DNA from: Nitrososphaerota archaeon
GTDB lineage: Archaea; Thermoproteota; Nitrososphaeria; Nitrososphaerales; Nitrosopumilaceae
DNA length: 64,000 bases
Direction: 5' to 3'
Assembly: GCA_028867755.1 (NCBI GenBank)
Contig: JAGWFT010000001.1
Span: 1,032,727 to 1,096,726 of the forward strand
Below, one piece after another: positions 1 through 64,000 of the stretch. The position numbers and the translations under genes are program-made. Under the pieces are notes generated by a model that had not been told where the DNA came from, did no database searches, and saw only the letters and a program-made list of their open reading frames with translations. Every line of letters begins with the position of its first letter. The stretch's first letter is position 1.

Positions 1-497
1 TCAAGTCTCTTTATTTTTTTACCATATTTTTCTTTGAGGGGTTGAATGATTCTTCCCATACCTGTGACATTACAGCTTCCTTGCATCACAAATTGTCTGT
101 CAAATGTTTTCTCATAATTCACTCTAGAGTTGAAGATGAGTTGTGCTACTGATTCTTCTCCTGTGATTTTCTCCCCTCCTTGAAAGATAGCTCGTGTATT
201 TTTTGGCTCATAGAGTGTTTTCTTGTTTGCATATCCTGCCCCTCCCGGAGATGCATCTATTACAAGATCACAATCTGAGATTATATCTTCTATAGTTCCT
301 GAAATATTAAAATTCTTAAAACTAGCAACCTTGTTTTTTGGGACGTAGACCTTGAAACCTCTTGATATTGCATCTGTAACCTTTTCATCAGGAGAGTGTT
401 TTCCTATGCCTGCTACTTCTATGTCCTGATCATCTGCTATGAATTGTGCTATTCTACTTCCTATTGATCCATATCCATTTACAAAAACACGCTTCAT
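1..497 (-). CDS. gap: Type II glyceraldehyde-3-phosphate dehydrogenase, 5' part only
   Basis: Only the first 165 codons lie in the window; the gene runs off the left edge and should total about 340 residues. The start is ATG at 497. The N-terminal Rossmann motif VNGYGSIGSR (residues 6-15) binds NAD(P), and GSCNVTGMGRI (140-150) holds the predicted catalytic Cys142, which forms the thioacyl intermediate. This is the archaeal type II phosphorylating enzyme, which in autotrophic archaea works mainly in the gluconeogenic direction. It fits with the FBP aldolase/phosphatase at 5677. It is divergent from the DsbA-like gene, with about 78 bp between starts. Confidence 0.92.
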   Translation of the reverse strand, partial: MKRVFVNGYGSIGSRIAQFIADDQDIEVAGIGKHSPDEKVTDAISRGFKVYVPKNKVASFKNFNISGTIEDIISDCDLVIDASPGGAGYANKKTLYEPKNTRAIFQGGEKITGEESVAQLIFNSRVNYEKTFDRQFVMQGSCNVTGMGRIIQPLKEKYGKKIKRL

Positions 498-575
498 ATT
501 TTTTTGTTAGATGATTCCCTCTTATTTAGATACCCTTGATAAGAACTAAATAGACTCAAAATTCTGATAGAATTA

Positions 576-1277
576 TTGAAGATACATCTACCATCCATTG
601 GAATTGGTGTTGGTATCGCAGCTGTTGTGATTGTAGTTTTTCTAATTTATGGACAAGGTATAATGAAAACATCTCCAGATATTGCTACTCCTCAAAATCT
701 ACAGAACTCAAGCCAAAAGATAGGTCTTGATACTATCACAGGTAATGCATCTCCTGTGCTGGGCTCCGAAAACGCTCCAATAACAATGATAGAGTTTGGA
801 GATTACCAATGTTTTTACTGTAATAATTTTTTTCATAACACTGAATCAGACATAGTAAAGAATTATGTCGATACAGGCAAGGTCAAGATGTACTTCAAAG
901 ATTTTACTATAATAGGCCAGGACTCTGTCACTGCTGCAAATGCAGCACATTGTGCCCAAGAGCAAGGCAAGTTTTGGGAGTATCACGATATGTTGTATAA
1001 TAACTGGTCAGGCGAGAACACTGGTTGGGCTTCTCCTACAAACGTGTCCCAGTTTGCAAAACAATTGGATCTAAACCAAGACCAGTTTAATCAATGCATG
1101 ACTCAGACAAAGTATGCCGCAGTTGTTCGTAGCAGTGTCTCTGACGCTAATAACCTTGGTCTTACAGGCACGCCTGATTTTTTCATAATTGGGCCTGATA
1201 ATTCTGTTACGAAGGTGGTTGGAGCTCAACCATATGACGTATTTGATGAGATTTTCAAGTCTAAACTGCAATCTTGA
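576..1277 (+). CDS. Membrane-anchored DsbA-like thiol-disulfide oxidoreductase
   Basis: A TTG start opens a 233-residue protein. Residues 9-27 are a hydrophobic signal anchor, so the catalytic domain should face the outside of the membrane. The thioredoxin-fold domain begins near residue 60 and carries the redox motif FGDYQCFYC (Cys79 and Cys82). A predicted cis-proline loop, TGTPDFF, lies near residue 207. The family oxidises or isomerises disulfides in exported proteins, and multiple DsbA-like copies are typical of ammonia-oxidising archaea. A clear paralogue lies at 49294. The specific partner is unknown. Confidence 0.88.
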   Translation: MKIHLPSIGIGVGIAAVVIVVFLIYGQGIMKTSPDIATPQNLQNSSQKIGLDTITGNASPVLGSENAPITMIEFGDYQCFYCNNFFHNTESDIVKNYVDTGKVKMYFKDFTIIGQDSVTAANAAHCAQEQGKFWEYHDMLYNNWSGENTGWASPTNVSQFAKQLDLNQDQFNQCMTQTKYAAVVRSSVSDANNLGLTGTPDFFIIGPDNSVTKVVGAQPYDVFDEIFKSKLQS

Positions 1278-1383
1278 GGTATTTCTCGCGTGTTTTATCA
1301 AAAAACTAAATAAAAAATACTGTTTTATGAGATCAAATTTGACTCTCAAAATGCTTATATTTGTTACACCGAAGGTTTAGCTG

Positions 1384-2778
1384 TTGGCTGCAGGTATAGA
1401 TGACATAGCCATCTACGTTCCGAGGTTATTTGTAGATGCACGAGATTTTGCAAAAGCTCGAGGCATGGATCCAGATAAGCTTCAACGTGGACTAGGAGTT
1501 TCTCAAATGGCTATTGTAGATACTAATCAAGATCCTGCATGCATGGCAGCAAACGCATGTTTGAGATTGTTGGAGCGAAACAAAATTGCCCCTAAGGATG
1601 TTGGAAGGCTTTACGTAGCTACTGAATCCTCACTTGACGAATCAAAAGCAATGAACTCTTATGTTATAGGTATGTTGGAGCAGGTTTACGGCAATGATTC
1701 CTTGGAACATTGTGGAGGAATTGAGTGCAAATTTGCATGTGTTAGTGGTTCATATGCATTATATGATAATTCAAACTGGATTAGAGCTGGCGAAGCTGAA
1801 GGAAAACATGCAATTGTAGTTGTTTCTGACATTGCCAAATATGATCTTGGTTCTAGTGGGGAATACACTCAAGGTGCAGGTGCTGTTGCAATGCTACTAA
1901 ATGACGAGCCAAGAATTATGACTTTTGATCCAAAGGTAACATCTACTTCGATAAAAAATGAATATGATTTCTATAGACCATTTGGGAAGGAAACGCCAAT
2001 TGTCAACGGCCAATATTCTAACCTCCTTTACATGATTCAAGTAAAGAAGGCATTAATGGCGTATAAAGAAAAAGCACTCTCCACAGGGTTGATTAAACTA
2101 AAGGAAGGCGAAACACTCTTGGATTATATCGATTTCATAAACATGCATCTTCCATATAGCAACATGGGCAAGAAAGCGCTTGCCTATCTGTTAAGACATG
2201 AATGGAGAAGTATGCCGTACTGGAAAGGAATAATCGAAAAGATGGGAATGGAAGAACCAGCCCCCAAAGACCCAAGAGGCACCATAGAATCTGTTCTTGC
2301 AGATGAGGAATTCATGGCAAAAGACCATGAGTTTACAAAACGATTTACACAAACTGATGAATTCCAAGAGGCCTATGATTCAAAACTTGCAAGCTCATTG
2401 ATTGCATCTAGAGTAGTTGGAAATTTGTATACTGCATCGCTCTACATGGGATTTAGAAGCTGTCTTGAGTTTGAGTTTCAAAAAGGAACTGATCTTGAAG
2501 GAAAAAGGTTCGGATTTGGTTCGTATGGAAGTGGTAGCAGTGCGATGGTTTTTAGTGGTGTGGTCATGCCAAGGTATAAAGAAATCGTAAAAGACATGAA
2601 TTTAGAGCTAGAAATAGGCAATAGAATAAAAGTCTCACTTGAAGAATATGAAGAGATTCACGAAAATAAAAGAAGCCCAAGTGAAAATCTTCTTGATAGT
2701 AAAAAAGAGTTTGTCCTAGTCGGGGTGGAAAATACCCCTGAAATGCGTGGTCAACGCAAATATGTTTTCAAAGAGTAA
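1384..2778 (+). CDS. Hydroxymethylglutaryl-CoA synthase
   Basis: This 464-residue TTG-start gene encodes HMG-CoA synthase, which condenses acetyl-CoA with acetoacetyl-CoA in the mevalonate route to archaeal isoprenoid lipids. The N-terminal thiolase-like half has IDDIAIYVPRLFVD, and the predicted nucleophile is Cys119 in FACVSG. The C-terminal GFGSYGSGSSAMVFSG (about residues 377-392) resembles the glycine-rich loop of the family. The length suits the longer bacterial/eukaryotic-like form rather than the shorter form of many Euryarchaeota. It stands alone, followed by a small ribbon-helix-helix gene. Confidence 0.9.
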   Translation: MAAGIDDIAIYVPRLFVDARDFAKARGMDPDKLQRGLGVSQMAIVDTNQDPACMAANACLRLLERNKIAPKDVGRLYVATESSLDESKAMNSYVIGMLEQVYGNDSLEHCGGIECKFACVSGSYALYDNSNWIRAGEAEGKHAIVVVSDIAKYDLGSSGEYTQGAGAVAMLLNDEPRIMTFDPKVTSTSIKNEYDFYRPFGKETPIVNGQYSNLLYMIQVKKALMAYKEKALSTGLIKLKEGETLLDYIDFINMHLPYSNMGKKALAYLLRHEWRSMPYWKGIIEKMGMEEPAPKDPRGTIESVLADEEFMAKDHEFTKRFTQTDEFQEAYDSKLASSLIASRVVGNLYTASLYMGFRSCLEFEFQKGTDLEGKRFGFGSYGSGSSAMVFSGVVMPRYKEIVKDMNLELEIGNRIKVSLEEYEEIHENKRSPSENLLDSKKEFVLVGVENTPEMRGQRKYVFKE

Positions 2779-2853
2779 AACAAGATTTTTTGATCTAAAC
2801 GATCACTGAAAATCAACAAAAAAGATATAAAATCATAAATTTCTAAGAAAAAC

Positions 2854-2979
2854 ATGAAAGATCGTTCAATGCCTGTCTGTTTTACTGCAGAACAATATGG
2901 TAAGATTGAGCAAATTGCAAAGCAAAAAGGAATGCTCGGTGTAGACCAGCTTATCGAAGAAACCCTAAATGAACTATAA
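2854..2979 (+). CDS. Small ribbon-helix-helix-like protein (41 aa)
   Basis: An ATG-started ORF of 41 residues lies 75 bp after the HMGS gene. Residues 6-41 fit the CopG/MetJ pattern: a short strand (MPVCFTAEQY) followed by two amphipathic helices (KIEQIAKQKGM and DQLIEETLNEL). Proteins of this size dimerise and bind DNA through the paired strands. The function is inferred from pattern only. It could be an autoregulator or a free-standing DNA-binding microprotein. Confidence 0.6.
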   Translation: MKDRSMPVCFTAEQYGKIEQIAKQKGMLGVDQLIEETLNEL

Positions 2980-3038
2980 AAAACATCGATAAGTTCTTCT
3001 TTTTCATTCTTGCCTAACTATCAATCTTTTTTAATAGA

Positions 3039-3467
3039 TTGGATTTATTTTATGGTGTGGGCCTATTCGGACAAAAATATGCAATCTGTACAATTTGTAA
3101 AAAACAGATCACTCATAAACACAAACCAAAAAATGAATGGCAGATAGAAGGCCCTCTCTGTGGTGACTGTTATGTTACTCAAATGCAAAAATTCTACGAT
3201 CTTAGCTTAAAACAAAAATGCATTATTTGCGGCGCAGAAAAAGATGTACCTGACATGTGGGAGCCAAGATATCAGTGGGATATGAAAGGCCTACTCTGTA
3301 AGACCTGTTTTGATGAAAAAGAACAAGAATATGGAAACTTGAAGGCATTCTGTAAGATTTGTGGAAAAAAGCTTGGCACTATACGGTATAACCCTAAAAC
3401 CAAATGGAACGTCGGTGGGCAATTATGCAGGGAGTGCTGGGACTCTCAAAAGGCAAAGATGGGTTAA
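3039..3467 (+). CDS. Zinc protein made of three tandem CxxC/CxxC units
   Basis: The protein has 142 residues and a TTG start. It contains three near-equal units, each with two Cys pairs: Cys17/20 with Cys41/44, Cys61/64 with Cys87/90, and Cys105/108 with Cys130/133. Each unit also keeps a conserved aromatic and glycine region between the pairs (EWQIEGPLC, QWDMKGLLC, KWNVGGQLC). This looks like internal triplication of a zinc-ribbon or treble-clef fold, giving three predicted Zn sites. I do not recognise a named family. The next gene is a C2H2 protein, then rpo12, so a nucleic-acid role is plausible but inferred. Confidence 0.75.
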   Translation: MDLFYGVGLFGQKYAICTICKKQITHKHKPKNEWQIEGPLCGDCYVTQMQKFYDLSLKQKCIICGAEKDVPDMWEPRYQWDMKGLLCKTCFDEKEQEYGNLKAFCKICGKKLGTIRYNPKTKWNVGGQLCRECWDSQKAKMG

Positions 3468-3469
3468 GT

Positions 3470-3670
3470 ATGCATCTCTTCAAGAAACATAAATGTTCAA
3501 AATGTGATAGAAAATTTGGTCAACGTGAAGAGCTAATGCACCATGAACAAATATCTCATAGCAGCTCAGTATATGATTGCAAAGAATGTAATCTTAATTT
3601 TTCAAGCATGGAAGAGATGAGAACACATTTGCAAAGAACTCATAGTTATAGAGGAAATAGAGAGTCCTAG
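3470..3670 (+). CDS. Two-finger C2H2 zinc protein (66 aa)
   Basis: The ATG at 3470 lies 2 nt after the stop of the preceding zinc gene, so the two are probably co-transcribed. Two classical fingers fill the protein: C9-x2-C12-x12-H25-x4-H30 and C37-x2-C40-x12-H53-x4-H58. A longer frame exists upstream but would overlap the preceding gene, so the short start is preferred. Small C2H2 proteins occur in archaea and generally bind DNA or RNA. The target is unknown. The stop overlaps the rpo12 stop within a shared CTAG. Confidence 0.75.
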   Translation: MHLFKKHKCSKCDRKFGQREELMHHEQISHSSSVYDCKECNLNFSSMEEMRTHLQRTHSYRGNRES

Positions 3671-3867
3671 AATGCTTTTACTGTCTTTACTATTGGCGGC
3701 CTTACCTTTGTAAAAACTCTGAAACCGCAAATGCATTTTATTTCTGGAAGTCTTGTCAGTTCTGATTGGCTTACTCTAGTACCACATCTCATACATGCAT
3801 AAAATACACTAAAACTAGCTGGTTTTTCTTCTTGTATGATATTTTCTTGGACAGGTTCATCAGACAT
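3667..3867 (-). CDS. rpo12: DNA-directed RNA polymerase subunit Rpo12 (RpoP)
   Basis: The short zinc-ribbon subunit of archaeal RNA polymerase (eukaryotic Rpb12) sits next to Rpo3/Rpo10 in the assembly platform. The signature is YACMRCGTRVSQSELTRLPE, then IKCICGFRVFTKVRPPIVK, giving CxxC and CxC zinc ligands and the basic RPPIVK tail typical of the subunit. ATG at 3867 is chosen; a TTG three codons upstream (3876) is also possible. The neighbours rps10 and tuf are on the same strand upstream, so transcription could continue from that cluster. Confidence 0.9.
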   Translation of the reverse strand: MSDEPVQENIIQEEKPASFSVFYACMRCGTRVSQSELTRLPEIKCICGFRVFTKVRPPIVKTVKAF

Positions 3868-3908
3868 GACTGACAATAAAATTATCTGTAATTTAAGGCT
3901 AACAAAAA

Positions 3909-4217
3909 CTACTTGAGTGTAAGTTCGATATACACATCGTTTGGGATCTTGATTCTCATCAGTTGTCTGATTGCTCTGTCGTCAGCACTCAAATCTATAA
4001 CTCGACGATGTATTCTCATTTCCCATTTTTCATATGTGTGTGTACCTTGTCCGCATGGTGACTTGCGTGTTACTACATTGAGTCTTTTTACTGGTAGTGG
4101 TGTAGGACCTTTTACTTTGACGCCTGTCTTCTCGCCTATTCCTTTTATTTCACTGCAGACTCCATCCAGCCTTTGTAAACTCGTGCTTGTTAGTTTTATC
4201 CTTGCTGTCTGGGTCAT
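3909..4217 (-). CDS. rps10: 30S ribosomal protein S10 (uS10)
   Basis: This 102-residue uS10 belongs to the small-subunit head. It shows the family motifs GPTPLPVKRLNVVTRKSPCG and a tail rich in the IDL...IRQLMRIKIPNDVYIEL pattern. It starts 8 bp after the EF-1 alpha stop on the same strand. The tuf-rps10 arrangement is common in archaea and points to one operon. Confidence 0.97.
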   Translation of the reverse strand: MTQTARIKLTSTSLQRLDGVCSEIKGIGEKTGVKVKGPTPLPVKRLNVVTRKSPCGQGTHTYEKWEMRIHRRVIDLSADDRAIRQLMRIKIPNDVYIELTLK

Positions 4218-4225
4218 TCAGATCA

Positions 4226-5566
4226 CTATTTAGTGAACTTTTCAGTGATCTCTTTTACTATACCTGCAGCAATTGTTGCACCCATGTCTCTGAGGGCAAA
4301 TCTTCCAAGCTCTGGAAAGTCTTGGAATGTCTCGATTGGTAATGGTCGCACTGGTTTGATTCTAACTATAGCTGAATCGCCTGCCTTCAAGAATTTTGGA
4401 TCTTTTTCCTCGATTGCACCTGATTGTGGGTTGATCTTGGCCTCAAATGCAACTATTGTAGCTGCAACTTGGGCTGTATGTGCATGCATTACTGGTGTAT
4501 ATCCAGGTGCAATAGCTGTCGGATGATGAATTACTATAATCTGTGCTCTGAATTCTTTTGCAACGTTTGGTGGGCTATCTGGTGATCCAATCACATCACC
4601 TCTCTTGATATCTTTCTTTTCGATACCTCTGAGGTTAAACCCGATGTTGTCTCCAGGCTCTGCAGATTCTAGCTGGGTGTGGTGTGTTTCAATACTCTTG
4701 ATTTCTCCTAAGGCCCCTGATGGCATGACAACTATCTTCATGTTAGGCTTGGCAACTCCGGTCTCTACACGACCAACTGGTACTGTTCCAACACCTGTAA
4801 TTGTATACACATCTTGTACTGGAATTCTTAATGGTTTGTTAGTTGGCTTGTCTGGAAGTTTGAATTCGTCAAATGCTTCATACAGTGTTTTTCCTGTCCA
4901 CCATGCCATACTTGGTGATTTTTTTACCAAGTTATCTCCCTTCCATCCTGAAACTGGGATTATAGGAACTTGTTCAAGTTTGTAACCTACTGATTTTAGC
5001 AATTTTTCAGCTTTTTCTTTTGCTACTTTGTAAGCCTGTTCAGAATAATTACTGTCATCCATTTTATTGATGGCTACCACCAATTGAGCCACTCCCAGTG
5101 TTCTTAGCAAGAATGCGTGTTCTCTTGCTTGTCCTCCTGGGGCAGTAGCAGTGTCTGTTTCTCCTTCCTTTGCGGAAAGCACGAGAACAGCACAATCTGC
5201 TTCTGAGGCTCCAGTAATCATGTTTTTGATAAAGTCTCTATGTCCTGGGGCATCAATTAATGTGAAGAAGTATTTTGGAGATTCAAACTTTTGAAATGCT
5301 AAATCTATTGTAATTCCTCTCTCTCTTTCATCTTTTATATTGTCCATGACCCATGCATACTTGAAAGTATCACCCTTGCCAGTCTTTTCTGACTCGGCAG
5401 CATGAGAAGCAATCGTTCTCTCATCTACAAGACCTAGTTCCATGAGGAAGTGACCCATAGTTGTAGACTTGCCGTTATCGATGTGACCGACAACGATCAT
5501 GTTTAAGTGTGGTTTTTTGCTTGCAGCGCTCATACCGACCATTGAAGACTTGGGCTTTATTACCAT
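4226..5566 (-). CDS. tuf: Translation elongation factor 1 alpha (aEF-1A)
   Basis: The 446-residue GTPase delivers aminoacyl-tRNA to the ribosome. The G1 loop is GHIDNGKST (residues 27-35), followed by DAPGHRD (G3) and NKMD (G4). The G1 His-Ile-Asp-Asn reading differs slightly from the usual HVDHG or HVDSG. The C-terminal beta-barrel domains are complete. The N-terminus has about 15 extra residues before KPHLNMIVVG, so a downstream Met (residue 9 or 12) could be the true start. It is followed by rps10 and divergent from the FBPA/ase gene. Confidence 0.97.
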   Translation of the reverse strand: MVIKPKSSMVGMSAASKKPHLNMIVVGHIDNGKSTTMGHFLMELGLVDERTIASHAAESEKTGKGDTFKYAWVMDNIKDERERGITIDLAFQKFESPKYFFTLIDAPGHRDFIKNMITGASEADCAVLVLSAKEGETDTATAPGGQAREHAFLLRTLGVAQLVVAINKMDDSNYSEQAYKVAKEKAEKLLKSVGYKLEQVPIIPVSGWKGDNLVKKSPSMAWWTGKTLYEAFDEFKLPDKPTNKPLRIPVQDVYTITGVGTVPVGRVETGVAKPNMKIVVMPSGALGEIKSIETHHTQLESAEPGDNIGFNLRGIEKKDIKRGDVIGSPDSPPNVAKEFRAQIIVIHHPTAIAPGYTPVMHAHTAQVAATIVAFEAKINPQSGAIEEKDPKFLKAGDSAIVRIKPVRPLPIETFQDFPELGRFALRDMGATIAAGIVKEITEKFTK

Positions 5567-5676
5567 TTCGATTTTTTAAAATTGTTTTTGGTAATTTTTC
5601 AATAAATTGCGGTCTGATCTTTTGCTTACCTTATTTTTCACATACTATAAATCGAGGAATTTTATGACTAAACACA

Positions 5677-7179
5677 ATGAAAATCACTGTAACTGCAATC
5701 AAAGCTGATGTCGGCGGAATTGGCGGACATACAAGACCAAGCGATGGACTGTTAAATGCTGTTAGAAATATTGTCAGACCACAAATGATAAAAAATGGAA
5801 AAGGACTCTTAATTGATTCTTACATCGGATATTGTGGTGATGATATACATATTATCATGACACATACTAGAGGAGTTGATAGCAGAGAAATCCACCAACT
5901 TGCTTGGAGGGCTTTTGAGGCTGCAACTGCAGTAGCCAAAAACGAAGGACTCTATGGTGCAGGCCAAGATCTTCTAAAGGACTCTTTTTCAGGAAATGTG
6001 AAAGGAATGGGACCAGGAGTGGCTGAGATGACATTTGAAGAGCGTCCCAATGAAGCATTTACAATTTATGCTGCAGACAAAACTGAGCCAGGTGCTTTTA
6101 ACTATCCGTTTTACAGAATGTTTGTTGATACACTAAGCAATACTGGACTTATCATTAATCAAAACTTGGCAGGCGGAGTAAAGATAAACGTCATGGATGT
6201 AGAAAAAGGTAAGGTGGCTCAACTCCAATTGTGGCAAGACAAACCAACTCTTGAAGCCGCGCTAATGTATCCTGGGAGATATGTTATTTCAAGTGTATAT
6301 ACAAGAGATAATCAACCAATTCTTGCTGCTTCGACAGATAGATTGCATAACATTGCAGGAAAATATGTTGGCAAAGATGATCCAATTTGTATCATTAGAA
6401 CACAAAAGGATTTTCCGGCAACAGAAGAAGCTGGAGCAGCTTTTAACAATCCACATCTAGTTGCAGGGAATACTAGAGGAAGTCATCATGTTCCTTTAAT
6501 GCCTGTTAAATTGAATTCTCCTGCAAGTATCAACTACGCCATACCAATAGTGTCAGCGCTAGTGTTCAGCATGCATAATGGAAAACTTGTTGGACCAGTA
6601 GACGGATTTGCATCAGCCGATTGGGATTACATACGTCAAATTGCTGTAGAAAGAACTATTGCAATTAGAAGCCAAGGGTTTGTACATCCTGCAACTCTTG
6701 TACCTTCAGAACTTGAATATGCTGAAGGATACAGAGCAAGGATGAATGTGTTATGGAGCAAGATGAGACCTATTCCAAATTCAAAGGGCCCTCAATTTCA
6801 TCCACAAAAACAACAACAAAGGCCACCTCAGAACAGACCACCACATCAAGTACAACAGAATAGGCCACAGCAGAACAAACTGCAGCATCCAGGACAACAA
6901 AATAGACCACAACATCAACAGAATAATCAAAAACCCATGCCTCAAAGACCTCAACAGCAAAAACTACCACAAAAGCAGCAAAATCAAAGACCGCAACCGC
7001 TTCAACATCCTAACAATACTCAAAAACCTTTGATACAACACAAACCATCTGAGCCTCAAAAATCTGCTGAGAATACAACTGCAAAAGCAGCAAAAAAAAT
7101 AAGAAAGCCTCGCCAAACAAAATCTTCTGCTATTCCAAAGACAGAAACAAAGAAACCTGAGTCTTCAGAATCCAAGTAA
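5677..7179 (+). CDS. fbp: Fructose 1,6-bisphosphate aldolase/phosphatase with long disordered tail
   Basis: This bifunctional gluconeogenic enzyme condenses triose phosphates and then dephosphorylates FBP. The N-terminus has the metal and substrate motifs ADVGGIGGHTRPS (residues 9-21), and YVGKDDP near residue 230 contains the predicted Schiff-base lysine region. The catalytic domain ends near residue 368, the normal family length. Residues 369-500 are a low-complexity tail rich in Gln, Pro, Asn, Lys and Arg, ending in a Lys/Ser/Glu stretch. The tail shares the frame and is followed by a normal stop. A TATA-like CTATAAATC lies about 30 nt before the ATG. Confidence 0.95.
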   Translation: MKITVTAIKADVGGIGGHTRPSDGLLNAVRNIVRPQMIKNGKGLLIDSYIGYCGDDIHIIMTHTRGVDSREIHQLAWRAFEAATAVAKNEGLYGAGQDLLKDSFSGNVKGMGPGVAEMTFEERPNEAFTIYAADKTEPGAFNYPFYRMFVDTLSNTGLIINQNLAGGVKINVMDVEKGKVAQLQLWQDKPTLEAALMYPGRYVISSVYTRDNQPILAASTDRLHNIAGKYVGKDDPICIIRTQKDFPATEEAGAAFNNPHLVAGNTRGSHHVPLMPVKLNSPASINYAIPIVSALVFSMHNGKLVGPVDGFASADWDYIRQIAVERTIAIRSQGFVHPATLVPSELEYAEGYRARMNVLWSKMRPIPNSKGPQFHPQKQQQRPPQNRPPHQVQQNRPQQNKLQHPGQQNRPQHQQNNQKPMPQRPQQQKLPQKQQNQRPQPLQHPNNTQKPLIQHKPSEPQKSAENTTAKAAKKIRKPRQTKSSAIPKTETKKPESSESK

Positions 7180-7231
7180 ATCATCCAGTTCAAATTACAA
7201 TTTTTATTATCGAGTCTTTGTTCATTGTTTA

Positions 7232-7744
7232 TTGGCAAAAAAGCCTCAAATTCTCATCATAGGAAATAACGAAAATGGGTGCACTCCTGAACTTGAGAAA
7301 ATAGCATACGAAACAGGAATGGAAGTTGCAAAATCCGGTGCAATTCTAATTACTGGTGGTCTTGACGGGGTAATGAAAGCAGCATCACATGGTGCAAAGG
7401 ACGCAGGAGGGATCACAATTGGAATAATACCGCAAAATGATGCGTCTTTTGCAAACGAATATTGCGATATAGTCATTCCAAGTGGCATGGGACTTGCAAG
7501 GGATTTTCTTACAGCTCTTTCAGGGGACGGTGTGATAATTATTGGTGGAGGATCTGGAACTCTCTCGGAAACATGTGCAGCTTATATGCATAAAAGACCA
7601 ATAGTATCTATCAAAAATACAGGAGGTATTGCAGATAGATATGCTGATCAATACCTAGATCACAGACAACAAGTGAAAATTACCGGGGTAGCAGATCCAA
7701 AACAAGCTGTAAAAATTATTTTAGACAAAATTAATTCTGGGTAG
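7232..7744 (+). CDS. TIGR00725-like SLOG/LOG-family protein
   Basis: The protein has 170 residues and a TTG start. It has a Rossmann-like fold with ILITGGLDGVMKAASHGA (about residues 38-55) and the nucleotide-binding GGGSGTLSE (about 109-117). This combination marks the LOG/DprA-related superfamily, close to TIGR00725. LOG relatives hydrolyse cytokinin-type nucleotides, but the lysine-decarboxylase-like PGGxGTxxE motif is altered here to GGGSGTLSE, so the substrate is not assigned. The 3' end overlaps the convergent hydroxyacyl-CoA dehydrogenase gene by 14 bp. Confidence 0.8.
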   Translation: MAKKPQILIIGNNENGCTPELEKIAYETGMEVAKSGAILITGGLDGVMKAASHGAKDAGGITIGIIPQNDASFANEYCDIVIPSGMGLARDFLTALSGDGVIIIGGGSGTLSETCAAYMHKRPIVSIKNTGGIADRYADQYLDHRQQVKITGVADPKQAVKIILDKINSG

Positions 7745-8873
7745 ACAGAAGATATGGATCTGGCTCATAGAACTTGCCGTAGATATTAGCAAGTGACTGT
7801 AACTCTTTTACTATTTTTGCCATGCCAAGTTCTTTTGCAGTTTCAAATATTGGTTTTCGCAAACCCATTCCCAAGTTCAATGCTTTTTCTATTTCTGTGA
7901 CGTCGCTTGCCTGGTTTGTCACAAGCCACGCAGCATTATTTAGCATAGTTCCAAGCATCTGAGTAGGATCGAATTTTTTTGCTAATTCTTCTGTCAGGTT
8001 AACGCGCTCATACTTTTCTCCAGTGTATTCATAAAAACCACTACCAGTCTTTTGACCAAGTTTTTTCTGATCAAACAATTTCTGAATTAATGGGTGTGGA
8101 TTGATTACTTTTTTATCTCTAGAATACATCTCAATTGTTGCTTTATGGATTACGTCAAGACCTGTAAAATCTGCAAGTTCAAAGATTCCCATTGGAAAAT
8201 TTAAAGTAAATTTCATCGCCGAATCTATCTCGGTCATGGAAGCTTTTGTTCTGTCCATTGCCCATGCAGCTTCATGAACAAGAGGAATGAATATTCTATT
8301 TACAATAAAGCCCACTACATCTTTTTTACATAAAACAGGTTCTTTTGAGACAGATTTGACAAAGCTCATGGTCAATTCTACTATATCTCTTGGCGTTTTT
8401 TGGCCTGGGATAACCTCAACTAATTTCATCAGTTGTGGAGGATTGAAAAAATGAATTCCAATGAATTTATCCGGCCTGTTTGTAATGTTGGCGATTTCTG
8501 TAATTGGAAGTGTACTTGTATTTGATGCGTAAATTGTATTGTTATTTGCAACCGCATCTGCCTCTGCATATACCTTCTTCTTCAAATCCATTACTTCTGG
8601 AACCGCCTCAATCATCAAATCGCAATTCCTTAACGCTTCACCAAGATCGATTTTTGGAGTTATCCTGGAAAATATTTTTTGTGATTCTTCTTCTGAAATT
8701 TTTTGTTTTGACACAAGTTTATCCAAACTCCATTTGATCTTTTCCATAGCTTTGTCCAAGAATTGCTGTTCTATATCTCGCAATATCACGTTATATCCAT
8801 GCATTGCAGCAACCTGAGCTATACCATGACCCATTATGCCAGACCCTAAAACCGTGATATTTTTTATTGCCAT
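7731..8873 (-). CDS. 3-hydroxyacyl-CoA (3-hydroxybutyryl-CoA) dehydrogenase
   Basis: This 380-residue NAD-dependent dehydrogenase carries the Rossmann motif VLGSGIMGHGIAQ (residues 8-20), the catalytic-region motif GIHFFNPPQLMKLVEVI, and KKDVVGFIVNRIF. In Nitrososphaerota such an enzyme oxidises (S)-3-hydroxybutyryl-CoA to acetoacetyl-CoA in the 3-hydroxypropionate/4-hydroxybutyrate cycle. The length matches two C-terminal 3HCDH domains and no fused crotonase. The pathway role is inferred from the host group, as no other cycle gene is adjacent. Confidence 0.9.
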   Translation of the reverse strand: MAIKNITVLGSGIMGHGIAQVAAMHGYNVILRDIEQQFLDKAMEKIKWSLDKLVSKQKISEEESQKIFSRITPKIDLGEALRNCDLMIEAVPEVMDLKKKVYAEADAVANNNTIYASNTSTLPITEIANITNRPDKFIGIHFFNPPQLMKLVEVIPGQKTPRDIVELTMSFVKSVSKEPVLCKKDVVGFIVNRIFIPLVHEAAWAMDRTKASMTEIDSAMKFTLNFPMGIFELADFTGLDVIHKATIEMYSRDKKVINPHPLIQKLFDQKKLGQKTGSGFYEYTGEKYERVNLTEELAKKFDPTQMLGTMLNNAAWLVTNQASDVTEIEKALNLGMGLRKPIFETAKELGMAKIVKELQSLANIYGKFYEPDPYLLSTQN

Positions 8874-8916
8874 GTTAAAATTTTGTTATCTCCCTTTGTA
8901 AGTTATTCGATTTGTA

Positions 8917-9171
8917 TCAAAGACTGTCTATGATTGGTTTTAGATGAGAAGGTAGTTCTGGTAATTCGCCTATGTGGCTTATGTTATTTTGAAGAACATC
9001 TGGGCCTATCCGTCTTACCTGCTGAGTAGCAATAAGTGTCGCAATACTTCTGTCTATGTCTTTTTGTTGTAGTACTATTTTGAGTTTCTCCATTAGGATG
9101 TTTTCGTTCTCATATTTGCTTATTGCATGTTGTAATAGTATCAATTTGTCTGTACTAGAAAGATCTTCCAT
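8917..9171 (-). CDS. Hypothetical protein (84 aa)
   Basis: I do not recognise the family. The protein is mostly helical by composition, with a Leu/Ile heptad-like N-terminal half (DKLILLQHAISKYENENILM) and a second half, VRRIGPDVLQNNIS, ending in a Pro-rich stretch. There is no Cys, membrane segment or signal peptide. It lies 43 bp upstream of the dehydrogenase gene on the same strand, so it may share its transcript. Confidence 0.6.
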   Translation of the reverse strand: MEDLSSTDKLILLQHAISKYENENILMEKLKIVLQQKDIDRSIATLIATQQVRRIGPDVLQNNISHIGELPELPSHLKPIIDSL

Positions 9172-9284
9172 AAAGAAAATCCTTTACTACTTTATAAAAA
9201 ATGTTTTTAAAAACTAGGGTAATTACTGGCATTTCTAGTCACCCATATTCTTAAAACCTAGCAACAATTGAAGACTACTAGATT

Positions 9285-9944
9285 TTGGATATTGAAAAAT
9301 TTACGGATGACGTATACACTGTAGCAGAAAAACTAACGCACGACAAACCTCCAGAAATGAAGGCAAGAATAAATTTTGTACGTGAACGTCTCATTGAGTT
9401 ATATCAGAAAAATCTTGTTAAAATTAACCATTCCGTGCTTGAGATAATTTGTGCATCAAATCTTATTGCACAAGGTTATTCTGTTGATATAGAAAAACAT
9501 CTTTCTGAAATTCTTGTCTGCGATGTATTTGCCACCAAGGGCGATGGAACATTCATTATGGAAATCGAGACTGGGTTTACGCCTCCTGATCATGCGCTTG
9601 ACACAATTGATTACTATGTTGCAAGAATAGCAAGCAAAATTGCAAGATATAGTCAATTTTGTTCAAAGTTTGCTCTTGCTACACCGGTAGTAGGCATACT
9701 GCCAATCCCAAAACTATTCCTCAAGCCTCCAAGCAAAAGAACTGAAGAAGAAATTCAAAAGATAAAAGATCTCTGTGATAGGTTTTACAAAAATCCTCCA
9801 ATAGAAATAAACGATATACTGAATGCTAGACTGCATTCAGTATATCTAATTAATATTGACAAATGCTTTGCAAAACAGATTGATCCGTATACTTACCTTG
9901 AACTTAGCGAAAAATTACAGGAAGCAAGCGAGATAGATCTCTGA
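9285..9944 (+). CDS. Hypothetical protein with nuclease-like Asp/Glu motif (219 aa)
   Basis: This TTG-start gene encodes a soluble alpha/beta protein I cannot name. Residues around 79-97 read CDVFATKGDGTFIMEIETG, which resembles the D...ExK core strand pair of PD-(D/E)xK nuclease folds. However, the final Lys is replaced by Thr, so activity is doubtful. A helical half follows, containing LPIPKLFLKPPSKRTEEE. The stop abuts the convergent SRPBCC gene without overlap. It is probably a lineage-specific conserved protein. Confidence 0.65.
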   Translation: MDIEKFTDDVYTVAEKLTHDKPPEMKARINFVRERLIELYQKNLVKINHSVLEIICASNLIAQGYSVDIEKHLSEILVCDVFATKGDGTFIMEIETGFTPPDHALDTIDYYVARIASKIARYSQFCSKFALATPVVGILPIPKLFLKPPSKRTEEEIQKIKDLCDRFYKNPPIEINDILNARLHSVYLINIDKCFAKQIDPYTYLELSEKLQEASEIDL

Positions 9945-10385
9945 TTAGTTTTCTAACTCTACTTTTGTAGCCCTTTTCCTATACTCAAAAATTTCAGTAA
10001 GTTGGTTCATCACATAATTTTCAAAAAACTTTCCCACAAAACCGTAATGCAATTGAAAATCAATTTGGTCTATTATCTCTGTACGATTATCATTTATTTT
10101 ATTGAATTTGTGGATGTGTTTCCATGTTTTGAATCTGCCACTAATCATCTCATCTATGTATTCGTATGGTCTCAAGTATGTTATTTTTGAATGCCACTTT
10201 GAATTTGTAACCAACTTTGCCTGCAACCATGCTTCTGCTCCTTCTTCAAGAATATCGTTTTGTGTATTTATCGTTATTTTCATTTTTTTAGGAGTAATTA
10301 TCTTCAAGTGATTGATGTTTGTATAAAATTTCCAAACTTTGTCAATATTAGAATCTACAACAAATGTGTGTATGAATTGTTTCAT
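9945..10385 (-). CDS. SRPBCC (START/polyketide-cyclase-like) family protein
   Basis: The 146 residues fit the helix-grip fold. The N-terminal FVVDSNIDKVWKFYTNINHL is the usual first strand plus helix, then a central sheet with GAEAWLQAKL and WKHIHKFNKI, and a long C-terminal helix (FENYVMNQLTEIFEYRKR). Members bind hydrophobic ligands in a deep cavity, and some act as cyclases or lipid carriers. The ligand is unknown. No signal or membrane segment is seen. Confidence 0.8.
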   Translation of the reverse strand: MKQFIHTFVVDSNIDKVWKFYTNINHLKIITPKKMKITINTQNDILEEGAEAWLQAKLVTNSKWHSKITYLRPYEYIDEMISGRFKTWKHIHKFNKINDNRTEIIDQIDFQLHYGFVGKFFENYVMNQLTEIFEYRKRATKVELEN

Positions 10386-10396
10386 AGTCTATAGTT

Positions 10397-10537
10397 CTAA
10401 TTTGTACGTACATTCATGTTGGAATCTCTACGTTTGTTTGTACATGTTTTCATTTCTTCTCTAGTATGATCTTTTATTGATTTGCCGCACATGGCACATG
10501 TGGGGGTTGGCTCGATAGGTTTACGCTCAAAGTTCAA
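10397..10537 (-). CDS. Possible small Cys-containing protein (46 aa)
   Basis: A TTG-start frame lies between the SRPBCC gene and the next minus-strand gene. It encodes a basic protein with TCAMCGKSIKDH and a further Cys (EEMKTCTNKRR), a half zinc-ribbon pattern like other microproteins in this window. The start has no clear TATA box and no ATG before the motif, so this is tentative. An alternative is that the frame is fortuitous. Confidence 0.35.
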   Translation of the reverse strand: MNFERKPIEPTPTCAMCGKSIKDHTREEMKTCTNKRRDSNMNVRTN

Positions 10538-10577
10538 TAAAATATGGAACCTTTATGAAAATATATTCCTGGCGTCT

Positions 10578-10925
10578 TCAGATATGTGATTTTAAAGAGT
10601 GTTCAAGTTGAATTATTGAGCGTAAAATAAGACCAGATATTCCCAGATGAGAAGTTAGAAAGGAAGCTGCCTCTTCAAGAGCATTCTCACCCCTATATCC
10701 CTCATCGTATGTCATCTCAATTGAGCCTTTGTCAGTTTCAATAAATGCGGTTAGCAAAGAATAAGATCCAAGCTTTGCGTCTCTTCTTTGTACATAGAGA
10801 TTAAGATTTACACGTTTTACCATGTACCCCTGTTCCATAAAACTTCCTGATGAAACTAGGACTATTGTTTTGTCAGGATCTCTGTTTATTCTTGTTGGGT
10901 CTATTACATCAATTATTTTCAACAA
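10578..10925 (-). CDS. Hypothetical protein (115 aa)
   Basis: The family is not recognised. The protein begins MLKIIDVIDPTRI, has a sheet-rich middle (NLNLYVQRRDAKLGSYSLLT) and ends in two helices (ALEEAASFLTSHLG and LRSIIQLEHSL). No Cys, signal peptide or membrane span is present. It has an ATG start and stands alone. The codon use and composition match the neighbours. Confidence 0.6.
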   Translation of the reverse strand: MLKIIDVIDPTRINRDPDKTIVLVSSGSFMEQGYMVKRVNLNLYVQRRDAKLGSYSLLTAFIETDKGSIEMTYDEGYRGENALEEAASFLTSHLGISGLILRSIIQLEHSLKSHI

Positions 10926-11066
10926 ATAAAATATGCATATCTTTCTAAATAATCTTGTTACGTGAAAAGCCTTAAAATGAATTTTAGGTATTAAAATTCT
11001 TATTTATTATCCTTTTATGTGGTGAGCTCGTACTAGTAAAGAAAAGTAAGCAAAAATTATAAAATG

Positions 11067-11318
11067 CTATTCGTTGTCTACTGTTCCGCCTTGCCCGTAA
11101 ATTACTGGCATGGTTGTAGTACCTGTCACATGTGCAACATTTCTTACTTTTGATATTGTTGTATCCACTTTTCCAGGATCTTTTGCTTCGATCTTTACAA
11201 AGACATCATATTTTCCCATTACCCCATTGACTTCGGTTACATCTGAAAGGCCTTTGACACTGGCAATCACTTCTTTCTCATTTCCAGGCACACATGTTAC
11301 TAGAATATATGCAATCAT
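11067..11318 (-). CDS. Stand-alone Lrp/AsnC ligand-binding (RAM) domain protein
   Basis: The 83 residues are a single RAM fold: the first strand AYILVTCVPGNEKEVI, the hairpin VTEVNGVMGKYDVFVKIEA, and the closing segment VAHVTGTTTMPVI. The DNA-binding helix-turn-helix of full Lrp proteins is absent. RAM domains sense amino acids or other small effectors and oligomerise, so the protein may modulate a separate HTH partner or act alone. Two more single RAM genes occur at 25044 and 25277. Confidence 0.85.
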   Translation of the reverse strand: MIAYILVTCVPGNEKEVIASVKGLSDVTEVNGVMGKYDVFVKIEAKDPGKVDTTISKVRNVAHVTGTTTMPVIYGQGGTVDNE

Positions 11319-11348
11319 ACTGTTCCGAATTATCTGTCATTAAATAAC

Positions 11349-12149
11349 CTATCTGAATTTATATCGTAATCTATGCTGTGAGAAAATTATTATGGCCATT
11401 GTAGTCCCCAGAGTTAAGATCAACATTGAGATTCCAAATTCAGGAATAACAACAGTTCCTGTCAAAGTAAGTTCTTTTATTCCGTATGACATGGGACAAT
11501 CAAGAATTCTTTCCATATCTGTCTCAGTTTGAACACAGTCTACCACGTTACCATTTTCCTTTATGTCTAGCTGCCCACCTGGAGCATCTATTACTTGCTT
11601 GGGAATCTGATATTCTTCGGTAATGGAACCATTTTGTATCTTGCTAGTATCCACCTGAATAGCAATGGAGTTATCTGCTGTTGCAACTTCAACATTTCCA
11701 TATTTTACAAGATTGGTATCTTTTCCTCGAACTTTTATGTCACTACCAAATATTGGAATTATTTGTGTCTGTCCAACAGTTACCTGAAACTGGATTTGGG
11801 TGGTTTGGCTTCCTTGTCTTATGTTTACGGTATAAAGTCCTCCCTGAACGTCGTCACTCAATACAAAATCATGAGAAAATATGTTGTTAAGCAATGTTAC
11901 TTGGCCCACTTCGTATACATTTCCAATTGGATTTCTTACTATTATTGTGACAGGATTTACATTTGTTAATTGTTGTACTGTTCCTGTGATTATGACTTTA
12001 TCTCCAGGTTCATAAGATTGCTTGTTAGCAGTTGCAGATATTCCCTGAGGGCTCTGAGCTAATGCCGAATTCATTGATACTGTAACTAATAGCAAAACAA
12101 GAAAAATCACTGCCTGTAACCAACGCATTGGCAATTTTGATAATTTCAT
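11349..12149 (-). CDS. PEFG-CTERM surface protein
   Basis: This 266-residue exported protein has an N-terminal signal (about residues 10-31, ending SALAQ) and a beta-rich domain starting KQSYEPGDKVIITGTV, typical of thaumarchaeal adhesion-like modules. The C-terminus has PEFG at 236-239, a hydrophobic span, then basic RLRYKFR. PEFG-CTERM is the phylum's predicted archaeosortase sorting signal, so the protein should be cut and lipid-linked at the surface. The gene at 17360 has the same layout and the same 27-residue tail after PEFG. Confidence 0.85.
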   Translation of the reverse strand: MKLSKLPMRWLQAVIFLVLLLVTVSMNSALAQSPQGISATANKQSYEPGDKVIITGTVQQLTNVNPVTIIVRNPIGNVYEVGQVTLLNNIFSHDFVLSDDVQGGLYTVNIRQGSQTTQIQFQVTVGQTQIIPIFGSDIKVRGKDTNLVKYGNVEVATADNSIAIQVDTSKIQNGSITEEYQIPKQVIDAPGGQLDIKENGNVVDCVQTETDMERILDCPMSYGIKELTLTGTVVIPEFGISMLILTLGTTMAIIIFSQHRLRYKFR

Positions 12150-12183
12150 GGTATTTAACTGTAGATTTGGAGTGTATGGTTTT

Positions 12184-12492
12184 CTATGTAAATTTCTTAA
12201 TTGATTTTAGTTTGTCCTCAAGAGAACGATCCTTGTCTCTTCTCTCATCAATCTTGAGAATTGTCTCTACGCGAGTTACTCCCATTGCAAATATTGAATT
12301 TGCAACGGCTTTTGAGGCTTCAAAGATCTTGTTTATGTCGTCAGATTCAATCATGGTGCCCATGGGAGTTACTTGGTATCTTATGCCATCAATTTTCTCT
12401 AAACTTTTCACACCGTTTGCAATGTATTTGCCTAAGCTTGGTGATGAAGTGCCTATTGGAAGGACTCCAAGTTCTGCATGAATTTTTGTCAT
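12184..12492 (-). CDS. MTH1187-family thiamine-binding protein
   Basis: The 102-residue ferredoxin-like fold matches the MTH1187/YkoF group: HAELGVLPIGTSSPSLGKYI at the N-terminus, then RYQVTPMGTMIE and MGVTRVETILKIDERRDK. Members bind hydroxymethylpyrimidine or thiamine-type ligands and are thought to buffer or sense them. There is no HTH or transporter next to it, so the physiological role is open. It is ATG-started and separated from the Hef-like gene by 47 bp. Confidence 0.87.
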   Translation of the reverse strand: MTKIHAELGVLPIGTSSPSLGKYIANGVKSLEKIDGIRYQVTPMGTMIESDDINKIFEASKAVANSIFAMGVTRVETILKIDERRDKDRSLEDKLKSIKKFT

Positions 12493-12539
12493 GATATAAT
12501 TATATTTTTGTTCTTTAAAATAATTGCTTGATTTTTTCT

Positions 12540-14045
12540 CTATATGAAAGCATCAAGCCCGGTTTTTTGAGTCAGGTCTTGTTTTTCAAGAATCCTGGAC
12601 ATTTTTTCACCCATCTTCTTTGCTGCAGTCACTTTTCGCTTTCCTATCCAGTAATAGGCTTCATCTGTGGTATCTTTTGCAATTAAGACTATTAGTTTTC
12701 CATAATCTTTTCTGCCTGTTCTGCCCTTTCTCTGGACGTATCGTATTGAGCTTGGGACATTATCAAAAAATATGACTGTATTCACTTCAGAAATATCTAG
12801 TCCTTCTTCTCCTACTCTTGTGGCAATCAACACCTTGTACTGACCATCTCTGAACTTTTGAACTGTCTCGATTTGTTTTTTCTGTTTGAGTCCAGTTTCT
12901 CCTGCCTTTCCTATGAGAAATCCTGCAGGTATATTCATCTCAATTAGTTTTTGGTGTATTACTTCAACTGAATCTCTGTAGCTTGTAAATACCAGAGCTT
13001 TTCCAGGGAGATCATTCAGTATTTCTTTTAATTTTATGATTTTTGAATGCTCAATGCCTTTTTGTTGAGCATCTTTTGACAGGCGTATAGCTTTACCAAA
13101 GTTTAGATCATTTTCAAATAAATCTCGTATTCCTACCCCTTTTTTCTGCATTGTTCTCTCGCAGAATCTAAGGAATGATGTTATCCCATGTGATTCTAAT
13201 ACGTTTAATGCATGAATCAACCTTATCGCAGTAAAGAGTGGTTTTGCAGCTCTTCGGTTTTGCCTTAAAACAAAATCTCTCACGCGAAGAAGCTCGGATA
13301 ATGACCTCGTATTGGATAAATTCAATCCTAGTTTTTTTAATTCATCATATCGCGAATCTATTGCCATCTTTATGCAAGCCTGAATCTGCTTCATTTCATA
13401 TGGAAGTTCCACGCTTATCCATTGAGTGTCGGTTTGTTGTACGTAGGGACTCACGTCAGGACTTTCTTCAGTTCTTTGTGCGATACTAGATATTTTTAAT
13501 ATTTGTAGTATTTCTGAAGCTTTTTCTCGCTCACTTGGTAATGTAGCAGTCATGCCCATGATTCTTACATTTGTGTTGTTGAATCGCTCTGCTATGCCAG
13601 CATATGCATAATCTCCCACAGTTCTATGGGCTTCATCAAATATTACCAAGACAAATTGTGATGGAGACACAAATTGTCTGTCAAGATCATTTTTGACAAT
13701 TTCAGGCGTTGCACAGATAATGCTATTTATCCAGAGTTTTTTTCGTTTGGTTATTGGGTCTTCTCCAGTTATGAGAGCTATGTCATCTACAAGCACATTT
13801 GATCTCAAAAATTCATAATGTTGATGTGCTAATACTCTTGTTGGCGCTAAAAATAATATTCCACCTGTTTTTCTAGAAAGAAACTCTACTATCACTTGAA
13901 GAGCAACAGTTGTTTTACCAAGCCCAGTTGGAAGCACCACTAGACAATTATCTGAAATAGCTTGCCTTGCCAAATTGACTTGATATTCTCTGTATTCAAT
14001 AGAGGACTTTTTGACAAGTGGGTGCTCGATGTATTGTTGATTCAA
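12540..14045 (-). CDS. Hef-like SF2 helicase without nuclease domain, C-terminal PIP-like motif
   Basis: The 501-residue helicase shows Walker A PTGLGKTT (39-46), DEAH (137-140), motif III TAT (166-168) and motif VI QRKGRTGR. The insert between the two RecA domains and the order of motifs match archaeal Hef/FANCM/Mph1, which unwinds stalled forks. The XPF-type ERCC4 nuclease of euryarchaeal Hef is absent, as usual in this phylum. The last residues, KTGLDAFI, resemble a PCNA-interacting peptide. The TTG start follows an in-frame stop closely. It is divergent from the dCMP deaminase gene. Confidence 0.9.
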   Translation of the reverse strand: MNQQYIEHPLVKKSSIEYREYQVNLARQAISDNCLVVLPTGLGKTTVALQVIVEFLSRKTGGILFLAPTRVLAHQHYEFLRSNVLVDDIALITGEDPITKRKKLWINSIICATPEIVKNDLDRQFVSPSQFVLVIFDEAHRTVGDYAYAGIAERFNNTNVRIMGMTATLPSEREKASEILQILKISSIAQRTEESPDVSPYVQQTDTQWISVELPYEMKQIQACIKMAIDSRYDELKKLGLNLSNTRSLSELLRVRDFVLRQNRRAAKPLFTAIRLIHALNVLESHGITSFLRFCERTMQKKGVGIRDLFENDLNFGKAIRLSKDAQQKGIEHSKIIKLKEILNDLPGKALVFTSYRDSVEVIHQKLIEMNIPAGFLIGKAGETGLKQKKQIETVQKFRDGQYKVLIATRVGEEGLDISEVNTVIFFDNVPSSIRYVQRKGRTGRKDYGKLIVLIAKDTTDEAYYWIGKRKVTAAKKMGEKMSRILEKQDLTQKTGLDAFI

Positions 14046-14148
14046 ACACCTTCAACTTGCCTTCGATGGGTAAAAATGTTCTTTCAAGCTGGTTGTTATC
14101 CATAGCTCACATCTTTACATTCTTGCTGATCTTTGTAGATCTTATATT

Positions 14149-14706
14149 ATGGCGAGTTACAGTCATCTTGTGAAAAAGGAATTCGAACGCCCAACTTGGG
14201 ATGAATATTTTATGCTTCAAGCAGAACTTGCAAAATTACGCTCTAATTGTATTACAAGACAGGTTGGAGCCGTTATAGTTAGAGAGCACAGGCAGATTGC
14301 CACTGGATATAATGGTACACCTCCGGGAGTCAAAAATTGCTATGAAGGAGGGTGTAAACGATGCCAACTACGTGCTGAAGGAAAGATTGCTTCTGGCGAA
14401 GCGCTTGATAGGTGCATATGCAATCACGCAGAAGCAAATGCAATAATGCACTGTGCAATTTTGGGAGTAGGTGCCGGCACAAAAGATACTACATTGTATA
14501 CCACATTTGTAACATGTTTAGAATGCAGCAAGATGGCAATAACTATAGGAATTAGGAGAATCGTGTGTCTTGGTTCATACCCTGAGACAGACTATCAGCT
14601 TTTGAATGACGCAAATGTAGAGGTCGTGGTTCTAGACAAGAACAAAATAAAGTATTGGATCAAAGTATTGCTCGAGGAACCAACTACTAGTTTGATACCA
14701 AAGTGA
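14149..14706 (+). CDS. dCMP (deoxycytidylate) deaminase
   Basis: This 185-residue zinc deaminase converts dCMP to dUMP for dTMP synthesis. The zinc site is HAEANAI (His and the proton-shuttling Glu) with TCLECSK providing two Cys ligands. A second cluster, CYEGGCKRCQLR plus CICNH, matches the extra zinc site of ComEB-type enzymes. The stop lies 6 bp before polB, so the two form a dNTP/replication unit. Confidence 0.9.
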   Translation: MASYSHLVKKEFERPTWDEYFMLQAELAKLRSNCITRQVGAVIVREHRQIATGYNGTPPGVKNCYEGGCKRCQLRAEGKIASGEALDRCICNHAEANAIMHCAILGVGAGTKDTTLYTTFVTCLECSKMAITIGIRRIVCLGSYPETDYQLLNDANVEVVVLDKNKIKYWIKVLLEEPTTSLIPK

Positions 14707-14712
14707 GATAGC

Positions 14713-17271
14713 ATGCAATCTTCTGTAGCAGTTGACGAAATAACAACAACAATGCCTCCGGCGCTGCTTGTTTCTGCCACTTATGATGGTCAGAAAAAAG
14801 CCGCCATTTTGAAGTTTTATGAGCCAGTTTCTCAAAAGGTTCTGTTATGGACAGATAATACAGGGCATAAACCATATTGTTATTCTAAACTAGCACCTGA
14901 AGAATTAAAATTCTTGTCAGATCGAAAAGATGTGATAAAGCTAGAAAAAACCAAGAAGCAAGATTTGATCAAGGACCAGTCCATCGATGTAACAAAAATA
15001 ATAGTTACAGATCCTTTAGCAATTGGTGGGACTCAAACTGACAAGAGCATAAGAAATGTCATAGAGACATGGGAGTCAGACATCAAATATTATGAAAACT
15101 ATTTGTATGATAACTTGCTTATTGTGGGAAGATACTACATCATAGAAAATGGCAAACTAAAAGAATTTGCGTATCCAATTCCAGATGAGGTACAACTTGC
15201 GTTAAAGGGGTTATTGTATGATAAAGTAACCAGTATGGGGATGATAGATCAAAAAGGATTTCAAGATAACATAAGTGAGTGGGCAAACTTACTCAATCAA
15301 CCAATACCTAAGATTAGAAGGATAAGTTTTGACATCGAGGTTGAATCAGAGACAGGGAGGATACCTGATGCTAAAATTGCTGAGAAAAAAATAACTGCAA
15401 TTGGATTTTGTGGTAGTGATGATTCTAAACAGGTATTTGTCCTAAAGCGAGCAGAAAGAAAACTTGGAACCAGTGAGATGGCACCTGATATCAAAGTAAC
15501 TTTCTATGATGAGGATAAGGAAGCAGACATGATACGAGATGCCTTTAAACTTTTGACAAGTTATCCTTTCGTAATCACATTCAATGGTGATGACTTTGAC
15601 ATGCCATACATGTACAATAGGGCAGAGAAACTTGGAATTGGATTAAAAGACATTCCACTCATAATGATGAGAGACTCTGCCACTCTAAAACAAGGAGTTC
15701 ACATTGATTTGTATCGGGCTTTTTCTAATCGTTCGTTCCAGATCTATGCATTTAGTCACAAATACAATGACTTTTCGCTCAATAGTATATCAGAGGGATT
15801 AATTGATGAATCAAAAATAGAATATGAAGGCGATCTAGACGATCTTTCTTTGTACGAGCTTGCAAATTATTGTTTTAATGATGCAAGGTTAACAGAAAAA
15901 CTCACAAGTTTCAATAATGATTTGTTAATGGATCTGCTTGTTGTCATAACAAGAATAGGTAGAATGCCAATCGACGATATATCTAGACTTGGAGTGTCAC
16001 AATGGATTCGTAGTTTGTTTTATTATGAACATCGGCACCACGGTTTTTTGATTCCAAGAAGGGAAGAATTGGAACAAAAATCTGTTGCAGCATCTACCGA
16101 AGCAATAATCAAAGATAAAAAATATCGTGGCGGTCTAGTCGTAGAACCAAAGGAAGGAATTCATTTCAATGTATTTGTGATGGACTTTGCTAGCCTGTAT
16201 CCAAGTATAATAAAAGTGCGAAACCTCTCATATGAAACGGTAAGATGCACACATAATGAATGCAAGAAAAACATGATTCCTGAAACTGCCCACTGGGTGT
16301 GTGAGAAGAAAAATGGCCTTACTGCACTATTGATTGGATCTTTACGTGATCTGCGTGTTAATTATTACAAGAGTTTATCAAAAAACCCAGCATTAAGTGA
16401 AGATCAAAAACAACTCTACACAGTGGTAAGTCAAGCGCTCAAAGTTATACTAAATGCAAGCTACGGCGTAATGGGATCTGAAATATTTCCATTGTATTGT
16501 CTTCCTGTTGCAGAAGCTACTACGGCAGTTGGAAGGTTTACAATTTTAGAAACAATTGAAAAATGTAAATCCATAGGAATTGAAGTTTTGTATGGCGATA
16601 CTGATTCTTTATTTCTTAAAGGTCCTACACGAGAACAGATTCAAAATGTAGTGGATTGGGCAAAAGAAAAGTTTGGTGTTGATCTTGATTTGGATAAAGA
16701 GTATCGTTATGTTGTTTTTAGTACGAGAAAGAAAAATTATCTTGGAGTTCAAAAGGATGGTAAAGTGGATGTAAAAGGCCTAACAGGTAAAAAATCACAC
16801 ACACCACCATTCATTCGAAGTCTTTTTTATGAAATATTGGGGATCTTGTCAAAAGTACAATCAGAAAGTGAGTTCTCGCAGTCAAAACAAATGATTGGCG
16901 ACATGATATCTCAATATGCTAAAAAACTAAAAACAAGACAAATTCCGCTAAACGAACTTGCGTTTAATGTAATGATAAGTAAAGCCCCGTCTGAATATGT
17001 GAAAACAATTCCTCAACATATACGCGCAGCTAAATTATTGGAACAGACACGGGAGATTAAGAAAGGAGACATCATATCATATGTAAAAATAATAAACAAA
17101 CCTGGTGTAAAACCGGTTGAAATGGCACGTTCTGATGAAATTGATTCTGCAAAATATATGGAATTCATGGAAAGTACTTTTGATCAAATACTATCTTCCA
17201 TGGATTTGGACTTTGATACCTTAATTGGGGCACCAAAACAAACTGGACTAGATCAATTCTTTTGGAATTAA
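14713..17271 (+). CDS. polB: Family B DNA polymerase (PolB)
   Basis: The 852-residue replicative polymerase has the 3'-5' exonuclease motif FDIEVE (Asp207/Glu209), ExoII near TFNGDDFDMPYMYNRA, the polymerase motif A DFASLYPSII (Asp491) and motif C YGDTDS (Asp629/Asp631). The N-terminal uracil-recognition-type domain region is present. The C-terminal QTGLDQFF (843-850) is a near-perfect PIP-box for PCNA. No intein interrupts the motifs. It follows dCMP deaminase after 6 bp. Confidence 0.97.
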   Translation: MQSSVAVDEITTTMPPALLVSATYDGQKKAAILKFYEPVSQKVLLWTDNTGHKPYCYSKLAPEELKFLSDRKDVIKLEKTKKQDLIKDQSIDVTKIIVTDPLAIGGTQTDKSIRNVIETWESDIKYYENYLYDNLLIVGRYYIIENGKLKEFAYPIPDEVQLALKGLLYDKVTSMGMIDQKGFQDNISEWANLLNQPIPKIRRISFDIEVESETGRIPDAKIAEKKITAIGFCGSDDSKQVFVLKRAERKLGTSEMAPDIKVTFYDEDKEADMIRDAFKLLTSYPFVITFNGDDFDMPYMYNRAEKLGIGLKDIPLIMMRDSATLKQGVHIDLYRAFSNRSFQIYAFSHKYNDFSLNSISEGLIDESKIEYEGDLDDLSLYELANYCFNDARLTEKLTSFNNDLLMDLLVVITRIGRMPIDDISRLGVSQWIRSLFYYEHRHHGFLIPRREELEQKSVAASTEAIIKDKKYRGGLVVEPKEGIHFNVFVMDFASLYPSIIKVRNLSYETVRCTHNECKKNMIPETAHWVCEKKNGLTALLIGSLRDLRVNYYKSLSKNPALSEDQKQLYTVVSQALKVILNASYGVMGSEIFPLYCLPVAEATTAVGRFTILETIEKCKSIGIEVLYGDTDSLFLKGPTREQIQNVVDWAKEKFGVDLDLDKEYRYVVFSTRKKNYLGVQKDGKVDVKGLTGKKSHTPPFIRSLFYEILGILSKVQSESEFSQSKQMIGDMISQYAKKLKTRQIPLNELAFNVMISKAPSEYVKTIPQHIRAAKLLEQTREIKKGDIISYVKIINKPGVKPVEMARSDEIDSAKYMEFMESTFDQILSSMDLDFDTLIGAPKQTGLDQFFWN

Positions 17272-17273
17272 CT

Positions 17274-17396
17274 ATGGATTGTCCTAACTGTGACTCCCCC
17301 ATGGAAATAATGCTTCAAAATGAAACAGGCAAAACAGAATCAGAAAAGAAAACTAGCAATTATAGATGTCTTTGTTGTAATTTGATTCTGAAATAG
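17274..17396 (+). CDS. Small zinc-ribbon protein (40 aa)
   Basis: ATG at 17274 lies 2 nt after the polB stop. The protein begins MDCPNCDSPME and ends NYRCLCCNLILK, giving a CxxC knuckle at residues 3-6 and a second Cys cluster at 32-35. This is the minimal zinc-ribbon layout. Translational coupling to polB suggests a real gene. The 3' end overlaps the convergent PEFG gene by 37 bp. The partner or target is unknown. Confidence 0.65.
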   Translation: MDCPNCDSPMEIMLQNETGKTESEKKTSNYRCLCCNLILK

Positions 17397-18163
17397 AAAA
17401 TGGTTGACATCATTGCAATTGCAAGTATTAAAATAGCAATAGTGCCAAATTCTGGCATTATTTGAGTACCAATTATTATTACTTGTGCATTGTTTGATCC
17501 AAACGGGATGGTAAGAGTTCTATTGGCATCAGTCTTTGTTTCATTGAACGTTGTTGTTATTCCATCATTTTGGACGACAAACTGGCCGTCTTGACCATTG
17601 TTCTTTGCATCTATCAGCAATCTTGGCAGTGTGACTGAGATCGTACCATTGCCGGTAGGTTGAATTCGTATTGTTATGGATTTTGTGTCAATGTCTGGAT
17701 TGATGGTCAATACTTTGCCATTTGTTATGTGATATGTTGCATTGTATATCTGGCCTTGAATAGTAATCGGGATGACTGTGTTAAATCCAGTAAACGTAAA
17801 TGTTGTTTTTGCAGTATTATCTTTGTTACCATACGTAACATCTACTTCATAGGTGCCAGATGTGGTCCATAAATTACCTCCTGCAGTAACTGTTGTGGAA
17901 TACAAGTTATCTGAGTTTGGAGATACCTGACCAAGTAATACGATATTTTGTGACTGGTCTCTTACAACTATTGATATTGGAACATTAAGTTGAGTACTCA
18001 CAGCTCCTGATATAACGATCTGATCTCCGTCAGAATAGGTAGACTTGTCAGTAGTTACTGTGATTGGCGCAGATGTTGTGCTAGTTTGAGCAAAAGTTGG
18101 CACCATACTCAATGATATGGTAGATACAATCAACATGATGAAAATAAGAGTAATTTTCAACAA
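17360..18163 (-). CDS. PEFG-CTERM surface protein, paralogue
   Basis: The 267-residue exported protein has a signal peptide (ending near TFAQ, residues 22-25), a beta-sandwich-like module beginning TVTTDKSTYSDGDQIVISG, and a second domain with VIPITIQGQIYNATYHIT. The C-terminus has PEFG at 237-240, a hydrophobic stretch and a basic end, the predicted archaeosortase signal. The domain order and tail length match the 11349 protein. A TTAAATA box about 25 nt upstream fits a leaderless mRNA. Confidence 0.85.
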   Translation of the reverse strand: MLKITLIFIMLIVSTISLSMVPTFAQTSTTSAPITVTTDKSTYSDGDQIVISGAVSTQLNVPISIVVRDQSQNIVLLGQVSPNSDNLYSTTVTAGGNLWTTSGTYEVDVTYGNKDNTAKTTFTFTGFNTVIPITIQGQIYNATYHITNGKVLTINPDIDTKSITIRIQPTGNGTISVTLPRLLIDAKNNGQDGQFVVQNDGITTTFNETKTDANRTLTIPFGSNNAQVIIIGTQIMPEFGTIAILILAIAMMSTIFYFRIKLQQRHL

Positions 18164-18287
18164 ATAAACGAAGAATTGTTGTTATTTAAGATTCTCGATT
18201 AATTTTACTAGTTAACATGTTATGTTCCAGTCGCTCAAATTTTGTCTAGTGCCATAGATCAACTCATGTACAAGCATGTTTTGAGCC

Positions 18288-19061
18288 CTATCCTTCAGAG
18301 GCTGATTTTCCGCCATCTACGTTCATGATTATTCCTGAAATCCAATTAGATTCATCAGACGCCAAATAAACTGCAGCGTTAGCTACGTCAATAGGTTCAC
18401 CAATTCTATTCAATGGCTGTCTATCTTCTAGGACTTTTCTTGCTTCAGGATATTCAAGATATGGCTTTATCATTCCAGCATTCATTATTCCTGGATTTAT
18501 GCAATTACAACGAATGTTTCTTCTGGCGTATTCGATTGCTATTCCTTTGGTAAACATGTTGATTGCAGCTTTGGTAGTGCAATATACTGTCAAATGCACT
18601 TTTGGAATTGCCCTTTCACTTGATATTGATCCTATATTGATAATTGACCCTTTTTTATTTTCAAGCATTTTGACTAGTACTGATTTTGTCATCATGAAAG
18701 TACCAAAGAGATTAGTGTTAACTAGTGACCCCCACTCAGATTCTTTCATCTCATGGAAATGGACAGGATCGTTGATTGTTCCTGCATTGTTAACGAGGAT
18801 GTCTATCTTTCCATAATGTGCGTTTATCTGCTCAACTGTTTGAATAACTTGGGATTCATCTGTAATATCGCATATTATGGTCACAGTGTTTGCATCATGG
18901 TTTTTTATAGATGATCTAGCCTTTTCTAATTTTTCTCTATTTCTGCCTACCAAAACAACCTTTGCTCCTTCTTCTACAAATCTCTTTGATATCTCTAGGC
19001 CTATCTCACTTGATGCCCCAGTTACTATTGCAACCTTATCTTTTAATCGCGTATATGATAT
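18288..19061 (-). CDS. Short-chain dehydrogenase/reductase, start codon unclear
   Basis: This is an SDR with NNAG (NADB motif), catalytic Ser in GSISSERA and YCTTK (YxxxK). The first standard start, TTG at 18953, would delete the cofactor-binding strand, yet the frame stays open to 19076 and encodes [16 protein letters not shown], the TGxxxGxG region. That extension has no ATG, GTG or TTG. ATA at 19061 is a guess for the start. An in-frame TAA at 19079-19077 separates it from ATG at 19106. The usual second Gly of TGASSGIG is Glu. The gene may use an odd start or be decaying. Confidence 0.6.
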
Positions 19062-19149
19062 ATCCGAAACAGTCGCTTAAAAAAGTCGCTCTTGCTTTTC
19101 AGACATGAAGGAAGATGTGTACCTGTATCAAAGTATCAAATCGCAAAAT

Positions 19150-20379
19150 CTATGATTTTCTGATCTTTTGAATCTCTTGAGTAACAAGAGGTAAGAACGC
19201 CCCTACATCTGTTACTATACCTAATGCCTGCCATGTTCCCCTGTCCATGAGTTTAGTTACTGTGGGTTGGTTGATATCTACTACAATCACTTTGACGTCA
19301 GCTGGAAGCATATTTCCGGTTGCTATAGAATGAAGCATTGTTGAGACCATTATGACCATTTTTGCATCTTTGAGAATCTCTTTGTATTTTTTCTGTGCTA
19401 CAGTCATGTCTGTTATCACATCTGGCAATGGTCCGTCATCGCGTAATGAGCCTGCAAGAACAAATGGAATCTGATTTTTCACACATTCGTACATTATTCC
19501 TCGTTTCAGTGTCTTTTTCTCAACCATCTTTGAAATTGAACCTGCCTTAAAAACAGAATTTATTGCTCGCATGTGATTTCTGTGACCCCTAATGGCAAGT
19601 GTGCCATCACGTACATTCATTCCAAGAGATGTCCCTAAAGTTGAATATTCTATATCGTGAACGGCTAGAGCATTTCCCGCAAGTACAGCGTCAATGAATC
19701 CTAATTTGACAAGTGTTGCAATCGAATCGGATGCTCCAGTATGAACTATAGCTGGACCTCCAACAAGAACTATTTTTCCATTGGCTTTCTTTGTTTTGTA
19801 GATGTCTTCTGCTACTCTTCGTGCAATGTGTTGAGTAGGTCTTTCACTTGAACTTCCGCTTCCCATGAATTGGAATAGATTTACTCCTTCACGTGGTCGT
19901 TCTGGCGGTGTGATCTTAATTCCTTGTTCACCTATTACGATCAGGTCTCCTTTCTTTATTTCACGAATGGGAGTACAAAAAACGCGATTTCCCTTCACTA
20001 CGATACATTTATCCATCATCATATTTTCCACTCTGATCCACTTGCCTTTATGAAAAATGTCAGTATGATTATTCGTTGTACTGTAGAAGTCATCAGGCAT
20101 TACCATATCTTTCTGAGTTGCTTTTAACACCACTTCTTGTTGGATCTTTGAAGTAGCACCTTCTCGATAGACAGCTTGTAGAATTTGATTTAGATGTTCT
20201 TTTGATTTACCTTGGATGAGAAGTTTTGCATAGCTTTCATCTTTTTTCTTCTTTCCAACTGAAAATCGTTCTACTTGAAATTCTCCTTGCAAGTCCATGA
20301 TTATGTCAAAAATTTTGGTAAGAATCATCGAGTCAATAAGATGTCCTTTTACCTCGATTGTGTGATGAAATTTAGCCAT
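19150..20379 (-). CDS. TIGR00300-family enzyme (archaeal ornithine cyclodeaminase type)
   Basis: The 409-residue protein matches the LOR/SDH-domain family TIGR00300. The N-terminal domain starts FHHTIEVKGHLIDSMILTKIFD, and the C-terminal half has a nucleotide-binding core with VLVGGPAIVHTGASDS and VLAGNALAVHDIEYS. Members studied in methanogens convert ornithine to proline with NAD. That activity is a reasonable inference here but not proven. The SDR follows on the same strand, about 90 bp downstream. Confidence 0.82.
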   Translation of the reverse strand: MAKFHHTIEVKGHLIDSMILTKIFDIIMDLQGEFQVERFSVGKKKKDESYAKLLIQGKSKEHLNQILQAVYREGATSKIQQEVVLKATQKDMVMPDDFYSTTNNHTDIFHKGKWIRVENMMMDKCIVVKGNRVFCTPIREIKKGDLIVIGEQGIKITPPERPREGVNLFQFMGSGSSSERPTQHIARRVAEDIYKTKKANGKIVLVGGPAIVHTGASDSIATLVKLGFIDAVLAGNALAVHDIEYSTLGTSLGMNVRDGTLAIRGHRNHMRAINSVFKAGSISKMVEKKTLKRGIMYECVKNQIPFVLAGSLRDDGPLPDVITDMTVAQKKYKEILKDAKMVIMVSTMLHSIATGNMLPADVKVIVVDINQPTVTKLMDRGTWQALGIVTDVGAFLPLVTQEIQKIRKS

Positions 20380-20440
20380 TTGATGAAATGAGGCTGTTGT
20401 GCTAATTTAACGTTTAAGGAAAGCCATTAAAGTGCCTGAT

Positions 20441-22015
20441 TTAGTTAGACCTAAAATCTATAGTACGATGCGTTCTTTTTTGTACCCTGAGTATTAACAT
20501 AAAAAGTAAAAATCCAAAAAATAACATGTTTGCAACAAAGGTAAGCGTACTATCAAGAGATTCCTGCAAGGTTCCATAATGGAGTGGATTTACCCATGTT
20601 GTTCCTGGTGAAAAATAGATTTTTTCCCAATATGAGAAAGATGTCATGGAATGGACAAATATGAAATAAATGCTAAAAATTATTTTTATTTTTTTATTTG
20701 AAATCTCTTTTATAAAACTCCAGAAACCATAAGATGCTATAAAAAGGACTGAGATCTCAAGAGGGAGAAGATATCGTTCAAGTGAGAAATCTTTGACAAT
20801 TGTAAGTGTAAGGATAAATGTACTACAAAACCAAATTAAAAGTAGTGCTTCAGAGATACATTTTTTGTTCTTTCTTACATTGTATATCAAATACGCAAAT
20901 CCAATAAAGAAGAAAGTAGTCAGAGGAATTGTTGAATAAGTGGGTGGATATGTCCAACCAAAATTTCCATTCAAATTTAGAATAGGATTAGAAATTTGTT
21001 TCTCTATAAAACTTGGGAAAAGAAGATAATGAAAAAATGACGCAGTTGATTGAAAGTTAACATTATGAATAGTAGGATAACCAATGTACCAGACATCACG
21101 ATTGTAATTATTCATGTCTGTTTTCATGACTGAAATCTCGTTTAGTGGGTTTTTGTAAAATCCAGGTTCTGTTAAAAATATGCCAAAAAATGATATTATA
21201 AAAAATGAAAAAACGATGAGGCCTGTTTTCGTGGCATATTTTTTTTCAAAAAACATGCCATCTTGAGTGTCAATCCACCTCTTGAGTAAAATTATGCCAA
21301 GAAATAAAGCAAAGAAGGTTATCGCAAGCATCTTGAAATCTATTGCGACTCCGAATGCTATTGCGCTTGAAACAAAATATATTATTTTTGGATTTTTTTT
21401 ATTTTTGAAAGCATAAAGTAAAAGCAATAGGGATAGCATTACAAAGAAAATGTAATGAACTTCAACCATCACAGTACGACTGTACCATATCCAGAGATCA
21501 TACGTCAGAAAAAGAAGAGAGGCTGCAATTCCAAGATACTTGTTGAAAAGCAATTTTCCCATCATAAATGAAAACATGACAGTCAGAGAACCAAATAGTG
21601 GTGAAAGCAATCTGCCTGCCGTCATTTCTTTAATCGATGGACCATTGTCATGTTTGTAACAATCCCAATAGCATGACCAATTGTAAAAATCCCCAGTATC
21701 CTCGTTTGTAAGATACATTGGAAAACCAATCAGAAGGTTTCTAACAGGACTATAAGTCAGCCCAAATGCTGGAATGTGGAACAACGAATTACAATTATCT
21801 AGAGACTCTAAACATGAATTTCCAATATTTCCTTTTTTTATTAGATCAAAGTAATTACCGCCCCATCCAAGATATGTGATTTCATCGCCATGCCATGGCT
21901 GCCCTTCTAAATTGTATGAATAAATAAAAAATGAACCAAGTAACAATGCAAGAGGAATGACATAATCTGATTTTTTTATTATGAATTGCACTATTTTCAT
22001 TATTTCATTTCCCAC
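20441..22015 (-). CDS. GT-C fold membrane glycosyltransferase (GT39/ArnT-like)
   Basis: This 524-residue polytopic protein has about ten hydrophobic spans. The loop after the first span carries WHGDE (residues 41-45), the acidic pair expected of lipid-phosphate-sugar-dependent GT-C enzymes of the PMT/ArnT group. The motif TAGRLLSPLFGS follows near residue 130. It probably transfers a sugar from a dolichyl-type phosphate to surface protein or lipid outside the membrane. Acceptor unknown. Confidence 0.8.
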   Translation of the reverse strand: MGNEIMKIVQFIIKKSDYVIPLALLLGSFFIYSYNLEGQPWHGDEITYLGWGGNYFDLIKKGNIGNSCLESLDNCNSLFHIPAFGLTYSPVRNLLIGFPMYLTNEDTGDFYNWSCYWDCYKHDNGPSIKEMTAGRLLSPLFGSLTVMFSFMMGKLLFNKYLGIAASLLFLTYDLWIWYSRTVMVEVHYIFFVMLSLLLLLYAFKNKKNPKIIYFVSSAIAFGVAIDFKMLAITFFALFLGIILLKRWIDTQDGMFFEKKYATKTGLIVFSFFIISFFGIFLTEPGFYKNPLNEISVMKTDMNNYNRDVWYIGYPTIHNVNFQSTASFFHYLLFPSFIEKQISNPILNLNGNFGWTYPPTYSTIPLTTFFFIGFAYLIYNVRKNKKCISEALLLIWFCSTFILTLTIVKDFSLERYLLPLEISVLFIASYGFWSFIKEISNKKIKIIFSIYFIFVHSMTSFSYWEKIYFSPGTTWVNPLHYGTLQESLDSTLTFVANMLFFGFLLFMLILRVQKRTHRTIDFRSN

Positions 22016-22093
22016 ACACTGATTTCAAGTCTTAGTGTAACTTTAAAATACGTTTTTAGTGTTTTTTGCAAAATGCTAAAGTTGAAGAGTTAT

Positions 22094-22441
22094 TCAAACA
22101 GGCAAGACAACTTGACCTTTGTATTCAGATATGTTCTCAGATTGCAGTACTTTCACAATGGCATCTTTATGTTCGGTATTTAGTCCTCGCACAATCGCTT
22201 TTGAAATACCGTTTTTATCACACAATACTACCATGTATCCACTCACATCTGTCAAAACGAACCCTCCAGCATCATTTAGTATGGAATAAAGATTTTCCTC
22301 CCCTACTGGTTCCCATACGTTTGATTTATTGTCACGAAGAGCTAACGCTGGCATGGCTTGCCCATTTGAGATCTTATTGAGATATTCTCGAGCCGCTTTA
22401 ACTCGCTTCTCCCCAATTTTAAGAGCAGCAAAATACTGCAT
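22094..22441 (-). CDS. Hypothetical protein (115 aa)
   Basis: The family is not recognised. The sequence is soluble, with a basic N-terminal helix (KIGEKRVKAAREYLNKI) and a beta-rich middle (FVLTDVSGYMVVLCDKNGIS). There is no signal or membrane span. It starts 20 bp after the stop of the upstream HD-domain gene on the same strand, so the two may be co-transcribed. Confidence 0.65.
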   Translation of the reverse strand: MQYFAALKIGEKRVKAAREYLNKISNGQAMPALALRDNKSNVWEPVGEENLYSILNDAGGFVLTDVSGYMVVLCDKNGISKAIVRGLNTEHKDAIVKVLQSENISEYKGQVVLPV

Positions 22442-22461
22442 AATGTCAATCCATGAACTTG

Positions 22462-22992
22462 TTATTTATAGGATATCGAATCTAGAACTTCGATGAGTTC
22501 TTTTGATCTGATCTCACTTCTAGCTGATTCTACAAATTCTTGAAGTTTTTCTTTTGTGCAGCCTTCCCCAAAATATTTTGCGGCTTGTATTGCCATCTCG
22601 AGACGATCTATTTCATGTATTAGTATAGATTCCCGCGATATACCATCAAGATATTCTTTCCACAATGAGGAATATGCATTTGCAAGATGCGATGGGAGCT
22701 TTGATAATATTTCTTCCATTGCCTGATTTTCTACAATTATTTTATTTTCTTTTGTAATTTCACCTGGTATGAAATCACCTGTTATGGATTCAGCTAGGTC
22801 ATGAAGTAGAGCCATTTTTACCATTCTTTCGGTATTTAGATTCATCTTATCTGAAAATATCATTGCCATGATAGCAACCCCATAAGAGTGGTCTGCAACA
22901 GATTCAGGATTTAGCATTCCAACTTTTTCTTTCCACCCCTTTCTGGCTACTTTTTTTAATTCTAATATAGCATAAAAAAAGTCAAACAACAT
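22462..22992 (-). CDS. HD-domain phosphohydrolase (YfbR/HDDC2-like)
   Basis: The 176-residue all-helical protein carries the HD metal motif: ESVADHSYGVA (His), ALLHDLAESITGDFIPGEI (HD pair) and a later IHEIDRLEMAIQA (Asp). This arrangement matches the 5'-deoxynucleotidase YfbR/HDDC2 group, which removes phosphate from dNMPs. It would fit nucleotide housekeeping. The exact substrate is unproven. Confidence 0.85.
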   Translation of the reverse strand: MLFDFFYAILELKKVARKGWKEKVGMLNPESVADHSYGVAIMAMIFSDKMNLNTERMVKMALLHDLAESITGDFIPGEITKENKIIVENQAMEEILSKLPSHLANAYSSLWKEYLDGISRESILIHEIDRLEMAIQAAKYFGEGCTKEKLQEFVESARSEIRSKELIEVLDSISYK

Positions 22993-23089
22993 ACTGTATA
23001 TCGATAAATACCAATAGTTTTAGGCTTTTGTTTAAAAAAAGACTTCAGTATACGAACAAGATAAAAATGACAAAAATGACTGGTATCCA

Positions 23090-23629
23090 TTGGTAAAAAT
23101 ATATACAAAGACAGGAGATGATGGCACCACTGGTCTTGTAGGCGGAGGTCGAATCAAAAAATCAAGTCGTCGTATTATTGCATATGGTGCAATAGATGAA
23201 CTAAATTCTGCCATAGGGATAGTTTTATCGTCTAAATTAGACTCCGATATCAGTAATCTACTCATAAGAATACAAAATGATCTTTTTGTGGTAGGTTCAG
23301 ATCTTGCAAATCCAAACTTGGAGGATCACTCAAGTCGAATTACTGATGCGATGGTTACTCATCTTGAGAATCAAATAGACCAACTAGAGTCTGAGATTTT
23401 GCCTATCACATACTTTATTCTGCCAGGAGGCGATTTGGTTGCCTCTCAAATCCATCTAGCCAGAGCTATTTGTAGAAGAGCTGAAGTAAATATTGTAGAA
23501 CTTGAAGAAAAAGAACCAATTAACAAATCTTGTCAAATCTATGTGAATCGATTATCAGATCTTCTCTTTGTAATATCTAGAACAATAAATAAACGAAAAA
23601 AGATCAAAGATGTTGCTTGGAAAAAATAA
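23090..23629 (+). CDS. PduO-type ATP:cob(I)alamin adenosyltransferase
   Basis: The 179-residue TTG-start protein has the ATP-binding N-terminus YTKTGDDGTTGLVGGGRIKK, a central AYGAIDELNSAIG, and the C-terminal RAICRRAEV and NRLSDLLFVISR motifs. It forms adenosylcobalamin. In Nitrososphaerota this cofactor serves methylmalonyl-CoA mutase of the carbon-fixation cycle. It is followed by tRNA-Phe on the same strand. Confidence 0.93.
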   Translation: MVKIYTKTGDDGTTGLVGGGRIKKSSRRIIAYGAIDELNSAIGIVLSSKLDSDISNLLIRIQNDLFVVGSDLANPNLEDHSSRITDAMVTHLENQIDQLESEILPITYFILPGGDLVASQIHLARAICRRAEVNIVELEEKEPINKSCQIYVNRLSDLLFVISRTINKRKKIKDVAWKK

Positions 23630-23672
23630 GACAGACACACTTTAATTCCCCAAGAATTGGATGATTGAATGT

Positions 23673-23749
23673 GCCACCGTAGCTCAGCCCGGGAGAGCAC
23701 TCGGCTGAAGACCGAGCTGTCGCGCGTTCAAGTCCCGCCGGTGGCACCA
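23673..23749 (+). tRNA. tRNA-Phe (GAA)
   Basis: The cloverleaf folds with acceptor GCCACCG/CGGTGGC, D arm GCTC/GAGC, anticodon stem CTCGG/CCGAG and loop CTGAAGA (anticodon GAA at 23707-23709). The T loop is TTCAAGT. The CCA end is encoded (23747-23749). No intron is present. The T stem GCGCG/CCCGC has one C-C mismatch (23725 with 23735), which is unusual. Confidence 0.95.
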
Positions 23750-23779
23750 TTATAATTTAAAATAATATTCTAACTCAGA

Positions 23780-24157
23780 TTAGTTCTTCCCAATCATGGT
23801 CTGGTTTTTGTGCTGCCTGTAGGAAAGATAGGTTGTAGTTATGAGCAAAACTTGCAAAACATATCCACCAATGATTAACACTAATGCATTGTAAAGAGGA
23901 TGAAATGTAGTCATTATCTCAATATGCTTGTGAAAAGCACTGTTTCCTACTATGACTGCTACAGATATTATGAAGTTTGGAATGTAAATGCGTTTATAAT
24001 TTTTTACCGCCAAGATTGTAAGAGCTATAAAACAGCCCTCTAGTACAAGTGCTTGTAGAATAAACTTAGGATCACCCAGAGGAATTCCAAGTACTCCAAC
24101 TACCGATATAGAAGACAGGATAACAACTGGAGCTTTTTGAATTCTATCCATATGCAC
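23780..24157 (-). CDS. Small polytopic membrane protein (125 aa)
   Basis: I do not recognise the family. Four hydrophobic segments are visible: about residues 10-26, 32-49, 58-72 and 88-110. The loops carry basic residues (VKNYKRIYIPN) and the C-terminus ends in polar RQHKNQTMIGKN. There are no obvious catalytic motifs. It stands alone between the tRNA and the 24264 gene. Confidence 0.65.
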   Translation of the reverse strand: MHMDRIQKAPVVILSSISVVGVLGIPLGDPKFILQALVLEGCFIALTILAVKNYKRIYIPNFIISVAVIVGNSAFHKHIEIMTTFHPLYNALVLIIGGYVLQVLLITTTYLSYRQHKNQTMIGKN

Positions 24158-24263
24158 TCGAAGGGATTTGTATTCTTAATAAAAATACTCGTTGTTATCA
24201 TTTTTCGTATCTGAAATTATCTTAAATATGAGACAGATACAGCCGTTCATAGGAAGGTAGGAC

Positions 24264-24623
24264 ATGAGTACTGCATCTACAAATGTGGGTAATTACTGTA
24301 AAAAAATACTAGACCTTGATTCAAAGATCAGGTTTGCAGGAAAGATTGTCAATGATCAATTGGTGTCATCTGCAAGAAAAGATGGCGTAATACCGCTTCT
24401 TGATAAACAACTCGCAGATCTTGCCCATCATCAAGTTGCTGTAAAAGCAGTAAGGGACAAAATGTTTACTGATAAGATGGGTAAGACAGACTGGATCGTA
24501 GAGTCAAAGGGCAAAGTGAAGCTTTTGACAGTATTTCAAGAGGATGGAATACTGATCTTATCAACAGAGCCTGTCTCTGATCACTATGCAATAATTGAGA
24601 AGATAAAAAAGCTGAAAATGTGA
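24264..24623 (+). CDS. DUF6659-like thaumarchaeal protein
   Basis: The 119-residue protein has the pattern CKKILDLDSKIRFAGKI, a middle LLDKQLADLAHHQVAVKAVR, then DKMGKTDWIVESKGKVKLLTVFQEDGILILS. The same skeleton occurs in the protein at 25939, so both belong to one family. I recall this as DUF6659, common in Nitrososphaerota, but the number is not checked. The alternating strands and helix resemble roadblock/longin-type folds. Function unknown. Confidence 0.7.
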   Translation: MSTASTNVGNYCKKILDLDSKIRFAGKIVNDQLVSSARKDGVIPLLDKQLADLAHHQVAVKAVRDKMFTDKMGKTDWIVESKGKVKLLTVFQEDGILILSTEPVSDHYAIIEKIKKLKM

Positions 24624-24743
24624 ATTTTTATACGTTTAATGTTTGCGCTGGTATTTCTTGAGACGTTGAAGGTCAATTTCTCCTTTTAATACCAAATGAG
24701 ACAAGTTTAAAAGCACGATATACATTGTTGGTTAATCGTCGCA

Positions 24744-24977
24744 ATGGCCAAGGAAAAGAAAAAAGAGACAAAAAAGCCTGCAAAAAAGGAGATCAAAAAG
24801 AAGGATTCCCCTAAAGCAAAACCAAAAGAAAAAACCAAACTCAAAGAGGATATCATAGAGGAGGATTCAGGCATAATTGTCGTGGAGGATGACACAGATG
24901 TGGACAAGGAAGCTGAATTAGAAGCCAGAAAGGCGTATCTTGAAGAAGCCAGATCACAAGAAGCAGGCGATGATTAA
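24744..24977 (+). CDS. Charged, probably disordered protein (77 aa)
   Basis: The N-terminal 38 residues are nearly all Lys, Glu, Pro and Ala (KEKKKETKKPAKKEIKKK), and the rest is acidic with EEDSGIIVVEDDTDVDKE, then a helix, AELEARKAYLEEARS. Such bipolar charge is seen in archaeal nucleic-acid or ribosome-associated small proteins. No family is recognised. A TTTAAAA box at about 24705 fits transcription starting just before the ATG. Confidence 0.7.
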   Translation: MAKEKKKETKKPAKKEIKKKDSPKAKPKEKTKLKEDIIEEDSGIIVVEDDTDVDKEAELEARKAYLEEARSQEAGDD

Positions 24978-25043
24978 GATTTAGTTTTATTTGGTTTTAT
25001 CTTGTGCATAAACACTTATCCGTAATAATGCGATTAAAAGATC

Positions 25044-25292
25044 GTGAGAGCACTGTGCTTAATTACAGTTAAACCTGGAAAGGTGGATAATGTTCTAAGA
25101 ATTTTGCAGAAGATACGAAAAATCATTAAAGAAACCATGGTAGTTACTGGTAGAGCAGACATAATAGTAGTTTTACAGGGTACAATAGATGAGATTAACA
25201 ACATGGTGATAGATTTCAAGAAAATAAAGGAAATCGTATCAACAGAAACCCTAATTGAAGTGGAGGTTGATTTAGGTTGGTCAAAGCCGTAG
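25044..25292 (+). CDS. Stand-alone Lrp/AsnC RAM domain protein (82 aa)
   Basis: The protein has a GTG start and a single RAM domain with no HTH: RALCLITVKPGKVDNVLRIL, VVTGRADIIVVLQGT and the closing VSTETLIEVEVDL. Its 3' end overlaps the next RAM gene by 16 bp, so the two should be translated together and may form a hetero-oligomer. Effector unknown. Confidence 0.85.
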   Translation: MRALCLITVKPGKVDNVLRILQKIRKIIKETMVVTGRADIIVVLQGTIDEINNMVIDFKKIKEIVSTETLIEVEVDLGWSKP

Positions 25293-25495
25293 TTCTAGTC
25301 AAATCCCCTAAAAAGTTGATTGCTGCAAGGCTACGCATGGTTAAATCAGTTTATGACTCATTTGCCGTAAGTGGGCAGTTTGATGCTGTGGCATTAATTG
25401 AGGTAAAAGAGCTATCTGGGATTAAAGAAGTTACTACTGAGATTCAGAACATACGAGGCGTGGAAAGAACCGAAACTATGGTTCAAGTTGTATAA
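25277..25495 (+). CDS. Stand-alone Lrp/AsnC RAM domain protein (72 aa)
   Basis: The TTG start lies inside the preceding RAM gene. The fold is again a lone effector domain: KAVVLVKSPKKLIAARLRMV, FAVSGQFDAVALIEVKE and RGVERTETMVQVV. The protein is about ten residues shorter than its neighbour. The overlapping arrangement suggests a paired, possibly heteromeric sensor. No DNA-binding domain is encoded nearby on this strand. Confidence 0.83.
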   Translation: MVKAVVLVKSPKKLIAARLRMVKSVYDSFAVSGQFDAVALIEVKELSGIKEVTTEIQNIRGVERTETMVQVV

Positions 25496-25531
25496 CATAA
25501 TAGTTTTAACTTTGGAGTTTTTAGGTCTTAT

Positions 25532-25942
25532 ATGAACATAAAGCACCTTGGGAGCGTCGTGATAGCCGTTTCCAACATGGACAAATCTATCCAATTTTAT
25601 AGTGAAATAATAGGACTGCCAATCAAGAACAAAAGAGGCGATTGGGCAGAGTTGGGAAGAGATGGTGCTACAGTAATACTACACCCTGCCTCAAAACCAA
25701 TCAATACTGGAACTTCAATTGAAAATGGCATTGTTATCGGTTTGATTGTTGGAGATGTAGAATCTGCAGTGCAAGAACTAAAATCAAAAAAAGTTACCAT
25801 ATATCGAGAAATTACCATACACAAAGCAGGAAAGAATTGTATTGTTCTTGACCCAGACAAGTACATGATCTCATTGTTTGAACCATCAGCAGAAGGTGGC
25901 CCACGACAAGCAAGAGGCTTTCATGGCTTTGCTCCAGTCTAG
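25532..25942 (+). CDS. VOC (glyoxalase/dioxygenase) superfamily protein
   Basis: The 136 residues have the paired beta-alpha-beta-beta-beta modules of the VOC fold: IKHLGSVVIAVSNMDKSIQFY with the metal-ligand His, and the second half with VGDVESAVQELKSKKVT and IVLDPDKYMISLFEPS (Glu ligand). Candidate roles include glyoxalase, fosfomycin-type transferase or methylmalonyl-CoA epimerase. Motifs do not decide between them. The stop overlaps the convergent gene within CTAG. Confidence 0.8.
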   Translation: MNIKHLGSVVIAVSNMDKSIQFYSEIIGLPIKNKRGDWAELGRDGATVILHPASKPINTGTSIENGIVIGLIVGDVESAVQELKSKKVTIYREITIHKAGKNCIVLDPDKYMISLFEPSAEGGPRQARGFHGFAPV

Positions 25943-26331
25943 ATTACTTTTTTAATTTTAGAAATAATTTTAGCAATTCCATCTGAGGTTATGCCTTTGC
26001 CTAATGAAATATAATAAATTCCTTCATTGCTTTGAAAAACTACCAATGTCACCTTCGCATGTTTGAATATGGCGTAATCCATCTTTCCTATCGTGATATC
26101 TATTTTATTGCGTATGTTAAACAGCACAGATACCAAAAAGAATTCGTTTCTTGCAGATTCTGGTTTTAAAAGAATGCTAGTTCCAGGCTTAACTATTCCA
26201 GTTAATGTCCTTCCATATTCATTTACAAGCCCAACATATCGTATTGAGGAAGATAGATTGAGAATCCGCTGGCATTTTTTTCGATATTTTAAAATTTCTT
26301 CATTCCATTTTTGATTTGGTGTCTTATTCAT
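25939..26331 (-). CDS. DUF6659-like thaumarchaeal protein, paralogue of 24264
   Basis: The 130-residue protein repeats the pattern of the 24264 product: CQRILNLSSSIRYVGLVNEY, a variable middle, KMDYAIFKHAKVTLVVFQSN then GIYYISLGKGITSDGIAKII. It has a basic 15-residue N-terminal extension. The two genes are 1.3 kb apart on opposite strands, so this is not a simple tandem copy. Function unknown. Confidence 0.7.
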   Translation of the reverse strand: MNKTPNQKWNEEILKYRKKCQRILNLSSSIRYVGLVNEYGRTLTGIVKPGTSILLKPESARNEFFLVSVLFNIRNKIDITIGKMDYAIFKHAKVTLVVFQSNEGIYYISLGKGITSDGIAKIISKIKKVI

Positions 26332-26368
26332 AACGAACGTAATGCCATCTGTCTTTATAAAGTTCGAC

Positions 26369-26740
26369 CTAGTTTTTCTTTTCTTTGTTTTTTGCAGTCT
26401 TTAGAGCAACATTTTCCTGTCGTAGTCGTTCATTTTCTTCTTGTAACATATCCACTGCTTGTGTTTTAGAATGAATTGGATGTCCTGGCGCGAATTGATT
26501 TGGAGCCATATTGAATAAACCTGATGCATAGCGCTGGAAAGTTGCATGATATCCATCTAGCCTTCCCATCATTGCATCTTTGTCACGCACAATAGTGTCT
26601 TTAATTTTGCCAGCATTTGAAATTCCAAGTGGTGGATTTACACGTGGTGGGAGTCTTGGGAATGCAAAAGGCGAACTAAGCATATCAAACGGTTGATTGT
26701 ACAAATCTAATACCCTTTTAGCATGAATATAATCCCACAT
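26369..26740 (-). CDS. Hypothetical protein with C-terminal coiled coil (123 aa)
   Basis: Not recognised. The first part is Pro/Phe-rich (SSPFAFPRLPPRVNPPLG). A central region, IVRDKDAMMGRLDGYHATFQ, looks helical, and residues about 98-117 (LQEENERLRQENVALKTAK) form a short leucine-type coiled coil ending in a Lys-rich tail. It is probably an oligomerising protein. ATG start. Confidence 0.65.
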   Translation of the reverse strand: MWDYIHAKRVLDLYNQPFDMLSSPFAFPRLPPRVNPPLGISNAGKIKDTIVRDKDAMMGRLDGYHATFQRYASGLFNMAPNQFAPGHPIHSKTQAVDMLQEENERLRQENVALKTAKNKEKKN

Positions 26741-26883
26741 AACAGCAAGTCTAGTTGGCCCTTATTTCATGTTTACGCACAAACTCATTCATTAGATAAC
26801 CTATCATGTCAAGTGCTGGTCATTTTTTATCAAATTCCGTTGATCGCAGATCCTTATAGAATGGCCAGATCGAGATCAAACAA

Positions 26884-27033
26884 ATGTCAAAAACAATATC
26901 CATGAACTGTATAAAATGTAAAAAAAATATTATTTCAACAGATTTATACAAAATTGTAATGTATATTGTTGATCAAAAGTTTACCGATCATCATTATGAA
27001 CATGTTGAATGCCCAGACAAATTCATCATCTAA
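26884..27033 (+). CDS. Possible small Cys/His protein (49 aa)
   Basis: An ATG-started frame encodes SMNCIKCKKN (CxxC at residues 9-12) and later HHYEHVECPDKF, providing two more possible zinc ligands. Its stop overlaps the stop of the convergent cyclase gene within CTAA, the same arrangement seen at three other convergent pairs in this window, which supports it. No TATA box was identified with confidence. Function unknown. Confidence 0.45.
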   Translation: MSKTISMNCIKCKKNIISTDLYKIVMYIVDQKFTDHHYEHVECPDKFII

Positions 27034-27821
27034 ACATGTAATGCATAAACATCATAGATTTTTCCAGTTTCTTTATCGTGATACGTCCATTGGTTTCCGT
27101 GCCATTCTACTTTTTTGAACAGATCTCTTAGAGATGGATGAAGTTTTTCATAAACATCTTCACCAATTAAGATCTGATTTGGCCTTGCTAACGCAGTAAT
27201 CTTTGCAGCTATGCTTACTGCTGGGCCCAAAATATCTACATGCGATCTAAGTTTATCAGATCCATATCTTACTATTGCATTTTCGCCAAAATCCATTCCT
27301 ATTTTTACACGTAGGTCTGGATAGTCGTATTCGCTTAGAATTGGATTGATCCCTCGCTCTATAACATCGATCATGGCTTTTGCACAGTTTACTGCACTAT
27401 CTGAAACAACAAGTGGGTTTTCTTCTGCAACAAAATAACCTATGACTGCATCACCTACATACTTGAGTACATAGCCTCCATAATTTCTAATCACGTATCT
27501 CATTTCCTGAGAAAATGAACTGATAATTATGCCCAATTTCTCTGCCGGTAGGATTAAAGACATTTCTGTCGAACCGACAAGATCTACAAACACTACAATC
27601 ATGTGCTGTCTTTGTGAAACATGTTCACGTAGGAACTGGTCAGACTCATCTTCCGAATACCCGTATTCGTACCCTTTTTTGAGAGACCCCCAAACCCTCT
27701 TTTGAGTTTCTTTAATGAGCGATTCAGTATCAAGACAGCCTGTCTTTCCACCGCTTAGCATCATATCCACTATATTACTAGTGTTCTTCTCTTCTGGCTT
27801 GGACTCTGATTCGTTACTCAT
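27030..27821 (-). CDS. Class III adenylate/guanylate cyclase-domain protein
   Basis: In this 263-residue protein the catalytic domain begins near residue 73: VVFVDLVGSTEMS supplies the first metal Asp, then NYGGYVLKYVGDAVIGYF the second, and GMDFGENAIVRYG follows. ILGPAVSIAAKITALARPNQILI is the usual late helix. The N-terminal 70 residues are helical with no membrane span. Whether it makes cAMP, cGMP or neither is not settled by sequence. A 43-residue zinc ribbon gene sits 5 bp upstream on the same strand. Confidence 0.88.
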   Translation of the reverse strand: MSNESESKPEEKNTSNIVDMMLSGGKTGCLDTESLIKETQKRVWGSLKKGYEYGYSEDESDQFLREHVSQRQHMIVVFVDLVGSTEMSLILPAEKLGIIISSFSQEMRYVIRNYGGYVLKYVGDAVIGYFVAEENPLVVSDSAVNCAKAMIDVIERGINPILSEYDYPDLRVKIGMDFGENAIVRYGSDKLRSHVDILGPAVSIAAKITALARPNQILIGEDVYEKLHPSLRDLFKKVEWHGNQWTYHDKETGKIYDVYALHV

Positions 27822-27826
27822 TTATC

Positions 27827-27958
27827 TCACTCTAATGGAAAATTTACTCCGCACACTGGACATTGACCTCTTTCTCCTTTGTATTTTATATCAAAGTATT
27901 GCACAATTTCTGCGTTGCAATTCCAGCATATTATCTTCCTAAATGAGGATTTTGCCAT
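27827..27958 (-). CDS. Small zinc-ribbon protein (43 aa), upstream of cyclase
   Basis: An ATG frame ends 5 bp before the cyclase ATG, so the pair should share a transcript. The whole protein is a zinc ribbon: IICWNCNAE (Cys11/14) and GQCPVCGVNF (Cys33/36) separated by 18 residues with an aromatic strand. It may serve the cyclase as a partner, or bind RNA. That link is inferred from adjacency only. Confidence 0.72.
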   Translation of the reverse strand: MAKSSFRKIICWNCNAEIVQYFDIKYKGERGQCPVCGVNFPLE

Positions 27959-28033
27959 CTCGTATAATGAAAATTGCTCATATTGATATTTAAACTACCT
28001 ATCAGTTTTATTTAAGAGGGATAAGAAAAAACA

Positions 28034-28870
28034 GTGCAAATTCCATCGAACTCGGCGGATTCTTTTGTAAAATCAATGTCAGAAAAGAGTGAACAGATAC
28101 GCTTGTTGTTCCTTGAACATATCAAGAATCTTACCGTCAAGGCACAAGTAAAAGTAATGCTAGGAGATGGCACTGTTTCAGATCAAGAGTCATTTGACCC
28201 AGCGGCAGTAAGACAATTTTATGATTCCATTTTAAGAAAATTGCCAGATTGGACAACTGATGGTGTATCAGTCACAACAGATCGAGACCTAAGACGCAGT
28301 TTTATCAAGATTGAAGCAAGAGATGGAAATTACATCTTGTCGGCACATATGTCACTTCAGTATCATGCCTTACTTTTCTATAAACTTGACCATGCTGTAC
28401 TTGACATACAAAAAGAACTATCAGAAATAAGCGACAAAGTAAAGGAACTTCTGGAGAACATGGCACCACAAAGCGATAGAGCAATAGAAGAAAAATTAAA
28501 ACAAAAAGGATATGAGGGCATGGATCAGCAAAAACTCTTCGAAGTTTTATTCGAACATGACGACTTGACACAGGAACTAACAGAATCGCTGAAGTCAAGC
28601 CAAAAACAAATTAATGATCTAAAAGAAAGACAGAGTTTTCTTTTCAAAGAACTAGATAATATGTTAATTGAAGTATATCATACAACTCCAGTAATGATCG
28701 ATGAGATGAAAATGATTGCTGCAGAAGAAGGTTGTCTGTGTGTTTTCAATTTAGAACATATGAAAAGTAACTCAAGAGAGGGAAATCTTGATCCTGCAAG
28801 AATACAACCAAAGATAAAAGATAATTTGCTCAAACATATGGACGATATAGAAAAAGTGTTAAAAATTTAA
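28034..28870 (+). CDS. Hypothetical coiled-coil protein (278 aa)
   Basis: This GTG-start protein has no recognised family. Residues 60-115 form a mixed alpha/beta region with SVTTDRDLRRSFIKIEARDG. From about 120 to 230 the sequence is helical with heptad-like runs (IQKELSEISDKVKELLENM; SSQKQINDLKERQSFLFKEL), suggesting a long coiled coil. There is no signal peptide or membrane span. It probably oligomerises. It is divergent from the cyclase unit. Confidence 0.7.
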   Translation: MQIPSNSADSFVKSMSEKSEQIRLLFLEHIKNLTVKAQVKVMLGDGTVSDQESFDPAAVRQFYDSILRKLPDWTTDGVSVTTDRDLRRSFIKIEARDGNYILSAHMSLQYHALLFYKLDHAVLDIQKELSEISDKVKELLENMAPQSDRAIEEKLKQKGYEGMDQQKLFEVLFEHDDLTQELTESLKSSQKQINDLKERQSFLFKELDNMLIEVYHTTPVMIDEMKMIAAEEGCLCVFNLEHMKSNSREGNLDPARIQPKIKDNLLKHMDDIEKVLKI

Positions 28871-28912
28871 AAATTGTTTATATCTTGGTCTTTTTTATCT
28901 ATTGATACTTTA

Positions 28913-28984
28913 GTCAAGGGGCCCATGGAACTGGGACGAGGTGTCTCATAGATATGGGGAGTTGACACCAAGTGACCCCTTGAC
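28913..28984 (+). ncRNA. Candidate structured RNA or leader element
   Basis: The segment is bounded by a perfect 9-bp inverted repeat, GTCAAGGGG (28913-28921) with CCCCTTGAC (28976-28984). Inside are a CCCA/TGGG hairpin and a GGTGTC/GACACC stem, giving a possible three-way junction. The interior is more GC-rich than the flanks. A TATA-like TTTATATC lies about 30 nt upstream. It sits 175 nt before the threonine dehydratase start. The strand is assumed from the upstream box. No known RNA class is recognised. Confidence 0.45.
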
Positions 28985-29158
28985 TTCTTAGATCTGAGAT
29001 CTCAACCAAATGATATTTAGCCTTTTCCAGATCCTTGAAAATTTTAGAAAAAAAGAAACATGCAATGTAATTTTTGCATTAATTGTACCCAAAAAGCAAA
29101 AATGCTCAATATTTTTTGGCCTTGAATTATTTAAGAAACCAAATATACGGTAATCAGA

Positions 29159-30379
29159 GTGAGGATGTTGTTGAATCTAACCTATGATGATATTGTAAAA
29201 TCCCAAAAAATCCAGGGGAGAGTAATACGTAGGACCCCCCTGGAATTATCACGTACTTTTAGCCAGATGACAGGTTCCCAAGTTTACCTAAAATCAGAAT
29301 GTTTGCAAAAAACTGGCTCATTTAAGGTTCGTGGGGCATATGCAAAGATTGCTACTTTGACTGCAGAAGAGAAAAGGAAAGGAGTGATTGCAGCATCGGC
29401 CGGAAACCATGCTCAAGGTGTTGCATTTGCGTCAGCATTAGAAAAAATTCCATGCACGATTGTAATGCCTGTCACTGCATCGCCTGCAAAGGTGTCAGCA
29501 ACTAGATCATATGGTGCAAATGTTGTACTATATGGCACCATTTATGACGAATCATGGTCTAAGGCGCAAGAACTATCAAAAAGAACTGGAGCCACAATAA
29601 TACATGCATTTGATGATGAAACTGTTATCGCAGCACAAGGAGTAATAGGCCTTGAGATAATGCATGATCTTCCAAACGTTGACGAGATCTATGTTCCAAT
29701 AGGAGGCGGCGGTCTTGCAGCTGGAATTTTGAGAGCAGTCAAGTCAAAAAAGCCACATGTCAAAGTCATTGGAGTCCAGTCATCTGCATTTCCAGCGATG
29801 AAGAAATCCTTTGACTCGGGCAAACTTGAAGCAGTGCGAGGACAGAGAACAATCGCAGATGGCATCTCAGTAAAAAAGCCTGGCGAGTCCACATTTAAGA
29901 TAATCAATGAGATGATTGACGATGTAGTTCTAGTGGATGATTCTCAGATTGTCAAGGCCATGTTTCTTTTAATGGAGAGGGCTAAAATGGTAGTAGAGCC
30001 AGCAGGAGCAGTGAGCCTTGCATATCTTCTTGACAAAAAGCCTACCAAAGGAAAGAGAGTGGTCCCAATACTCTCTGGAGGTAATGTTGACATGTACTTG
30101 CTTGGTCAAATAGTTGCCAAAGGTCTAACCGAGATGAGAAGGATGGTCAAGATCTTCATTGTGCTTACTGACAAGCCAGGAGCCCTAAAAGAAGTGGTGG
30201 ATGTGATATCATCCCTAAGCGTGAACATAGTTGAAGTTGTTCATGACAGATTGAGCTCAAACATTCCAGCTGGTACAGCCGGGGTAACTTTGAGTCTAGA
30301 AACTGAGAATCCCAAGCATGCAGAACGCCTCATAGCAAATCTAAGGCAAAGAAACATCATATTCAAGATAGTCACCTGA
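29159..30379 (+). CDS. ilvA: Threonine ammonia-lyase (threonine dehydratase) with ACT domain
   Basis: The 406-residue PLP enzyme converts threonine to 2-oxobutyrate for isoleucine synthesis. The PLP lysine lies in KTGSFKVRGAY (about residues 51-61), the phosphate-binding loop is PIGGGGLAAG, and the C-terminal ACT-type domain starts near 330 (VKIFIVLTDKPGALKEVVDV). The ACT domain predicts feedback control. GTG at 29159 and ATG two codons later are both possible starts. A TTTAAG box lies about 26 nt upstream. Confidence 0.95.
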   Translation: MRMLLNLTYDDIVKSQKIQGRVIRRTPLELSRTFSQMTGSQVYLKSECLQKTGSFKVRGAYAKIATLTAEEKRKGVIAASAGNHAQGVAFASALEKIPCTIVMPVTASPAKVSATRSYGANVVLYGTIYDESWSKAQELSKRTGATIIHAFDDETVIAAQGVIGLEIMHDLPNVDEIYVPIGGGGLAAGILRAVKSKKPHVKVIGVQSSAFPAMKKSFDSGKLEAVRGQRTIADGISVKKPGESTFKIINEMIDDVVLVDDSQIVKAMFLLMERAKMVVEPAGAVSLAYLLDKKPTKGKRVVPILSGGNVDMYLLGQIVAKGLTEMRRMVKIFIVLTDKPGALKEVVDVISSLSVNIVEVVHDRLSSNIPAGTAGVTLSLETENPKHAERLIANLRQRNIIFKIVT

Positions 30380-30393
30380 GAGAGTGTCTAGTG

Positions 30394-31647
30394 TTAACCA
30401 CTTTGCCCAGAAACTAGCATGTAAGAATCAAGTGTAATTATCAACATAGTGAAAAACACTGCTACAATTGATGTTATTTTCCTATTTACAAACTGCCCCA
30501 TAATTTTCTTGTTTGTTGTAAATATTACTAATGGGATAATCGCTAATGGTATCAATAGACTGAGTATCACTTGACTGTATACTAGTATCTGTAATGGATC
30601 AAATCCCAAAAATATTGCAACAGTTGTTGGTATGACATTTATGAATCTCGTGACCAATCTCCTAATCCAGACATTGACCTTTCTACCAAGAAACCCTTCC
30701 ATTACCACCTGTCCTGCCAATGTACCTGCCACAGATGAAGCCAGTCCAGAGGACAGTAGTGTGATCAGAAAAATCATGCCAGCTGCAATCCCAAATACTG
30801 GGATGAGGGTCTTGTAAGCGTCTGAAATTGATTCTATCTGAGAGTGTGCTGGGTTGAATGCAACTGCTGACATTATCAAAATTGCCGCATTTATGATACC
30901 AGCTATTGTTAGAACTATGACAGTCTCAGCGAGATGAAATTTTCTCATCTTGTTTTTTGCTTCAATAGTTTTTCCTTGCGCTCTCTCCTTAGTTAGGGAA
31001 GAATGTAGAAATACAACATGCGGCATTACAGTTGCACCAATTATCCCTACTGATACAAACAATGCATGAGCATTTTCAAATCCAGGTACAAGAGAGTGCA
31101 AGACTATTTGTGTAGGATCTGGTCTTGCAGTAAGTATCTCGTACAAATAACCAAAACTTATGATTGAGACAAAAAGTAAAAAGAGTTGTTCAAGAAGACG
31201 AAACCTCCTAGAGGTCAATCCAATGATAACTATTACATCTACTGCACCAAATATTGCAGCATACATTAGAGGTACATTAAACAAGAGATTTAGAGCGATA
31301 ACAGTTCCAAGATACTCTGCAAGATCAGTAGCTGCAACTACAATCTCAGTACTCAGCCAATATGGAATAATGAAAATTCTTCTGCCAAGTTTTTCGCGTA
31401 GTATCTCTGCCAGTGATTTCCCAGTGGCAATGCCCAATTTCCCTGAGAGATATTGAATCAACATGGCCATAGCACTTGATAGCCAGACTATCCAGAGTAG
31501 AGAGTACCCAAAAGATGCACCACCTTGGATATCAGTGCCATAGTTTCCAGGATCCATATATCCAATACTTACAATTAGAGCAGGACCAGAGTATGCGATG
31601 AATCTAGATATTGCATTCCTAGTTTCCACTAGTCGATTGGATATCAT
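30394..31647 (-). CDS. Nramp-family Mn2+/Fe2+ transporter
   Basis: This 417-residue protein has about eleven membrane spans. The first span contains SIGYMDPGNYGTDIQGG, with the DPGN metal motif, and a later span contains VMPHVVFLHSS, the MPH motif of TM6. Both are the metal-coordinating helices of proton-coupled Nramp transporters. A TTTTATAT box 27 nt before the ATG is preceded by DtxR-like repeats (31680-31713), pointing to metal-dependent control. Confidence 0.93.
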   Translation of the reverse strand: MISNRLVETRNAISRFIAYSGPALIVSIGYMDPGNYGTDIQGGASFGYSLLWIVWLSSAMAMLIQYLSGKLGIATGKSLAEILREKLGRRIFIIPYWLSTEIVVAATDLAEYLGTVIALNLLFNVPLMYAAIFGAVDVIVIIGLTSRRFRLLEQLFLLFVSIISFGYLYEILTARPDPTQIVLHSLVPGFENAHALFVSVGIIGATVMPHVVFLHSSLTKERAQGKTIEAKNKMRKFHLAETVIVLTIAGIINAAILIMSAVAFNPAHSQIESISDAYKTLIPVFGIAAGMIFLITLLSSGLASSVAGTLAGQVVMEGFLGRKVNVWIRRLVTRFINVIPTTVAIFLGFDPLQILVYSQVILSLLIPLAIIPLVIFTTNKKIMGQFVNRKITSIVAVFFTMLIITLDSYMLVSGQSG

Positions 31648-31679
31648 GTGTTGTATGAACAGAATTTCTAATATAAAAC

Positions 31680-31713
31680 TTAGCTTAATCTACATAATTT
31701 AGCTTAGCCTAAA
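31680..31713 (-). promoter_or_regulatory. DtxR-like operator repeats upstream of Nramp
   Basis: On the minus strand the core reads TTTAGGCTAAGCTAAA (31698-31713), an inverted repeat TTTAG-N6-CTAAA. A second copy of the half-site TTAGCTTA lies at 31680-31687, next to the TATA box (31671-31678). The core matches the ZIP-gene operator at 48807 in both arm and spacer. DtxR/IdeR sites have a similar TTAGG...CTAA form. The regulator is not in this window. Confidence 0.6.
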
Positions 31714-31763
31714 TTTGAATGGTAGAAGGGATGTTATTATAGAGAAAATCAAAACGTACCTAG

Positions 31764-32195
31764 TTGACAAGATCAAAACATCAATGGAAAGGTAATTTAC
31801 GTCTTAATTGGACGGATATCGAAACCTGTGTAAAGATTCTTTCAAACAAGATAAGAGACACAGGTTTTGAATTTGAAAAGATTGCCACAGTATCAAGAGG
31901 GGGATTGATTCCTGCCAGATTGATAGCCGACCAATTTGATGTAAAGACAATACTTGTTGACAGGCATAAGATTCCAGCAAAAACACTATTTGTAGATGAT
32001 ATCTATGATTCTGGCAAAACTTTCAGGAAAATCATTTCGCAAGTAAAATCACCTGAAAGTTTTGTGTATGCTACACTAATGGCACGAAACAGGACAAAAT
32101 ATCCAAAACATCTAGTCTATGCAAAAAAAACCAAAGGCATGGAATATGTGGTATTTCCTTGGGACATGATAGAACATGACCTAAAAAATAATTAA
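31764..32195 (+). CDS. Phosphoribosyltransferase-domain protein
   Basis: The 143-residue TTG-start protein is a type I PRTase fold. The PRPP loop is TLFVDDIYDSGKTF (about residues 73-86), and the N-terminal ATVSRGGLIPARLIAD is the pyrophosphate-binding loop. It resembles archaeal xanthine/hypoxanthine-type PRTases, but the base is not predictable. A TTATTATAG box 26 nt upstream supports the leaderless TTG start. It is divergent from Nramp. Confidence 0.85.
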   Translation: MTRSKHQWKGNLRLNWTDIETCVKILSNKIRDTGFEFEKIATVSRGGLIPARLIADQFDVKTILVDRHKIPAKTLFVDDIYDSGKTFRKIISQVKSPESFVYATLMARNRTKYPKHLVYAKKTKGMEYVVFPWDMIEHDLKNN

Positions 32196-32220
32196 TATCG
32201 GCAATAATCATTTAACCAAG

Positions 32221-32673
32221 ATGGCATTTGATGATATTGACACTCTAAGTCTTACATTTGATAAACTACAATACATTTTTAGAGGATATGATGCAATTCT
32301 GAATTCTTTTCTTGAGACAAATGCAGCTTATAGACAAGGAACTGTTTCAGATCGAGAGTTTTTTGACAAAATACAGGAAAGCATAATGCGCTTTTCTGCA
32401 TTAGAGTTTTTATCAATAAAATCTATTTTTGAAATTAAGAAAACACTAAACCGAGGAGTTGTGGCTAAAAATATTACTACGATTGGAGACCAATCTGCTA
32501 CAAGTGCTCGCACCACAAGCCACTCGGTTGCTTCGTTTGTTGTTGCAGGAACTTTACCTAGATCAGACACACAGACAACTATTCCTCAAACCAAGAACAA
32601 GAACTGCATGCAATGCGGAAGTTTGATCAGACAGAATTCAAAGTTTTGTACTAACTGCGGCAATAAGGCTTGA
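32221..32673 (+). CDS. Hypothetical protein with C-terminal zinc ribbon (150 aa)
   Basis: Residues 1-85 are helical. The middle (about 88-122) is Ser/Thr-rich and probably a flexible linker. The end, NCMQCGSLIRQNSKFCTNCGNK, is a standard zinc-ribbon (two CxxC pairs) of the kind that docks proteins to partners or membranes. It starts 25 bp after the PRTase stop and is likely in the same unit. Role unknown. Confidence 0.7.
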   Translation: MAFDDIDTLSLTFDKLQYIFRGYDAILNSFLETNAAYRQGTVSDREFFDKIQESIMRFSALEFLSIKSIFEIKKTLNRGVVAKNITTIGDQSATSARTTSHSVASFVVAGTLPRSDTQTTIPQTKNKNCMQCGSLIRQNSKFCTNCGNKA

Positions 32674-32720
32674 ATTTGTAATGCTCAATAACTGTGCGGT
32701 AAACTGTATTTTGTATATAA

Positions 32721-32922
32721 CTAGGCGCCAGTTTTCATTTGTTTTGATCTGCGCTTTGCTATTGCACCACTTATTATGGAAACAACTAGAAGTGCAAAAG
32801 CTATTTCAGTATAATATTGATAATTTACACTTTTGATATCCATGAATGATACAATGATGAAAACAAATCCAATGGCTGCCAGTACAAAACTTAGAACACC
32901 GAGGCTATTTTTTGACGTGCAT
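32721..32922 (-). pseudogene. Two-helix membrane protein gene with frameshift in an A6 run
   Basis: From ATG at 32922 the frame reads MHVKK then stops at TAG. Removing one base from the A6 run (plus-strand T6, 32908-32913) restores a 66-residue protein: MHVKNSLGVLSFVLAAIGFV, a second membrane helix, EIAFALLVVSIISGAIA, and a basic tail. Apart from this, the frame is intact to TAG at 32721. It may be a sequencing error, a recent pseudogene or a slippage-controlled gene. Confidence 0.55.
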
Positions 32923-33021
32923 TATGTGTAAATTGAGATATATTTCAACACTGCCATACGATTATTTTTGATGGATCTTTATTATAACAATTAATATCAA
33001 CTTCGTACGTAGTGAAAAAAA

Positions 33022-33804
33022 ATGAAAGATAAAGACGCTCGGTCAGGGGCTCAAGTAATGCTAAACAAGGTTCCCGAAATCACGTTGTTTTTTTGGGCAA
33101 TAAAGATCCTATGCACCACGGTTGGTGAAACGGGTGCAGATTTTTTGAATACAAAGTTGAATCTTGGACTAGACGGAGTAACGTTAATCATTGGAACAAT
33201 GCTTGCTGTAGCACTAATCTTTCAATTCAAATTCAAAAAATATGTGCCTGGAATTTACTGGCTTGCAGTTGTTCTAATAAGCATAGTGGGAACCCTCATC
33301 ACAGATAATTTGACTGATAACCTTGGGATATCTTTGATGATCTCTACCATAATCTTCACCGTCTTGCTTTCAATAGTCTTTGCTGTTTGGTATAAGAAAG
33401 AAAAAACATTGTCAATACATACAATCATCACTACAAGAAGAGAGGCGTTTTATTGGCTAGCCATTCTGTTTACATTTGCACTTGGAACCGCTGCAGGGGA
33501 TCTATTAGCTGAGACCATAAACCTTGGCTACCTGCTCTCTGCAATCATTTTTGGTGTTCTAATTGCATCTGTTGCGATAAGTCATTTTGTTTTCAAGGTA
33601 AATGCTATTTTGGCATTTTGGATAGTATACATTCTAACTCGTCCTCTTGGGGCCTCTATAGGTGACTATCTCTCGCAAGATTTGAGTAACGGTGGCCTGG
33701 GATTGGGAACTGTAATAACAAGCATGATTTTCCTTGTTACGATCTTAGCTACAGTCATCTATCTAACGGTAACAAAAAAAGATGTCATTAGGAAACAGAC
33801 TTGA
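33022..33804 (+). CDS. COG4705-like integral membrane protein
   Basis: The 260-residue protein opens with NKVPEITLFFWAIKILCTTVGETGADFLN, the hallmark of this family, and contains a second related half (REAFYWLAILFTFALGTAAGDLLAE). About eight spans form two inverted-like repeats, each with a conserved acidic GxTxGD/GETGAD motif. The function is not established. A role in ion or metal transport has been considered for the family but is not shown here. Confidence 0.78.
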   Translation: MKDKDARSGAQVMLNKVPEITLFFWAIKILCTTVGETGADFLNTKLNLGLDGVTLIIGTMLAVALIFQFKFKKYVPGIYWLAVVLISIVGTLITDNLTDNLGISLMISTIIFTVLLSIVFAVWYKKEKTLSIHTIITTRREAFYWLAILFTFALGTAAGDLLAETINLGYLLSAIIFGVLIASVAISHFVFKVNAILAFWIVYILTRPLGASIGDYLSQDLSNGGLGLGTVITSMIFLVTILATVIYLTVTKKDVIRKQT

Positions 33805-33906
33805 ATCATGTAGGCCATAAAGTTAAGTCTCTTCTTTAATTTACTATTCAAGATACGGAAAATGTATTTTAAAAAATGACAGTATATTGTCCTAGATTAA
33901 AAGGGA

Positions 33907-33979
33907 TGGATCGGAAGGGATTTGAACCCCTGACCACTGCAGTGTGAGTGCGGTATCCTACCAGCTAGACCACCGATCC
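33907..33979 (-). tRNA. tRNA-Val (CAC)
   Basis: The minus strand folds with acceptor GGATCGG/CCGATCC, D arm GTCT/GGAT, anticodon loop CTCACAC (anticodon CAC at 33946-33944), and T arm AGGGG/CCCTT with loop TTCAAAT. The CCA end is not encoded. No intron is seen. The anticodon stem CCGCA/TGCAG has a C-A mismatch at its second pair, which is unusual. Confidence 0.93.
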
Positions 33980-34104
33980 AAGCCTTCTGGAAAGCATGTA
34001 CCTATTTTGTCTTTGCACAAAACCATTACCTAATCAAGAAAAAGTTTTTCCATTCTCATGAACTTGCTTATATGGCATAAGGTTTAATTCAACAACAAGA
34101 TCAA

Positions 34105-35964
34105 GTGCAGAACATGCGTATATTGCAGCTTCACTGCGATTACATCGAGTTTACTCCAGTTAAAAAAGAAATCAAATCAGCAGAAGAAATCGACCCTCAA
34201 TCAAAACACTTTGATGAAATAGTAGTAGCTTTTGTTGCAGTTGAAGATGGAGACAATTCAGAAGTAGCAAAAAAAGCAATGAATGAAATTTCTGAATCCA
34301 TGAAAAAAGTTGGCTGCGGCAAGCTATTGTTATATCCTTACGCACATCTAAGCTCAAAACTAGCATCACCTAGTACGGCACTATCAATTCTAAAAGAAAT
34401 GGGAGAAAAAAGAGATGGTCTTGAGATCAATAGAGCTCCATTTGGATGGACAAAATCATACAAGATTCAGGTAAAGGGCCACCCACTTGCAGAGAATTCC
34501 AAGACCATTTCAGCTGGCGAGGAAAAAGAATCTACTTCGGAGGCATTAAAGGCAGAATCCAAGATCCAGTCCTTCTGGCACATCATGACACCTGACGGCA
34601 AGATGCATGATATTGACAAGTTTAATTTCGCAAAATATCAGAGTTTAGAGGTTCTTGCAAAATACGAGTCTGCAAAAAAGCGTTCAGTGGATGAGCCTCC
34701 ACCGCATGTAAAACTAATGAAAAAATTAGCTATTGCCGATTATGAACCAGCTTCTGATGCAGGCAATATGCGATTTTTCCCAAATGGCAGGCTAATGAAA
34801 TCGCTCATTGAAAGATATGTTACAGATAAAGTAGTAGAATATGGCGGGTTTGAGGTGGAGACACCCATCATGTATGATTCGCACCACCCAAGCATGGAAA
34901 GTTATTTCAACAGATTTCCTGCAAGACAATACAACGTAAACTCTGAAGGAAAACAGCTCTTCTTGAGGTTTGCAGCATGTTTTGGACAGTTTCTCATGGC
35001 TAAAGACTTTCAAATGTCATACAAGAATCTCCCGCTAAGGTTGTACGAGCTTACTCGCTATAGTTTTAGAAGAGAGCAATCTGGAGAATTAGTGGGACTT
35101 CGAAGACTCAGGGCGTTTACCATGCCAGATTGCCATGCAATGTGTAAGGATATGGAGCAGGCAAAAGAAGAATTTCGAAAAAGATTTGATTTGTCACGCC
35201 AAGTAATCCGAGGTCTTGGAATGAATGAATCAGAGTTTGAGATGGCAATAAGATTTACAGAGGAGTTTTACAACGAAAACAGGCCACTTGTGGAGGAGCT
35301 TGTCAGTAAGATAGGAAAACCAGTGCTAGTAGAGATGTGGAAGGAGAGATTTTTCTATTTTGTTCTCAAATGGGAATTTAACTATGTAGACAGTTCAGGT
35401 AAAGCTTCTGCCCTGTCAACAGACCAAATCGATGTTGAGAATGGCAAGAGGTACAATATTGAGTTCATCGATGAGAACAACAAGCCGCAAAATCCAATCA
35501 TACTACACAACTCTCCAAGCGGGGCAGTAGAGCGTGTGATATATGTATTGCTTGAAAAGGCTGCAAAAGATCAAAGAGAAGGACGAAAGCCTGGGCTGCC
35601 CTTGTGGCTTGCGCCAACTCAGGTAAGAGTAATTCCAGTAAAACCAGAGTTTCTTGACTATTGTGAAAAACTAGCTGAAAAAATATCGCAAAATGATATT
35701 CGGGTAGACTTGGATGACAGAAATGAGAGCGTTGGCAAGAGTATTAGAGATGCAGAAACAGACTGGATAAGATACATCATAGTAATTGGGGAAAAAGAAG
35801 TGAGTGCGACCAAACTAAGTATTAGAGACAGAAAGACTGGAACTGTTAAGGAGCTTGCAGTAGATGAGCTTGTCAAAGAGATCAAAGAGGAGACAAATGG
35901 TATGCCATTTTTGAGGATGAATATGAGTAGATATGTCTCAAAGAGACCTCAGATAATGGTCTAG
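34105..35964 (+). CDS. thrS: Threonyl-tRNA synthetase, archaeal type
   Basis: The 619-residue class II synthetase begins with the archaeal N-terminal editing domain (MRILQLHCDYIEFTP), related to D-aminoacyl-tRNA deacylase, which removes mischarged serine. The catalytic core has motif 2 RLYELTRYSFRREQSGELVGLRR and zinc-ligand regions, with motif 3 near HNSPSGAVERVIYVLLEKA. The anticodon domain ends the protein. The GTG start may be replaced by ATG three codons later. A transposase remnant follows the stop. Confidence 0.96.
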   Translation: MQNMRILQLHCDYIEFTPVKKEIKSAEEIDPQSKHFDEIVVAFVAVEDGDNSEVAKKAMNEISESMKKVGCGKLLLYPYAHLSSKLASPSTALSILKEMGEKRDGLEINRAPFGWTKSYKIQVKGHPLAENSKTISAGEEKESTSEALKAESKIQSFWHIMTPDGKMHDIDKFNFAKYQSLEVLAKYESAKKRSVDEPPPHVKLMKKLAIADYEPASDAGNMRFFPNGRLMKSLIERYVTDKVVEYGGFEVETPIMYDSHHPSMESYFNRFPARQYNVNSEGKQLFLRFAACFGQFLMAKDFQMSYKNLPLRLYELTRYSFRREQSGELVGLRRLRAFTMPDCHAMCKDMEQAKEEFRKRFDLSRQVIRGLGMNESEFEMAIRFTEEFYNENRPLVEELVSKIGKPVLVEMWKERFFYFVLKWEFNYVDSSGKASALSTDQIDVENGKRYNIEFIDENNKPQNPIILHNSPSGAVERVIYVLLEKAAKDQREGRKPGLPLWLAPTQVRVIPVKPEFLDYCEKLAEKISQNDIRVDLDDRNESVGKSIRDAETDWIRYIIVIGEKEVSATKLSIRDRKTGTVKELAVDELVKEIKEETNGMPFLRMNMSRYVSKRPQIMV

Positions 35965-35969
35965 AATAA

Positions 35970-36136
35970 GATTCTGCTCAGAAAACTATTGATGCCTTTA
36001 GGATTAATTATAATTTCATTCGAGAGCATAGTTCAATCAAGAAAACTCCTGCGGAACAAGCAGGAATAAAGTTAGATTTAGGTCAGAATAGGATGAAAAT
36101 CTAATTAAATTAGCATCAAAGATGATAAGAGAATAA
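35970..36136 (+). pseudogene. C-terminal remnant of a DDE-type transposase
   Basis: Directly after thrS an untranslated frame reads DAFRINYNFIREHSSIKK then TPAEQAGIKLDLGQNR. The YNFIRxHxSxxxxTPAEQAGI pattern is the classic end of DDE/rve transposases after the catalytic Glu. A one-base shift near 36091 would continue to LIKLASKMIRE and a stop at 36136. There is no start codon and no upstream catalytic part. This is a decayed insertion-sequence fragment. Confidence 0.65.
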
Positions 36137-36245
36137 AATTATGTTATAATGGAATTATCATGCAATATAATCTCAGTACGATCAAAATGTCCTTCCATTC
36201 TATATTGATATTTTTGGTTATTGGTATGACTGGTGTACCAAATTA

Positions 36246-36686
36246 TCAATCCAAAATAACAGGTATTAGAGGATAACATGGCGTTGAGATGAAAACCTTA
36301 CTCATTGGAATGTCTACACCATATGATTCCTGTGGGGCGAGTGGAGCTTCAGTTTTTCCATCAGGAAATCCATCCAATTCAGATGTTTTTAGATTTGATT
36401 CTGTACCATTTTCTACAATTTTCACATAGTACTCAGTTCTAACATTAGTAGCAGGGAGAGAGCCAAAATTTTTGATACGAAATAATGCCTTAGTATGTAA
36501 TTTCATTTGTTCAATATCTTCTTTAGGAAAAGTCATATGCATTCTTGATAATGATGGTCGGTACCTGATTCTCAATTCCTCTTTTAGTAAATTATTAGAT
36601 TGACCAGTTCGTACAGCCGTCACTATGGCTACACTTAAGGTAGCAACAACTAACGCAATCTGTACTCCTAATTCAAATTCACCTAT
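36246..36686 (-). CDS. Membrane-anchored hypothetical protein, non-standard start
   Basis: From GTG at 36623 the frame gives a 125-residue soluble domain with an Ig-like pattern (LHTKALFRIKNFGSLPATNV). The same frame stays open upstream and encodes a membrane helix, LGVQIALVVATLSVAIVTAV, with no ATG, GTG or TTG before the stop at 36695. ATA at 36686 would be a leaderless start, as a GTATATTT box is centred 22 nt before it. Without the extension the protein would lack its anchor. It may also be a gene fragment. Confidence 0.5.
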   Translation of the reverse strand: MGEFELGVQIALVVATLSVAIVTAVRTGQSNNLLKEELRIRYRPSLSRMHMTFPKEDIEQMKLHTKALFRIKNFGSLPATNVRTEYYVKIVENGTESNLKTSELDGFPDGKTEAPLAPQESYGVDIPMSKVFISTPCYPLIPVILD

Positions 36687-36840
36687 TTTTAATCACCAGT
36701 AGGAAATATACCACATAGAAAATAAGCATATCATCAAAATCCCGATAAGTTAGTGGAAGTATATTTCACAATACTTAATAGATAAACGACAAAAATCAGA
36801 AATTAATTACATTTCATAATGTGTTAAACAGGTTTTCTAG

Positions 36841-37728
36841 TTATTTGTGAGAAAGATTCATGGCTATGACTTCTGCCATCAATTTTGCAGCAATAGAAGC
36901 GGTTGCCCCATTGTCATATGGAGGACATAATTCCACAATATCCATGCATCTAATCGTGTTGTTTTCCATCGCATATACCATGTCAAACAACTCACGTGAT
37001 GTAATGCCAAGCGCCTCTGGGTTTCCAACACCTGGGGCAAATGCAGGGTCAAGTACATCCAAATCGATGCTCAGATATACCCTATCAAATGTCGAGAGGG
37101 CATCTTTTACAAGTTTTGGCCCCTTGCCATCCCTAATGTCTTTATCAGTTACTGTTCTAACCTTATGTTCAGTTTTGAAAGCAAGCTCTTCGCTTACAAA
37201 AGAGCGCGCACCAACATGTACGATATTATCAGCACCACGTTTTTCAATAATTCTTCTAAGATATGCCGCATGACTTAGCTTGATGTCTGCATATTCGTCT
37301 CTTAGATCATAATGTGCGTCAAATACGATATATCCAGTATCTTTTGGAAAGCTCATGTATGTTCCATATGTGATGAGATGCTCGCCACCCAGTATTATGA
37401 GCTGTTTATTGCGCAAGACAAGCTCTGATGTTATCTTTCCTATCATATCAAGCACCTCGGTTGCCACTACAGTGTGTCTTGTATTTCCAAGATCTTCCAC
37501 ATTTACAGATTCCAAATCAACGTTGAACCTATTTGAAAAGATCTCAATGTTGTTAAACGCAAGTCTGATTGCATCAGGACCAAACCTGGTTCCTGGTCTA
37601 AAAGAGTGTGTTGAATCAAATGGAATCCCATATACTATTGCTGAAACATCACCTTTTTCGTTTGGACTAGTAATCAGAGGATTTCGATTCATGTACAAAT
37701 CAGTGAAACTCATCAAAAACGCTGACAT
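36841..37728 (-). CDS. speB: Agmatinase-type ureohydrolase
   Basis: The 295-residue protein of the arginase/agmatinase fold has the dimanganese ligands in GGEH, DAHYDLRDEY and SIDLDVLDPAFAPGVG. Agmatinase releases urea from agmatine to give putrescine. In archaea this feeds polyamine and hypusine/agmatidine chemistry. Substrate choice among ureohydrolases is inferred from overall similarity. ATG start; no operon partner is visible. Confidence 0.87.
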   Translation of the reverse strand: MSAFLMSFTDLYMNRNPLITSPNEKGDVSAIVYGIPFDSTHSFRPGTRFGPDAIRLAFNNIEIFSNRFNVDLESVNVEDLGNTRHTVVATEVLDMIGKITSELVLRNKQLIILGGEHLITYGTYMSFPKDTGYIVFDAHYDLRDEYADIKLSHAAYLRRIIEKRGADNIVHVGARSFVSEELAFKTEHKVRTVTDKDIRDGKGPKLVKDALSTFDRVYLSIDLDVLDPAFAPGVGNPEALGITSRELFDMVYAMENNTIRCMDIVELCPPYDNGATASIAAKLMAEVIAMNLSHK

Positions 37729-37787
37729 TATACCTGAGATATAATGTTATGGAAATTGAATTGCAGTATCACAAGTTCTGCAAAAAT

Positions 37788-37872
37788 GTAATCCTGTCAT
37801 GATTACACAGTTGGCGAGAACGCCATGATGGGGTTTAATCGATAGGCCAAAAAATTAACCTACGCGTTCTCG
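37788..37872. other. Inverted-repeat region between agmatinase and the zinc microprotein
   Basis: Two structures are visible. GTAATC (37788) pairs with GATTAC (37801), a hairpin with a 7-nt loop. CGAGAACGC (37815-37823) pairs with GCGTTCTCG (37864-37872), enclosing GGTTTAAT and ATTAACC that can pair further. On the minus strand this would be the 5' leader of agmatinase. It could be a leader RNA or an independent RNA. No known class is recognised. Confidence 0.4.
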
Positions 37873-37956
37873 TCACGGTTTATTGCAGGAATTACTATTT
37901 ATTGGTAGATTAACTTGGTTAACTCTGATCTCAAGAGATACATGGTATCAAGAAAA

Positions 37957-38124
37957 TTAGTTCAGGATTAGGGTGCCATCAAGGGTTTCACAGCCTATGT
38001 GAAACTGGGATTCGCTAGGCTTGTTGCATGATCTACATACCATGCTGATCACTTCATTGCATGTACTACAGCGTTGAAATTCTTTCATATCTTCACCGCA
38101 AGTTCTACATGAATCCATTCTCAT
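37957..38124 (-). CDS. Small zinc protein with three CxxC pairs (55 aa)
   Basis: An ATG frame in the gap encodes SCRTCGED, RCSTCNEV and VCRSCNKP (Cys6/9, 19/22, 30/33), then QFHIGCE. The spacing gives one or two zinc knuckles. It is short and rich in charged residues. A second ATG two codons later is also a possible start. No partner gene is evident. It accounts for much of the space between agmatinase and gatB. Confidence 0.65.
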   Translation of the reverse strand: MRMDSCRTCGEDMKEFQRCSTCNEVISMVCRSCNKPSESQFHIGCETLDGTLILN

Positions 38125-38212
38125 ATATACAAAATTTACAAAATCCTCTTATAAATTGTATTAATATTAGTCTTGACTAACAGAGTGAAAAATACTTGCT
38201 AAACAGACCACC

Positions 38213-39622
38213 TCAGGACGATAACAGTCTCTTTCTTATCAATTCAAGTGTGGTGCCAGGACTTGCTTTTCCCTTTGTCTTTTTCATGACCTTGCCTACG
38301 ATATAGTTTACTGTATCAGGATTCTGCTTTGCCTCTAATACTGCCTTTTCCTCTTCTTTGAATACTTCATCTATTATTTTTTCAAGAGATGATACATCAC
38401 TTACATTGCCCAAGTCAAGACTTGATTTTACATCAGACAAGGATTTTCCTGTCTTTACCATCTCTTGGAGTGCAATCTTGCCAGAGTTTCTTGTTATAGT
38501 GCCATTCAAAATTGCATCTGCCAAATCGGATATATGTTTTGGAGTTATTTTCAGATCCAGTTTCTTTTCCCTAGTATCTGCAAAACCCATCAAGTCTGTT
38601 GTTATTATATTTGCTATTTCTTTTGCGTTAGTATCAGTATGGGCATTTTCAAATAAATCAGAATAAAACTTGTCTGATGATAGAACATCTGCAACTTGTG
38701 GCGGAATGCCATATTTTTGTGCATAGCGTTCCTTTTTAGCAATGATGCTTTCAGGCATGTTTTCTTTGAGTGCAGCAATTTTGTTTTGTGCTATCTGTAT
38801 TATTGGAATATCGGCTTCAGGAAGATAACGATAGTCTTGTTCTTCCTCTTTTGACCTTGATGAAACTGTGATCTTTCTTGCTTCATCCCAATGCCTTGTT
38901 TCTGCTACCACAGGTATGTTTCTTTCAACCAAGCTTTGTTGTCTTGTTATTTCAAAATGCAGTGCTTTTTCTATATCGCGAAATGACCCTACGTTTTTTA
39001 TCTCAACCCTATTTGCTTTTTCAACAGATATGTTACCATCTACTCTCATGGCACCCTCAAGATACGGATCTGAAACACCAAGATTTTCTACCAAATCTGC
39101 AAGAACGTTAAGAAAGATACGAACTTGTTTTGGGTTTTCAAAGTCGGGTTCTGTCACTATCTCCACTAGTGGCGCTCCTGCCCTGTTATAATCAACAAGC
39201 GTAATCTGCGTTTTCTCCGAGCTTCCCTCATACACCAGCCTGCCAGGGTCTTCTTCTAGCTGTATCCTCCTTATCCTGATTTTTTTTTCTTCTATCTGTA
39301 CTACACCGTCTGAGCCTATGCTTGTTGGCCCGTATGCGTTGTATTGAGTGATTTGAAAGCCCTTTGGAAGATCAGGATAAAAATAATTTTTTCTAAAAAA
39401 GCTTATCTGCTCTGGGATTTTGCATCCAAGGGCAAGTGAGATCATTGTGGCTTTCTCTACTGCTTTTTTGTTAAGTATCGGCAATGAGCCTGGAAGACCA
39501 ATGCAGACAGGGCAGATGTTTGAATTTGGCGACAGGTTTCTGTAATCTGCCTTGCAACTGCAGAACAGCTTGCTTTCAAGCTTTGTTAGTTGACAATGTA
39601 TTTCAAGCCCTATCTTTGTCAA
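38213..39622 (-). CDS. gatB: Asp/Glu-tRNA(Asn/Gln) amidotransferase subunit B
   Basis: The 469-residue subunit activates the misacylated tRNA by phosphorylation and passes ammonia to it. It begins MTKIGLEIHCQL, has the metal-site Cys pairs CSCKADY and CPVCIGLPG, and ends with the helical YqeY-like tail domain. The start overlaps the gatA stop by 4 nt. With aspS upstream it should form Asn-tRNA(Asn). Confidence 0.96.
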   Translation of the reverse strand: MTKIGLEIHCQLTKLESKLFCSCKADYRNLSPNSNICPVCIGLPGSLPILNKKAVEKATMISLALGCKIPEQISFFRKNYFYPDLPKGFQITQYNAYGPTSIGSDGVVQIEEKKIRIRRIQLEEDPGRLVYEGSSEKTQITLVDYNRAGAPLVEIVTEPDFENPKQVRIFLNVLADLVENLGVSDPYLEGAMRVDGNISVEKANRVEIKNVGSFRDIEKALHFEITRQQSLVERNIPVVAETRHWDEARKITVSSRSKEEEQDYRYLPEADIPIIQIAQNKIAALKENMPESIIAKKERYAQKYGIPPQVADVLSSDKFYSDLFENAHTDTNAKEIANIITTDLMGFADTREKKLDLKITPKHISDLADAILNGTITRNSGKIALQEMVKTGKSLSDVKSSLDLGNVSDVSSLEKIIDEVFKEEEKAVLEAKQNPDTVNYIVGKVMKKTKGKASPGTTLELIRKRLLSS

Positions 39623-41070
39623 ACTGGCACCTCCGGAAGATGTGTTGTCTGTTGTAATGCATATGCTGCCTGCAACAAATTCTTGTCTTGAAATGAATTT
39701 GCAAAAATTTGGATTCCTATTGGAAGCCCAGAACTAGAGATTGCAAATGGCACAGAAATGGCTGGAATCCCAGTCAAGTTAGCCATGATGGTGTTAGCAT
39801 CAAGCAAATAAAGCGTCAGAGGATCATCTATTTTTTCTCCAATTTTGAAAGGCAGTATTGGCATGGTTGGTGCAACAAGAAAATCAACTTTTTTGAATGC
39901 ATCGTCAATTTGAGATTTCATCATTGCCCTCACCTTTTGGGCTTTTAGGTAATACTTGCCGTAATATCCTGCAGATAGCACAAATGCACCAAGCAACATC
40001 CTACGTGTTACCTCTGGCCCAAAATTACTTCTCACTTTTGACACGTATGCCTTGAACTCATAGCCTTCGGTGCCAAGATCAAATCCGTATCTCAAATTGT
40101 CGTATCTTGAGAGATTACTACTTGCTTCTGCTGACGCAATGGTATAATACGCTGCTACAGAGTGCTCTACTGAATCAAGTGATATTGGAATACACTCAGC
40201 CTCAAGATCTTGAAATTTTGATACAGCTGCGTTTGTTGCAGAGGATACCTCCTTGTCTACCCCATCCCCTGTCATTTGGGATACAAGGCCAATTTTTTTT
40301 CCTTTCACCCCAGCATTCAAATCTTGAAGGTAGTCTACTCTTCCTTTTTCCACGGTGGTATCATCGTGTGAGTCATGGCCTGAGATTGTATTCATGATCA
40401 AGGCAATATCTTCAACTTTTCTTGCAACTGGTCCTATCTGCTCTATACTGTTAGCATAAGAAACAAGACCGTATCGGCTCACAAGACCATAAGTTGGTTT
40501 TAGTCCCACCACAGAACAAAAACTCGCAGGACTTCGGACTGAACCACCAGTATCAGAACCAAGCGATGCAACGCATTCAAGAGCGCTAACAGATACACCA
40601 CTTCCGCCTGATGATCCTCCTGGCACATATTCCACGTTCCAAGGATTTCTGCTCGGTCCAAAGCAGCTAAATTCTGTAGTGGAGCCCATAGCAAATTCAT
40701 CAAGGTTTACTTTTCCAATTATTATTGCATCATCTTGCTTGAGTCTTGATACTACGGTTGCGTCATATGGTGCAATAAAATTCTCTAGCATTTTTGACGC
40801 GCATGTAGTTCTAATGCCCGAAGTGCAAATATTGTCTTTAATTGATATTGGCATGCCAAAAAGCGCGCCGATTCTTTCTTTTGCTTTTATTTTTTTATCA
40901 ATGATTCTTGCTTGGTTTAGGGCATTTTGTTCATCGATTGTAATGTAGGCATGGACTTTGCCTTCAACTGTACGAATACGATCTAGTGTCTTTGCGATAA
41001 ATTCTTCAGCAGATATTTGGCCGTTACGTATCTGTGACACATACTCTGTTGCGGAAATTCCAAGATTCAT
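39619..41070 (-). CDS. gatA: Asp/Glu-tRNA amidotransferase subunit A
   Basis: The 483-residue amidase-family subunit has the Ser-cisSer-Lys triad: SIKDNICT (Lys), GGSSGGSGVSVSA and GSDTGGSVRSPASFC (nucleophile Ser). It releases ammonia from glutamine or asparagine for transfer by GatB. The gene begins immediately after gatC and overlaps gatB by 4 nt, indicating one operon. Confidence 0.97.
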   Translation of the reverse strand: MNLGISATEYVSQIRNGQISAEEFIAKTLDRIRTVEGKVHAYITIDEQNALNQARIIDKKIKAKERIGALFGMPISIKDNICTSGIRTTCASKMLENFIAPYDATVVSRLKQDDAIIIGKVNLDEFAMGSTTEFSCFGPSRNPWNVEYVPGGSSGGSGVSVSALECVASLGSDTGGSVRSPASFCSVVGLKPTYGLVSRYGLVSYANSIEQIGPVARKVEDIALIMNTISGHDSHDDTTVEKGRVDYLQDLNAGVKGKKIGLVSQMTGDGVDKEVSSATNAAVSKFQDLEAECIPISLDSVEHSVAAYYTIASAEASSNLSRYDNLRYGFDLGTEGYEFKAYVSKVRSNFGPEVTRRMLLGAFVLSAGYYGKYYLKAQKVRAMMKSQIDDAFKKVDFLVAPTMPILPFKIGEKIDDPLTLYLLDANTIMANLTGIPAISVPFAISSSGLPIGIQIFANSFQDKNLLQAAYALQQTTHLPEVPV

Positions 41071-41346
41071 TCAGATCATCTTGGGAGCCCGAACAAAACT
41101 ATTTTGGTCTCTCTTCAATTTACTGATGAGCGACATGCCATCAGTCATAAATGGCTCATGTTTGTCTTCTCTTAGACTCTCATACGGTATCTCTTTTCTG
41201 AGCGTTTTGTCAGAATCATACTCTACTTTATCTAAATTGTTAAAATAATTTAAAATTTGATCAACTTGATGAATATATTTTTCTGGATCTTGTAATTCAA
41301 CTTTGACCAAATCGCCAAGATGTTCGATTTCTTTTCTATCTACCAT
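41071..41346 (-). CDS. gatC: Asp/Glu-tRNA amidotransferase subunit C
   Basis: The 91-residue helical subunit wraps around GatA and stabilises the GatA-GatB complex. The pattern EIEHLGDLVKVELQDPEKYIHQVDQIL is typical of the family. It ends at the base next to the gatA start and lies 9 bp downstream of aspS. Small size and position confirm the assignment. Confidence 0.88.
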   Translation of the reverse strand: MVDRKEIEHLGDLVKVELQDPEKYIHQVDQILNYFNNLDKVEYDSDKTLRKEIPYESLREDKHEPFMTDGMSLISKLKRDQNSFVRAPKMI

Positions 41347-41355
41347 TTTAATTCA

Positions 41356-42666
41356 CTACGGTGTAAGTCTATCAACGTCTCTTGGATAAAATGTGGTATC
41401 CCTTATGTTTTCCGTGCCAGTTAGAGCCATCATCAGACGTTCTAAACCTATACCGCAACCAGCATGTGGAGGAACTCCATAGTCAAAGACCTTGAGATGG
41501 TAATCAAATGCATCAAGCTTAAAGCCTTTGTTCTTCATCCTTTCTTCAAGTTCGTTTCTTTTCTCAATTCTTGTACTGCCAGAAGACAATTCAAGATCAC
41601 CGAACATCAAATCAAATGATTCTGAAATTTTTGGATCATCTTTTTTTGCTTTGACATAAAATGGCTTTGGGGCAAGCGGCCAATCTTTAACAAAATAAAA
41701 CCCTGTTACGTCTATTTTTCTTAGTTGCGAGGGGTAAAGATCGTCTCCCCATTCAATTTTTGCCCCAACATTTTTCATTTTATCAACAAGTTCAGAATAC
41801 GAGTATTGAGGTATAGTACTTGGAACTTCGGGCACCTGATACTCAAATCCTGTGAGTGTGGCGACATAATCTTTTACTACTTTAATTGACTTTATTATGA
41901 TATTTTCAATATGCTTCATTATGTCATTATAATCTACAAATGCCTCTTCAAGATCTATTGAGATTGCTTCTGACAAATGCCTGTTGGTTCTAGACGGTTC
42001 TGCCCTAAATATTGGTGCAATCTCAAAAACTTTTTCAAATCCTAATGTCAATTGTTCTTTGTAAAGCTGTGGGCTCTGAGCAAGAAATGCTTCCTTATTA
42101 TAATAAAATATTGGAAATAATGCAGCGCCTCCCTCGGTTGCAGTAGCAATCATCTTTGGAGTATTAACTTCAAGAAAACTCTTGTCATAAAGATATTCTC
42201 TAATGGATTTTAGAACAAGGCTTCTCATTTTGAATACATGTTGTAATACATTTCGTCTCAAGTCTATTGCACGAATCTCAAGCCTAGTGTCGATGTTTGC
42301 GACAGTTTTTGTCTGCCAAGTAAACGGTGCAATTTTTTCTACACTTGAAAATATTTTCATTTCAGATGGAATTATTTCAGCACCATGCGGAGCCTTGTTT
42401 GATGGTTTAACAATTCCTTTCACTGCTATGGTTGATTGTTCTTTTATTTTTCCAAGTGCATTTTTTATATCATCTGAACAAACTCCAGATTTTGCCGTAA
42501 TTTGCATTTCTCCATCTTTGTCATTTAACATAACAAACACCAAATTTCCATGGTCACGCACACTTGATACCCACCCCATAACCGTTACTTCTTTTCCTTC
42601 AAGAGATGGATTGATTTCATTAGAATATGTAGTTCTTCGCCAATTTCCAAGTTCTGTATCTATCAT
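41356..42666 (-). CDS. aspS: Aspartyl-tRNA synthetase (archaeal, probably non-discriminating)
   Basis: This class II synthetase has an N-terminal OB fold (VTVMGWVSSVRDHGNLVFVM), motif 2 IFRAEPSRTNRHLSE and motif 3 GCGIGLERLMMALTG. With GatCAB directly downstream it probably charges both tRNA(Asp) and tRNA(Asn). ATG at 42666 gives 436 residues, the normal length. A TTG at 42771 is also open, with an AATATATTTT box about 24 nt upstream, so a longer leaderless form cannot be excluded. Confidence 0.94.
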   Translation of the reverse strand: MIDTELGNWRRTTYSNEINPSLEGKEVTVMGWVSSVRDHGNLVFVMLNDKDGEMQITAKSGVCSDDIKNALGKIKEQSTIAVKGIVKPSNKAPHGAEIIPSEMKIFSSVEKIAPFTWQTKTVANIDTRLEIRAIDLRRNVLQHVFKMRSLVLKSIREYLYDKSFLEVNTPKMIATATEGGAALFPIFYYNKEAFLAQSPQLYKEQLTLGFEKVFEIAPIFRAEPSRTNRHLSEAISIDLEEAFVDYNDIMKHIENIIIKSIKVVKDYVATLTGFEYQVPEVPSTIPQYSYSELVDKMKNVGAKIEWGDDLYPSQLRKIDVTGFYFVKDWPLAPKPFYVKAKKDDPKISESFDLMFGDLELSSGSTRIEKRNELEERMKNKGFKLDAFDYHLKVFDYGVPPHAGCGIGLERLMMALTGTENIRDTTFYPRDVDRLTP

Positions 42667-42861
42667 TCTTTTCACCAAATGTGCTCTTGTTAGTGTTAAT
42701 TTATGTATCGAGTGGTTCGAATAATTCTCTAAATCTTGGCGGATGTACAAAATATCAACCAAGAAGATCAAGACGAGCCAACTTGTGATTTAAAATATAT
42801 TTTTCCACTATTGGCGTTGACCAAATGTTGCTCATCACTCTATATCATAATTTAGTAATAT

Positions 42862-42964
42862 ATGAAAAATTTCATAAAATTTGAAATAATCGATGCAATT
42901 ATTTCCATAAAATGGAGTAATTCACCAAAAAGTTATAATCTAGCATGTTATTTCCCATATATGG
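42862..42964. promoter_or_regulatory. Cluster of short inverted repeats before UbiA gene
   Basis: Three perfect inverted repeats lie within about 100 bp: ATGAAA-AA-TTTCAT (42862-42875), TCCAT-AAA-ATGGA (42904-42916) and CCATATATGG (42955-42964). The last two share a CCAT...ATGG form and may be two sites for one regulator. A TTATAATC box lies at 42933. AT-rich DNA makes short palindromes likely, so this is tentative. Confidence 0.35.
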
Positions 42965-42991
42965 AGAATAAGTGTTTGTTTATCGATATTT

Positions 42992-43930
42992 TTGCACATG
43001 AAAAGAGGTTTAAGACAAATGTGGGTATTTGAGTCACCTGCACTTTCAAGCCCATTAAGAAATTACATATCACTATTTGTATCGTTAGCTAAATCCCGAA
43101 GTCTGGTCTATGGATTTGTCATAGCAACTCTTGGCACATTCCTAATTGCGACGTCTGCACACGCAATTAATTTTTCAGTAGCAATAAGATTACTTGTTTC
43201 AGTATATGCAATAGCACTTGCAACTTATGTCTACAATGATCTTACGGATCAAGAAATTGACCACAGAAATGAGAAGAAAAAGTCAAGTGGGATTCAGCAA
43301 GATCAATATCTGCAAACTAGAAATTATGTGGTTTTCTTCTTTGCCCTTTCCAACATACTAGCATTCTCAATAAACTGGCAAACAGGTTTAGCTGATTCAT
43401 TAGCTGTCGCATTGGCAATTGTCTATTCACATCCAAAAACCCATTTGAAAGACAAATTCATTTTAAAAACTGTAATTACTGGCAGTGGAGGATTCATTGC
43501 ATCTATCATGGGATCCCTAGCTGTAGGAAATGTCCCCCCGCTTGCATTTGTAGCATCATTTACAGTGTTCCTTTTCTATTTCTTGTTAGGTCCACTTGGG
43601 GATATTACAGATATGAAAGGAGATAAAGAGGCTGGAAGAAGAACAATACCCATAGTCATTGGGATACCAAAGAGTTTCTTTTTGATGACATCTGTAGTAT
43701 TGTTTATTGCTAGCATGATTGTCGCATCTTACTTTATATTCGGATTGAACATAATATCAATGGTCATAGGATTAACAATTTGTTCTTATGCAATAATACA
43801 AATAAAAACTACATCAAAGATCTTTTTCAATAAAGAAAAAATGAATAAGACTAGAACAATTCTACGATTTAGTTTCTTTGGCATACAACTTGCTCTAATG
43901 AGCGGGGCGTTGTTAAGCTCAGTAATTTAA
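42992..43930 (+). CDS. UbiA-family prenyltransferase
   Basis: The 312-residue protein has eight to nine spans. The two Asp-rich motifs are NDLTDQEIDHRN and GDITDMKGDKEAGRRTIP, which bind Mg and the prenyl diphosphate. Candidates are digeranylgeranylglyceryl phosphate synthase for membrane lipids, or a quinone/heme-type prenyltransferase. The N-terminal 25 residues are extra and a start at ATG 42998 is also possible. Confidence 0.85.
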   Translation: MHMKRGLRQMWVFESPALSSPLRNYISLFVSLAKSRSLVYGFVIATLGTFLIATSAHAINFSVAIRLLVSVYAIALATYVYNDLTDQEIDHRNEKKKSSGIQQDQYLQTRNYVVFFFALSNILAFSINWQTGLADSLAVALAIVYSHPKTHLKDKFILKTVITGSGGFIASIMGSLAVGNVPPLAFVASFTVFLFYFLLGPLGDITDMKGDKEAGRRTIPIVIGIPKSFFLMTSVVLFIASMIVASYFIFGLNIISMVIGLTICSYAIIQIKTTSKIFFNKEKMNKTRTILRFSFFGIQLALMSGALLSSVI

Positions 43931-43933
43931 CAA

Positions 43934-44902
43934 TTATTGTGTTTTTTTGACTAATTGAGGAGGATTTGGTGATGCGGTTTGCCATAGGCCATCAAAAACA
44001 TGTTTCATCTGCTTTGCCACGCTAGAATTATTAGCATAAATCGACAAACTGAACTTGTCAGGATTATGTTTATCTATAATCTCGATGCCGACATGAGAAT
44101 CATCAATAATAATTAGACTAAATGGGACGTTACTATATTTCCTTTCAATCTTTAGAGGATAAAATGGATTAGCTACCACTTGGTTTCTCTCGTTTGTATT
44201 TTTATCTGAGACCATCATCTTGCTTGCTTCTTGAGAGATATATCCACCCACAGTGTTTATGTCGCCTAGTGCTTTAACTTTGGTTCCCATATTTGCTTTT
44301 TTCAACATTGAGTTTATGATGAGTTCGTTTGGATATCTACTCATGAGTATAATCTCTTTTTGAGCTAATTCTATGATCTCTATTGCTTTTGTAACCATAT
44401 CATCATAACTTGAAATGATTTTTAGCGACATTGATTCATTTTTTACTGGATTATCATCAAATCCAATTTTTGTTAGGAAACTAGATATTTCCTTAGAGTC
44501 AAACTTTGAGCTCTTCTTCAACAAATCAATCATTTCTAATTCTTTGATATTTTCTACATTATCGAGAAGACCTACAACATGTTTGTTATAGATAATGGTT
44601 CCAAAACTAGTGTGAGTGTAAGTATTTTCTTTCTTAACCATCAAGCCAAGCTCACAGAGCTGTTTTAGTCTAGTGTAGTATTGTTTCTTGGTAAGACCTA
44701 TTTTTTGAGGTGTATCTAACTCAGATCTAAAACCAGTTTTTGCTAATACGAAAATTTCCAGCGCATCCAATTTTGATAATACTGAGAGTACATCTTCCAT
44801 TCGCTTGAGTGTACTGGTGTTTTTTACTGACAGAATTGAGCCTATTTTCTCATAGCTTGGATCTGTTCCAACTAACGCTGGAGAAGACTTGCGGTTTGCC
44901 AA
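43934..44902 (-). CDS. Winged-helix transcriptional regulator (TrmB-like)
   Basis: The 322-residue protein has an N-terminal winged helix (about residues 35-110: LDALEIFVLAKTGF, GLTKKQYYTRLKQLCELGLM). The rest resembles TrmB/phospholipase-D-like sensor domains: MVTKAIEIIELAQKEIILMSRYP then VPFSLIIIDDSHVGIEI. It ends at the UbiA stop, convergent with it. Ligand and targets unknown. Confidence 0.75.
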   Translation of the reverse strand: MANRKSSPALVGTDPSYEKIGSILSVKNTSTLKRMEDVLSVLSKLDALEIFVLAKTGFRSELDTPQKIGLTKKQYYTRLKQLCELGLMVKKENTYTHTSFGTIIYNKHVVGLLDNVENIKELEMIDLLKKSSKFDSKEISSFLTKIGFDDNPVKNESMSLKIISSYDDMVTKAIEIIELAQKEIILMSRYPNELIINSMLKKANMGTKVKALGDINTVGGYISQEASKMMVSDKNTNERNQVVANPFYPLKIERKYSNVPFSLIIIDDSHVGIEIIDKHNPDKFSLSIYANNSSVAKQMKHVFDGLWQTASPNPPQLVKKTQ

Positions 44903-45192
44903 TGAGTTTTTGTAATATTATACCCATACTTATCTATTTTGAGAGAATAAGGTAGAATTTTCGCCTATATGGCTATAATATAACATAATTTCTACATCTC
45001 CATGCTACGCATAAAAATGCGTCATCCCTAATAGGATAACAGCAAATATCGCTTTACATGTGACCACATTTAATATTTAAAGCAAAAAGAACTGTAGTCA
45101 AGTCATTCATTTCATAAAACTATACCAAAGATTGGGGTTTACCAGTCATCAGATCATAAAACTAAAATTAAAATTTCAAAAGCCAAACATCT

Positions 45193-45408
45193 ATGGTTTT
45201 AACAACACGTGAAAAATGTATAATCGCAATATCACATGCGATGATTCTCTATTCAGCCAGTATGAGAAATGAGGAAAATCCTGGACACAAGTCTGTAATA
45301 GATTTCATATTAAAGAACATACCCCAGGAATTAAAATCAGAGGTATCAATGGAATTAATAGATGACATATTCGAATTTATTTCGAATTCTAAGATGGAAC
45401 TTTCATAA
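45193..45408 (+). CDS. Hypothetical protein (71 aa), upstream of purP
   Basis: Not recognised. The sequence is helical (REKCIIAISHAMILYSASM, then VIDFILKNIPQELKSEV). It has an ATG start and ends 26 bp before purP on the same strand, so it may share its transcript. The preceding 290 bp hold only a small ACGCAT-AAAA-ATGCGT hairpin at 45007-45022. Confidence 0.6.
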   Translation: MVLTTREKCIIAISHAMILYSASMRNEENPGHKSVIDFILKNIPQELKSEVSMELIDDIFEFISNSKMELS

Positions 45409-45433
45409 ATACCCATCATTATAGAAACATCAT

Positions 45434-46462
45434 ATGACTTCTATTGCGACTCTTGGGTCTCATTGTTCATTACAAGTGTTAAAGGGTGCAAAAGATGAAG
45501 GTTTTAGAACTGTCCTAGTTTGTGAAAAAAAACGAGAACGACTGTATCGTCGTTTTTCCTTTATTGATGAGTTAATCCTAGTAGACACTTTTAACGAGAT
45601 ATTAGATCAGCACTGCTCTTCACAACTTGTTGAAAAAGATTCTATTATGATTCCACATGGAACATTGATTTCACAAATGACTTCATCTGAAATAGAATCA
45701 ATAAAAATTCCAATTTTTGGTAACAAGTGGATTCTAAGATGGGAATCAGATAGGAAGATGAAAGAAAAACTCATGATAGAAGCAAAACTCCATGTTCCAA
45801 AATCAATTTCCAGTCCTAAAGAAATCAATGGATTGTGCATAGCAAAGAGACATGGAGCTGCAGGCGGCAAGGGATATTTTTTAACAACAAGCAAAAAAGA
45901 TTATGAAAAAAAGAGAGACATGTTGATTTCAGATGGTCTGATTAAAGGTGACAGTGACCTGTATCTTCAAGAATATGCTTATGGGGTTTCAGCATACTTG
46001 CAGTATTTTCATTCTGCCATAAATGAACAGCTGGAATTTTTTGGAGTTGATCGTAGATATGAATCAGATATTGATGGTCTTGGTCGCATTCCTGCACTAC
46101 AACAGATGGAAATCAATAAAATTCCGTCATTTAACGTGGTAGGAAATAGCCCATTGGTGCTAAGAGAATCTCTTTTAGACGAGGTTTATGCGATGGGTGA
46201 AAGATTCGTAACTTCAGCAAAGGAATTGGTTTCACACGGTGGCATGATTGGCCCATTTTGTCTAGAAGGAGTGTATGATGACAATGGCAAGTTTACTTCT
46301 TTTGAATTTTCAGCTAGAATAGTGGCAGGAACTAATCTCTACATAGATGGGTCACCATATTCAAGCCTAACTTATGGCGAACCAATGAGTATGGGAAAGA
46401 GAATAGCCAAAGAGATTAAAGATGCAAAAAAGAAAGACCAATTACAAAAAATAATTACTTGA
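45434..46462 (+). CDS. purP: FAICAR synthetase, archaeal purine enzyme PurP
   Basis: The 342-residue ATP-grasp enzyme formylates AICAR with formate and ATP, replacing PurH transformylase in archaea. Motifs: SIATLGSHCSLQVLKGAKDEGF at the start, the ATP-grasp GLCIAKRHGAAGGKGYF, and CLEGVYDDNGKFTSFEFSARIV near the end with the metal Glu. It belongs to de novo IMP synthesis. Confidence 0.93.
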   Translation: MTSIATLGSHCSLQVLKGAKDEGFRTVLVCEKKRERLYRRFSFIDELILVDTFNEILDQHCSSQLVEKDSIMIPHGTLISQMTSSEIESIKIPIFGNKWILRWESDRKMKEKLMIEAKLHVPKSISSPKEINGLCIAKRHGAAGGKGYFLTTSKKDYEKKRDMLISDGLIKGDSDLYLQEYAYGVSAYLQYFHSAINEQLEFFGVDRRYESDIDGLGRIPALQQMEINKIPSFNVVGNSPLVLRESLLDEVYAMGERFVTSAKELVSHGGMIGPFCLEGVYDDNGKFTSFEFSARIVAGTNLYIDGSPYSSLTYGEPMSMGKRIAKEIKDAKKKDQLQKIIT

Positions 46463-46508
46463 TTCCTTTAACTCCAAGTTCAACGTCAATAAAAAATTAC
46501 TAAAGTAA

Positions 46509-47894
46509 TCATCCCATAGTTAATGTTGCAGTATGAAATTTTACTATAATACTATATGTTCTATCATTATAGGTAGCTGTAAATGATTTGTCTCTAGGTG
46601 CGTTATTTTTTATTATTATGTCAGCTATGCCTCCAGTATCATAATCAGAAAATATTCCTGCATTAGGTACAAGCTCATGAATAGTGAGTGGAACAGATAA
46701 TGAATTAATGGATTCTGTACGCTTTAGCCCGCGGCTGTCAGAAAATAATGTTTGGATTCCATTGCTTTGTTGGTTTGCTACAACTACTCCTTGCGGATTA
46801 GGATTTTCAGTCAATCTGCCATTATGGTTAAACATGAAGGTTGTCAGATTACCAATAAGATTCTGCATTGCAAGGGTTCCGTCTGCATCAGGTTTGCCAT
46901 CATTTCCAAATGCCATATAATATAATGTGTTGTTAGTAATTGAAGCCCCCCAAGTCCAAGAATCTTCTGAAGTAGGATCAATGTTGAGCTGTGGATCAAG
47001 CAGATCCCCTTGAACTTGAGAACCTTGAGGAAAGTCAGGCCTATCTGCAAAGACGTGAATCAAATTAGTTGGGATTCTGTCAAAAGTTAGATTAACTATT
47101 TGATCTCCTCCAGCGTTTTGATAATCAACTGTTACAGGAGTTGGAATTGCTGAAAAATCATACAATTGTATAATTGGCCAAACATTTTCATAAGTGGTAC
47201 CTGCTGCAAATCCATTTACATTTGTGTTTAAAGTCTTATTCTCCCGTATTACATGCTCCATTTGATTTGTGGTCAGTGTTCCCTGCACATTTGTACATAC
47301 GGGTAAATTGGATGGAGTGATTTTGGCTCCACCGTTATTAGTGTCATTAATCGAGCCATATCCACCCCTAGCAATTGTAAACCCAGTAGTATCAGAATAA
47401 TCGACTCCAGAGTGAGGTGAGAAGGAACTACCAGGATTACAAAAACCGCCAAAATCCAACCCTTTACCAGAAAGTACTGCAGTGTTAGCAGCTGCAATTG
47501 CCTGATTTCTATCGGCAAAATAACCATACCAGTTACCATCAGTACCTTGTGCCAGCCTCAGCCTTTTACCATTTACAGTTACTACAGGTTCTCCATAAGA
47601 TTGATCTAATCGCTGTATATTTGGATCAGACACTATAACTTCTATTACCATGGGTCCAGCAAAATAATTTTTGAATAACGGATTTTCTGCAGAAACATAC
47701 AGATTTGGATTAGACGATACGTGTTGAACTGGTTCATATTTTGGAAGTAATCCTTCCATGGCATGTACTGGTTTTATTGTAGTTGGTAAAAGAACAATAA
47801 AACTAGATACAAGTATCAAAAGAATAAACAGAAAAATCTCCCCTGTGCTTAATGGTTTAAAAATCAACCCATTATCCCGGACAAAACCAAGCAT
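46509..47894 (-). CDS. Secreted S-layer-like protein (461 aa)
   Basis: An N-terminal hydrophobic segment (about residues 18-38, ending near KPVHA) directs export. The mature part has PLFKNYFAGPMVIEVIVSDP and EPVVTVNGKRLRLAQGTDG then WYGYFADRNQA, resembling the first domain of thaumarchaeal S-layer proteins. Those are normally over 1000 residues, so this is a shorter relative with two further beta domains. No PEFG signal. Role as a minor surface protein is inferred. Confidence 0.7.
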   Translation of the reverse strand: MLGFVRDNGLIFKPLSTGEIFLFILLILVSSFIVLLPTTIKPVHAMEGLLPKYEPVQHVSSNPNLYVSAENPLFKNYFAGPMVIEVIVSDPNIQRLDQSYGEPVVTVNGKRLRLAQGTDGNWYGYFADRNQAIAAANTAVLSGKGLDFGGFCNPGSSFSPHSGVDYSDTTGFTIARGGYGSINDTNNGGAKITPSNLPVCTNVQGTLTTNQMEHVIRENKTLNTNVNGFAAGTTYENVWPIIQLYDFSAIPTPVTVDYQNAGGDQIVNLTFDRIPTNLIHVFADRPDFPQGSQVQGDLLDPQLNIDPTSEDSWTWGASITNNTLYYMAFGNDGKPDADGTLAMQNLIGNLTTFMFNHNGRLTENPNPQGVVVANQQSNGIQTLFSDSRGLKRTESINSLSVPLTIHELVPNAGIFSDYDTGGIADIIIKNNAPRDKSFTATYNDRTYSIIVKFHTATLTMG

Positions 47895-47954
47895 TTAATC
47901 TTATAGCTAATAAAATGTATACTTGTACGTATTTTTCATTTCCTAAAACTAAAA

Positions 47955-48800
47955 TTATGCTCCGCCCATTGTAACTATAAGATCAGTGATAAATCCTGCA
48001 CAGACACCAACAAAGATGCCAAGCATTATGACATTATTTGTGGTCTGTTTTCTTCCTGAATTATACATCAGCATCGAGACATAAATCAGTGCACCTCCAG
48101 CAATTGACAAAAATAGAATGTAAGCGACATTTGAGAATATTAAACTTCCAAGTACTGTTCCAAGAAATGTCGGGCCACCACCTATGAGGCCTGCCAATAA
48201 CAAAAATCTGACAGTTGGTTTTTTTAACACCCCAGTGAGAGGACCTGCGATTCCAAATCCTTCAGTAGTATTATGAGCACCAAATCCAATTATTAGTAGA
48301 ATAGCTAGCCCTATTTCGCCTGCAGCATATGATTGTCCGATGGCCAGACCCTCACTAAAGTTATGAGCACCGATTCCTACAGCAATCATCATAGCTAGTC
48401 GATATGCATTTGTATCGTGAAGTGTTTGACGTAGATGATCATCTCCTTTTTGGATATTTTCAAGTGAAAGAATCTGTGGTACATTTTTTGTCATGGTCTT
48501 GTGTTCAAACCATGTAAGTCCAAGTAATCCAATTGCAATACCACCAAAAAATACTAAAAGATCAATGACAGCACCGCCAAATGGTGCTTTACCTGAGAAT
48601 GCACCAATCACAGCATCAGATTCAGATTCGTAACTATGACTGAACACATCAATTATGAGAAATACTAGAATGCCTAACGCAACTGCATTGAGGAACCCCT
48701 TCTTTTTTGTGCTCAAGTTCTTCATTACTGCAAGTGGCAAGCCCAAAAAAATTGTAAAGCCTGCAATTGCTCCCAACATAATTAGCTGCCAGTAATCCAT
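47955..48800 (-). CDS. ZIP-family metal transporter
   Basis: The 281-residue protein has about eight spans. The two metal-site helices have HNFSEGLAIGQS and HNTTEGFGIAGP (about residues 147 and 180), the GHNxxEG pattern of ZIP uptake transporters for Zn, Fe or Mn. A TTTAAATAAAG box (48823-48833) and the GTTAGGATAAGCTAAC operator between box and start indicate metal-responsive repression. Divergent from the HTH gene at 48909. Confidence 0.92.
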   Translation of the reverse strand: MDYWQLIMLGAIAGFTIFLGLPLAVMKNLSTKKKGFLNAVALGILVFLIIDVFSHSYESESDAVIGAFSGKAPFGGAVIDLLVFFGGIAIGLLGLTWFEHKTMTKNVPQILSLENIQKGDDHLRQTLHDTNAYRLAMMIAVGIGAHNFSEGLAIGQSYAAGEIGLAILLIIGFGAHNTTEGFGIAGPLTGVLKKPTVRFLLLAGLIGGGPTFLGTVLGSLIFSNVAYILFLSIAGGALIYVSMLMYNSGRKQTTNNVIMLGIFVGVCAGFITDLIVTMGGA

Positions 48801-48806
48801 TCAACC

Positions 48807-48822
48807 GTTAGGATAAGCTAAC
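48807..48822. promoter_or_regulatory. Operator in ZIP promoter
   Basis: GTTAG-GATAAG-CTAAC is a perfect 5-bp inverted repeat with a 6-bp spacer. It lies between the ZIP TATA box and start codon, a classic repressor position. The Nramp operator core, TTTAG-GCTAAG-CTAAA, has the same length and almost the same spacer. Confidence 0.65.
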
Positions 48823-48842
48823 TTTATTTAAACCCCAAACTT

Positions 48843-48897
48843 ATTCTAAAAATTTAGAATACCACCACATCTGGTTTAAATAGTTAGGCCCACCTAA
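48843..48897. promoter_or_regulatory. Promoter and palindromes before the HTH gene
   Basis: ATTCTAAA-AA-TTTAGAAT (48843-48860) is a perfect 8-bp inverted repeat. TTTAAATA (48875-48882) is the predicted TATA box. TTAGG-CCCA-CCTAA (48884-48897) is a perfect inverted repeat immediately after it, where a bound repressor would block transcription. The TTAGG...CCTAA form is like DtxR/MntR sites. Confidence 0.6.
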
Positions 48898-48908
48898 TTC
48901 AAAAAACA

Positions 48909-49247
48909 TTGAAGAAAAAAATATCATTTGCACAGCTAAGAAAATATGATGTAAGTCAGAAAGTTTTTGAAGCGTTAGCTGATGCACAATCTCGCACAAT
49001 ATTATTTTCTATCATCAAAGAAGGAAAAACTGCAATGGAATTATCAGAAAAACATCGCATCCCATTAAGCTCAGTATACAAAAAAATTACAGATCTGGAA
49101 AATATTGCTCTTGTGAAAGTTGACAAATGGGAGTTATCAGATGGCGGTAAAAGATTCAAAGTTTACAAGAGTAGAATCAGCAAAGCTGAAATCAGTATCA
49201 AAAAACCAGAGCCTGCAATCATTCTAACCCCAAATCAAGATACATAG
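48909..49247 (+). CDS. ArsR-like winged-helix regulator
   Basis: The 112-residue TTG-start protein has one winged helix: SQKVFEALADAQSRTILFSI, then EGKTAMELSEKHRIPLSSVYKK (recognition helix) and the wing ALVKVDKWELSDGGKRFKV. No Cys metal site is seen. Divergent from the ZIP gene; the shared control region suggests it may regulate ZIP and itself, but this is inferred. Confidence 0.78.
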   Translation: MKKKISFAQLRKYDVSQKVFEALADAQSRTILFSIIKEGKTAMELSEKHRIPLSSVYKKITDLENIALVKVDKWELSDGGKRFKVYKSRISKAEISIKKPEPAIILTPNQDT

Positions 49248-49293
49248 AATTTCATATTTGTACTAGTCTTAACAAAATAGCACCAAAGTAGTT

Positions 49294-49977
49294 TTGACAA
49301 ATCCTAATATTGGCATAAAGTTCAGCAAAAACGTGAAAAAGCACTATGTTGTTATACCTATAGCTATAGCAATTGCTGCCGTATCGATATATCTATTCTA
49401 CCCACATGAAGACAGTACTGCCACCAATACAGTATCCGCCCAAACATTGATGGAGAATGGCTCACCCATATTGGGAGACCCTAATGCAAAAATTACCATT
49501 GTAGAGTTTGGAGACTATCAATGTACGTATTGTCATTTATTTCATCAAGATACCAAAGATCAGTTAATTCAAGAATATGTTAATACAGGAAAAGTAAATT
49601 TTGTGTTTCGAGACTTTCCTCTAAATGGTCCTGACTCGGTATTAGCTGCAGAAGCAGCATATTGTGCAAATGACCAAAATAAATATTGGCAATATCATGA
49701 TGAATTATACAATAATTGGGGCGGAGAAAGAACTGGATGGGTTAACCAAAAATCGCTTGATCAGTTTGCAACAAATGTTGGGCTTGATTTAGGCCAATTT
49801 GACAACTGTATGGACGCTAAAAAGTATGAAAGCAAAGTACTAGATAACCAAAAATTTGGTCAAGAGATCGGTATTGATGGAACCCCATCATTCATCATAT
49901 TTAATGACAAAAAGATCACAAGGGTTGTAGGTGCTCAGCCTTTCTCTTTTTTCAAGCAAGTACTAGATAACATCTAA
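49294..49977 (+). CDS. Membrane-anchored DsbA-like thiol-disulfide oxidoreductase, second copy
   Basis: A TTG-start protein of 227 residues. Residues 15-36 form a signal anchor. The redox motif is FGDYQCTYC (Cys77/Cys80) and the cis-Pro loop is DGTPSFI. Extensive matches to the 576 gene, such as YNNWxGExTGW and KxVGAQP-like ends, show they are paralogues. The active-site dipeptide differs (TY here, FY there), so redox potentials may differ. Confidence 0.88.
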   Translation: MTNPNIGIKFSKNVKKHYVVIPIAIAIAAVSIYLFYPHEDSTATNTVSAQTLMENGSPILGDPNAKITIVEFGDYQCTYCHLFHQDTKDQLIQEYVNTGKVNFVFRDFPLNGPDSVLAAEAAYCANDQNKYWQYHDELYNNWGGERTGWVNQKSLDQFATNVGLDLGQFDNCMDAKKYESKVLDNQKFGQEIGIDGTPSFIIFNDKKITRVVGAQPFSFFKQVLDNI

Positions 49978-49999
49978 TCTCATCTGGAAAGTAATGTAA

Positions 50000-51274
50000 A
50001 TGGTAAAACCAAAAATCGAAAAACAAGATTCTGTAAAACTATACAGGCTACGAAAAACACTAGAAGAGTTATCTGACAAAAGTGGACGTGGGACAGAATT
50101 AATCTCCCTTTATGCTCCACCAAAAAAAGCTCTTCATGAAATCATAAATGGGTTAAGAGAAGAGCAAGGTACTGCGGACAACATAAAATCAGACCTCACT
50201 CGTACTCATGTGGTTGATGCGTTATCAAGAGTAATCCAGCGTTTAAAATTATACAAAAAAACACCTGATACTGGATTAGTGATGTTCTGCGGTGCTCTCC
50301 CACCAGAGGGCGGAGGGCCTATTGGCAGCGAAGTCATAAAATTATACGAGATAGAGCCTCCAAAAGAACTCCAGACATTTCTTTATCGCTGCGATGATCA
50401 TTTTCACGTAGATATTCTAAAAGACATGCTCAAAGAAGAAAATATGATAGGATTTCTTGCAATAGATGCAAAAGATGCAGGATGGGGCCTGTTACATGGG
50501 GACAAATTGGATGTATTATCTGAAACATCATCAGGTGTTGCAGGCAAACATAGACAAGGCGGACAATCTGCAAGAAGATTTGAGAGATTAAGAGAGATGG
50601 AGCTCAATGACTATTATAACAGAGTAGCACATACAACAAAAGAATATTTCATAGATATCTATCCGATAAAAGGGCTCGTTGTTTCAGGACCTGGCCCAAC
50701 AAAAGAGAATTTTGTAAAAGAAGAATATCTAGAATACAGACTTCAGAATGCAATTATTGCCACACTTGATACGTCATATGCTGGTGCCGAAGGAGTAAGA
50801 GAGGCTTTCTCAAGAGCACAAGATGTACTTACGGACTTTAGAATGGTAGAAGAGAAAAGACTGGTAGAGAAGCTATTTTACGACATACATAACACAAATG
50901 GCCTTGCCACTTATGGTTTGAATGAGATAATAGACCTGCTCAAAAGAAATGTGGTAGATACCATACTGATAACCGATGACACTAATTTACGCAAGATTGA
51001 CATCACATGCAAGAGATGTCAAAATATACAATCAGAGATCCTAGAAAGACCAAAGGTAATATCAAGAATACAGGATCTCTTGAGTAAACCATGTCCTAGC
51101 TGCAAGAGCATGGATCTGGAATCATCAGAAAAGGACATTGTGGATTATTTGGCCTTACTTTCTGGCGAGACAGGAACCAAGATAGAGGTGATATCTGGCA
51201 CTACCGAGCATGGCGCAATGCTATCAAGCATAGGAAAAGTAGGTGCATTTTTGAGATACAATCCAAATCAATAG
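50000..51274 (+). CDS. prf1: Peptide chain release factor 1 (aRF1)
   Basis: The 424-residue factor recognises all three stop codons. The NIKS motif is at 61-64 in domain 1 and the catalytic GGQ at 187-189 in domain 2 (GGQSARRFERLREM). A four-Cys zinc segment, CKRCQN...CPSC, lies in the C-terminal domain. It starts 22 bp after the DsbA-like stop. Confidence 0.96.
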   Translation: MVKPKIEKQDSVKLYRLRKTLEELSDKSGRGTELISLYAPPKKALHEIINGLREEQGTADNIKSDLTRTHVVDALSRVIQRLKLYKKTPDTGLVMFCGALPPEGGGPIGSEVIKLYEIEPPKELQTFLYRCDDHFHVDILKDMLKEENMIGFLAIDAKDAGWGLLHGDKLDVLSETSSGVAGKHRQGGQSARRFERLREMELNDYYNRVAHTTKEYFIDIYPIKGLVVSGPGPTKENFVKEEYLEYRLQNAIIATLDTSYAGAEGVREAFSRAQDVLTDFRMVEEKRLVEKLFYDIHNTNGLATYGLNEIIDLLKRNVVDTILITDDTNLRKIDITCKRCQNIQSEILERPKVISRIQDLLSKPCPSCKSMDLESSEKDIVDYLALLSGETGTKIEVISGTTEHGAMLSSIGKVGAFLRYNPNQ

Positions 51275-51315
51275 TAAAGATTACAAAATTATGTAACTCC
51301 AAGTATCAAATTTTT

Positions 51316-52875
51316 TTATTTTGGAATTGTAAAAATAAATGTGGCCCCCTGACCATACTTACTTTCAAACCATAACTTTCCACCATGGGTTTCTACTATC
51401 CCTTTGCATATAACAAGACCAAGCCCACTACCACTTGACTCTCTAGTAGAAGAAGTATCCGCTTGATAGAATTTTCTAAATATTTTATCCTTGTCCTCAT
51501 CTCTGATACCCCTACCATTATCTTTAACTAAGATTTTGATTTCAGACGGTGAGTCGTTAGCGATAATTTCTATTTTCCCAGTTTGCGGATTACATACATT
51601 CAGGCTATTTTTAATCAGATTTGTTATGACTTGCTTAATTCTTGCATCATCATAACTTACAAAAATATCACTATTTACATGATTTACAAGTGAAATGGTT
51701 TTGTCTGAAGCAACTGTTTTCAATGCATCAACTGATTTTTTCACTGTATCTTTGATGTTATTTTTTTGTTTTATGATTTTTAGCTGACCCAATTCTAATT
51801 TTTGAACATCCAGTATATCGGATATTAGGTTTAACAGAGAACCAGCATTATCTTTTATTATTTGTAGTCTCTCCTTCTGATCATCAGTAAGATGACCTAG
51901 ATGACCGTTAAGCAGGATATCTGCATATCCTTGTATGGGGACTAGTGGCGTTTTCAATTCATGAGTTAACATTACAGCAAATTCATCCTTGGTTTTATCA
52001 GTCTGTAATAATTTTTCATGAACTTGCTCAAGTTGGACTGACTGCTTTTTGATAAAATTAGTCAGTCGTTGATATCTGATAATTAACAATGGTACAGATA
52101 CAAAAAGCAGGAACCCTGAAATAAGAAGAATTTGGCCATATGTATTGCCAGATTCATCAAATGGTGAATCCCAAATTTGATATTTGAGCACATAATAATT
52201 TTGTAAATTATATCCAAAGAGATCTGTATTTTTTTGTATAACTAGTGAGTTTTGTAACTCGTCAGCAGAAAAGAGGACATTACCTTGCTGGATTCGGCCA
52301 TCCTTAACCTCAATTTGGTATAAAGTCCTATTATTATCCTGATTGGACAATATCAACTTGAAATTATTACTAAATATTACAGGGTTTACAAAAGAATCAA
52401 ACGGGACCGAAAGTATGACCGCCTCACTAGGTTGAGAAAGCTGAAACACAGCATTCATTACCTTGACTCCTCCCAATTCTGCAGGATATTGTGCATACAG
52501 CGAGCTTACATTAGAGCCTTCAAATTCTTGATAAGGATAAGATTCAATAATTTTTCCATTATTCTCAACTATGATATTTTTTATTTGTGAGTTTTGTTCA
52601 AGTATTATTCTACTATAATTATCAAATTGTTGGTCACTTACTAATGATGATTGATTATAAAACTCATTTAGAGTAGCTGCAGCTTGTTTGATTTGATTAT
52701 CTTGCTTTGAGATTTCATCCTCTATTACTTTTCTTTCATCTTCTTTATTTTGACTGACAATTTGTGTTTGATAGTTAGTTATCTGATAATTTGTTATCAG
52801 TACAACAGCTAGAATTATAACACCTACTATGATCGGTTGGACATATGTGGTTTTGATTGACTGTGATTTAATAAT
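51316..52875 (-). CDS. Membrane sensor histidine kinase with non-standard start
   Basis: The kinase core is complete: HisKA with MLTHELKTPLVPIQGYA (phospho-acceptor His), N box NLIKNSLNV, G1 DNGRG and G2 GSGLGLVI. Standard starts begin only at TTG 52476, which would cut off the sensor. The frame continues upstream through a helical extracellular domain to a first membrane helix (IIVGVIILAVVLITNY), with no ATG, GTG or TTG. ATT at 52875 directly follows an in-frame stop. A CTTAAG box is centred about 25 nt upstream, fitting a leaderless ATT start. Confidence 0.7.
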   Translation of the reverse strand: MIKSQSIKTTYVQPIIVGVIILAVVLITNYQITNYQTQIVSQNKEDERKVIEDEISKQDNQIKQAAATLNEFYNQSSLVSDQQFDNYSRIILEQNSQIKNIIVENNGKIIESYPYQEFEGSNVSSLYAQYPAELGGVKVMNAVFQLSQPSEAVILSVPFDSFVNPVIFSNNFKLILSNQDNNRTLYQIEVKDGRIQQGNVLFSADELQNSLVIQKNTDLFGYNLQNYYVLKYQIWDSPFDESGNTYGQILLISGFLLFVSVPLLIIRYQRLTNFIKKQSVQLEQVHEKLLQTDKTKDEFAVMLTHELKTPLVPIQGYADILLNGHLGHLTDDQKERLQIIKDNAGSLLNLISDILDVQKLELGQLKIIKQKNNIKDTVKKSVDALKTVASDKTISLVNHVNSDIFVSYDDARIKQVITNLIKNSLNVCNPQTGKIEIIANDSPSEIKILVKDNGRGIRDEDKDKIFRKFYQADTSSTRESSGSGLGLVICKGIVETHGGKLWFESKYGQGATFIFTIPK

Positions 52876-53223
52876 TTAACTTTGAATCCACAGGATCTTA
52901 AGTATTACTCGTAGTACATCATGATCAGTTACAAAATCAACTCATTTTAGGCTCAGATTATCCAAATTCAGAGACTCTACTAATTCTTTCGAGAACCTCA
53001 GATTATGAAATGCCCTTTTTGTTCTTGTTTAACCTGCTTTATCTTACCCATTATTTCCTATCATATTCTACTCATGCGTGATTTGTACGAGTATCTTTGA
53101 AAGTATATCTAAAATCATTTCAATATGGAGGAGACATTACTATGAGTTGGTCCCTCATCGCAGATTGATAATATCTGTATAGTACAGATACCTCTAAATA
53201 ATTTACATTTTTCAATTTTACAT
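52876..53223. other. Intergenic region between kinase and thioredoxin genes
   Basis: It holds the minus-strand kinase promoter (CTTAAG at 52897-52902), a direct repeat of CTCAGATTAT (about 52954 and 52997), and a strong ribosome-binding-like GGAGGAGA (53127-53134) followed 7 nt later by ATG of an 8-codon frame. The thioredoxin operator is listed separately. I see no convincing gene. Confidence 0.5.
53172..53190. promoter_or_regulatory. Inverted-repeat operator before thioredoxin
   Basis: TATCTGTA-TAG-TACAGATA is a perfect 8-bp inverted repeat. It lies just upstream of the CTAAATAA box (53194-53201), which is about 27 nt before the thioredoxin ATG at 53224. The position suggests an activator, or a repressor that blocks TBP/TFB. 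Confidence 0.55.
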
Positions 53224-53544
53224 ATGGAGCACATTGCACCAGAAGAATTTGATTCAAAGATATTAAACAACGGCAAGAAAACGCTTGTTCTGTTTTATGC
53301 TAGCTGGTGCCCTTATTGTGCAAATTTCAAACCTTCTTTTGAATCTGCTAATGTTAACAATGTAGTAAAGGTTGAAGCTCTTGTAGATGAGGATGAGAAT
53401 CCACTTTGGGATAGATTTAACATTCAAGCAGTGCCCACAATGATTGCTTTTGAAAACGGTAAAGTAGTTGCTAGAAAGGATGCAAGAAAACATGTTGGCC
53501 TTACAAGAGAAGACATGGAATCAATAATAAAAGAATTAACTTGA
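53224..53544 (+). CDS. Thioredoxin
   Basis: The 106-residue cytosolic thioredoxin has the active site SWCPYCANF (WCPYC rather than WCGPC) near residues 28-36 and the cis-Pro loop QAVPTMIAF. It reduces disulfides or acts as a glutaredoxin-like partner. The CPYC dipeptide is the glutaredoxin form. Its end overlaps the convergent HIT gene by 9 bp. Confidence 0.9.
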   Translation: MEHIAPEEFDSKILNNGKKTLVLFYASWCPYCANFKPSFESANVNNVVKVEALVDEDENPLWDRFNIQAVPTMIAFENGKVVARKDARKHVGLTREDMESIIKELT

Positions 53545-53949
53545 TTTTATAAAACTCTTAATTTTATTAGATAATTCTGCCAATTCCTGATCAGTTACAA
53601 TCATTCTTCTTTTCCATGGATTAATCGTTTTTTCATATCTCGGGATTATATGTACATGAACATGTGGGATTATCTGATTTGCTACTCTACCATTATTTTG
53701 ACCAATGTTAAAGCCATCTGCGCCCGTAGCTTGTAATACTGCTCTTGCCACCAGCGGGACTTTGGCAAATAATGACGACACCCCATCTGTTGGCATGTCA
53801 ATTATTTTTTCATGGTGTTCTCGTGGAATAACAAGCGAGTGTCCAAGCTGTATTGGATATCTGTCCATTATTGCAATATGTGTCCTGTCTTCATAAATCA
53901 CATGCGCTTTTTTTCTTCCCTCAATTATATCACAGAAAATACAGGCCAT
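53536..53949 (-). CDS. HIT-family nucleotide hydrolase
   Basis: The 137-residue protein has ACIFCDIIEGRKKAHVIYED at the start and the histidine triad HVHVHIIPR near residue 97. HIT enzymes cleave AMP-linked compounds such as adenosine 5'-phosphoramidate. The N-terminal Cys pair (CxxC) may bind zinc. ATG start. Confidence 0.92.
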   Translation of the reverse strand: MACIFCDIIEGRKKAHVIYEDRTHIAIMDRYPIQLGHSLVIPREHHEKIIDMPTDGVSSLFAKVPLVARAVLQATGADGFNIGQNNGRVANQIIPHVHVHIIPRYEKTINPWKRRMIVTDQELAELSNKIKSFIKSS

Positions 53950-54212
53950 GAGATTCTCCGTTTCTCCATTTTATTTATAGTATGGGACAGCAGAACAGAA
54001 TTCTTGTAAAATCAGTATCTAAAATTCTGATTTGTGATACATGCCATTTATACTGCATTCAACGTATAAAGCATTACAGGTAAGAGACACAACAAACAAA
54101 ACCAGTTGTCACATAGTTAATTTTGTAGATATGGTATTTTGTGGCATTCTCATAATTTCGATATAAAGTACATATTCAAGACCAAATAAATCATAGGCTA
54201 TAGAAAACGCTT

Positions 54213-54854
54213 ATGTATACGAGAAATCAACCTTCGCTAATGCACAAGCGAATTATTAAAACTTCAAGCGCAGTAGTAGCTGCGCTAGTTCTAACGCTTG
54301 TGGGAGCTAATTCATCTGCTTATGCACTGTCAGGTCATGGTGTATCTTATGCACCATCATTTGGTAGCACATATGCTGGTTCTGCACTAGGTAGTGTACC
54401 ATTATACTACAACGATGGTTTGACCATCAATGGACACACTTACAACATATCCAATTATGTACAAACAATACCAACCAAAACACTCTATGTAGGTTCACCT
54501 GCAACCATAACAGTCAAACTATGGGAATATGGCGGCACATACCAAATTCAAGGTGTTGCACTGTTCCTTAATGTAAGTGGCTATAGTCCAAGCGCTGGAG
54601 ACAGCGATACATGGGTACAATACTCCAAAATAACCGGGGTTACTGTACATGATCCTCATAACATGCTTGGTACAACCACAGCGGATGTCAAATATGACAA
54701 AGCCTTCATGTATGTAACATTCCATATGGTGCCAAGCAAACCAATGAATACGTCATGGATGATTTTTACAGCATGGGATCAGCAATTATCAGTCGGCACT
54801 GCAAAGGTAATCAATGGGGTTAATTTCTCATACGTGCCATTTGCATACCATTAA
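54213..54854 (+). CDS. Secreted protein of unknown function (213 aa)
   Basis: The signal peptide spans about residues 13-38 (SSAVVAALVLTLVGANSSAYA). The mature chain is Gly/Ser/Tyr-rich and beta-rich, with TLYVGSPATITVKLWEYGG. It has no PEFG tail and no membrane end, so it may be released. An AAATAAATC box (about 54183) 26 nt upstream fits a leaderless mRNA. Family not recognised, though similar exported proteins are frequent in this phylum. Confidence 0.72.
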   Translation: MYTRNQPSLMHKRIIKTSSAVVAALVLTLVGANSSAYALSGHGVSYAPSFGSTYAGSALGSVPLYYNDGLTINGHTYNISNYVQTIPTKTLYVGSPATITVKLWEYGGTYQIQGVALFLNVSGYSPSAGDSDTWVQYSKITGVTVHDPHNMLGTTTADVKYDKAFMYVTFHMVPSKPMNTSWMIFTAWDQQLSVGTAKVINGVNFSYVPFAYH

Positions 54855-54965
54855 GTGTTAAACTCCCTCAAGTTTCATAACTTTTTTTGCTATCTTATTT
54901 GGTCAGTACTGGATTAACAATTTAACATAGAACACTATCGTCAGATATAGTTAATTAGGGTAGAA

Positions 54966-55049
54966 TTTTGACGTTTATCGTTAAATGGGCAAAAAAGAAA
55001 GAGAAGTACGAGAACAAGAACGTGAGAGCTTTTACGATAAACGTCAAAA
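54966..55049. repeat. 16-bp perfect inverted repeat around a start codon
   Basis: TTTTGACGTTTATCGT (54966-54981) and ACGATAAACGTCAAAA (55034-55049) are exact reverse complements. The first arm ends 3 nt before the ATG at 54985. The second lies inside the coding region. As RNA this would put the start codon in a 52-nt loop; as DNA it could be two half-sites for a dimer. Confidence 0.7.
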
Positions 55050-55587
55050 ACAGCAATTCAAGTACAAGGCAATTGGAATAGGAGTACTAGTGGGCATAAT
55101 AGCTGTACTTGCAGTTTCAAGTTATAATTTCTATATTTTATCCACTCAGGTGGTTCCACAAGGTATGCCTCCTGGAGCAGGTCATCTTGGAGGTGTCAAC
55201 ATGCGTGCCGGAATGCTAACTATGATTTTTGGCCAACAATTCGATTATTCGTCTCCTGCATACCAGATAAAAAGCAGATATATCGATTTTGAAAAGAGTA
55301 ATGGAGAAACAATACACATGCATGCGGCAAACGTAACCCTTGGTTTCTTGTTTAATTCATTACACATCGGAATAACCGACAAGTGTTTTACATTTCCTGA
55401 CAAGCGTGATTTTTGTACTGATGACAAATACAGTCTCAAGTTCTTTGTAAATCACCGTCAAGTTCAAGACATTACTAATTACGTGATCAAAGATAATGAC
55501 AGAGTTCTGATATCTTATGGCAACGAGAACTCCACACAAATAGATGCACAGTTAGCAAAGCTAGATACTTTTGATATTACGTCCTAA
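54985..55587 (+). CDS. Membrane-anchored extracytoplasmic protein (200 aa)
   Basis: A charged N-terminus (KKEREVREQERESFYDKRQK) is followed by a single span (about residues 30-50), then an external domain with IHMHAANVTLGFLFNSLHIG, two Cys (KCFTFPDKRDFC) and VLISYGNE. The pattern recurs in thaumarchaeal and some bacterial exported proteins, sometimes beside disulfide enzymes. The Cys pair may form a disulfide. Function unknown. A 16-bp inverted repeat surrounds its start. Confidence 0.7.
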   Translation: MGKKEREVREQERESFYDKRQKQQFKYKAIGIGVLVGIIAVLAVSSYNFYILSTQVVPQGMPPGAGHLGGVNMRAGMLTMIFGQQFDYSSPAYQIKSRYIDFEKSNGETIHMHAANVTLGFLFNSLHIGITDKCFTFPDKRDFCTDDKYSLKFFVNHRQVQDITNYVIKDNDRVLISYGNENSTQIDAQLAKLDTFDITS

Positions 55588-56396
55588 GACTCGTTTAAAA
55601 TATCTTTTAATGTTTTAAATTCTTCAAGTGTAATCTCGCCTTTGGCCAATCTACTTTTTAGAACCATTAAAGCATAATCGTCTTTGGTTTCATTATCATC
55701 GTGGGATGACAATTCAGATTCTTTATTATCAGTAGTTTCAGAGTCGCATTTCTTCTTTCTTAGGTACAAAATTAACCCTACAATACCAGCTCCACAGATA
55801 GCCATGAGTGGATAAAGAATATTTTTGAAATCATAACTAGTTGAGGATTGTTCTGAATGATACACTGTTGAATTAATTTTTGATACTGTCACGGTATCAG
55901 TAATATTTACACTGTGTTCTACGATGGAATTAGAATGTTGTAAATTAAGCGACTTCAACACAGTATTATTTTCAGCGATATTTTGAGATGTTTGTGAGTT
56001 ATTTTGAGTAGATGTTTGATGATTTACTGGAGAGCCATCAGGAGAAAAGTCAAAAGATATGGTCTTTCCACCAGATTCATCGGTGACAAATGCTGTTGCT
56101 CCATATGTTCCCTTGAGAGAAAACTGGTTTGGATCATTAGTATTAATAATTATGTGGAAGATACCATTTGAATCAGACGCATTACTAGTAATCAGGACAA
56201 GTTTTCCATAAGGATCATGAATTACAAGGTTGACCGATTTTTGAGCATCTGCTTTATCAACAGTTCCTGTAAAATACATGTTCATATACGTAGCATATGA
56301 CGGTCTATCAGTTTGTAATGATTCCACTTCAGCATATGCTGGAATAATAGCTAGAGAAAACACGCACAGTACCAATAATGACACATGGCCAAACAT
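55584..56396 (-). CDS. Surface protein with membrane anchor and cytoplasmic SHOCT domain
   Basis: This 270-residue protein has a signal peptide (about residues 5-22, ending PAYA), an external beta domain starting LQTDRPSYATYMNMYFTGTV, a Ser/Thr/Asn-rich stalk, a membrane span (about 195-212), basic LRKKK, then an acidic linker and a final SHOCT-like helix pair, LKSRLAKGEITLEEFKTLK. SHOCT domains often mediate oligomerisation. The layout places it inside. Its stop overlaps the previous gene within CTAA. Confidence 0.78.
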   Translation of the reverse strand: MFGHVSLLVLCVFSLAIIPAYAEVESLQTDRPSYATYMNMYFTGTVDKADAQKSVNLVIHDPYGKLVLITSNASDSNGIFHIIINTNDPNQFSLKGTYGATAFVTDESGGKTISFDFSPDGSPVNHQTSTQNNSQTSQNIAENNTVLKSLNLQHSNSIVEHSVNITDTVTVSKINSTVYHSEQSSTSYDFKNILYPLMAICGAGIVGLILYLRKKKCDSETTDNKESELSSHDDNETKDDYALMVLKSRLAKGEITLEEFKTLKDILNES

Positions 56397-56497
56397 CTCT
56401 GTTATTCCAATACTGGAAATTATTAAAAATACGTAGAATTGTGAAGAAGTGTTAATTAAATGAGAAATAGTTGACTAATCTCTTGGTCAGAACACGT

Positions 56498-56516
56498 CTT
56501 GTAAAGAAATTACAAG
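56498..56516. promoter_or_regulatory. Inverted repeat upstream of NDH-2
   Basis: CTTGTAA-AGAAA-TTACAAG is a perfect 7-bp inverted repeat about 118 bp before the NDH-2 ATG and about 100 bp before its probable ATATAT box. It is a possible operator; it may be fortuitous in AT-rich DNA. Confidence 0.35.
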
Positions 56517-56633
56517 TAGTTTGTTCATCTCAATGGAGCTATGTGTCTAGTTCTTGTAGTTATGGTATTCTAATATCATGTATCCTATTTACAAAATATA
56601 TGACAAGAGCGACTAAATCTGTAGTGATATACA

Positions 56634-58016
56634 ATGATACGCAAAATTAGTCCAAAAGCATCTCGCAAGACGATGGTCTTAATACTTGGAGGAGGGTTTG
56701 CAGGAAGTAACGTACTGCGGGAGATTCAAAATAAGTTTAACAATGATGCTGAAGTAACTCTGATCAGTCAAGATAATTTTTTCCTTTTTACACCAATGTT
56801 GCCCGAGGTTTCTTCTGGAATGCTTCATCCAAGTGATATTTCCACTCCAATCAGAACTTTTTGTAAGACTGCAAATTTTTGCCATGCAAGAGTTCTTTCA
56901 ATTAACCTAGAAAGTAAAACAGTTACAGTGATTAGAATATTTGATCAAAAAGAGACTACGCTTGAATATGATTATATGGTTCTTGCCATGGGAAGCAAGG
57001 ATAACTTTTTTGGAAATGCCAACATTGAGGAATTTGCGTTTACAATAAAGACATTAGAAGATGCCATTGCAATAAGAAACCATATAATTAGCGTACTTGA
57101 ATGCGCAGACCAAGAAAGGGATAGCATACTGCAGGAACAACTTTTACGGTTTGTTGTAGTTGGAGGAGGGTTTGCTGGAGTAGAGATTGCAACAGAGATA
57201 AATCATTTCTTGCATGATGCTGCAAAAAACTTTTATAAAAATATAGATTTAAAAAAAATACAGACGATAATAGTTTCAGCAAGAAACGGAATCCTACCAG
57301 AAGTTGGAGAAGATCTTGGCAACTTTGCACTAGACTATGTAAAAAAGTCTGGAATCGAGGTAATAACAAATACAAAAGCAGTAGACGCGGGAGAAGACCA
57401 CATATTGCTCAGTGATAACACACTCATTCCATGTGCTACTATGATATGGGCTGGCGGTGTCATAGTAGATCCACTAGTATCATCACTCAAATGCGAGCAT
57501 GGCGCCTCAGGTCGTGTGATAGTTGATCAATATCTAAGACTCAAAGAACATCCAAACATATTTGCACTCGGGGATTGTGTACACTTGGTAGATCATCATA
57601 CCGGTTCAGTTTATCCCACTACAGCTCAAATTGCAATAAGACAAGCTAAAATTGTATCAGAGAATCTTGCTGCCAAGATATATGGTCAAGAGAATGCGAT
57701 GAAAATTTTTGACTATCAAAACAAAGGAGTCATGGCCACAATTGGAAAATGCACTGGTGTGGCATTAATTAATGGAAGAAAAGTTTTTGGATTACAAGCT
57801 TGGTTATTGTGGCGATTATTTTACTGGTTAAACCTACCTACAAATGAGAAGAAAGTAAAAGTTGCTTTTGATTGGCTTCTTCATGCCGTATTTAGGTCAG
57901 ACATAATGACAGTAGGGTTTATCAAGAAAAAGACTCTGACAAGACTTGAAACTCCAATCTATTCAGTTCTAGAAAGAAGCCAAGAAGAGTCTTTTGATAA
58001 CACGTCTTACCTATAA
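56634..58016 (+). CDS. ndh: Type II NADH dehydrogenase (FAD-dependent oxidoreductase)
   Basis: The 460-residue flavoprotein has the FAD loop ILGGGFAGSNVLREI (about residues 17-31), the NAD loop VVVGGGFAGVEIATEI (about 171-186), and the second FAD motif FALGDCVHL. The C-terminal region with LLWRLFYWLNLP would form the membrane-anchoring helices of NDH-2. It passes electrons from NADH to quinone without pumping. In these organisms it may also work in related redox steps; that is not decided here. Confidence 0.88.
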   Translation: MIRKISPKASRKTMVLILGGGFAGSNVLREIQNKFNNDAEVTLISQDNFFLFTPMLPEVSSGMLHPSDISTPIRTFCKTANFCHARVLSINLESKTVTVIRIFDQKETTLEYDYMVLAMGSKDNFFGNANIEEFAFTIKTLEDAIAIRNHIISVLECADQERDSILQEQLLRFVVVGGGFAGVEIATEINHFLHDAAKNFYKNIDLKKIQTIIVSARNGILPEVGEDLGNFALDYVKKSGIEVITNTKAVDAGEDHILLSDNTLIPCATMIWAGGVIVDPLVSSLKCEHGASGRVIVDQYLRLKEHPNIFALGDCVHLVDHHTGSVYPTTAQIAIRQAKIVSENLAAKIYGQENAMKIFDYQNKGVMATIGKCTGVALINGRKVFGLQAWLLWRLFYWLNLPTNEKKVKVAFDWLLHAVFRSDIMTVGFIKKKTLTRLETPIYSVLERSQEESFDNTSYL

Positions 58017-58188
58017 GACATAAAATTTCAGATATTGCCAGATATTATTAGGAATAATGTTATGTATGTCTGAGATATATTCTAGAAATTTACTAAAAAT
58101 AGAGACTGGATTTAAATCGTATCATAAAGGCTGTTTTTAGTTTGAAATGGCAAAGTACAAAATGCTCTACTTACTTTAAAAAATCAAG

Positions 58189-59454
58189 TTGAAAAGAAGG
58201 CTATCACAGAGTCATGAAACTCTAATCCTTGTTACATCGCTTGTCATTTGTATCGCGTTTATTTGGTACTTGCCCTTGAATGTTTATGCACAATCTAACC
58301 AAAATGTAACCATTTCTTCAGGTATCAGCAGTTCACCGATACAGTTTGATAAAAAAGTCTTTTCTTGGACTGATAGAGTTGGCATCACAATATACGCTCC
58401 AGATTTTAATTCTGACCCTAACTTGATTGATACCATTGGGGATACAGAGGATGACAAGATAAATGTGTGTACAACTGGTCACTGCATTCCATACAAGCTA
58501 GTTGAGACTGGAACTAACACTGGTGTTTTTTCCGGTTATGTAGATCTGACAGGTGACCCCAGCCAGAAAGGAGCTTCAGGAATAGATGGAAATGGCGAGA
58601 ATCCATCTGGCATGACCTCAACATGCAATACGATATGTGGTCCTACAGATGGTATGCTTCCAACTACAGGAAACGATGGGATTTCTGTTTCTTTTGAGTA
58701 TTCACGAGATCAAACAGTAACAGGTTCTGCTCTAATTCGCTGGCACATGGGAGAAATTCAATGGTTGCAACCAAACTACTCATCAAGCAGTCAAGGCACG
58801 CTACAAATCGTAGATCCAGACATGAGCATTGTTCCAGATGCAATAAACAAGTTTGACACAAACGTCTGGTCAGACTCAGACTCGGGCGGAATTAAACTTA
58901 CAATGACTGAGACAGACAAAGGAACAGGGGTCTTTCAAGGTACAGTTGATTTTACTACACAGTATCCCTCTTCCGGAAACAGATTACATGTATCTGATGG
59001 TGATACCGTTACAGGTCAATATATCGACAGAACTCTACCTCCTCCATATTCTCCGTCAGATCAATCAAAATTAACTGCAGTTACTACAGTTGGTACTTTG
59101 TTGCCACCATTAGAAAGTGTCCCTGCCAGTAATGCAAGAATAATTGATTCCACTGGCAAAGAACTTGACAAGGTAATGACAGACCAGCAAGTGCAAATTG
59201 TTTCAGATGTCACAAACAAACTAAACAAAGATCAAGAGTTTGCCTACCTAGTACAGATTCAAGATAGTAATGGCATCACTCTTTCATTATCTTGGATAAC
59301 AGGTTCGTTATTACCAAACCAAAGTATGAGTTTGAGTCAATCGTGGAGCCCAAAGTCTCCTGGAACATACACTGCACAGATATTTGTATGGCAAGGTGTA
59401 ACTAGCCCTAATGCTTTATCTCCCCCGTTAACACTACAGATTCCTACATCGTAA
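58189..59454 (+). CDS. Exported protein with repeated beta domains (421 aa)
   Basis: A TTG start, then a signal peptide (about residues 12-35, ending NVYAQ). The mature part contains two copies of a beta module: one with WTDRVGITIYAPDFNSDP and ETGTNTGVFSGYVDLTGD, another with SSSQGTLQIVDPDMS and TDKGTGVFQGTVDFT. A third region near residue 330 resembles a macroglobulin-like domain. Thaumarchaea have many such proteins. No anchor or PEFG tail is seen. Confidence 0.75.
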   Translation: MKRRLSQSHETLILVTSLVICIAFIWYLPLNVYAQSNQNVTISSGISSSPIQFDKKVFSWTDRVGITIYAPDFNSDPNLIDTIGDTEDDKINVCTTGHCIPYKLVETGTNTGVFSGYVDLTGDPSQKGASGIDGNGENPSGMTSTCNTICGPTDGMLPTTGNDGISVSFEYSRDQTVTGSALIRWHMGEIQWLQPNYSSSSQGTLQIVDPDMSIVPDAINKFDTNVWSDSDSGGIKLTMTETDKGTGVFQGTVDFTTQYPSSGNRLHVSDGDTVTGQYIDRTLPPPYSPSDQSKLTAVTTVGTLLPPLESVPASNARIIDSTGKELDKVMTDQQVQIVSDVTNKLNKDQEFAYLVQIQDSNGITLSLSWITGSLLPNQSMSLSQSWSPKSPGTYTAQIFVWQGVTSPNALSPPLTLQIPTS

Positions 59455-59564
59455 TAAATCAAATTTCTAACAGCCTATAATTCCAAATCCAAAATTAAAG
59501 TTAGGTTGGAACTAATCTTAAGAAGGCTAAAATTATACCAAGTCTCAAGGCCTTTTGTTATCTA

Positions 59565-61241
59565 ATGGAAATATCAAGCAGAAATGTAGTTGATGGCCCG
59601 TCAAGGGCACCCCACAGAGCAATGTACAAAGCAATGGGGTTAACAGATAATGATCTTGGAAAACCATTCGTGGGAGTCTCACATACAGGTAATGAAGCAA
59701 CCCCATGTAATATTCACCTTGGTAGATTGGCCTTGCATGCAAAAAATGGTGTTCAAGAATCTGGCGGAACCCCAAGAGAGTTTTCTACAATTGCAGTAAG
59801 TGATGGAATAGCAATGGGTCACGAGGGCATGAAGTCTTCACTGGTCAGTAGAGAAGTAATAGCTGATTCTATTGAATTAATGGTAAGAGCACATCAGTAT
59901 GATGGGCTTGTAGGAATAGCAGGATGTGACAAGAGTTTACCAGGTTCTATGATGGCCATGGCACGATTGAACATCCCATCAGTTTTTGTTTATGGTGGAA
60001 CCATAATGCCTGGAATTTACGAAGGAAAACAAGTCACAGTTCAAGACGTTTACGAAGCAGTAGGGGCATATGATGCAGGACAGCTAACTCTTGAGGCGCT
60101 CAAGAATTTGGAGAACGTAGCATGCCCAAACGCTGGCTCTTGTGGAGGCATGTACACTGCAAATACAATGGCATCGATTAGTGAAGCCATTGGAATTGCA
60201 TTGCCTGGAAGCGCATCTCCTCCTGCAGAAGATCCTAGAAGAGAGAAAATTGTCTACCAAAGCGGCAAGGCAGTCATGAACTTGCTTGAAAATGGAATAA
60301 GGCCAAAAGACATTCTTACATATGAGGCATTTGAGAATGCAATAACTATTGCTAATGCCATAGGTGGTTCTACAAATGCAGTATTGCATCTTCTAGCACT
60401 ATCTAGAGAAATCGGCATAAACTTGACCCTTGAAGATTTTGAAAAAGTGAGAAAACGCACACCGCATATTGCAGATATGAGGCCTGGGGGATTTTATGTC
60501 ATGCTAGATCTTGATAAGATAGGCGGAATTCCTCTAATAATGAAAAGTCTGCAGAAAAAAAATCTCTTAAATGGAAATGCATTGACTGTCACAGGAAAGA
60601 CAATGAAGCAAAATTTGGATTCCATACAACTTTCTTTTGATGAGAATCAAAAAGTACTAAAACCTATAGAAGCACCAATTCACAGTGTAGGAACTCTAAC
60701 CATACTTCGAGGAACCCTTGCTCCAGATGGAGCTGTTGTCAAAGTAGCTGGAATGCATACAACAGAATTTCGAGGAAAAGCCAGAGTATTTGACAGAGAG
60801 GAAGATGCATTTGACGCAATATCAAAACGCGAGATTAAGGAAAATGATGTAGTTGTTATCAGGTATGAGGGTCCAAAGGGTGGCCCAGGTATGAGAGAGA
60901 TGCTCGGAGTCACAGCTGCACTGGTTGGACAAAAATTAGGTGAGAAGGTAGCACTTGTTACAGATGGAAGATTCTCAGGTGCCACTAGAGGTTTAATGAT
61001 AGGGCATGTATCTCCAGAAGCTGCAGTTGGCGGAAACATTGCATTGGTAAAAGACGGCGATGAAATTATAATCAACATTGAAAAGAACAGTATAGATATC
61101 ATGGTACCAGAAAATGAACTTGCAGAACGCAGAAAGCAATGGAAGCCAAGAAAACCAAATTATGAAAAAGGCGCATTGGCAAAATTTGCCTCACTTGTCA
61201 CCTCAGCATCTGAAGGGGCAATAACAAAACCCAAGTGGTAG
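59565..61241 (+). CDS. ilvD: Dihydroxy-acid dehydratase
   Basis: The 558-residue Fe-S dehydratase produces the 2-keto acids of valine and isoleucine synthesis. Cluster and metal motifs are [28 protein letters not shown] and [16 protein letters not shown], and the end has [13 protein letters not shown]. All three expected Cys are present. It complements ilvA at 29159. ATG start. Confidence 0.96.
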
Positions 61242-61255
61242 TCTACATTACATCT

Positions 61256-61471
61256 TTAGTACTTTGGAATATGGTATTGACAGAAAAAGCGCATCTTTTG
61301 CCCTGTCTGTTTGGCAGTTACTGAAATCCCATCTTCTAGGCCTTTATCACATATAGTACATACTGCCTCTTTCACTGTTGTTTTTACTGACGCTTTTCTT
61401 TTTAAGAAATATAGATCTTGAAAAAGTAGAGCATTACTACTATTTGCTCGCCGAGCCAGTACCTGAGACAT
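61256..61471 (-). CDS. Small zinc-binding protein (71 aa)
   Basis: The C-terminal half has AVCTICDKGLEDGISV then MRFFCQYHIPKY, giving C-x2-C ... C-x2-H ligands. The N-terminal half is basic. A CTTTATATG box 26 nt before the ATG supports a leaderless transcript. It is divergent from trpE. Function not known. Confidence 0.72.
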   Translation of the reverse strand: MSQVLARRANSSNALLFQDLYFLKRKASVKTTVKEAVCTICDKGLEDGISVTAKQTGQKMRFFCQYHIPKY

Positions 61472-61501
61472 GCATTATAGATCGTCCCCAGCGCATATAA
61501 A

Positions 61502-61520
61502 GGTACCGTACCATACCGTA
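61502..61520. promoter_or_regulatory. TACC repeats between trpE and the zinc gene
   Basis: The 19-bp GGTACCGTACCATACCGTA has three TACC units about six bases apart. It lies upstream of the TATA boxes of both divergent genes (minus at 61493-61501, plus TTTTAAATA at about 61544). It could be an operator for one or both; no regulator is identified. Confidence 0.45.
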
Positions 61521-61579
61521 ACTTCCACTTGTAAGGTAGCTTAATTTTAAATATAGATAGAACCGAATGATTCGTATGG

Positions 61580-62935
61580 GTGGCCACATTTGGACATTCG
61601 AACCTTAAGATAGTACCCCTAGATTATTCTGGCTCCCAATTTGATCTGTATAACAAAATCTCTAGGAACTTTGAGTATTCATTTCTCTTTGAATCATTAA
61701 CTGGACCTGAAGAGCTAGCAGAAACATCAATCATGGGGTTTGACCCTTCAGTTATAGTCAAAGGTTTTGCAGATAGAATAACACTTCATTACAAAAATGG
61801 TACAACTACTGTCATCAAGACAAAAGATCCACTATCAGAGATCAAAAAATTACTTCATCAGGTTCCAGATCAGAAATACAGATACGTTGGCGGAGCAGTA
61901 GGGGTCATCAACTATGACGCTATCAGATTGTGGGAAAAAATTCCAGATTCACATAACAAAAATAACTCACCTGTAATGGAATTTGGAATTTATGATGACG
62001 GGATTATTTATGACAATAAAGAAAAAAAATCATTTTATCTCTATTATGATATAAACAGAATACAAAGACTTTCTTACAACGATACCAACTTTGGAGAGTT
62101 TTCCATGTCAGACGTTGAAGAAAATCTAGACAAGGAATATTTTGAGAACATGGTAAAGAAAGCAAAAAAGTACATACACGATGGAGATATTTTTCAGGTC
62201 GTACTTTCAAGAAAATTTAATTTTAGTGCTAATGGGGATTTACTGAAAGTCTACAAATCACTCAGACAAGTTAATCCATCTCCCTACATGTATCATATAA
62301 AATTAAACAATAAAACCATGATAGGATCTAGTCCAGAAATGTTATTACGTATTACTGGAAACACTGCTGAAACTTTCCCTATAGCTGGAACAAGGCCAAT
62401 TACAGACGATGAAAAAAAGAACGAGTCTATGAAGGAAGAATTACTACATGATGAGAAAGAATTAGCAGAACATACCATGTTAGTAGACCTAGGTCGCAAC
62501 GATATTGGACGGGTTTGTAAATACGGCTCGGTGCACGTAAAGGATCTCATGGCAGTAAAGAGATTCAGCCATGTACAGCACATAGTTACCCACGTAGTGG
62601 GTACACTTGATAAAAAATACGACATGTTTGACGCAGTCAAGGCAGTATTTCCCGCTGGTACTGTTTCTGGTGCTCCAAAGATAAGGGCAATGGAAATAAT
62701 AGATGAATTAGAACCAGATGCAAGAGGCCCTTATGCTGGAGCTATAGGATATTTCTCTTTTAATGGATGCTGTGATTTTGCAATTGCAATAAGAACAATT
62801 TTCATGGATGGAACTCAAGGTTTTATCCAAACAGGTGCAGGAATTGTTTCTGATTCAGTATCAGAGAATGAATGGATGGAAACTCAGCACAAGGCAAATG
62901 CAATGATATCAGCCCTAAAGGAGGCCACCAGATGA
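61580..62935 (+). CDS. trpE: Anthranilate synthase component I
   Basis: The 451-residue chorismate-using subunit has the PIAGTRPITDDEKKNESM loop, the conserved LVDLGRNDIGRVCK, HIVTHVVGTLD and FPAGTVSGAPKIRAMEII, with GPYAGAIGYFSFNG near the end. The start is at 61580 (ATG at 61576 is out of frame). It ends in an ATGA overlap with trpG, so translation is coupled. Confidence 0.95.
   Translation: MATFGHSNLKIVPLDYSGSQFDLYNKISRNFEYSFLFESLTGPEELAETSIMGFDPSVIVKGFADRITLHYKNGTTTVIKTKDPLSEIKKLLHQVPDQKYRYVGGAVGVINYDAIRLWEKIPDSHNKNNSPVMEFGIYDDGIIYDNKEKKSFYLYYDINRIQRLSYNDTNFGEFSMSDVEENLDKEYFENMVKKAKKYIHDGDIFQVVLSRKFNFSANGDLLKVYKSLRQVNPSPYMYHIKLNNKTMIGSSPEMLLRITGNTAETFPIAGTRPITDDEKKNESMKEELLHDEKELAEHTMLVDLGRNDIGRVCKYGSVHVKDLMAVKRFSHVQHIVTHVVGTLDKKYDMFDAVKAVFPAGTVSGAPKIRAMEIIDELEPDARGPYAGAIGYFSFNGCCDFAIAIRTIFMDGTQGFIQTGAGIVSDSVSENEWMETQHKANAMISALKEATR
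62917..62924 (+). promoter_or_regulatory. Strong ribosome-binding site for trpG
   Basis: AAAGGAGG lies 7 nt before the trpG ATG inside the trpE 3' end. It decides the trpG start at 62932 over an upstream open frame, and contrasts with the leaderless-type first genes of units. Confidence 0.75.
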
Positions 62936-63519
62936 AATTTTTAATCATTGATAATTATGATTCGTTTGTGTATAACATAGCTCAGCTTTTAGGCGAACTT
63001 GGAGTAGATTCTGATGTAATTAGAAATGACAAGATAACGCTAGACGAAATTAGAAAAGGAAATTATGATGCAATAATTATTTCACCAGGGCCGGGAACAC
63101 CAGAAGATGAAAAATATTTTGGAATTTGCACCAAGGTGATAAGAGAATTGGGCCCAACAAAACCAATCCTAGGGGTTTGCTTGGGTCATCAGGGAATAAT
63201 ACACGCATTTGGAGGAAAAGTCGTAAATGCAGTAAATGTGCGACATGGAAAAACTAGCCCTGTAAAACATCATGAATCTCCATTATTTGAGGGAGTTCAA
63301 AATCCATTCAGAGCTACAAGATATCACTCACTTGTAGGAGACAAAACAATAATTCCTGATGAGCTTAAAATTACTGCAGTTGCACAAGACGATGAGGAGA
63401 TAATGGCCATAAGCCACAAGAAATATCTCATCGAGGGAGTTCAATTCCACCCAGAATCAATCATGACAGGAGAGGGCAAAAAAATATTGAGTAATTTCAT
63501 AAAGTTGATCAAAAAATGA
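62932..63519 (+). CDS. trpG: Anthranilate synthase component II (glutamine amidotransferase)
   Basis: The 195-residue GATase supplies ammonia to TrpE. Motifs: IIDNYDSFVYN at the start, SPGPGTPED, the nucleophile GVCLGHQG, and the C-terminal GVQFHPES with His and Glu of the triad. ATG at 62932 is chosen because of the Shine-Dalgarno site and the family N-terminus. ATGA overlaps exist at both ends. Confidence 0.96.
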   Translation: MKFLIIDNYDSFVYNIAQLLGELGVDSDVIRNDKITLDEIRKGNYDAIIISPGPGTPEDEKYFGICTKVIRELGPTKPILGVCLGHQGIIHAFGGKVVNAVNVRHGKTSPVKHHESPLFEGVQNPFRATRYHSLVGDKTIIPDELKITAVAQDDEEIMAISHKKYLIEGVQFHPESIMTGEGKKILSNFIKLIKK

Positions 63520-64000
63520 TTTCAGAAACAATAACAAAACTTTCGCATAATCAAGATCTTAGCTACGATGAGATGCTCAATGTCATGAATGAGGTACTTG
63601 ATGGCAAGATCTCTGTTCAAGAGACTGCGAATTTTCTCAAAAATCTTACTGCAAAAGGCGAATCAAATGAGGAGCTCTTGGCGATGCTTGATACAATGCA
63701 AAAATACGCCATACACATAGAACCAAAATGCCGTGGAAGGATAATTGATGTCTGCGGTACTGGAGGAGACAAAATGCACACATTTAACGTATCAACGACT
63801 GCTGCATTTGTTATTGCAGCAGGAGGAGTAAGTGTAGCAAAGCATGGAAACAGGTCAACTTCCGGTATAAGTGGTAGTGCTGACATATTCGAATATTTTG
63901 GATATGATATCAATATGGAACCAAAGAAAATTAGAGAGATAATTGAAAAATTCAATATTGGTTTTATGTATGCACAAAAATTTCATCCAGCCATGAAAAA
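63516..64000 (+). CDS. trpD: Anthranilate phosphoribosyltransferase, 5' part only
   Basis: The gene runs off the right edge; about 161 codons are visible of an expected 340. It has the N-terminal helical domain, then the PRPP loop DVCGTGGDKMHTFNVST (about residues 77-93) and AKHGNRSTS. It adds PRPP to anthranilate. The ATG overlaps the trpG stop by 4 nt, completing the trpE-G-D order. Confidence 0.95.
   Translation, partial: MISETITKLSHNQDLSYDEMLNVMNEVLDGKISVQETANFLKNLTAKGESNEELLAMLDTMQKYAIHIEPKCRGRIIDVCGTGGDKMHTFNVSTTAAFVIAAGGVSVAKHGNRSTSGISGSADIFEYFGYDINMEPKKIREIIEKFNIGFMYAQKFHPAMK

Follow-up and report, generated by a model that had tools for sequence, protein, structure and literature searches.

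The window, as we call the whole stretch of DNA analyzed, is 64,000 nucleotides from a Nitrososphaerota archaeon of the family Nitrosopumilaceae. The part of interest is the gap between ilvA, encoding threonine ammonia-lyase, and an upstream gene for a conserved 278-aa protein that adjoins ilvA across the family. Pfam and NCBIfam matches were sought for the 278-aa protein and none were found; the gene itself also has counterparts in other families of the order. The protein encoded at 27030-27821 on the minus strand has an adenylate/guanylate cyclase catalytic domain and belongs to the conserved neighborhood. An Nramp-type metal transporter gene (30394-31647, minus strand) adjoins ilvA and is convergent with it, with ilvA being kept more often in relatives.

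The gap contains a compact folded element, which the initial annotation had described as a perfect 9-bp closing stem, an internal 6-bp stem and a 4-bp hairpin standing 175 nt ahead of ilvA. All of these are present. The closing stem pairs GTCAAGGGG at 28913-28921 with CCCCTTGAC at 28976-28984 and comes to 10 bp when a flanking A-T pair (28912/28985) is added, the inner stem pairs GGTGTC with GACACC, the hairpin is present as CCCATGGAACTGGG, and the distance to the ilvA start counts to 174 nt. The positions of these and other features are collected in Table 1. The fold beats 200 of 200 dinucleotide shuffles on each strand, with z scores of -2.98 for the plus strand and -3.49 for the minus strand.

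Table 1. Features of the gap before ilvA and its neighbors, in window coordinates
Feature	Position	Strand	Basis or remark
Conserved uncharacterized 278-aa protein gene, convergent neighbor of the RNA	28034..28870	+	adjoins ilvA across the family
TATA-like box GTTTATATC, facing the element from the opposite side	28876..28884	+	sequence and relatives
Predicted structured small RNA, conserved core	28912..28985	-	covariance models R1-R3, G.U versus A.C counts; RNA 5' end towards 28985
Closing stem P1, 5' arm AGUCAAGGGG	28976..28985	-	pairs with 28912-28921
Closing stem P1, 3' arm CCCCUUGACU	28912..28921	-	pairs with 28976-28985
Small extra hairpin CCCAGUUCCAUGGG of the window species	28922..28935	-	alignments
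Inner stem P2, 5' arm GGUGUC	28964..28969	-	pairs with 28940-28945
Inner stem P2, 3' arm GACACC	28940..28945	-	pairs with 28964-28969
Unpaired C-rich motif AACUCCCC, most conserved sequence of the family	28956..28963	-	alignments
Putative RNA promoter, GGAAAAGG plus CTAAATA (BRE/TATA-like)	29014..29028	-	box 29014-29020; promoter about 29-35 nt before the stem
Putative promoter box of ilvA CAAATATAC, outside the RNA	29140..29148	+	conservation in relatives
ilvA, threonine ammonia-lyase, divergent neighbor of the RNA	29159..30379	+	TIGR01127 above cut-off

A DNA search of 61 relatives gave clear matches in many genomes of the same genus, and the distribution was drawn with three covariance models. 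R1, built from 20 sequences, detects 32 carriers among 37 genomes of the genus; run over 250 genomes of the order, it reached one further genus of Nitrosopumilaceae and no other. R2, built from 47 copies, finds it in 41 of 250 Nitrosopumilaceae genomes, including 34 of the 37 from the genus of the window, and has weak matches in two distant genera that share the same gene order, hence the upstream gene was located in other genera and the gap before ilvA was read. A hairpin with the motif CUCCCC is found there in the genera labeled g22, g23, g26, g27, g29, g30 and g36, and was absent from the gaps read in g24 and part of g23. R3, built from 24 of these other-genera sequences, matches 81 of the 250 genomes in 8 genera, and over 300 genomes of the class its matches are confined to Nitrosopumilaceae. 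Together, R2 and R3 reach about 120 of the 250 genomes, and the RNA is present in 11 genera of the family, one of them by synteny only. The genus of the window is known from soil metagenome assemblies, and g27, for which there are many complete genomes, is probably Nitrosopumilus.

The RNA nearly always sits between the uncharacterized gene and ilvA, single copy in most genomes. The order of upstream gene, element and ilvA was found in 20 of 20 loci inspected, although one locus stops before ilvA. In about half of the sampled family the predicted RNA has been passed down vertically at a single locus. Because the fold and its own promoter are kept in about half of the sampled species, the RNA is probably useful, and because several genera are without it, it is not essential family-wide. 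The window genome has the ilvA copy only. Elsewhere in the genus, 2 groups of paralogs are found outside the ilvA locus, group B mostly beside a gene for a FlaI/BasE-like secretion ATPase, and group C within the shikimate gene cluster, immediately 3' of the gene for 3-dehydroquinate synthase II and on its strand. Both groups keep the promoter box, a GATC-containing spacer, the closing stem, the ACUCCCC loop and the AGUUCCAUG strand, which is the part of the small extra hairpin common to many copies and paralogs. One genome has a divergent extra copy in an unrelated context (L109:909-980, the same as L065), in which the promoter box is not recognizable; it is possibly a decaying duplicate.

Compensatory changes in relatives had been named in advance as the check on the stems, and they are found in both, with 0 of 500 shuffles reaching the observed scores. 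In the first set, of 46 distinct sequences, 89% of cells are standard pairs and 16 of 23 pairs have a double-sided change; when the partner is slid by 1-3 columns the signal is gone. Taken by helix, P1 has 96.9% of its cells paired and double-sided changes at 7 of 12 pairs, with A.C mismatches in a few copies, and P2 has double-sided changes at 9 of 11 pairs. The independent set, from other genera, has them at 12 of 14 pairs of the closing stem, again with 0 of 500 shuffles matching the score. A pseudoknot of AACU with AGUU can be drawn in some copies of genus g1, but in g30 these bases are part of the main stem and other copies have no AGUU, so it is not general.

The polarity of the RNA can be read from the same alignments, since a G.U pair on the minus strand becomes an A.C mismatch on the plus strand, and an excess of G.U thereby fixes the strand. 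In the minus-strand reading, G.U pairs stand against A.C mismatches at 91 to 19 in the first set and 50 to 4 in the independent set, these being counts of sequences and not of independent events. The first-set alignment (A4) was made to fit a minus-strand model, which biases it toward the minus-strand result, whereas MAFFT aligned the independent set with no structural input. Alifold gives -16.1 kcal/mol for the minus strand versus -4.2 for the plus strand in the first set, and -14.7 versus -3.1 in the independent set, and all 24 of the other-genera sequences fold more stably on the minus strand. The plus-strand reading has an acceptable minimum-energy fold in the window, yet that fold is not kept in relatives. 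A short plus-strand ORF, ATGGAACTG, is broken in half of the group A copies.

Upstream of the stem on the minus strand, a CTAAATA-type box is found at 28-35 nt in every one of the 53 genus-level copies examined (groups A, B and C), and inspection shows it in the other genera as well. It resembles the boxes before tRNA genes of the window genome, and its spacing is similar to theirs. On this comparative basis the RNA appears to have a promoter of its own, separate from those of its neighbors, and with separate promoters the RNA and ilvA would be divergently transcribed neighbors. The proposal in the initial annotation of an independent small RNA is supported by conservation, by covariation and by a universal putative promoter.

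CUCCCC is the one constant unpaired sequence of the RNA, displayed in the apical loop in the genus of the window and in a bulge below the apical hairpin in other genera, so that it stays unpaired while the helix architecture differs between genera. A motif both constant and unpaired points to recognition by an RNA or a protein. If the targets were ribosome-binding sites, the complement might gather at starts, but over 1.236 Mb of the main contig of the window genome, using rough gene calls and predicted starts in this one genome, 6 of 164 GGGGAG sites fall, in sense orientation, within 40 nt of a start where about 6.7 are expected from the size of that interval, and GGGGAGUU is never near a predicted start. 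Pairing with targets at ribosome-binding sites is therefore unsupported, and targeting of the anti-Shine-Dalgarno type through GGGGAG(UU) was set aside. CUCCCC in hairpin loops has no general enrichment across the window genome. One terminator-like hairpin 3' of a coding gene (L244:17211-17249, main contig 917211-917249) has a loop, AACUCCCCAA, like that of the RNA, and is kept in several relatives with a C-rich, sometimes ACUCCCC, loop.

The reading we favor, with a probability of roughly 0.6 for the whole, is of an RNA gene on the minus strand acting in trans through the C-rich motif. The RNA gene by itself is very probable; the action in trans is put forward tentatively, at somewhat under an even chance. 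The element would be a separate small non-coding RNA gene, divergent from ilvA and heading for the upstream gene's 3' end. Its transcript would start a few nucleotides before the stem and run into the AT/U-rich stretch next to the upstream gene, ending there at a length of roughly 75-110 nt. As a weaker step, the exposed C-rich motif may be the active site, either by base pairing with G-rich RNA (GGGGAGU) or by protein binding, and the action in trans would be like that of bacterial small RNAs with a C-rich loop. In kind, the element is a new family of small structured RNA gene, with its expression predicted.

Among the other explanations, a doubtful one that still deserves weight is a housekeeping ribonucleoprotein RNA or a guide for RNA modification, with the conserved loop binding a protein. 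A loop more constant than the helices speaks for this, as do the mostly single copy and the vertical inheritance, but Rfam has no match for it even at permissive thresholds, and an RNA of that sort sits badly with its lack in several Nitrosopumilaceae genera and its duplication in others.

Less likely again is a pair of convergent transcripts, the minus-strand RNA and an antisense partner, which would make up a sense/antisense pair of hairpins, one controlling the other. The partner would come from the plus-strand TATA-like box to which the initial annotation had drawn attention; that box exists and part of the family conserves it, but the promoter kept universally lies across the element on the opposite strand (29014-29020). 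Read on the RNA strand as ATATAA, the plus-strand box is present in 35 of 37 group A copies, 3 of 6 in group B and 10 of 10 in group C. It and its equivalents in loci L022-L064 stand almost as far from the stem as the RNA promoter does, and they are kept in paralogs with different contexts. Such conservation leaves room for an antisense transcript, and boxes nearly equidistant on both sides, kept in groups A and C and in half of B even though their surroundings differ, are what 2 convergent transcripts would have. Yet in genus g27, which keeps the RNA well, the plus-strand box was sought and not seen, and the bias of the pair changes favors a single strand. An extended version is more improbable still: a Nitrosopumilaceae-specific family of regulatory RNAs in which complementary hairpin RNAs arise from convergent promoters flanking the element, with the minus-strand product a C-rich-loop regulator of metabolism whose copies came to lie next to ilvA, to the shikimate genes and to a gene for a pilus-type ATPase. 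If true, it would be the first RNA regulator of such a kind for ammonia-oxidizing archaea, as far as we have found.

That the element is a leader of ilvA had been suggested in the initial annotation; as a leader or attenuator it would be a hairpin in the 5' untranslated region of the ilvA mRNA with control in cis. It is indeed 100-250 nt before ilvA almost invariably in group A and the other genera, with the plus-strand TATA-like box preceding it. We now consider this very improbable. Both the fold and the changes in its pairs belong to the antisense strand of ilvA, the same RNA is found far from ilvA in groups B and C, and ilvA has a conserved promoter box of its own between the element and the gene, about 11-19 nt before the start codon, near-invariant also in genera without the RNA, which argues against the RNA being a leader of ilvA. 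A small mobile or DNA-level element, such as a MITE-like inverted repeat or a protein-binding palindrome, would account for the inverted-repeat ends and for more than one copy in some genomes, but it is largely refuted by the single copy in the window genome, by G.U-biased changes that are a signature of RNA and not DNA, and by the fixed gene contexts of the copy groups across species, those of groups B and C included, where a mobile element would be dispersed in variable sites.

Returning to the minus-strand RNA gene, its strong covariation, defined promoter and single conserved locus make the transcript searchable now in existing stranded RNA data from cultured carriers, and its covariance model could enter RNA annotation. 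Small RNAs, regulatory and other, are almost uncharted in the ammonia-oxidizing archaea, which are among the most abundant in sea and soil. If the RNA is a regulator, it would be a compact one linked to isoleucine and aromatic amino acid gene neighborhoods.

The initial annotation recognized no known class, and searches agree. Rfam 15 (4227 models), at gathering and permissive thresholds, gives only chance-level matches to the window element, its paralogs and its orthologs, and no tRNA cloverleaf is recognized in the element by ARAGORN or RF00005. It resembles the known archaeal RNAs of Rfam (C/D and H/ACA guides, SRP RNA, RNase P RNA and tRNA) as a small structured archaeal RNA with a TATA-driven putative promoter, and differs from them in matching none of the models and in having no tRNA call. 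A literature search, with subscription papers and supplements outside its reach, found no paper describing the element. Tan1, abundant in marine group II Euryarchaeota and unclassified, is like the element an archaeal non-coding RNA without known function; it is described in PMC5069720, in whose consulted passages no such RNA is named for Thaumarchaeota. Tan1 is 229 nt, from another phylum, and was detected in RNA data (PMC5069720).

With regard to the C-rich motif, the element shows a constant C-rich stretch left unpaired in a loop or bulge, as is usual for the small RNAs of that description. RsaE-type small RNAs of Staphylococcus aureus carry a UCCC motif, and the alphaproteobacterial "cuckoo" RNAs carry a CCUCCUCCC loop. 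We know of no sequence relation of the element to either. It differs from both in being archaeal, in its archaeal TATA promoter, in its long closing stem of 10-17 bp, and in that the complement of its motif has no enrichment at start codons in the window genome. What it shares with them, compared by description and not by homology, is the design of a short independent RNA with a constant C-rich stretch unpaired in a stem-loop and with paralogs that share the loop.
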